A program made the position numbers and the translations under genes. 24,588 nt of DNA from a virus. The notes under the pieces were generated by a model that saw only the letters and a list, made by a program, of their open reading frames with translations, did no database searches and was not told the origin of the DNA. Below are positions 1-24,588 of the stretch, piece by piece; within the stretch, counting starts at the first letter, position 1, and each line of letters opens with the position of its first letter. The stretch is from IMG/VR virus record IMGVR_UViG_3300042568_000290, positions 1 to 24,588 of that record, one strand, 5' to 3'.

Positions 1-805
1 TTCGCAAAGCGTAGGATATTCGATTTTTTCGCCTCCGTTCGCATCGCTTTACACATACAGCAATAGCCCGCGCGATCTGGGCAACTGCCGTAGCGATGAG
101 GACTTTTTCGCCCATTTTGACTTCGTTGTGGCAGAACTGCGCCGCGTGATGATGCCGGGGCGCGATGTTTCTTTTCATTGCATGTTGCTCCCAGCAAGCA
201 AAGAGCGCGATGGTTTCATCGGCCTCAAGGACTTTCGCGGAGAGTTGATCCGCGCCTTCCGTAAGCATGGATTCATCCATCATTCGGAAGCTGTGATCTG
301 GAAAGACCCGGTTACAGCGATGCAACGCACTAAGGCGTTAGGGTTGCTTCACAAGAGCGTGCGCGAAAACTCTGCCATGTGTCGGCAGGGCATCCCTGAC
401 TATCTGGTGACGATGCGAACTCCTGGGGATCAAATGGAACGCGTTACGCATGACGCGAAGGATTACCCGGTAGACCTGTGGCAGAAGGTTGCTTCTCCCG
501 TTTGGATGGATATCAACCCGTCAGATACGCTGCAATATGCGAGCGCCCGCGACCATGATGACGAGCGCCATATTTGCCCGTTGCAGCTTGAAGTGATCCG
601 CCGTGGCGTGATGCTGTGGAGCAATCCCGGCGATGTTGTGCTGTCTCCGTTTGCCGGTATTGGCAGCGAGGGCCACGTTGCTTTGCAGATGGGCCGCAAG
701 TTTGTCGGCGCGGAGTTGAAAGCCAGCTATTACCAGCAAGCCGTGCGCAATCTTGCCGCTGCGAAGGCGCATACCGCGAGCCTTTTCGACGAGGACGCCG
801 CGTGA
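1..805 (+). CDS. DNA methyltransferase, beta-class (N6-adenine/N4-cytosine), 5' truncated by the window edge
   Basis: The frame is open from base 2, giving 267 visible residues; the true start lies outside the window. Near the visible N-terminus is the catalytic motif IV, SPPF (about residues 10-13, nt 29-40). Near the C-terminus is the AdoMet-binding motif I, SPFAGIGSEG (about residues 215-224), followed by GRKFVGAELKASYY, a usual motif II region. Motif IV before motif I is the order of beta-class amino-methyltransferases, which methylate the exocyclic amino group of adenine or cytosine. No restriction endonuclease gene is visible beside it, so it looks like an orphan phage methylase that could protect phage DNA from host restriction (inference). 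An internal ATG at 128 is not a credible start because it would remove motif IV. The stop TGA (803-805) overlaps the GTG start of the next gene. Target sequence cannot be read from this region. Confidence 0.88.
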   Translation, partial: SQSVGYSIFSPPFASLYTYSNSPRDLGNCRSDEDFFAHFDFVVAELRRVMMPGRDVSFHCMLLPASKERDGFIGLKDFRGELIRAFRKHGFIHHSEAVIWKDPVTAMQRTKALGLLHKSVRENSAMCRQGIPDYLVTMRTPGDQMERVTHDAKDYPVDLWQKVASPVWMDINPSDTLQYASARDHDDERHICPLQLEVIRRGVMLWSNPGDVVLSPFAGIGSEGHVALQMGRKFVGAELKASYYQQAVRNLAAAKAHTASLFDEDAA

Positions 806-1620
806 ACTTCTATCCGTTTCACATAGGCGACTACTCCGCGCATACGCGCCACCTCGATTTAATGGAGGATTTGGCCTATCGCCGGATGCTGGACGCCTAC
901 TATCTCGCTGAACGACCGTTCAACGGATGTTCAACGGACGTTGCGCGGTTGATCGGAATGCGCGATCACTTGGACGCAGTGGAATACGTTTTGAATACGT
1001 ATTTCGAGCGGACGGAAACCGGGTGGCGCAACGCCAGAGCCGACGCTGAAATTGAGAAATTCAAGGTCAAGCAAGAGCAGGCGGCAAGGGCTGGCAGGGC
1101 TTCCGTGCAGCGAAGAATCAACGGACGTTCAACGGACGTTGAGCAACCGTTGAACGAGATTTCAACGGACGTTCAACCAACCAAGAACCAAGAACCAAGA
1201 ACCAAGAACCAAGAAAAAGATTATGGTGCTAACGCACCATTGTCCTCGCCGCCGAAAAACGACGGCGAGAACGCCGAAAGTGTTGCAGGAAAGACACACT
1301 TACCCCCCTGCCCGATTGACGAAATCGTCTCCGAGTATCACAATCGTCTTCCGTCACTGCCTCGCGTTCTGGTTCGCAATGCCAAACGGGACGGGCTGAT
1401 ACGCGGCAGGTGGCGCGAGGCGTTTGCCGATGGGAAGTTCACGGATCGGGCGGACGGGATGGGGCTTTTCTGCGAGTTCTTCGACCACGTTTCCGGGAGC
1501 CGTTTCCTTACTGGGCGGGCCGACTCGAAACCTGGGGTTCCGCCGTTTTGCGCCGATCTGGAATGGCTTATGCGGCCGACGAACTGGGCCAAAGTTGTCG
1601 AGGGGAAATATCATCGCTAA
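802..1620 (+). CDS. DUF1376 family protein, probable phage replication protein
   Basis: The product has 272 residues. The GTG start at 802 is chosen because it gives VNFYPFHIGDYSAHT, the usual opening of DUF1376 proteins, has GAGGA at 791-795 as ribosome binding site, and overlaps the methylase stop. An ATG at 616 is in frame but lies inside the methylase gene. DUF1376 covers about residues 1-95 (LMEDLAYRRMLDAYY is characteristic). Residues 105-150 are low-complexity: NGRSTDV-type repeats followed by TKNQEPRTKNQEK, encoded by direct repeats in the DNA. The C-terminal third is better ordered and hydrophilic with a WREAFADGKF stretch. DUF1376 genes are common in the replication region of temperate phages, often where lambda has gene O; the biochemical role is not established. 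I infer an origin-binding or replication accessory role from the iteron-like repeats inside the gene. Confidence 0.85.
   Translation: MNFYPFHIGDYSAHTRHLDLMEDLAYRRMLDAYYLAERPFNGCSTDVARLIGMRDHLDAVEYVLNTYFERTETGWRNARADAEIEKFKVKQEQAARAGRASVQRRINGRSTDVEQPLNEISTDVQPTKNQEPRTKNQEKDYGANAPLSSPPKNDGENAESVAGKTHLPPCPIDEIVSEYHNRLPSLPRVLVRNAKRDGLIRGRWREAFADGKFTDRADGMGLFCEFFDHVSGSRFLTGRADSKPGVPPFCADLEWLMRPTNWAKVVEGKYHR
918..1173 (+). repeat. Iteron-like 12-bp direct repeats (TCAACGGACGTT) inside the DUF1376 gene
   Basis: Four perfect copies of TCAACGGACGTT lie at 931-942, 1118-1129, 1129-1140 and 1162-1173. A one-mismatch copy (TCAACGGATGTT) is at 920-931, and an inverted relative, CAACCGTTGAAC, is at 1144-1155. 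The pairs at 920/931 and 1118/1129 are spaced 11 bp, about one helical turn. Three copies sit in the same reading phase, encoding STDV. Clustered direct repeats inside a replication gene, followed by an A-rich strand, resemble the lambda origin inside gene O; function here is inferred. Confidence 0.75.
1179..1213 (+). repeat. Tandem heptamer AACCAAG x5
   Basis: Five perfect consecutive copies of AACCAAG run from 1179 to 1213, with a partial AACC just before. They encode part of TKNQEPRTKNQE and are followed by an A-rich AAAAAGATTATGG. The strand is strongly asymmetric (no T in the repeat). It could be a replication slippage product, a flexible linker, or part of an unwinding element next to the iterons. 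Confidence 0.9.
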
Positions 1621-2173
1621 GACGCTGGGCCGATATCTCTCCGAGGCCCCGGAGCCTGCCGCTACCGCCGCCCGAACATGGCGCTGCATGTGCCACGGGT
1701 GCCCTGCAACTGCCGGAATTGACGCCGGGAATGGGGAAACGATTTGCCGATTCCACTACGGCGCACCAGCCTCCGAATGGCAGTCGATCACGAACCGCCT
1801 GCGCCAGCGGGAATGGATGGTGAAAGCGGCGGACTACTGCGCTCAGGGTGACGTAAATCCGGCATGGTTTGACCGTGCTGTCATCGCCGCAGAGAGAGCG
1901 GGTAGACCTGACCTTGCGCCGACCCACAAACGCACTACAAGGGCCGGGAAGGTGCGCGATGATGCGGAACATCCGATGCTGTACGCGCAGGCGTTAAACG
2001 GGGTTCTTGGGACGGAATGCGCCGCCGAACGCAAGGCCCCGCCGATGCCGGATAAGCTGAAGAAGCTGCTTGGATCGGTCAGGCTCGGGGACATGCTTGG
2101 CAGCTTTGAAACCGAAAACGAACGCGAAGCCCGCCTAGAACGCGAGGCGATCCAAGCCGAGGCGAGTGCGTGA
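1595..2173 (+). CDS. Phage zinc-motif protein of unknown function
   Basis: About 192 residues if TTG 1595 is used. A Cys/His cluster, WRCMCHGCP (Cys31, Cys33, Cys36) and CRFH (Cys51, His54), has the layout of a small zinc-binding site in an early phage protein family whose role I cannot name. The rest is charged, with a terminal acidic/basic helix (ETENEREARLEREAIQAE). The start is uncertain. The frame is open far upstream inside the DUF1376 gene, and the only good Shine-Dalgarno, GAGGGGA at 1600-1606, stands before two ATC codons (1610, 1613) rather than ATG/GTG/TTG. ATG 1688 would cut off the first Cys. TTG 1595 is the nearest accepted start upstream, overlapping the previous gene by 26 bases. 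A gene is well supported by the zinc motif and by the GTGA overlap with the next gene. Confidence 0.72.
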   Translation: MSRGNIIAKTLGRYLSEAPEPAATAARTWRCMCHGCPATAGIDAGNGETICRFHYGAPASEWQSITNRLRQREWMVKAADYCAQGDVNPAWFDRAVIAAERAGRPDLAPTHKRTTRAGKVRDDAEHPMLYAQALNGVLGTECAAERKAPPMPDKLKKLLGSVRLGDMLGSFETENEREARLEREAIQAEASA

Positions 2174-2355
2174 CATGCGAAGCCTGCGGCAAACTCTCCG
2201 GCCTGTACCTGATGGGCTGCGCCGCCTGCGTGCGCCGGTTGATTCTCAGCGCCCCAAAAGAGGCACGGGAAGCCATGAAGGCGCACGTAGCACGGACGCA
2301 CCCGGAGATGATCGACGCCGCCCGGAGGTTGCATGAGACGAGCGGCAAGGGTTGA
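2170..2355 (+). CDS. Small CxxC zinc-ribbon-like protein
   Basis: This 61-residue protein starts at GTG 2170, overlapping the previous stop (GTGA), which indicates translational coupling. Cys3-x2-Cys6 and Cys17-x2-Cys20 form a likely four-cysteine zinc knuckle at the N-terminus. The remainder is a basic helix (APKEAREAMKAHVARTHPE). Small proteins of this type are frequent in phage early operons and are usually unassigned. It may bind nucleic acid or a host protein, but nothing here shows which. Its 3' end overlaps the next gene by 23 bases. Confidence 0.7.
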   Translation: MTCEACGKLSGLYLMGCAACVRRLILSAPKEAREAMKAHVARTHPEMIDAARRLHETSGKG

Positions 2356-2620
2356 CGATAATCAGGCCGAGATTGTCGCCGCGCTGCGCAAGTGCGGCTG
2401 TACGGTTCAGTCACTCGCTGCCCTTGGCAATGGCGTGCCGGATCTGCTTGTAGGGCGTGGCGGAACGAATTACCTGCTGGAAGTCAAAGACGGGAACAAG
2501 CCCCGCAGCGCCCGAGAATTGACGCCGGATGAGCTGCGGTGGCTGCATGGGTGGCGAGGCTCTGCCGCCGTGGTGGAAACCGTAGACGAGGCATTGAGGG
2601 CTACAGGGGTAACGGCATGA
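2333..2620 (+). CDS. VRR-NUC-like PD-(D/E)XK endonuclease
   Basis: This 95-residue protein has the core of a PD-(D/E)XK nuclease: GVPDLLVGRGGTNYLLEVK places Asp37, Glu50 and Lys52 in the expected order and spacing, with Glu13 on the preceding helix as a candidate fourth metal ligand. The pattern matches the compact VRR-NUC or Holliday-junction-resolvase-like nucleases of phages. Such enzymes cut branched or flapped DNA; a role in resolving junctions before packaging is likely, given that the terminase genes lie about 550 bp downstream. ATG 2333 lies inside the previous gene and the stop overlaps the next start (ATGA), so it belongs to the same transcript. Structure specificity cannot be read from sequence. 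Confidence 0.82.
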   Translation: MRRAARVDDNQAEIVAALRKCGCTVQSLAALGNGVPDLLVGRGGTNYLLEVKDGNKPRSARELTPDELRWLHGWRGSAAVVETVDEALRATGVTA

Positions 2621-2952
2621 CGGAAACGCGGACGCACGAGGGCGCGAGCCTGATGCTTAGTCGGCCGCAAATTGAGGGATTGCCCGCCGATGCGAACCTG
2701 GTCGAGATAACGCGGGTTTACACGACGCCCGAGAGGCGCAAGCAAGGCGACGCCCGCTGGCTGCTTTGCGAAGTGTGCGTAAAGGCGGATGAGACGCAGA
2801 CGTTCCTGATGCTCAGCCCGAAACCGTTTGACGATGAGCCGATGGACGCAGACGCACTTGAGGGTTTTTACCGACGGTTCGGGTTTAAGGTGATGCAGCG
2901 GGAAGCCGATGACGGAACCGCGCACGTAATCATGGTGAGGCAACCGCGATGA
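2617..2952 (+). CDS. Short GNAT-like acetyltransferase-fold protein
   Basis: This 111-residue protein starts at ATG 2617 within ATGA. It shows an acyl-CoA loop-like stretch, VYTTPERRKQGDARWLL, matching the R-x-x-G-x-A pattern of GNAT enzymes, and a late FYRRFGF motif typical of the last strands of that fold. It is shorter than the usual 140-170 residues, so part of the N-terminal half is reduced. Whether it is an active acetyltransferase is unclear; the substrate is unknown. Phages sometimes carry such genes to modify host proteins, DNA bases or toxins. It sits in the early/accessory operon between the nuclease and the packaging genes. Confidence 0.65.
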   Translation: MTETRTHEGASLMLSRPQIEGLPADANLVEITRVYTTPERRKQGDARWLLCEVCVKADETQTFLMLSPKPFDDEPMDADALEGFYRRFGFKVMQREADDGTAHVIMVRQPR

Positions 2953-3179
2953 GTTGGAAGGACATGGGCCTTTACTGGGCTTGGATGTCATTGGATGCAA
3001 TGACGCCGCCGCCGACCGTGAAAAGGCTTGAATACGTGCAAATCCGACACAAAACCGGATTGACAATGGCGCTTTGTGTTGGGGTTTTCGATGACGACAA
3101 GTACACGCCGATGAATCGCGGCGAGCTTGAGTGGCATGTAAAGCAAGGCGCAACAATCGAAGGGGATTTGCATGAGTGA
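2949..3179 (+). CDS. Hypothetical phage protein, 76 aa
   Basis: I do not recognise this family. The start ATG 2949 overlaps the previous stop (ATGA) and its own end overlaps the small terminase gene by 8 bases, so it is cotranslated with its neighbours. It has a tryptophan-rich N-terminus (MSWKDMGLYWAWMSL) and then a predicted beta-rich part (RLEYVQIRHKTGLTMALCVGVF). There is no signal peptide or clear membrane segment. Confidence 0.65.
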   Translation: MSWKDMGLYWAWMSLDAMTPPPTVKRLEYVQIRHKTGLTMALCVGVFDDDKYTPMNRGELEWHVKQGATIEGDLHE

Positions 3180-3504
3180 AAATACTGAGGAAAGCGTTAC
3201 AAAAACGCAACAGAAACGAATTGGCGAGGGTTTGCCGGGGCCGGGTCGAATTAAAGGCGTGCCGAACAAAAGCACAGTGGCCGCGCGAGAGTCAATCGCA
3301 CGGTTCGTTGACGGCAACGTGGAGCGGCTCCAAGGCTGGCTAGACGAGATTGCCGAAGACCCGAAACACGGGCCGCTGGTGGCGTTCAAGTGCGTGCAGG
3401 AAATCCTGGAGTACCACGTCCCCAAGCTGGCGCGTACTGAGCACACAGGCAAGGATGGAGGCGCGATCATCGTGCAAGCGGCGAACGGGGATGAGTCGCT
3501 GTGA
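3172..3504 (+). CDS. terS: Terminase small subunit-like protein
   Basis: This 110-residue protein lies directly before the large terminase, as terminase small subunits do. AAGGGGA at 3162-3168 is a good ribosome binding site for ATG 3172. A basic N-terminus (GPGRIKGVPNKSTVAARESI) leads into a helical body with RLQGWLDEIAEDPKHGPL, features of a phage family usually labelled terminase small subunit or DUF5681-like. It would recognise the packaging start site and load the large subunit. It is smaller than P22 gp3 (162 aa) and not obviously related to it in sequence. Its stop overlaps the GTG start of the large subunit. Confidence 0.75.
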   Translation: MSENTEESVTKTQQKRIGEGLPGPGRIKGVPNKSTVAARESIARFVDGNVERLQGWLDEIAEDPKHGPLVAFKCVQEILEYHVPKLARTEHTGKDGGAIIVQAANGDESL

Positions 3505-4847
3505 GCTTGACCGCCCGCCAGCAGGAAGCACAGTCGATCCTCGCGGGAAACTCGACACACATTCTGCTGGAGGGCGGCAGTCGATCCGGCAAAACTTTTC
3601 TGCTGACTCGCGCCGTCTGTATGCGGGCGATCAAAGCGGCAAAAAGCAGGCACGCGATATTCCGATTCCGCTTCAACCACATCAAAGCCTCGATCATCTC
3701 GGACACGTTCCCCAAAGTCATGGAAACGTGCTTTCCGCAGGTCAAGGCCGAGATAAACCGCACGGACTGGTTTGCGTCATTCCCGAACGGCTCTCAAATC
3801 TGGTTCGGTGGACTGGATGACAAAGACCGCACGGAAAAGGTTCTCGGGCAAGAATTCTCGACGCTGTACTTGAACGAGGTATCGCAAATCCCGTGGGCAA
3901 GCCGCGATATGGCCTTGACCCGACTGGCGCAGAAGGTTGAGCAAGAGGTTGCCGGAGCCAGAAAGCCGCTGCCGCTGCGTTTTTACTACGACCTGAACCC
4001 GACGAACAAAAACCACTGGGCTTATCGGCTGTTTCACGAGAAACGCGATCCGGAAACAAAGATTGCGCTTAATCATCCCGACGATTACGCCTGGTTCCGG
4101 CTAAACCCCGAGGACAACGCCGCAAACCTGTCTGCCGCGTACATCGACACCCTGCGTGGAATGAGCCAGCGCCAGCAAAAGCGATTCCTACGAGGAGAAT
4201 GGGCGGACGCAAATCCGTCTGCGCTATTCCACGACGAGGATATTGAGAAGTGGCGCGTTCTCGACGGCCGCGTGCCTGATTTCGTGCGCGTGGTGGTTGC
4301 TGTCGATCCGTCAGGGGCCGGAGACCGCGACAATGCCGATAACGACGCTATCGGGATCGTGGTCGCCGCTCTCGGGGTGGACGGCAACGCGTACATTCTG
4401 GAAGACTGCACAATCAAAGCTGGGCCTGCGTCATGGGGACGGGTCGCAACATCGGCATTCGACCGCCACCGGGCCGACTGCGTAGTCGGTGAGGGAAATT
4501 TCGGCGGCGACATGGTGAGGCACACAATCCAGACCGCCCGCCCCCGGACGCCGTTTAAGAAGGTGACGGCCAGCCGTGGCAAGTCTATCCGTGCCGAGCC
4601 TGTAAGCGCCTTGTACGAGCAGGGCAAAGTCAGGCATGTGGGCCTGTTCCCGGAGTTGGAGGAGGAGCTTTGCGGGTTCTCGACGTTTGGCTACACCGGC
4701 ACCGGATCACCTAATCGGGCCGACGCCGCAGTTTGGGCACTGACTGAGCTATTCCCAGGCATGACCAAGCCGCAAGATGATGAGAAAACCGAGGACGAAA
4801 CCGACTACAGCGCAATGTATGGGGGTTCGGGATGGATGGCAGCTTGA
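3501..4847 (+). CDS. terL: Terminase large subunit (packaging ATPase/nuclease)
   Basis: The 448-residue protein has a Walker A motif, GGSRSGKT (25-32), and a Walker B-type strand, TLYLNE (121-126, Glu126 catalytic). The C-terminal RNase H-like nuclease domain shows VAVDPSG (Asp269), VVGEGNF (Glu331) and NRADAAVWAL (Asp408), the expected three acidic metal ligands. It powers DNA translocation into the procapsid through the portal and cuts the concatemer. The start is GTG 3501, overlapping the small-subunit stop (GTGA). Length is normal for this family. The 3' end overlaps the HTH gene by 16 bases. Confidence 0.96.
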   Translation: MSLTARQQEAQSILAGNSTHILLEGGSRSGKTFLLTRAVCMRAIKAAKSRHAIFRFRFNHIKASIISDTFPKVMETCFPQVKAEINRTDWFASFPNGSQIWFGGLDDKDRTEKVLGQEFSTLYLNEVSQIPWASRDMALTRLAQKVEQEVAGARKPLPLRFYYDLNPTNKNHWAYRLFHEKRDPETKIALNHPDDYAWFRLNPEDNAANLSAAYIDTLRGMSQRQQKRFLRGEWADANPSALFHDEDIEKWRVLDGRVPDFVRVVVAVDPSGAGDRDNADNDAIGIVVAALGVDGNAYILEDCTIKAGPASWGRVATSAFDRHRADCVVGEGNFGGDMVRHTIQTARPRTPFKKVTASRGKSIRAEPVSALYEQGKVRHVGLFPELEEELCGFSTFGYTGTGSPNRADAAVWALTELFPGMTKPQDDEKTEDETDYSAMYGGSGWMAA

Positions 4848-5068
4848 CCATGTGGGCTGAAATCGGGCTAGACCTGCGCAGGCACGGCTGGGGGCCGTCA
4901 AAGGTGGCCGCTCACTTGAACGTGCCTCGATCTACGGTGCGGCACTGGTTCAACGCTGGCGGTACGCCGCTGTATCCGGCCGGGGCGCAGCTAATCAGCC
5001 TGCACGCGCGGATTGTTTGCCACCAAAAAGACCCGAAGCCCGTATGGCAAGCCGCGAATTGTCTCTAG
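4832..5068 (+). CDS. Small helix-turn-helix DNA-binding protein
   Basis: This 78-residue protein contains a helix-turn-helix at about residues 20-42: GPSKVAAHLNVPRSTVRHWF, with the usual Ala-x-x-Leu, Val and Trp positions of a homeodomain-like/Xre-type HTH. ATG 4832 has GGGGG at 4821-4825 six bases upstream; ATG 4850 is an alternative start that leaves the HTH intact. It overlaps the end of the large terminase gene and is the last gene before the portal. Its TAG stop (5066-5068) contains the first bases of the 15-bp repeat found again before the scaffold and ejection genes. It may be a regulator or a packaging accessory protein; neither is proven. Confidence 0.75.
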   Translation: MDGSLTMWAEIGLDLRRHGWGPSKVAAHLNVPRSTVRHWFNAGGTPLYPAGAQLISLHARIVCHQKDPKPVWQAANCL

Positions 5069-5081
5069 GCGATAAACCGCC
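5067..5081 (+). repeat. 15-bp element AGGCGATAAACCGCC, copy 1 (before portal)
   Basis: This copy shares 18 bases, TAGGCGATAAACCGCCAC (5066-5083), with copy 2, including the stop codon of the preceding gene. GGCG and CGCC can pair across ATAAAC as a 4-bp hairpin. It ends 34 bases before the portal ATG. Function is unknown; candidates are a regulatory operator, an RNA processing or translation signal, or a boundary sequence for module exchange. Confidence 0.7.
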
Positions 5082-5115
5082 ACGCATGTCCCACGAATCG
5101 CGCTATTAAGCGGGG

Positions 5116-7428
5116 ATGATTGAATACACCGGTCGCCCGCAAGGCGTCAAAGACGCCGATATCGTTGCCGAGGCGCGTAAGCGCTATCGCGTGGCGTCTG
5201 ACGCCGCCTCCCGAAACCGCGAGAGCTTCCGCGAGGCGATGCGGTTTGCCGCTGGGAATCAATGGGATGACCGGCTAAAGCAAGCCCGCGAGTCGCAAAA
5301 CCGGCCTTGTCTGACGATGGACAGGCTTGGCACGCACATCAACCAGATTGTTAACGATCAGCGGCAGAGTAAGCCCGCGATCAAATGCAACCCCGTAGAC
5401 GATAAGGCCGACGTTAAGACCGCCGAGATTCTGAATGGGGTCATTCGGAACATCGAGCATTTGAGCAATGCGCCGATGGTCTACGAGACGGCCAGCTTCT
5501 CTCAGGTTGCCGCAGGTATGGGCGTTTGGCGGGTGCTGACCGAGTACGCCGATGAAAACGCATTCGAGCAAGACATCCGGCTAAAGCGCATCCTCGACCC
5601 GATCTCCGTTACGTTTGATCCGAACGCCCGCGAGATGGACGCCTCGGACGCCATGTACGCTTTCGTCGAGGATTCCGTAGACCGCGAGACGTTCAAGGAA
5701 CTGTACCCGGACATTAATCCTGACGATTGGGCGGGCCAGTCTGACGATTTGGGCTGGTGGAATCCTGACAGTGTTCGTTGCGCCGAGTATTACCGCGTAA
5801 TCATGCGCAAGACGCGCCTGTTCCTGCTGGCCGATGGGTCGGTGATGGATGAGCAGGAATTTGCCAAGTCTGAGCGCAACCCGGCAGAAGTGATTGACCA
5901 GCGACCCAGCAAGCGGCGCGAAGTGCAATGGTTCAAGATTGCCGGGGCTTCCGTTGCCGATTCCAGAGTCTGGCCGGGGCGGTGGATTCCGCTGGTGCGG
6001 ATTGTCGGAAATGAGACCGTTGTCGATGGGAAGATTCTTTACACCGGCCTGACGCAACGCGCATACGATGCGCAGCGCATGTATAACTACCAGGTCTCGA
6101 CAATGGTCGAGATGCTGAGTCTGCAAAAGACGGCACCGTACATCGGCGCAAAGGGTCAATTCAAGGGCGTGGAGCAACGTTGGGCGCGTGCCAATGCCAC
6201 AAACCCGGCCTATCTGGAATACGAACCCGTCGAGCTAAACGGGCAATTCCTGCCCGCCCCGCAGCGGCAACCTGCGCCCCAGGTGCCGACCGGCAACGTT
6301 CAGGCGATGCAAGCGGCCGCGCAAGATTTGCAATGGATCACCGGTCAGCACGCAGCGAACTTCGGTGCCGCATCGAACGAGACCAGCGGCCGCGCCATTA
6401 TGGCCCGCCAGCGCGAAGGCGACACGGCGACCTATCACTATCTGGACAACCTGAGTCGCGGCATTTTGCATACGGGCCGCATTCTGGTTGACCTGATTCC
6501 GCGCATCTATGACACAAAGCGCGTTTTGAGGGTCTTGGGCGATGATGAATCGCCGTCCGTGGTCATGCACGACCCCGAGCAGCCCGAAGCTGTGCGCAAG
6601 GTGCAGGACGAAACCGGCGCGATCAAGAAGATTTACAATCTGAACGTGGGCCGCTATGACGTTGCGGTCTCCGTCGGCCCGTCTTTCGGTACGCTCCGCG
6701 CCGAGTCTACGGAAGCCATGACGCAGCTTCTACAGGGCAATCCGAACCTGTGGACGGTTATCGGTGACTTGTACGTTCGCGGTCAGAACTGGCCGAACGC
6801 GCAAGCTATTGCGGATCGACTGGCCAAGACCGTGCCGCCTGAGATCAAAGGCGCGGAAGGCGAGGAAAACGACCCCGAAGCGATGATGGGTCAAATGCAA
6901 GCGGCGATGCAGCAACTTGAAGGCGCGTTGCAGGAACGCGAACAGGCATTGCAGCAAGCGGCGCAGATCGTCCAGCAGCTTGAGGGCCAACTGCAAGACG
7001 CTCAAGTCAAGCAACAGACCGAGCAAGCGCAGACGATGGACAAGACAAACGCCGAGATCATCAAGGCCGAAACCGAGCGGTACAAGGCGGACGCAAGCAT
7101 TGAAGTCGCTCGCATCGAGGCCGAAGTGGCGAAGGCTCAGGCATTGCGTGAGCAGACCGGCGCGGATATTGAGACGGTCAAAAAGTTGATGGCAACGCTG
7201 GCCGACCGGATGAATGTCGATATGCCCGAGCTTGGAAGCGAAGACGCAGGCCCGGAACCCGAAGAAATCATGCTCGCGCAGCTTCTGGAGCAGCAGCAAG
7301 GAATGCAAGACGCGATTGCACAACTTGCGACTGCGGTGCAAAGCAAACCGCCGATTGCGGTCGAGATCATGCGCGGCCCGGATGGACGCGCACAACAATT
7401 TGTGATGAGGCCGACAAATGGCGGTTAA
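5116..7428 (+). CDS. Portal protein, P22-like
   Basis: The 770-residue protein is close in length to P22 gp1 (725 aa). The N-terminal part (RYRVASDAASRNRESFREAM, GNQWDD, RPCLTMDRLGTHINQIVND) and MGVWRVLTEY are typical of P22-like portals. The body ends in a long coiled coil at about residues 590-700, rich in Gln, Glu and Ala, matching the helical barrel that extends into the P22 capsid. As a dodecamer it would form the DNA entry vertex, bind the terminase and later the gp4-like protein. ATG 5116 is the first start after an in-frame TAA at 5107, and GGGG touches it directly, an unusually tight spacing for a ribosome binding site. The last 11 bases overlap the next gene. Confidence 0.95.
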   Translation: MIEYTGRPQGVKDADIVAEARKRYRVASDAASRNRESFREAMRFAAGNQWDDRLKQARESQNRPCLTMDRLGTHINQIVNDQRQSKPAIKCNPVDDKADVKTAEILNGVIRNIEHLSNAPMVYETASFSQVAAGMGVWRVLTEYADENAFEQDIRLKRILDPISVTFDPNAREMDASDAMYAFVEDSVDRETFKELYPDINPDDWAGQSDDLGWWNPDSVRCAEYYRVIMRKTRLFLLADGSVMDEQEFAKSERNPAEVIDQRPSKRREVQWFKIAGASVADSRVWPGRWIPLVRIVGNETVVDGKILYTGLTQRAYDAQRMYNYQVSTMVEMLSLQKTAPYIGAKGQFKGVEQRWARANATNPAYLEYEPVELNGQFLPAPQRQPAPQVPTGNVQAMQAAAQDLQWITGQHAANFGAASNETSGRAIMARQREGDTATYHYLDNLSRGILHTGRILVDLIPRIYDTKRVLRVLGDDESPSVVMHDPEQPEAVRKVQDETGAIKKIYNLNVGRYDVAVSVGPSFGTLRAESTEAMTQLLQGNPNLWTVIGDLYVRGQNWPNAQAIADRLAKTVPPEIKGAEGEENDPEAMMGQMQAAMQQLEGALQEREQALQQAAQIVQQLEGQLQDAQVKQQTEQAQTMDKTNAEIIKAETERYKADASIEVARIEAEVAKAQALREQTGADIETVKKLMATLADRMNVDMPELGSEDAGPEPEEIMLAQLLEQQQGMQDAIAQLATAVQSKPPIAVEIMRGPDGRAQQFVMRPTNGG

Positions 7429-7798
7429 CTATCGAACCTCTCTCAAGACCACGCGCATGACGGCGGTGCGCGATGACATTGACAGCGGAACCGGCGCGGG
7501 CACGTTGGAAATCTGTACTGCGGCTTACGCCTCGGTGCTGGTGACGTTCACCTGTAACGACCCGTGCGGCACGGTGAGCAGCGATGTTCTATCGTTTTCC
7601 GGCCTGACCAAGACTGCGACCGCTGGCAACACCGGCACTGCCGCCATTGCGCGGTTCAAGAATTCATCGGGCACGGACATTGTGACCGGCTTGACGGTCG
7701 GCACCTCTGGAACTGACATCATCATCAGCCCGTCAACGACGATCACCTCGGGTCAGTCGGTTGACTGGACTGCTGGCACCATCACGCACAGCGCATAA
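7418..7798 (+). CDS. Putative virion structural protein, 126 aa
   Basis: This is a Thr/Ser/Gly/Ala-rich protein of predicted beta structure (VGTSGTDIIISPSTTITSGQ), with no signal peptide. It overlaps the portal gene end by 11 bases and is followed directly by another virion-type protein. Related small proteins in other phages are annotated only as structural or hypothetical. It could be a head decoration protein or a head fibre partner of the next gene. P22 has no gene at this position. Confidence 0.72.
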   Translation: MAVNYRTSLKTTRMTAVRDDIDSGTGAGTLEICTAAYASVLVTFTCNDPCGTVSSDVLSFSGLTKTATAGNTGTAAIARFKNSSGTDIVTGLTVGTSGTDIIISPSTTITSGQSVDWTAGTITHSA

Positions 7799-7806
7799 GG
7801 CACGGC

Positions 7807-9318
7807 ATGTCTGATAACGTCGTTCTCCCTGGCACTGGCGAATCGGTCGCCACTGATGACATTAGTGGTATTCAGTACCAGCGCATCAAGGTTTCCGATG
7901 GGCTGGCCGAATCGACCACGCACATGCGCGTTCGTGCGGATAACCCGCTGACGACCGATGGCGGCGCGGTTGTCCGGCAATCGCCGTGTGATATCTGGTC
8001 TGTTGGCTTTGCCGCGTCCGGGTCGAGCCTGCTTGCGCAAGAGCTTACGCAGCGCCGCCTTGGCACTGGCATGGGCGTCACGCAGGGGTCGAGCAACCTG
8101 CTAGTGACTACTGGAACGACTGCGAATAGCGAATTCCTCGCGCGTTCTACACAGTCGTTTCGTGGTGCGTTTACGGCACGGGCCAAGACCATCCTTTCGC
8201 AGCGGATTGCGAACCAGAACTTCGTCGCGATGCTGGCCGACCTGATTGGCGAGGGCCTGAGTTGCACGATCAACTCGGCCACCAGTATCACGGTCACCAA
8301 GACCGCGCACGGATTTACTGCCGCTAACGTCGGCCAGTTCATGTTTGTGGGTGCGATCTCCGGGGCCAACGGTGTCCCCGGCCGCTATGCCATCGCCAGC
8401 ATCCCGAGTGTTGACACGATCAACTTTACCGTGGCGGGCTGGCCCGCATCTGGTAGCTGCACGCTTGATCTGTTCGGCTGGAACTACATCCGCACCGCGT
8501 ACAGCGGCACGACCGCGACCAACGCCTCGGTAGACGCGCAGCGGCGGGGCTGGAACTCGGGTGACACCACCGCGACGATCAACACGACCGCATCGCCTGG
8601 CCACGTCATGCAGGTCTACGCGGACGGCCGAAATATCAACTGGTCGGACGCGCTGGTCGCATCAGGCACCGCGCCGACCGTCACCACGCGCGCGAGCCGG
8701 ATCGAGAACATCCCCGACGACGACGTTGAGTTGTATTTCTACTTGTGGAGCTTCAACGGCACGACCGCACCTGCCAGCACGACGACCTGGACTGTGGGCT
8801 TTGTCTCGGTCGAGGATATTGTCAACGTGCCGACCTACATCGCTGGCGTGCGACCGCTCGGTGCACAGGCGCCGCTGCCTGTGTCCGGTCAAGGTACGTT
8901 TACGGTCACCTTCACGCAGCCCGCGCTGGTGGCTGGCACGGCCGCCATCGGCGACGTGGGCATCCAATACCGCGCCAACGCGACCGGAGCGGCCAGCGGT
9001 ACGCACCTTGTCAGCGCAGCCACAACGAATGCGACGATTGTCAAAGGGTCTCCCGGCCGCGTGGTCGGTTGGAGCTTTGGAAACACAAACGCGGCGTGGC
9101 GGTACGTCAAGTTGCACAACCAGACCACAACCCCCGCGGCGGGCACTGGCGTTGTGCGGACGATTGCGATTCCGCCCAACGGGGTCAACACGTTCAAGAT
9201 CGAAGGCGGCATTGCGTTTGCGACGGGTATCGGGCTGACCACGGTCACGGGCGCGGCCGATGCGGACACTGCCGCTGTCGGCCTGAACGACATCGTCGGC
9301 GATCTGTTTTTCTCATAA
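7807..9318 (+). CDS. Putative virion structural protein, 503 aa
   Basis: The protein is beta-rich with many Thr, Ser, Gly and Ala residues. The N-terminal 150 residues look like an anchoring region. A middle section (TKTAHGFTAANVGQFMFVGA) resembles surface-exposed beta modules of virion proteins. The last 100 residues contain RYVKLHNQTTTPAAGTGVV and GAADADTAAVGLNDI, close to a domain repeated across many phage structural proteins. It may form a capsid appendage or decoration. Start ATG 7807 follows a weak AAGGC site. It is part of a four-gene insert between portal and scaffold. Exact location in the virion is unknown. Confidence 0.78.
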   Translation: MSDNVVLPGTGESVATDDISGIQYQRIKVSDGLAESTTHMRVRADNPLTTDGGAVVRQSPCDIWSVGFAASGSSLLAQELTQRRLGTGMGVTQGSSNLLVTTGTTANSEFLARSTQSFRGAFTARAKTILSQRIANQNFVAMLADLIGEGLSCTINSATSITVTKTAHGFTAANVGQFMFVGAISGANGVPGRYAIASIPSVDTINFTVAGWPASGSCTLDLFGWNYIRTAYSGTTATNASVDAQRRGWNSGDTTATINTTASPGHVMQVYADGRNINWSDALVASGTAPTVTTRASRIENIPDDDVELYFYLWSFNGTTAPASTTTWTVGFVSVEDIVNVPTYIAGVRPLGAQAPLPVSGQGTFTVTFTQPALVAGTAAIGDVGIQYRANATGAASGTHLVSAATTNATIVKGSPGRVVGWSFGNTNAAWRYVKLHNQTTTPAAGTGVVRTIAIPPNGVNTFKIEGGIAFATGIGLTTVTGAADADTAAVGLNDIVGDLFFS

Positions 9319-9327
9319 GGTGCAGCA

Positions 9328-9492
9328 ATGACAGTCAATCAGCTTATCCAGATGGCGCAGCGCCGCATTGCGCACCTTGGCGAGCAGCGGATTAATGCCG
9401 AGAGAGTTGGCGACGTTGACGCCGTGACGCGCATCGACACCGATCTGGCCGAAACGCAGGCAACGCTGGCGCAACTGAACACGCTGGTGTAG
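9328..9492 (+). CDS. Small conserved phage protein, 54 aa
   Basis: The ORF begins at ATG 9328 and encodes 54 residues, opening MTVNQLIQMAQRRIAHLGEQ and ending with LAETQATLAQLNTLV. It is a predicted all-helical, probably coiled-coil protein. Very similar small ORFs accompany structural genes in other phages, always unassigned. Its neighbours are two virion-type proteins. No clear Shine-Dalgarno is present, so it may be translated by coupling with the upstream gene, whose stop is 9 bases before. Confidence 0.68.
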   Translation: MTVNQLIQMAQRRIAHLGEQRINAERVGDVDAVTRIDTDLAETQATLAQLNTLV

Positions 9493-9496
9493 TCCC

Positions 9497-10081
9497 ATGC
9501 TGCTGCTGCTGTTTAATCAGCCTGCAAGCGGCAACCCGACTGCTTCACTAGGGGCGACGGAGGGCGCAGATACCGCCGCGTTTACGGTTCGCAACCGTGC
9601 GCGGGTAACTCTAGGTGCAACTGAATCGCCCGACGTTGCCGCGTTTGCGACAAGCGTTGTCAGTGCTACCCCGGCTGTTTCTCTGACCGCCACCGAAGGG
9701 TCGGACGTTGCAGCGTTTGCCGTGCGCGGGCCTGCCCTTGCGCCTACAGGCGGCGGCGCTGGTGACTACTTCACCAATGTTCCGAACTTCGCCCGCCGAT
9801 GGGTGGATATCCGCGAGGAGTTGGAGAAAAAGCCCACGCCGGCAGTGGTTCGAGAAGCGGCACGGTCAATCGTCCAGGCGCAGCCGGATATTGAGCCTGC
9901 CGCACTTCAATCGCTGGTTGACGAGCAACTACGGGCATATGACCTGCTTGCCTCGCTGTTAGCCATTGCGCAAGAAGAAGCGCGGCTAGAGCTACAGCGC
10001 ATTGAAGCGCAGCGGATGCTGGAACAGGACGAAGAAGAAGTGCAGCAGGCAATCCGGCTTTTCGTTGAGTATCTGCAATAG
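9497..10081 (+). CDS. Repeat-containing structural protein with C-terminal coiled coil, 194 aa
   Basis: The N-terminal half carries three copies of a motif of the form L-x-A-T-E-x-x-D-x-A-A-F (LGATEGADTAAF, LGATESPDVAAF, LTATEGSDVAAF), about 27-43 residues apart. Similar ATE..D.AAF repeats are seen beside structural genes in many phages. The C-terminal half (from about residue 105) is helical and charged (IAQEEARLELQRIEAQRML). It opens with MLLLLFNQ, which is hydrophobic but not a convincing signal peptide. No clear ribosome binding site is seen. The TAG stop lies inside the second 15-bp repeat. Role unknown; probably a virion component. Confidence 0.75.
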   Translation: MLLLLFNQPASGNPTASLGATEGADTAAFTVRNRARVTLGATESPDVAAFATSVVSATPAVSLTATEGSDVAAFAVRGPALAPTGGGAGDYFTNVPNFARRWVDIREELEKKPTPAVVREAARSIVQAQPDIEPAALQSLVDEQLRAYDLLASLLAIAQEEARLELQRIEAQRMLEQDEEEVQQAIRLFVEYLQ

Positions 10082-10094
10082 GCGATAAACCGCC
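10080..10094 (+). repeat. 15-bp element AGGCGATAAACCGCC, copy 2 (before scaffold)
   Basis: Identical to copy 1 over 18 bases (10079-10096), again starting with the TAG stop of the preceding gene. It lies in the 71-base gap before the scaffold start at 10153; nothing else is recognisable in that gap. Confidence 0.7.
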
Positions 10095-10152
10095 ACCGCT
10101 GCCGCGCGTTTCCGTCTACTTTCGGCGCATCTCATTCATGCCTGAAGGCAAA

Positions 10153-10986
10153 ATGACGAACGACCTTAGCGTGCCCTCGCAGGGGAACGAAGCGGAGTCG
10201 CTACCCGCACCTGAAGCCGAACAGGTTAAAACGGCAGGCCAAGAGCAGGCCAGCGACGAACATCAGACCGAAGAGCAGGGCGTCGAAGACGCGGAGCCGC
10301 GTGACGATGGGAAGCGCAAGCGTGGTGGATTAGGCGAGCGTGCGCTGGAGTATCGGAATCAAGCCCGAGACTTGGCACGCGTCAATGAGCGGCTGCTAAA
10401 CCTGATGGAGCGAACCCTAGCGGGCGATGCGCCGAAGGTGGAAAAGCCATCAGGCCCGCCGCAGCGCGAGAACTTCGACAGCTACGAAGCCTATCTGGAG
10501 GCGAAAGCCGATTACCAGGTGGCCGCAAAGCTTCAAGAAGTTGAAGTGCGAGCGGAACGGGCACGCCAAGAGGCATCGATTCGTGAGCGTGAGGAGTCGT
10601 GGATCAACCGGCAGAAGCAGGCCGCGAAGAAATACGATGACTTTGCCGAAGTAACCATGTCGGACGATCTGACGATCACTCCGATTATGGCGGAAGCAAT
10701 CAAGGACTCCGATATGGGGCCGGACGTTGCTTACTACCTCGGCAAGAATCCCGATCTCGCGGAGAAGATCGCCCGCATGAATCCCGCCGCTCAAGTGCGC
10801 GAACTCGGCAAGATCGAGGCGCGTTTGGAATCGAACAAAGAGCCGGTCAAGCGCCCCAGCAAAGCGCCCGCACCGATTGAGCCTATCGGCGGTGGCAAGG
10901 CATCTTCGGATGATCTTGGCACCATGTCACAGGCTCAATACGAGGCGATGCGTAAGAAGCAGGGCGCATGGTGGGCTGGACGTTAA
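10153..10986 (+). CDS. Scaffolding protein, P22-like
   Basis: The protein has 277 residues from ATG 10153. That start is preferred because GAAGG stands seven bases upstream, while ATG 10138, five codons earlier, has no such site. The N-terminus is acidic and disordered (many Glu/Gln), the centre is a long charged helix (about residues 90-160), and the C-terminus is basic with KEPVKRPSKAPAP and a final helical QAQYEAMRKKQGAWWAGR. Acidic, helical and basic-ended is the layout of P22 gp8 (303 aa), whose C-terminal helix-turn-helix binds coat. It would guide coat assembly and leave the procapsid before packaging. It lies directly before the coat gene, as in P22. Confidence 0.88.
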   Translation: MTNDLSVPSQGNEAESLPAPEAEQVKTAGQEQASDEHQTEEQGVEDAEPRDDGKRKRGGLGERALEYRNQARDLARVNERLLNLMERTLAGDAPKVEKPSGPPQRENFDSYEAYLEAKADYQVAAKLQEVEVRAERARQEASIREREESWINRQKQAAKKYDDFAEVTMSDDLTITPIMAEAIKDSDMGPDVAYYLGKNPDLAEKIARMNPAAQVRELGKIEARLESNKEPVKRPSKAPAPIEPIGGGKASSDDLGTMSQAQYEAMRKKQGAWWAGR

Positions 10987-11007
10987 CCCATACCCTGCGG
11001 AGCAATC

Positions 11008-12231
11008 ATGTCGAACACCCTCGCAACTACCTCACTGGTCGCCAAGGAATGCTTGGCGATCCTCAAAAACATGCTGACCTTTTCCAAGGGCGTCAACCGC
11101 TCGTGGCAGAGTGAGTACGGCTCCAACATGGCGCGTGGTTATGCCACCGGCCAGACCATCAACATCAAGCGCCCGCCGCGCTACACCTACCGTTCGGGCC
11201 GCGTCGCCAGCCCGCAAGCGACCGTTTTCAACACGGTTCCGCTGACGCTGAATCAGGGCGGTTGCGATATCAACTTCCCGCTGATTGAGCGTTCGGTCAG
11301 CATCTCGAACCCCGATCTGCAAAAGGCGCTGCAAGCCGCTGTTGCCACCGTGGCGAACGAAATCGACCGCCAAGGTCTGGCGCTGGCGCGTACCGCCGTT
11401 GCCAATCAGGTCAGCGTCAACACGACCACGATGGTTCAGCCTTCGACGCAAGCGGAGGCTCTGGCCCTTGCCACGCAATCCGGTCGCATTCTGGATGACA
11501 ATGCTGCCCCGCGTGACGGTCGCCGTAATCTGGTGCTGTCCTCGGGTCTCAATGCCTCGATGGTTCAGGGTCTTGCGGGTCTGTTCAACAACGCCTCGAC
11601 CATCGGCAAGCAGTACGGCGTAGGCATGATGGTGGACTCGCTGGGCTACAACGTCGGCATGGATCAGAACGTCGCCCGTCACGCAAACGGTGCCGCCGTG
11701 GCATCGAACATCTCGGGCGCTGGTCAGACCGGCGCGACGATGACTGTCGCCGCGACGACCGGCGGCACGCTGACGGCTGGCACGGTCATTACCCTGCCGG
11801 GTGTGTTCGATGTCAACCCGCAGACCCGCGCCTCTACCGGCCGACTGAAGCAATTCGTGGTAACTGCCGACGCTCTCGTCGGTGCGACCTCCATTGCTAT
11901 CAGCCCCGCTGTGACCCCGACCGGCGCATTCCAGAACTGCACCGCCTCGCCCACTAACGGCTCGCCGTTCGTGATCGTTGGCAACGCATCGGTCAGCTAC
12001 GATACCTCGGTCGCTTTCCATGAGGATGCCTTCACGCTGGCGATGGTTCCGATGTTTGTGCCGCAGGATCAGAACGCCAAGGTCTCGCAGGAGTCGGATC
12101 AAGGCTTCACGGTCAAGGTGACGGAGTACTACGACGGTGCGAACGACGTGAGCAACATGCGTCTCGACGTGCTGTTCGGTTGGGCCGCGACCTACCCCGA
12201 GCTGGCCTGCCGGATCGGCACCACGGGCTAA
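11008..12231 (+). CDS. Major capsid (coat) protein, P22 gp5-like
   Basis: The protein has 407 residues, close to P22 gp5 (430). N-terminal features (SLVAKECLAILKNMLTFSKG, IKRPPRYTYRSGR) and VPLTLNQGGCDINFPLIERS are those of the P22 coat family, with an HK97-type fold. A Ser/Thr/Gly-rich stretch at about residues 230-320 could be the inserted I-domain region that P22-like coats carry. GCGGAG before ATG 11008 serves as ribosome binding site. The gene is followed by a strong terminator, as expected for the most abundant virion protein. Confidence 0.95.
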   Translation: MSNTLATTSLVAKECLAILKNMLTFSKGVNRSWQSEYGSNMARGYATGQTINIKRPPRYTYRSGRVASPQATVFNTVPLTLNQGGCDINFPLIERSVSISNPDLQKALQAAVATVANEIDRQGLALARTAVANQVSVNTTTMVQPSTQAEALALATQSGRILDDNAAPRDGRRNLVLSSGLNASMVQGLAGLFNNASTIGKQYGVGMMVDSLGYNVGMDQNVARHANGAAVASNISGAGQTGATMTVAATTGGTLTAGTVITLPGVFDVNPQTRASTGRLKQFVVTADALVGATSIAISPAVTPTGAFQNCTASPTNGSPFVIVGNASVSYDTSVAFHEDAFTLAMVPMFVPQDQNAKVSQESDQGFTVKVTEYYDGANDVSNMRLDVLFGWAATYPELACRIGTTG

Positions 12232-12255
12232 GTCTTTCTTGGTAGCTGGAAGTTT

Positions 12256-12281
12256 ACGGGGGCTTCGCGCCCCCGTTTTTT
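12256..12281 (+). terminator. Rho-independent terminator after the coat gene
   Basis: ACGGGGGC (12256-12263) pairs perfectly with GCCCCCGT (12269-12276) across a TTCGC loop, and the run TTTTTT (12276-12281) follows. The 8-bp GC-rich stem plus U-tract is a classic intrinsic terminator. It may set high coat expression relative to the tail genes, with partial read-through. Confidence 0.95.
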
Positions 12282-12295
12282 CTTAGGGATCAGGA

Positions 12296-13012
12296 ATGCC
12301 GCGCACTGTACGAGAAATCCTTACCCGCGCAATGCGGACTGCAACCATCCTCGGCGCTGCCGACACGATGGACGGCAACGATGCAGCCGATGCGCTGCTG
12401 GTGCTGAATCAGATGATGGACGCTTGGCAGGCGGAGCGTCTTTTTGCCTACGAAATTCTGCAACATACGCACGCGCTTACCGCTGGTGTTGGCACGTACA
12501 CCATCGGGCCGGGCGGAACAATTAACACAGACCGCCCAGTCAGGATTGAATGGGCGTTTACGCGCGACTCGCAGCATTATGATCGGCCGATGGAAATTGT
12601 GCCGGATCAGGTTTTTGCTGCAATCACGCTAAAAAATCAGGGCGACAACTTCCCTTCCGTTTTGTACTACAAGCCCGCATTCCCTCTCGGCACAATTCGA
12701 CTGTGGGAGCATCCGTCAGCAAATCTTGTGCTGCACCTCGGCTGCTGGGTCACGCTCTCTGAGTTTGCGAACCTTGATGCGTCTGTGGCACTGCCGCCCG
12801 GATATGAGCAAGCGATTGTGCTGTCTATGGCTGAATTGCTTTCTCCAGAATACGGCAAAGAACCATCTGCGAGCCTTGTGCGCATGGCCGCGAAAGCGAG
12901 GGCGAACATCCAGCAAAACAATCTGCCAGACCCGCGCATCGGGTGCGAGTTCATGGGAGTGCAGCAAAATACGCCCGCGCCTTACTACCGCTATGTTTCC
13001 GGGGACTTCTAA
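12296..13012 (+). CDS. Tail accessory / head-completion protein, P22 gp4-like
   Basis: This 238-residue protein comes directly after coat and before the gp10-like gene, the position of P22 gp4 (166 aa). Features of the family include TVREILTRAMRTATIL, DAADALLVLNQMMDAW and LPPGYEQAIVLSMAELL. It would form a ring under the portal and help retain packaged DNA. It is longer than P22 gp4. ATG 12296 follows AGGGATCAGGA. Its stop shares a base with the next ATG (TAATG). Confidence 0.88.
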   Translation: MPRTVREILTRAMRTATILGAADTMDGNDAADALLVLNQMMDAWQAERLFAYEILQHTHALTAGVGTYTIGPGGTINTDRPVRIEWAFTRDSQHYDRPMEIVPDQVFAAITLKNQGDNFPSVLYYKPAFPLGTIRLWEHPSANLVLHLGCWVTLSEFANLDASVALPPGYEQAIVLSMAELLSPEYGKEPSASLVRMAAKARANIQQNNLPDPRIGCEFMGVQQNTPAPYYRYVSGDF

Positions 13013-14475
13013 TGCGCGTGCCGTTTGAGGGATTTATCGGCCCCGCATACGCTGCGGCAAGCTGGAAAGCCAGCACTCAGCGGGCCGTTAATCAGTACCC
13101 CGAAGGCGATCCGGAAAAGGGGCTGGTCTACTATCCGGCCCCAGGTCACACAACCATCGGGTCTAGGGGATCTTCGCCCGTGTTGGCAATGGAGCCAACA
13201 CCGTCAGGCTTGGTAATCGTTACCGCCGATTCTGTTCACCTCGTGCCGGACATTCAAAACGGCGCATTCGTCAACCCGGTGCAAGTTGGAGCAACGGGGA
13301 GCGCTTACGCGATTGTTGCGCAGGCTGGCGACCGCGTAATGATGGTGAACGGGAACCAGGGATTCTGGTTTGACCGCACCGCCGCAGTGCCGACGCTGAA
13401 CACGATTTCTGACGCGGCATTTCCGGAAAACCCGCAAAGCTGCACCGCTCTAGACGGGTATTTCATTGCGCACGGCCCGAACAGCGACCAGTTTTATTGG
13501 TCATCTCCGTTTGATCCGTCAACGTGGAATGCGCTGGACTTTGCCTCTGCCGAGAACCTGAACGACAAGCTACAGCGGGCAATTACGGTAGAGCGCGAGC
13601 TTTACCTGATTGGCTCGCAATCCACGGAAATCTGGGCAACGACAGGCGGCGAAGACACATTCGACCGCATCCAAGGGACTTACATACCATACGGCACTGC
13701 CGCACCGCTATCCGCCGCTGTAATCGGCCAAGCGCTACTGTGGCTTGCGCAGGACACGAACGGCGGGTCAGTGGTCATGCAAGCCCGTGGACTGCAAAGC
13801 AAGCGCGTTTCTACACATGCCATTGAGCAGGAAATTGCCGGTTACGTCACCACGAACGACGCCTATGCATTGACGTATCAGCAGCATGGGCACTTGTTTT
13901 ACGTGCTGTCTTTCCCGACCGCTGGAAAGACTTGGGTCTACGATCTAGCGACGCAACTGTGGCACGAACGATCCTCCCTTGTTCCTGACCCGAGTCAGCC
14001 TGACCAAGTGGCACCGATCAGCTACGTGGAGAGTTCATGGCGGGCGCGGTGTCATGCGTACTTTGCCGGTATTAACCTGATTGGAGACTCGCGCGGGCCG
14101 AACATCGCTCAGCTTTCAACGAACATCTACAGCGAAAACGGCGTGGACATGATCTGTAAACGAGTCTCTCCGCACGTTTCCAACAAGGCCGAATACCTGA
14201 CGATTTCAGGCGCTGAATTCATCTTTCAGCCAGGTGTAGGGCTTGCCACAGGAAACCCCGAAGACGTAGACCCGCACGCCATGCTGCGAGTCAGTAAGGA
14301 CGGCGGACGGCAGTGGTCAGCACAACGTACCGCGCCGATTGGCGCGCTTGGGGAGTACCTGGAGTCGATCCACTTCAAGCGTTTGGGGCGGGCGCGTGAC
14401 TTCGTAATCGAACTGAGCATGTCTGCGCAAGTCTACCGGCCAATCTCTGGCGCGTATCTTGATCTGACGCCATGA
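13012..14475 (+). CDS. Packaged DNA stabilisation protein, P22 gp10-like
   Basis: The product has 487 residues (P22 gp10: 472). ATG 13012 is chosen because it overlaps the previous stop (TAATG). An upstream in-frame ATG at 12943 would lie inside the gp4-like gene. Sequence such as QRAVNQYPEGDPEKGLVYYP and the repeated beta blades with Trp and Gly (FYWSSPFDPSTWNALDF, YLIGSQSTEIWATTGG) match the gp10 hub of P22-like tails. It joins the gp4-like ring to the distal tail proteins and helps hold DNA in the head. Confidence 0.9.
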   Translation: MRVPFEGFIGPAYAAASWKASTQRAVNQYPEGDPEKGLVYYPAPGHTTIGSRGSSPVLAMEPTPSGLVIVTADSVHLVPDIQNGAFVNPVQVGATGSAYAIVAQAGDRVMMVNGNQGFWFDRTAAVPTLNTISDAAFPENPQSCTALDGYFIAHGPNSDQFYWSSPFDPSTWNALDFASAENLNDKLQRAITVERELYLIGSQSTEIWATTGGEDTFDRIQGTYIPYGTAAPLSAAVIGQALLWLAQDTNGGSVVMQARGLQSKRVSTHAIEQEIAGYVTTNDAYALTYQQHGHLFYVLSFPTAGKTWVYDLATQLWHERSSLVPDPSQPDQVAPISYVESSWRARCHAYFAGINLIGDSRGPNIAQLSTNIYSENGVDMICKRVSPHVSNKAEYLTISGAEFIFQPGVGLATGNPEDVDPHAMLRVSKDGGRQWSAQRTAPIGALGEYLESIHFKRLGRARDFVIELSMSAQVYRPISGAYLDLTP

Positions 14476-16646
14476 CGCCACGCATTCCACCGATGACAAC
14501 GCCCGTTGCGGGCGAAGGCAGCGATGAAGACGCGCGACCAATAAATTCTATCTGGTATCGCTACCTTCAAGCGCTTCAGCAATCTATGTCGGGCGGCGGA
14601 ATTCCTGACGCCCCGAGCAATGGTCAAATCTACGGCCGCAAAGACCAGTCGTGGCAAGCGATTTTGCCGTTTACTACGTCATCGAATGGATTTGTCCCGG
14701 CACCGGGCACGGCGTTTGGCCTATTCCTTCGAGATGATGGGACATGGCAACCGTCATCGGCAAATGTCGCGGCCCCGGTTTCGTCTGTGCAATTCAACAG
14801 CGCGGGCGCGTTCGGAGGCTCTGCAAATTTCACGTTTGACGGTTCAAGCATTGTCACGCTAAACGGGACGCTAAGCTTCCCGGGAGTAAGCAAACGCATT
14901 CTTGTAAACGGAGCTGGTGGAGGTACTGGGATTGTTGCTGATCGGCTGGCGGTGCAATGCGGCGTTACAAATCAGCCGACCGTAATTAATTTTATACCGA
15001 ACGGAACATCACAAGTTTCTGGAATCGCGCTTTGCAATTCATCAAACTTGAGCAATACCGCATTCCTTTCCCTTGGCGCGGGGCAAAACAATACAGAAAT
15101 CAGCACAAACCTAGCCGCTGGCGGTACTGCAATTCCTCTTGCGTTTACTCAATTCAGCGCGCCTGGGGCAAGCGGGCATGGCGCGTTTTTCTACCCGTCT
15201 CGCAACTGGAATTTCGCAAATACTGCGTTTGGAACTATTCCAGCCGACCCAGGTTATCGGGTGCAAATAGACGGAACGCTGAACATCACCAGCGCATTGC
15301 ACACGGGTGGAAATTCCGGTACATCAGGGCAGGTACTAACGTCAAACGGCGCAGGGGTCGCGCCGTCTTGGACTGCTGGCGGCGGCGGCGGATCTCCTGG
15401 GGGGCTTGACACTCAAGTCCAATACAATAGCTCGGGATCTTTTGCCGGTTCCGCAAACTTTACATGGAACAACGGCACAAGCACGTTAACAGCGAGCAAC
15501 GTGACGAGCACCGGCCTAATGCTGACCGCCGCGTCTGTCGCCGGTTCTGCGGGCTTCAGATTGCCTCACGGCACAGCGCCTACTACGCCGGTGAACGGGG
15601 ACGTTTGGACAACGACGGCAGGAGTCTTTGCGCGGATAAACGGCGCTACCGTTGGCCCGTTTGGCGCTGGCGGCGGAACCCCCGGCGGCGCAAACACTCA
15701 GATTCAATTCAACAATGCAGGATCGTTTGGCGGGGTTGCAAACGTCACGGCGAATACCAGCGACTTTACGGCTGTTGGCGTTGCCGGAAATATCACGTTC
15801 AGCGGCAACAGTCGCAGGATCAACGTCACAAGCGCAAACGATGGTACGGCGACTTTGTTCCAGGGTACGACGGTCAACGGATCGACGATCTTCGGCGCGA
15901 TTCCGAATGGCACGAGTACCGTTGTCGGCATTCGTGGATGGGCTACATCAAACCCCGTAGCAGGTTCTAATTTCATCCAACTAGCAGCAGATGGAACTAC
16001 GGGGTTCGTTGCTGTTGATTCAAACAATTCCGGTGCAGGCGGGACTGCTTTGCCGCTTTACTTCAGGACGACAAACTCCGGGACAACGGCATCTCGAGCC
16101 GTATTGTTTGCAAACGGGAACTGGAATTTCGGCACCAGCACAACTGACCCAAGCATCGCTTTTAAGGTGCAGGGCTATGCGCGGTTTGATCTGTCTGTCG
16201 GAATTAACACGACGCCAGCGACGACCCATAGCGGACAAACTGCGCTGGAAATTGGCAACGGAGCAACGTTTCAAGGGAACAACTCAAACGCCGCCGCGTA
16301 TGTTACGTCAAACCTTCGATTTTTGACGACAACGAACTGGACATACAAAACAACTGCCGCAGGCTCGTTGTTGTACATGATCGACAATACGATCGAATGG
16401 CAAAATGCCCCATCAGGGACGGGCGGGACTAGTGCAACGCTTACGAGTCGATGGAAAATTGACGCAAATGCAAACATGCAAATTGGCGATGTTGGCCCGG
16501 GAACTGCCGCAACGAATACGATAGTAATGAAAAACGCGACTGCGCCTACATCGTCGCCCGCTGGCGCTGGTCAACTATACGTCGAGGGTGGCGCATTGAA
16601 GTTCCGGGGAAGCGGCGGGACGATTACTACGATTGCGGTGGCTTAA
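14472..16646 (+). CDS. Fibre-like tail protein (724 aa) in the tail-needle position
   Basis: The N-terminus carries an INSIWYRYLQALQQ motif seen at the start of many phage tail proteins. The rest is glycine/serine/asparagine-rich beta sequence. There are three related modules, VQFNSAGAFGGSANFT (about 105), VQYNSSGSFAGSANFT (about 315) and IQFNNAGSFGGVANVT (about 411). A larger duplication makes about residues 105-270 resemble 411-575: both have a PNGTS stretch (about 175 and 477), GGTA-I/L-PL and a NWNF motif (about 246 and 550). The end, LYVEGGALKFRGSGG, is common to phage fibre C-termini. P22 has the tail needle gp26 here. This gene may supply the distal tail closure or a receptor-binding fibre; it was not tested. 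Confidence 0.75.
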   Translation: MTPRIPPMTTPVAGEGSDEDARPINSIWYRYLQALQQSMSGGGIPDAPSNGQIYGRKDQSWQAILPFTTSSNGFVPAPGTAFGLFLRDDGTWQPSSANVAAPVSSVQFNSAGAFGGSANFTFDGSSIVTLNGTLSFPGVSKRILVNGAGGGTGIVADRLAVQCGVTNQPTVINFIPNGTSQVSGIALCNSSNLSNTAFLSLGAGQNNTEISTNLAAGGTAIPLAFTQFSAPGASGHGAFFYPSRNWNFANTAFGTIPADPGYRVQIDGTLNITSALHTGGNSGTSGQVLTSNGAGVAPSWTAGGGGGSPGGLDTQVQYNSSGSFAGSANFTWNNGTSTLTASNVTSTGLMLTAASVAGSAGFRLPHGTAPTTPVNGDVWTTTAGVFARINGATVGPFGAGGGTPGGANTQIQFNNAGSFGGVANVTANTSDFTAVGVAGNITFSGNSRRINVTSANDGTATLFQGTTVNGSTIFGAIPNGTSTVVGIRGWATSNPVAGSNFIQLAADGTTGFVAVDSNNSGAGGTALPLYFRTTNSGTTASRAVLFANGNWNFGTSTTDPSIAFKVQGYARFDLSVGINTTPATTHSGQTALEIGNGATFQGNNSNAAAYVTSNLRFLTTTNWTYKTTAAGSLLYMIDNTIEWQNAPSGTGGTSATLTSRWKIDANANMQIGDVGPGTAATNTIVMKNATAPTSSPAGAGQLYVEGGALKFRGSGGTITTIAVA

Positions 16647-16780
16647 TGGAACTCAACGACAACGAACGCTTGATTCTTTCGCTTGCCCTTCAGGGGCAGA
16701 TCGTTGCGGCACAAATGCTGCTGCAAAAACTTAACCCGCAAGGCGATAAACCGCCCCAAGAGGACAAGCCTTTGTCATAG
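16646..16780 (+). CDS. Small protein, 44 aa
   Basis: The ATG is formed by the TAATG overlap with the fibre gene. It encodes MELNDNERLILSLALQGQ, then a helix with IVAAQMLLQKL and a proline-rich end (QGDKPPQEDKPLS). The QGDKPP part is encoded by the third copy of the 15-bp repeat. The stop TAG is at 16778-16780, 21 bases before the next gene. It looks real by its start coupling and composition but has no named family. Confidence 0.65.
   Translation: MELNDNERLILSLALQGQIVAAQMLLQKLNPQGDKPPQEDKPLS
16741..16755 (+). repeat. 15-bp element AGGCGATAAACCGCC, copy 3 (before first ejection gene)
   Basis: Identical over 15 bases to copies 1 and 2, but here it lies within the 44-aa gene rather than at a stop codon. 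It ends 46 bases before the ATG at 16802, comparable to the spacing of the other two copies. Confidence 0.7.
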
Positions 16781-16801
16781 GCTCAAACGATAGGAGGCCG
16801 C

Positions 16802-17563
16802 ATGGGCTGGGAAACTGCTTTATCAGTCGGTAGCAACATTGTCGGCAGTCTCATCGGCGGGCGATCTGCCCGTAGTGCTGCGCGCAGGCAAGAAGCGGCG
16901 GCGCGAGAGGCCAATCGTCTACTCGGGCAGACGCAGGAGGCAAACTATGCCGATCTGTCGCCGTATCGGGACATTGGCGCTGGTGCAACGGGCCGACTCG
17001 CCGCGTTGCTGGGCGTTGGTGGCAGCGCCGAAGACCCGCGCTACGGTGAACTTACCCGCCGGTTCTCAATGGCGGATTACGAGGAAGACCCTGGCCTTGC
17101 ATTCCGCCGCGAACAGGGCGAACAAGCGATCAACCGCAACGCTCTGGCACGGGGCCGGTTCAACTCTGGTGCTGCGCTCAAGGAATTGCAACGCTATAAC
17201 TCCGGGCTTGCCTCGCAGGAATTTGGGAATGCTTTTGAGCGGTGGCGTGCGCAGAGTGCCGACATTGCTGGCCGTTTGGGCGGGGCTTCCGGCATTGGTC
17301 AGCGTGCGGTCGAAAGCGGCAACACGGATCGGTCAAACCTGCGCGGGCAGATGGCCGGAAACCTTGTAGGCATCGGCAACGCACAAGCCGCAGCGCGTAT
17401 TGCGAGCGGTAACGCTTTGGTAAGCGGCTTGAACAACATGAGCAACTGGATGAGCGGTCAGAACGCATTGACGGGCGTTGACATGCGCACGCCGGGTTAC
17501 TTCCCGACCAGCCGCCCGAACTTTGGCACGTTCAATCCGAACCTTGGCAGCGGGCGCGAATAA
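16802..17563 (+). CDS. DNA ejection/transfer protein, gp7-like
   Basis: The start has a strong AGGAGG (16792-16797) just upstream. The 253-residue protein (P22 gp7: 229) begins with a hydrophobic helix (ALSVGSNIVGSLIGG) then a helical region. Sequence such as NYADLSPYRDIGAGATGRLAALLG and DPGLAFRREQGEQAINRNALA-x-GRFNSGAAL belongs to a widespread family of phage DNA transfer proteins. It is packed in the particle and leaves with the DNA during infection. It is followed by two larger genes in the same order as P22 gp20 and gp16. Confidence 0.85.
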   Translation: MGWETALSVGSNIVGSLIGGRSARSAARRQEAAAREANRLLGQTQEANYADLSPYRDIGAGATGRLAALLGVGGSAEDPRYGELTRRFSMADYEEDPGLAFRREQGEQAINRNALARGRFNSGAALKELQRYNSGLASQEFGNAFERWRAQSADIAGRLGGASGIGQRAVESGNTDRSNLRGQMAGNLVGIGNAQAAARIASGNALVSGLNNMSNWMSGQNALTGVDMRTPGYFPTSRPNFGTFNPNLGSGRE

Positions 17564-18810
17564 TGGCGCAAGTTGACACCTCAATCTATGGCCGGATTGA
17601 GCCGGTGCGCATGGTCGATCCTATGGTGCGGGCGCAAAACGCTCTCACCTTAGAAAACGCGCGGCAGGCTAACCGCATGAACGCGCTCAAGTTTGACGAG
17701 ATGGAGCGTGCGCGGGCCGAAGCTGCGGCCGATCAGGAAACGCTGCGGGCCTACTTTCAAGCCGGGGGCGGCGAAGGCAACCTGAACGCGCTAAACGTGC
17801 GTCCTGGCCTTCGCATGGCCGAGGAAAAGCGGCTGCTAGAGGCGGCAAAGCAGCGAGAAGAAGCTGCCGCAAAGCGGGCAACGACCGGCAAGACCACGCA
17901 GGAAACGCTAGACGCGCGGCTAAAGACCTACCGCACTGCGCTGGATTTCATTGACACACCGCAAGCGGCGGCGCGTTGGACTGAGGCGCAATTCAATGAC
18001 CCTGTGGTTTCTGAGTTCGTGCGCCGCAATGGCTCGCTGGAGGAGATCGTCGGGCGCATTCCTAGCGACCCGCAGCAGTTCCAGCAATGGCGGCAACAGT
18101 CTGCGATGGGCATGCAGAAGTTCATCGAAAACCAGACGACGCAGCGCGGGCAAAACATCACGATGCGCGGCCAAGATTTGACCGACGTTCGCACTCGGAG
18201 CGAGGGCGCGGCCAATCGTGCCGTAACGCTACGCGGGCAGGATTTGACCGATGCAAGGGCGCGTGAGGGACTTGCCGCCGGTAGGGCTGGCGATACAAAG
18301 CCGCCAACAGAGGGACAAGCCAAATCTGTGCTTTTTGGCTCGCGTATGGTTGCCGCTGACAAGGTAATCAAGGAGATGGGAGAAAAGGGTGTCAACATGC
18401 CCAGCGTTTACAAGCAAGGCATGGAGGCGGTTCCGTTCATTGGCGGTGTACTCGGCACGGCTGCAAATCTTGTGCAATCGCCAGAACAGCAGCAAGTCGA
18501 ACAGGCGCAGCGCGACTTCATTAACGCAGTGCTGCGGCGCGAGTCTGGTGCTGTTATTGCTGACAGTGAGTTTGATAATGCGAGAAAGCAGTATTTCCCG
18601 CAAATTGGCGATTCGGAAGCCGTTATCAGGCAAAAAGCCAAAACCCGCACAACGGCTATTGAAGGGCTAAAGGTTGAAGCTGGCCCGCACTGGCGGGACG
18701 TTAGCGGGGCGACGCAAGGAACGCAGCCGATGCCGCGTCAGCCGATTCAACGGCCCCCCGTGAACGTGCCGCAGTCTGTTGAAGACCTTTTGAAAAAGTA
18801 CGGGCAATAA
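17563..18810 (+). CDS. DNA ejection protein, gp20-like
   Basis: The 415-residue protein (P22 gp20: 471) starts at ATG 17563 overlapping the previous stop (TAATG). It is highly helical and rich in Ala, Gln, Arg and Glu. A repeated phrase appears twice (MRGQDLTDVRTRSEG and LRGQDLTDARAREG, about residues 203-235). The conserved C-terminal part RDFINAVLRRESGAVI and ARKQYFPQIGDS is shared by ejection proteins of many podophages. It likely forms part of the channel crossing the cell envelope. Confidence 0.85.
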   Translation: MAQVDTSIYGRIEPVRMVDPMVRAQNALTLENARQANRMNALKFDEMERARAEAAADQETLRAYFQAGGGEGNLNALNVRPGLRMAEEKRLLEAAKQREEAAAKRATTGKTTQETLDARLKTYRTALDFIDTPQAAARWTEAQFNDPVVSEFVRRNGSLEEIVGRIPSDPQQFQQWRQQSAMGMQKFIENQTTQRGQNITMRGQDLTDVRTRSEGAANRAVTLRGQDLTDARAREGLAAGRAGDTKPPTEGQAKSVLFGSRMVAADKVIKEMGEKGVNMPSVYKQGMEAVPFIGGVLGTAANLVQSPEQQQVEQAQRDFINAVLRRESGAVIADSEFDNARKQYFPQIGDSEAVIRQKAKTRTTAIEGLKVEAGPHWRDVSGATQGTQPMPRQPIQRPPVNVPQSVEDLLKKYGQ

Positions 18811-21029
18811 TGGCGACCGAAGAACAACTGTCGCAAGCGCTGATTCGTGCAGATGCCGCAGGCGACACGGGTGGCGCTCGCGTTCTTGCGGCGGAATTGT
18901 CAAAGGTTCGCGCTCAATCCTACGTGCGGCCCGAGATTGATGCGGCCACAGAAAACCTAGACCCGCGCGACGTTATGGCGCGGCGGCGTCCTGCGCCCGC
19001 AACGACACTCGGCGGCAGGTTGCGAGAGGAATACTACGTAGGGCCTGCCGCTGGCGTGGTACGTGGTACGCGTGACGTTGTAGAAGGTGCGGGGCAGTTG
19101 TTTTTCCGTGGCGTGAATGCGGCGCGGAAAACGCTTGAGTCTGCCGGGGTTCCGAGTGTTGTCACGAATCTTCTGGCAGATGACGAAACGATCCGCAAAG
19201 CGGATGCCTCTGCGCGACAATCGCAAGCTGAGTATGCGTGGGCAACTGGACGCCCGCAGAATGAGCTTGATATTCCTCGTTTGACTGGCAACGTAGGTGC
19301 GACTGCCGCAGTTCTTCCGGCGCGGCTGTTGCGCGGAGCGACAATGGCGCAGCGCATGGGCGGTAGTGCTGCCATCGGCGGCGCTGGCGGCGCGTTGCAG
19401 CCCGTAACCGAGGGAGACTTTGCGGAGGAAAAGACAAAGCAAGTCGGCCTTGGCGCTGCCGCTGGCGCTGTTGGCACTCCGGTTGCCGAGGGCTTGATTC
19501 GTCTTGCCGTGCCGGTGATAAATACGGCAGTCGGAACGATCCGCCGTGTTGGCTCTGCACTGCGTCCGCAGCAGTATGACAACATGCTCGCCCAATCGCT
19601 TGAAGCCAACGGATTGAAGTGGGCCGATATGCCAGAGGCGGCACGCGCGGCGCTGCGCGAGGATGTTGTGCGTGCGCTGCAATCCGGCGGGCAAGCTGAC
19701 GCTGAAGCAATCCGTCGCTTGGCAGACCTTCGCGCTGTTGGCGTTACTCCGACGCGCGGATCAGTGACTCTTGATCCTGTTCAAATAACCGCAGAACGCA
19801 ATCTTGCCAAGATCGGCGCAAACAGTACCGATCCGGCGCTGCAACGTCTTGCGCGGGTCGAATCTGAAAACAATGCGGCGTTGATTGCCCGCCTTAATCA
19901 ACTGCAAGGCGGCAACCCTGCGGATGAGTTCAGCACTGGTGCAAAAGTCATTCAAGCCCTGAAAGACAGGGACGCGCAAGCCGAGGCAACGGTTAGCCGA
20001 CTGTACGATCAGGCGCGTTCGCTTGCTGGCGGAGAAATCCCGTTAAACGGTGCGCAGTTCGTCAACAATGCCAGCAGGGCGCTTGACGCCGAGATGAAGG
20101 GCGCGTTTCTGCCTGGGGAAATTCGCGGGATCGTGCAGGGAATTGGAAACGGAGAAATTCCGTTCAACATCAGCACAGCAGAGCAGTTGCGGACGACGCT
20201 GGCGACTGCACAACGTGGCGCACAAGATGGCAACGTGCGCCGCGCTTTGTCTCTGGTGCGCGATGCGTTGGAGAACGCGCAGCCGGTGCAAAGCGTTACG
20301 CGAGGTGTTGGCCCTGCAATTCCTGGCGCACAAGCCCCGACCGCGCAAGCGGACGAGGTTCTCGCTGCGTTCAATCGGGCACGCGCCGCGCATCGTGCAA
20401 GGATGCAACTACGGGAGGAATCCCCAGCACTGGCGGCGGCGATTGATGACGCGGAGCCTGACAGGTTCGTGCGTCAGTTCATCCTTGGTAGTGGGGCAAA
20501 ATCAACGGTTGCCGACGTTGCTGCGCTACGCAGATCAATGGCGGGCAGTCCTGAATCCCTCGATGCGGTTCGTGGGAACATCGTGAATCACCTGAAGTCT
20601 CGCGCCCTGAGCGGCGCGTCGGACGAAATTGGCACATTCTCTCAATCTGCTTACAACAAAGCTGTAAACGAGATCGGAGATCGCAAGCTTGCTGCGTTCT
20701 TCTCGCCCGAGGAGATTGCGCAACTTCGGCAGGTGGGCCGCGTGGCGAGCTATCTGCAAGTGCAACCAAAGGGAAGCGCGGTCAACAACTCGAACACGGC
20801 AAGCGCCGCGCTTGGCGCGTTGGATCGGATCGTGAGCCGCATTCCGTTTGGCGATGCCGCAATCCGCACGCCGATGACTAACTACCTGCAACAGCAGCAA
20901 GCGCAAAACGCTCTGCTACAGACGATGCCCGTAACGGGGCGTGAAGTAATTGACGAATCGACCAGAAACGCCCTACTTAGGCTTTCTGTCCCGATTGGCG
21001 CTGCGTTTGGCGTGGCGGGCGCGCAATAG
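18810..21029 (+). CDS. Large DNA ejection protein, gp16-like
   Basis: The 739-residue protein (P22 gp16: 609) overlaps the previous stop by one base (TAATG). The N-terminus, LSQALIRADAAGDTGGARVL, is a common signature of phage internal/ejection proteins. The body is long, helical and Ala/Arg-rich; a hydrophobic Ala/Gly region (about residues 169-230) could insert in membrane. It is the last and largest of three, as gp16 is in P22. The stop TAG is at 21027-21029. Its 3' end overlaps a small antisense ORF. Confidence 0.82.
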   Translation: MATEEQLSQALIRADAAGDTGGARVLAAELSKVRAQSYVRPEIDAATENLDPRDVMARRRPAPATTLGGRLREEYYVGPAAGVVRGTRDVVEGAGQLFFRGVNAARKTLESAGVPSVVTNLLADDETIRKADASARQSQAEYAWATGRPQNELDIPRLTGNVGATAAVLPARLLRGATMAQRMGGSAAIGGAGGALQPVTEGDFAEEKTKQVGLGAAAGAVGTPVAEGLIRLAVPVINTAVGTIRRVGSALRPQQYDNMLAQSLEANGLKWADMPEAARAALREDVVRALQSGGQADAEAIRRLADLRAVGVTPTRGSVTLDPVQITAERNLAKIGANSTDPALQRLARVESENNAALIARLNQLQGGNPADEFSTGAKVIQALKDRDAQAEATVSRLYDQARSLAGGEIPLNGAQFVNNASRALDAEMKGAFLPGEIRGIVQGIGNGEIPFNISTAEQLRTTLATAQRGAQDGNVRRALSLVRDALENAQPVQSVTRGVGPAIPGAQAPTAQADEVLAAFNRARAAHRARMQLREESPALAAAIDDAEPDRFVRQFILGSGAKSTVADVAALRRSMAGSPESLDAVRGNIVNHLKSRALSGASDEIGTFSQSAYNKAVNEIGDRKLAAFFSPEEIAQLRQVGRVASYLQVQPKGSAVNNSNTASAALGALDRIVSRIPFGDAAIRTPMTNYLQQQQAQNALLQTMPVTGREVIDESTRNALLRLSVPIGAAFGVAGAQ

Positions 21030-21089
21030 TTCCAGCACAATCATGACGGCAGGAATTAGGATGATCGTCCAAAACTGTTGGTCAGACAT
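20973..21089 (-). CDS. Possible antisense single-span membrane protein, 38 aa
   Basis: Reading the minus strand from ATG at 21089 gives 38 residues: MSDQQFWTIILIPAVMIV continuing LELLRARHAKRS and a basic end, stop at 20973-20975. The pattern, a short polar head, a hydrophobic span of about 17 residues, then positive charges, is that of a small inner-membrane protein. There is no clear Shine-Dalgarno or promoter. It overlaps the 3' end of the large ejection gene by 57 bases and fills most of the 80-base gap before the spike gene, where no other feature is evident. It would be the only minus-strand gene in the window. Chance cannot be excluded. Confidence 0.4.
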   Translation of the reverse strand: MSDQQFWTIILIPAVMIVLELLRARHAKRSANRDRKPK

Positions 21090-21109
21090 AATTAGTAAGA
21101 GGTAATGAG

Positions 21110-22300
21110 ATGGCTAACGTTGCACCGCCTGGACTGGCGACATTCACATACCCGACGAGCGTACTCGTTAACGGGGTGCCGACGATTGTCCAACTGCCAG
21201 CCGCAGGGTATCGGCTATTCACGTATGACGCCGGAACCACGAACCCGCGTACAACGTGGAGCAACGCAGGCGAAACGGTAGCGAATGCTAACCCGATTAT
21301 TCTTGACGCGAACGGGCAAGCGCAGATTTTCTATCGTGGCAATTACAAGCTGGAATTGAGGCAACCCGTCGCCATTGGCGGCGCAGTGCTTTGGACTGTC
21401 GACAATTTCAACGTCCCCGACCCTAGCGCCTCGACCTCGATCCAGTTTGCAAACGGCACGGCGGCGGCGCCGTCAATCCGCTTCGCGCAAGCAACAAGCT
21501 CGGGCCTATATTCTCCCGCCGCAAATCAAGTTGGAATGTCTGTCAGTGGCGTGCAGGCGATGCTGTGGGCCGCTGGGAACGTCGGCATTGGCGGAACCCC
21601 TACGCAGAAACTGGACGTATTTGGGACTGCGCGGATTCAGGGAACAACCACGATTACCACGGGCGGTCTCACGGTCACCGCAGGCGGCGCAACCATCACT
21701 GCGGGCGGGCTAACCGTTGCCGCTGGCGGTGCTGCAATTACGGGGAATAGTACGGTGGCCGGGACGTTTGGCGTGACCGGGAATACCACGATCAGCGGCG
21801 GCACGTTTGCCAGCCGTGGATTTGTCGACAACGCAACAGCGGCCGCGTGGAACATTGATAGCAGCGGGCGACTGCGGAACAACGGAAACACGCAAATCAG
21901 CTTTGCCGCTCGGCGGATCACCAGCGATCAAACAACTAGCGGTACGCTGGTTTTCCAAGATGTTTCATTTGCCGGAGGCCACAACGACGGCAGCGCATAC
22001 AACACCAGCACCGGCATATTTACCGTTCCCGCTGGCGCAGGCGGTTCGTATGATGTTTTCGCTTGCGGTGAGGCATACAACACGGGGGCGGTCGCGGATT
22101 GGACGATTGACCTTCGCGTTAACGCCTCTGCCATTTTCACGCAATCAAAGCGCACCGATGCGAACGTGACTGACGGATGGGCATTTGCCGCAACGCTGAA
22201 ACTATCAGCGGGGGATACAGTCAACTTAAACGCGGCAACGCTAAGCGCATCGCTCTACATCAGGACGGGGGCAGCGTTTTCGATTCGGCAGGTCGGATAA
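21110..22300 (+). CDS. Tail spike/fibre with C1q-like C-terminal domain
   Basis: The 396-residue protein has an N-terminal region (about 1-105) with YRLFTYDAGTTNPRTTWSNAG, NPIILDANGQAQIFYRGNYK and LWTVDNF, a particle-binding region typical of phage tail spikes. Residues about 184-225 are short TTGGLTVTAGGATITAGG-type repeats predicted to form a beta roll. The C-terminus (about 281-396), GIFTVPAGAGGSYDVFACGE through LKLSAGDTVNLN to the end, has the pattern of a C1q/TNF-like trimeric domain. It probably binds the host surface. AGAGG before ATG 21110 is the ribosome binding site. It ends one base into the next gene (TAATG). Confidence 0.85.
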   Translation: MANVAPPGLATFTYPTSVLVNGVPTIVQLPAAGYRLFTYDAGTTNPRTTWSNAGETVANANPIILDANGQAQIFYRGNYKLELRQPVAIGGAVLWTVDNFNVPDPSASTSIQFANGTAAAPSIRFAQATSSGLYSPAANQVGMSVSGVQAMLWAAGNVGIGGTPTQKLDVFGTARIQGTTTITTGGLTVTAGGATITAGGLTVAAGGAAITGNSTVAGTFGVTGNTTISGGTFASRGFVDNATAAAWNIDSSGRLRNNGNTQISFAARRITSDQTTSGTLVFQDVSFAGGHNDGSAYNTSTGIFTVPAGAGGSYDVFACGEAYNTGAVADWTIDLRVNASAIFTQSKRTDANVTDGWAFAATLKLSAGDTVNLNAATLSASLYIRTGAAFSIRQVG

Positions 22301-22641
22301 TGGATTTGCACATCGCTGAAGTGTTCAAACGCTACGCGGCGGAAGCGTTCGGCCTCGTTGGTGCGTTGCTCGGTCTTAGTTTCCTCGAAAAGCTGACCGT
22401 CATTGCCGTCTTTACCGCGCTGGTGGCTGGCGCGGCATTCGCCGTGGTTGGCGCACCGATCATCGTGCATTACGTCAACCCGCCGACTGCGATCCGTGAC
22501 CACGTTCTCGCTGGTTGCGCTCTTATCCTCGGGCTAATCGGTTTTCTGCTGGCCGGTGCCATCCATGCGAGTGCAGCGCACATGCGGCATTGGTTGCCGG
22601 ATTTCATTCGCAAGATGATCGAGAAGCGGGGGGGTGTCTGA
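22300..22641 (+). CDS. Putative holin (two membrane spans)
   Basis: The 113-residue protein starts at ATG 22300, overlapping the spike stop. Hydrophobic segments lie at about 33-56 (VIAVFTALVAGAAFAVVGAP) and 69-88 (VLAGCALILGLIGFLLAGAI), with an amphipathic helix before the first and a positively charged end (RKMIEKRGG). Size, topology and position directly before another membrane protein and the endolysin support a holin that permeabilises the inner membrane. An ATG at 22177 in the same frame lies inside the spike gene and is rejected. Confidence 0.75.
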   Translation: MDLHIAEVFKRYAAEAFGLVGALLGLSFLEKLTVIAVFTALVAGAAFAVVGAPIIVHYVNPPTAIRDHVLAGCALILGLIGFLLAGAIHASAAHMRHWLPDFIRKMIEKRGGV

Positions 22642-22934
22642 TGATTGCCTCGCTCACGTACCTGCTGGCGTGCGTTATCGTGGCGATTCTCGGGATAAAG
22701 TCGCTCACCAGAATGAGCCGCAGAACACAGCACATGCGCCGCTTTGCGTTTGCCCTGATGACTGCTGGCGCACTTGTGCCGCTGGTCGTGCTGCTAGGCC
22801 ATGCGGCGGCTGTTATCACTGCTGCGGAAGCGGCAGAGGCGTTGGCGGCGGTTAGTGCGTCGGCGCAAGTCTCCGGGACGTTTTTCGCGGTAGGACTGGC
22901 ATGTCTGTTACTTGTTGGCGCTCGGGGGCAATAG
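22641..22934 (+). CDS. Second holin-like or antiholin membrane protein
   Basis: The 97-residue protein starts at ATG 22641 in a TGATG overlap. Three hydrophobic segments lie at about 2-19 (IASLTYLLACVIVAILGI), 35-61 (FAFALMTAGALVPLVVLLG) and 78-93 (SGTFFAVGLACLLLVG), with a basic loop SLTRMSRRTQHMRR between the first two. Two small membrane proteins before an endolysin is a frequent holin/antiholin layout, but which has which role cannot be told. The stop TAG overlaps the endolysin GTG. Confidence 0.7.
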   Translation: MIASLTYLLACVIVAILGIKSLTRMSRRTQHMRRFAFALMTAGALVPLVVLLGHAAAVITAAEAAEALAAVSASAQVSGTFFAVGLACLLLVGARGQ

Positions 22935-23410
22935 TGGATTTCGATACGGCATTCGCCACGCTGCTGAAACACGAGGGAGGATTTTCAGACCACCCGGACG
23001 ATCCAGGCGGTAAGACCCGGTACGGCATTACGGAAGCGGTAGCGCGGGAAGTTGGCTACCGTGGAAACATGCAAGACCTGCCGCTCGACCTTGCCAAGCG
23101 GATTTATTTCGAGCGCTATTGGGTGCCGTGCCGCGCCGAAGACTTGCCAGCAGCACTCCGCTACCCGCACTTTGACGCTGCTGTGAACAGTGGCCATAAA
23201 GCCGCTGCCCGATGGCTGCAAAGGGCCGTTGGGGTCACGGTGGACGGAGTTATCGGCCCTGCAACGCTGGAAGCGATAGAGCGTGCCGACGTTGAGCGGG
23301 TGCGAGTCTGGATGATTGCCGACCGCCTCCGCGCAATGACATGGATGAACGGCTGGCCATCGTTTAGCCGTGGATGGGCGCGGCGCATTTGCGAAGTGCT
23401 TGAAGGATGA
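22934..23410 (+). CDS. Endolysin, glycoside hydrolase family 108 type
   Basis: The 158-residue protein starts at GTG 22934, with GGGGG at 22924-22928 and overlap with the preceding TAG; an ATG at 22901 would lie inside the previous gene. The N-terminus has the GH108 signature LLKHEGGFSDHPDDPGGKTR with Glu14 as catalytic residue, then YGIT. The later part, FDAAVNSGHKAAARWLQRAV and VDGVIGPATLEAI, corresponds to the conserved C-terminal half of the family, including a peptidoglycan-binding-like repeat. It cleaves peptidoglycan sugar bonds after holin action. No signal peptide, so it depends on the holin. Stop overlaps Rz (ATGA). Confidence 0.93.
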   Translation: MDFDTAFATLLKHEGGFSDHPDDPGGKTRYGITEAVAREVGYRGNMQDLPLDLAKRIYFERYWVPCRAEDLPAALRYPHFDAAVNSGHKAAARWLQRAVGVTVDGVIGPATLEAIERADVERVRVWMIADRLRAMTWMNGWPSFSRGWARRICEVLEG

Positions 23411-23889
23411 ACTTGCTCGCCTTCCTTGCCGGATTTGCGCCGTATCGAATGCTTGGTGCATTCCTGGCGGTGCTGCTGGCATTGGGTGCCGTGTATCTAA
23501 AAGGATACAGCGACGGTAAAGAATCAGTAACGAAAGACTGGCAAATTGAGAAAGACGCTTTAGCGGCAGCGCAAGCGCATACACTGGCCGATGCTATCAA
23601 CCGCGCAAACGAACTGCAACGCCAGAAAACGGAAGCCGAGGCCACCTATGCGCAAGCCCTTGCAGACCGCGACCGCCGTATTTCTGCCCTTGCTGCTAGT
23701 AGCCTGCGCGACGCCGCAGCCTTGCGTGCTGCCGGAACCGCTGCCGATTCCCTCGCCGCCTGCCGTTCCGATGCCGCCATCCTCCGGGACATACTCAGCG
23801 GAGTTGATGAAGAAGCGGGAAGACTGGCGGCGGCTGCTGACGCAAGAGCCGACGAAGTAAGGGTGCTTTTGGAGGCATGGCCGCGATGA
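23407..23889 (+). CDS. Rz: Rz-like inner-membrane spanin subunit
   Basis: The 160-residue protein has an N-terminal membrane anchor (about 15-31, GAFLAVLLALGAVYLKG) and a long charged coiled coil (WQIEKDALAAAQAHTLADAI onward), the form of an i-spanin. With the nested lipoprotein below, it would bridge inner and outer membranes and disrupt the outer membrane at lysis. It starts at ATG 23407 in an ATGA overlap with the endolysin and ends in ATGA with the next gene. Confidence 0.9.
   Translation: MNLLAFLAGFAPYRMLGAFLAVLLALGAVYLKGYSDGKESVTKDWQIEKDALAAAQAHTLADAINRANELQRQKTEAEATYAQALADRDRRISALAASSLRDAAALRAAGTAADSLAACRSDAAILRDILSGVDEEAGRLAAAADARADEVRVLLEAWPR
23648..23860 (+). CDS. Rz1: Rz1-like outer-membrane lipoprotein spanin, nested in Rz
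   Basis: This 70-residue protein is encoded in the +1 frame entirely inside Rz. ATG 23648 gives a short basic N-terminus (MRKPLQT), hydrophobic stretch AVFLPLLLV and lipobox LLVAC with Cys20. A proline-rich stretch (PEPLPIPSPPAVPMPP) follows, typical of Rz1. The open frame extends upstream to 23591, but that would add a long non-signal leader, so 23648 is preferred. It marks a Gram-negative host. Confidence 0.88.
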   Translation: MRKPLQTATAVFLPLLLVACATPQPCVLPEPLPIPSPPAVPMPPSSGTYSAELMKKREDWRRLLTQEPTK

Positions 23890-24588
23890 GCAACGCACTA
23901 ACAAACGTCTATTCTTTTGGCAACAAGCTGCGCAACAACCTGAAAGCGCTGCTGACCGACCCCGTAAATCATCTGGCCTCGCAGGCAAACATCTGGGCTG
24001 CGGACATGAACCGCGCACTTGATTCCCCTGCGACCGCGTACCGCCGTGCCGGTGGCGTGATGGCGGATGACCCGTCAACCGTTGCCGCTGCGAACAGAGA
24101 GCAAGAACGGATGACTGCCGCTCTGATTGGCACCTCGCCTGGGTTTGTTGGAATGACCGCACGGCATGGCATCCAGCAAGTGAAGCCACGAGAAGCTGCA
24201 GAAGAATTCGCTGACCGCGTTCGAGCAATGGGGTTGCAAGTTGATAAAATTGAACATAGCGGAAGCGCGGCTGGGCCTAGTTCTTATGTCACCATCAGCA
24301 ATCCAATAACAGGAGAAAAACTTAATCCTGTTCGCATCTCAAACCACGGGAAGGGGGCTTGGCAAAACCAGTTCGTTAACGATGTACCAATGGGGGAAAA
24401 TTATGGGAAGTGGGATTTCTCTGAGATAGAGAAAGCACTTTCAGAAATGGCAAACAAGATTACTCCTGAAGCTCGCGACGCTTATCAGCAACGGGTGATC
24501 CAGTTTTTACAAAGCCAATCTGGCGCCAATTCAATTTTAGAAAATTCTGCATCGCAAGCTAGGCCTATAGTTTTTGCCGCCACTAAAG
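23886..24588 (+). CDS. Unknown phage protein, 3' end beyond the window
   Basis: The ORF starts at ATG 23886 (ATGA overlap with Rz) and stays open to the window end, with 234 codons visible. The first 115 residues (SFGNKLRNNLKALLTDPVNHL, AYRRAGGVMADDPSTVAAAN) resemble unassigned proteins found after phage lysis genes. From about 24230 the DNA becomes visibly AT-richer than the rest of the window. There the protein reads SSYVTISNPITGEKLNPVRI then SNHG, followed by a helical region. I do not recognise a family. The composition change suggests a recently acquired or swapped domain (inference). It could be an effector, a polyvalent virion protein or an accessory gene. Confidence 0.7.
   Translation, partial: MSNALTNVYSFGNKLRNNLKALLTDPVNHLASQANIWAADMNRALDSPATAYRRAGGVMADDPSTVAAANREQERMTAALIGTSPGFVGMTARHGIQQVKPREAAEEFADRVRAMGLQVDKIEHSGSAAGPSSYVTISNPITGEKLNPVRISNHGKGAWQNQFVNDVPMGENYGKWDFSEIEKALSEMANKITPEARDAYQQRVIQFLQSQSGANSILENSASQARPIVFAATK

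Follow-up and report, generated by a model that had tools for sequence, protein, structure and literature searches.

A four-gene cassette between the portal and scaffold genes of an uncultured phage may encode an exchangeable virion appendage

Introduction

What do four genes encode that lie between portal and scaffold in a P22-like virion gene block, and do they belong to the core head machinery? The locus is part of a viral DNA stretch of 24,588 nucleotides (IMG/VR virus record IMGVR_UViG_3300042568_000290, positions 1 to 24,588), referred to below as the window. A first-pass annotation had read the four genes as an additional structural module that ends at one copy of a repeated element and may encode a head decoration or capsid-vertex appendage. 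Here, we compare the locus with its relatives, analyze the encoded proteins and propose a function for them.

Results

The window carries a P22-type portal gene, a scaffold gene and a P22-type coat gene (11008-12231) in this order and thus contains a P22-like virion gene block. The scaffold call rests on phrog_8865, as Pfam Phage-scaffold scored below the cut-off. Genes were called by script with a crude ORF picker. The portal–scaffold interval indeed holds four ORFs of 126, 503, 54 and 194 codons, designated A126, B503, C54 and D194, at the positions given previously (Table 1). The 3' end of the portal gene and the start of A126 share 11 bases. Protein comparison revealed relatives of all four products in other contigs, and the ORFs are therefore not chance ORFs.

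Table 1. Features of the portal–scaffold interval and its neighbors in the window
Feature	Position	Strand	Basis or remark
Portal gene, P22 type, left neighbor	5116..7428	+	Pfam P22_portal, E 2.2e-172
A126, putative connector ("bead"), garland family	7418..7798	+	phrog_3758; profile match to 9rkv_A; model; garland proteins match A126 profile
B503, putative cargo protein, whole gene	7807..9318	+	79 loci in viral contigs; adjoining portals belong to five PHROG families
B503 residues 58-340, predicted concanavalin-A-like lectin fold	7978..8826	+	VIA Z 15.7 to 3d6e_A
B503 residues 397-503, separate C-terminal beta domain	8995..9315	+	present in other phages without the rest of B503
C54, short protein	9328..9492	+	other short proteins instead in relatives
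D194, putative string/adapter protein, whole gene	9497..10081	+	sequence comparison across relatives
D194 tip, first 12 residues	9497..9532	+	goes with the cassette
D194 repeats, three ExxD repeats of ~20 aa	9533..9727	+	number differs among relatives
D194 C-terminal region	9728..10078	+	last 80 residues go with the phage lineage
Scaffold gene, right neighbor	10138..10986	+	phrog_8865, E 2.7e-46

The order of portal, scaffold and coat genes is the same in Rhodoferax phage P26218, EBPR podovirus 1 and Pam1, but in all three the scaffold gene is annotated directly after the portal gene, with none of the four genes in between. The record of ctfPj964 shows a reverse-strand hypothetical gene after portal, and our ORF call found a forward scaffold homolog directly 3' of portal. 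Searching the named phages for D194 and C54 with tblastn gave no match. The arrangement of the window is not standard among close relatives, which differ in their portal–scaffold genes, and the interval is a hypervariable slot. The cassette recurs in this position even in phages whose portal is unrelated. In loci L170 and L172, A126 and B503 are 90% and 73-74% identical to those of the window, while identity drops to the random level (20-23%) for portal and for the genes that follow D. Judged from this high identity despite an unrelated portal, A126 and B503 do not track the window's own virion genes. A profile scan of genome contigs detected nine MAG loci; an earlier scan had given no confirmed loci.

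DNA similarity between lineages sets in where A126 starts, and none was found past the repeat region of D194. Sequence comparison shows both the exchange between lineages and its limits. The limits do not coincide with the repeated element GGCGATAAACCGCCAC (16 bases; copies at 5068 and 10081), of which copy 1 precedes portal and copy 2 overlaps the stop of D194. As the element also precedes portal and recurs at 16742, and as the similarity ends elsewhere, we abandoned the view that it borders the module. The copy at 16742 has one mismatch and was absent from the first-pass annotation.

A126 matches phrog_3758, labeled "virion structural protein" (E 6.6e-15), and its profile matches 9rkv_A, the garland protein of Agrobacterium phage 7-7-1 (E 2.8e-8). 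Conversely, the garland proteins match the A126 profile at 5e-9 to 3e-14 within a 12-protein set. By profile comparison, A126 is a member of the garland connector sequence family of phages 7-7-1 and Milano (gp125, gp127). The predicted model (pLDDT 93.1) superimposes on 9rkv_A with Z 11.0 over 120 aligned residues at an rmsd of 2.7, which assigns the garland protein fold to A126 at the level of the model. The nearest solved structures of this fold are 9rkv_A, a tail-fibre/baseplate entry, and the neck/connector entries 9c39_K and 9mt4_K. The latter two, named here by chain only, belong to the Sf14 neck whiskers (Z 9.4) and the Bas63 connector (Z 9.5) and align over about 100 residues each, but have no detectable sequence relation to A126 (8% in the alignment). 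T4 gp8 matched the model weakly (Z 5.1), and profile comparison of A126 with two other connector families gave no detectable kinship. The Pam1 cement protein was discarded as a connector candidate, the connector homolog of Pam1 being another gene, Pam1_09. The garland genes of 7-7-1 and Milano have repeat proteins nearby, as does A126. However, the garland surrounds the tail fibres at the baseplate of a myovirus, whereas the gene for A126 is part of a podovirus-type head block and adjoins that of a lectin-fold cargo candidate.

For B503, residues 58-340 are predicted to adopt a concanavalin-A-like lectin/glucanase jelly-roll fold. The best match to the model was 3d6e_A (173 aligned, rmsd 3.0); phage domains that match it are 5ly8, the evolved Dit CBM2 of phage J-1 (Z 14.4), and 9n6a, the receptor-binding domain of TM4 gp23 (Z 14.1). 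Identity to such lectins, to GH16 glucanases and to these two phage domains is about 10%, and the quality of the B503 model is moderate (pLDDT 71.6, pTM 0.56). A pattern search for the GH16 catalytic ExDxxE-type motif in B503 was negative, so that we rejected an active GH16 glucanase. Going by the modeled fold, the probable ligands of B503 are sugars exposed on surfaces of a host or the environment. Among the matches listed for the B503 and A126 models, other folds came first and no known head decoration protein was seen, which does not count against such a relation. With a garland-family protein and a predicted lectin-like fold, the proposal of an extra structural-looking module that the named relatives lack has held up.

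C54 had no match in family searches, and relatives carry it exchanged for other short proteins. D194, in turn, looks like a three-part adapter at the sequence level. In a tip/tail/cargo matrix of 10 loci, its first 12 residues track the cassette, and its last 80 residues track the phage lineage, including portal and scaffold. The intervening ~20-aa repeats, numbering by pattern from 0 (L012) to 7-8, co-occur with the connector gene. The clearest case of joint absence is L012, where A126 is missing and D has no repeats but retains tip and tail.

To quantify this relation, we counted tandem-repeat proteins within 4.5 kb downstream. They occurred at 38 of 39 non-redundant A126-type genes (35 loci, four of them with two genes; 34/35 loci have a repeat protein) versus 56 of 490 control genes, which were taken from 152 loci where profiles detected no connector and are not an unbiased sample. 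A repeat protein of the ExxD type lay near 34/39 and 8/490 genes, respectively. Named-phage loci picked by connector homology had a repeat protein in 10 of 12 cases, four of which (L265, L266, L269, L270) had been viewed beforehand; for the eight loci viewed for the first time the count was 6/8, including three proteins of >650 aa, in which chance repeats are likelier. Cultured phages that carry a connector–repeat pair include Rhizobium phage RHph_TM3_14A and Curvibacter phage P26059A. A strict test revealed repeats in all 22 loci with a connector and in 4 of 13 without a profile-detected one (L032, L033, L038, L259; D of L032 was assigned by hand). Not included in the connector/repeat table are L059-L062, L160, redundant D proteins and loci in which no D or upstream gene was recognized. 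Repeats are lacking in several unrelated cassettes that have no connector, and connector families differ in the neighboring repeat type. Our test found no repeat protein for the connector genes of L108, L054, L124, Pam1 (L275) and HTVC027P (L282); in L054, the connector is of f14 type and lies apart from B503, and D has no repeats. A tblastn search with a repeat protein gave no match, which the low-complexity filter may have masked. The repeat pattern, the tip pattern and the looser connector classes were defined after viewing the data, the f14 and phrog_644 profiles were partly built from loci already known to have repeats, and one repeat protein, that of L211, entered the counts of two connector families. 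Since the counts ignore relatedness, P values are descriptive. We conclude that connector genes are associated with repeat proteins.

Published structures contain comparable arrangements. In A511, according to the Milano study, an extended chain runs across dimers of related connectors, and the string of the Milano garland is described there as unclear, with gp126 suggested (PMC10811340). Our shuffle-based repeat test found no significant repeats in Milano gp126 but repeats in gp002 and gp003, which at 21-22 aa are of other types than the ExxD repeats of D194. The garland protein 7-7-1_103 itself passes this test (0/300 shuffles). The names gp1, gp2, gp3, gp002 and gp003 were not found as whole words in the Milano main text. 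For Sf14, the relevant sections report that a gp30 chain threads the neck whiskers, and the whisker products gp30 and gp31 are numbered directly after the portal protein gp29 (PMC11821841). Passages on "beads-on-a-string" in E217 refer to other proteins (PMC10329688, in the sections consulted) and were dropped as a parallel.

Discussion

The cassette is rather likely an exchangeable accessory unit for an extra virion appendage outside the core head machinery. On our best reading, this appendage would be an optional adhesion structure in which connector beads sit on a repeat string that carries a lectin. From the patterns described above, we infer its physical contacts, sugar binding, and virion presence and position. 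A126 would form small garland-type connector beads, and D194 would be the extended string, the ~20-aa repeats of which bind these beads. The N-terminal tip of D194 would bind or match B503, the lectin-fold cargo and probable sugar binder on a host or environmental surface, and its C-terminal tail would fasten the string to the phage's own virion; C54 may be accessory. Swaps at the A126 start and within the D repeats would then deliver new cargo while the phage's own attachment tail is kept.

The four genes are part of the head gene block and precede scaffold, the D tail tracks the portal/scaffold lineage, and 7-7-1 is reported to bear capsid fibres made of an unknown protein (PMC12796354). All this would suit a capsid decoration or head-vertex fibre, as put forward in the first-pass annotation, in which the proteins would bind host or environmental glycans from the coat lattice or from a vertex. 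We nevertheless regard it as unlikely, because A126 and B503 recur next to unrelated portals and because the closest solved A126-fold structures come from necks and a baseplate. Adjacency to scaffold might likewise point to assembly aids or ejected internal proteins that are no virion parts, a very improbable explanation in view of the phrog_3758 label, the garland family and the predicted lectin fold.

Other explanations concern the repeats. Connector, lectin and repeat genes adjoin in all loci studied and related sequences inflate the counts, so that the genes might simply travel as neighbors without any binding between bead and repeat. Against such mere co-inheritance, to which we give about the same low probability as to a capsid decoration, stand the loss of the repeats together with the connector in L012, the lack of repeats in several unrelated connector-less cassettes and the variation of repeat type by connector family. 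Alternatively, the repeats might mainly be recombination sites that aid cassette swaps, their number being neutral; the repeat region is the last place with cross-lineage DNA similarity, and the repeat count varies widely. As this leaves both the joint loss of repeats and connector gene and the family-specific repeat types unexplained, we consider it quite improbable, less so only than the assembly aids.

Returning to the adhesion structure of beads on a string, we tentatively suggest, with a little less than even confidence, a general code in tailed phages: each connector family pairs with its own type of ~20-aa repeat in a string protein encoded nearby, the repeat number sets the number of beads, and the string ends, a tip for the cargo and a tail for the virion, make surface-binding cargo plug-compatible between unrelated virions. 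If true, this code would make gp002 or gp003 a candidate for the string on which the Milano garland is threaded, and what strings garland beads would become a testable question. It would also assign a role to a class of phage repeat proteins lacking known function and provide a sequence-level rule, with a named adapter, for the swapping of adhesion modules between unrelated virions.

A variable gene slot between portal and scaffold

The window (24,588 bp, from IMG/VR) is a virus record with a P22-type block that comprises, in order, terminase, portal, four additional genes, scaffold, coat, and a head-closure relative. The first-pass annotation had placed four genes, here A126, B503, C54, and D194, between portal and scaffold, and we found them at the coordinates it gives. 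Its view of this module as an addition to the P22 order agrees with the absence of the module from the named relatives Rhodoferax phage P26218, EBPR podovirus 1, and Pam1, which have an annotated scaffold directly after portal. Our own ORF call places a scaffold homolog directly 3' of portal in ctfPj964 as well, where the record itself annotates the reverse strand. At 40 loci of more distant coat relatives (L097-L156), portal is listed together with a scaffold-type gene, of family SCAF or, as judged by position, f25. The two genes adjoin each other at 33 of these loci and are separated by inserted ORFs at the remaining seven.

The possibility that the order is standard in all close relatives does not hold: relatives whose portal or coat shares 94% identity or more with that of the window differ exactly at this slot (see table). 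At two further loci (L005, L008), B503 is 84-86% identical, yet portal only 42% and coat only 31-32%. Relatives of B503 adjoin portals of five PHROG families, namely phrog_156 (window) and phrog_12082, 1216, 21, and 12, the last four each typed from one member.

The 16-base element GGCGATAAACCGCCAC occurs at window positions 5068, 10081, and 16742 (one mismatch in the last), preceding portal, scaffold, and a 253-aa gene, respectively. It could form a short hairpin, and GGCGATAAATCGCCAC, which L083 and L085 carry, would make the stem longer. The element is perhaps regulatory.

Slot contents and genes discussed in the text (D, counterpart of D194; other numbers in slot contents, protein lengths in aa)
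Feature	Locus	Coordinates	Remark
A126-B503-C54-D194	window, L001, L002
A126-B503-C54-D194	L003		four D repeats
A126-B503-C54-D194	L036		two D repeats
B503-C54-D128	L012		without A126
A126-70-282-269-D248	L085
A126-57-99-139-268-D246	L083		coat 95%
Small gene upstream of B503	L038	2802-3245	LHTADPGEAG
Small gene upstream of B503	L259	8082-8516	LHTADPGEAG
Milano gp002, repeat protein	L271	1527-2558
Milano gp003, repeat protein	L271	2552-3913
7-7-1_109, repeat protein	L274	11313-12737

A126 and the garland proteins

A profile of 37 A126 sequences matched PDB chain 9rkv_A (E 2.8e-8), which we took as a garland chain because its sequence agrees with 7-7-1_000103, a relative of Milano gp125. The entry is deposited as 'tail fibers', and the pertinent passage of its paper describes the garland proteins as homodimers around the fibres (PMC12796354). 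The predicted A126 model (pLDDT 93.1) gave Z scores of 11.0 to 9rkv_A, 9.5 to 9mt4_K, 9.4 to 9c39_K, and only 5.1 to T4 gp8. Within a 12-protein set, the A126 profile was matched at E 3e-14 to 5e-9 by gp125 and gp127 of Agrobacterium phage Milano and by _103 and _105 of phage 7-7-1; these garland proteins fall in the same sequence family as A126.

Connectors and tandem-repeat proteins

In passages of the Milano paper (PMC10811340), the garland proteins are likened to T4 gp8 and A511 gp105, an extended chain is said to cross such dimers in A511 like beads on a string, and the string of Milano is called unclear, with gp126 as the authors' candidate. For the Sf14 neck, a published passage has both whiskers threaded by one gp30 chain (PMC11821841). 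In view of these chains, we therefore tested A126-type genes for the company of repeat proteins. A tandem-repeat protein (shuffle test) lay within 4.5 kb downstream of 38 of 39 A126-family genes (non-redundant, 35 loci, each with at least 3 kb downstream), and an ExxD-pattern repeat protein was near 34 of them. The corresponding counts for control genes (90-230 aa, 152 loci without a profile-detected connector) were 56/490 and 8/490 (Fisher 6.7e-31 and 1.4e-40, relatedness ignored).

Two other small connector families are related to each other (hhalign 98.6), with no detectable relation to A126, and have a repeat protein nearby in 12/14 and 5/7 cases; the second matches 'Tail wing arm, gp31' (9d93_Ra, E 3.4e-4). 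Of 12 named-phage loci chosen by connector homology, ten had a repeat protein in the genes that follow, up to five per locus (10/49 such genes vs 1/101 other genes), the exceptions being Pam1 and HTVC027P. Satellite phage MiniFlayer attaches to the neck of its helper. One of its genes (OQ357865.1 5252-5608, hit H25) is related to the phrog_644-type connector (41.9%, E 1e-10).

Milano gp126 had no significant repeats (p 0.93). Significant repeats (0/300 shuffles) were found in Milano gp002 and gp003, which adjoin the garland genes across the record ends, and in 7-7-1_109; 7-7-1_108 was borderline (p 0.02). The test has false positives, since 7-7-1_103, itself a garland protein, also passes (0/300). 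Milano gp002 and gp003 and 7-7-1_109 lie near garland genes and are candidate garland strings.

Connector and repeats tend to be absent together. Among B503 loci, counted without redundancy, at which D could be recognised, repeats were present in 22/22 cases with a profile-detected connector within 1.5 kb upstream and in 4/13 without (P 1.0e-5). A looser connector class, set after looking, gave 24/24 and 2/11. Both exceptions to it (L038, L259) carry another small upstream gene of one shared family, possibly a further connector family. The clearest case is L012 (portal 98% identical), where B503 directly follows portal and D keeps tip and tail without repeats (p 0.49 and 0.55).

D194 as a putative adapter

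Ten loci from two lineages with three cassettes were compared (random pairs: median 22, 95% 30). Identity followed the lineage for portal, for the gene after D, and for the 80 C-terminal residues of D, with 61-100% within and 14-19% between lineages for these residues; the gene after D in L167 was exceptional, with only 16-17% to its own lineage. The first 12 residues of D tracked the cassette (58-100% vs 8-42%), as did the cargo, and A126 was 86-100% identical among the nine loci having it. By these sequence comparisons, D looks like a three-part adapter of tip, repeats, and tail. An MLLLLFNQ-like tip pattern, defined after inspecting the data, occurred in 33 of 131 non-redundant ORFs up to three genes downstream of B503 and in 3 of 2,645 elsewhere. 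A sequence search of the PDB with D194 gave no convincing match.

Exchange between two phage lineages

In the second lineage (L167-L175), blastp groups the portal with the family that was typed as phrog_12082 on L057. A126 of this lineage is 90-94% identical; B503 is present in L169-L175, as is D wherever the contig extends far enough. The L167 cassette is of the L085 type, and L168 has a 139-aa protein (66%) and the D tip (58%) in common with L083; the 268/275-aa proteins are not shared (25%). By pairwise comparison, the genes after D in this lineage had no similarity to scaffold and coat of the window (20-26%). DNA of the window and L036 shows 72-75% similarity to that of L169-L174 over 1,466-2,163 bp, beginning at the A126 start codon; between L036 and L172 the similarity is continuous from A126 into D. 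Cross-lineage similarity was last seen in the D repeat region (window 9553-9705), with none beyond at E 1e-5.

Contig IMGVR_UViG_3300044729_001736 (L163, L165; 33,807 bases) has an A126 gene near each end, 100% and 98% identical to that of the window. The genome may be circular, its ends overlapping imperfectly, or two variants may have been assembled together.

B503 and the nature of the module

The predicted B503 model (pLDDT 71.6) contains a concanavalin-A-like domain at residues 58-340, which matched a lichenase best (Z 15.7) and two phage binding domains at Z 14.4 and 14.1. GH16 glucanase activity was rejected, the GH16 pattern being absent, and a sequence search of the PDB with B503 returned no convincing match. 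Among relatives of B503, the C-terminal domain (residues 397-503, window 8995-9315) falls into at least two types that have diverged, sharing about 30-42% or 57-98% identity with the window version; even the window and its close relative L036 differ in type. Caulobacter phages S2B and KSC, as well as L071-L079, have this domain but lack the remainder of B503.

The sequences derive mostly from uncultured phages, and several patterns were fixed after inspecting the data. The module A126-B503-C54-D194 most probably encodes an optional appendage for adhesion whose lectin cargo can be exchanged. By analogy with the known homes of the A126 fold, we favour a location at the neck or tail over the head, where the first-pass annotation had suggested it.
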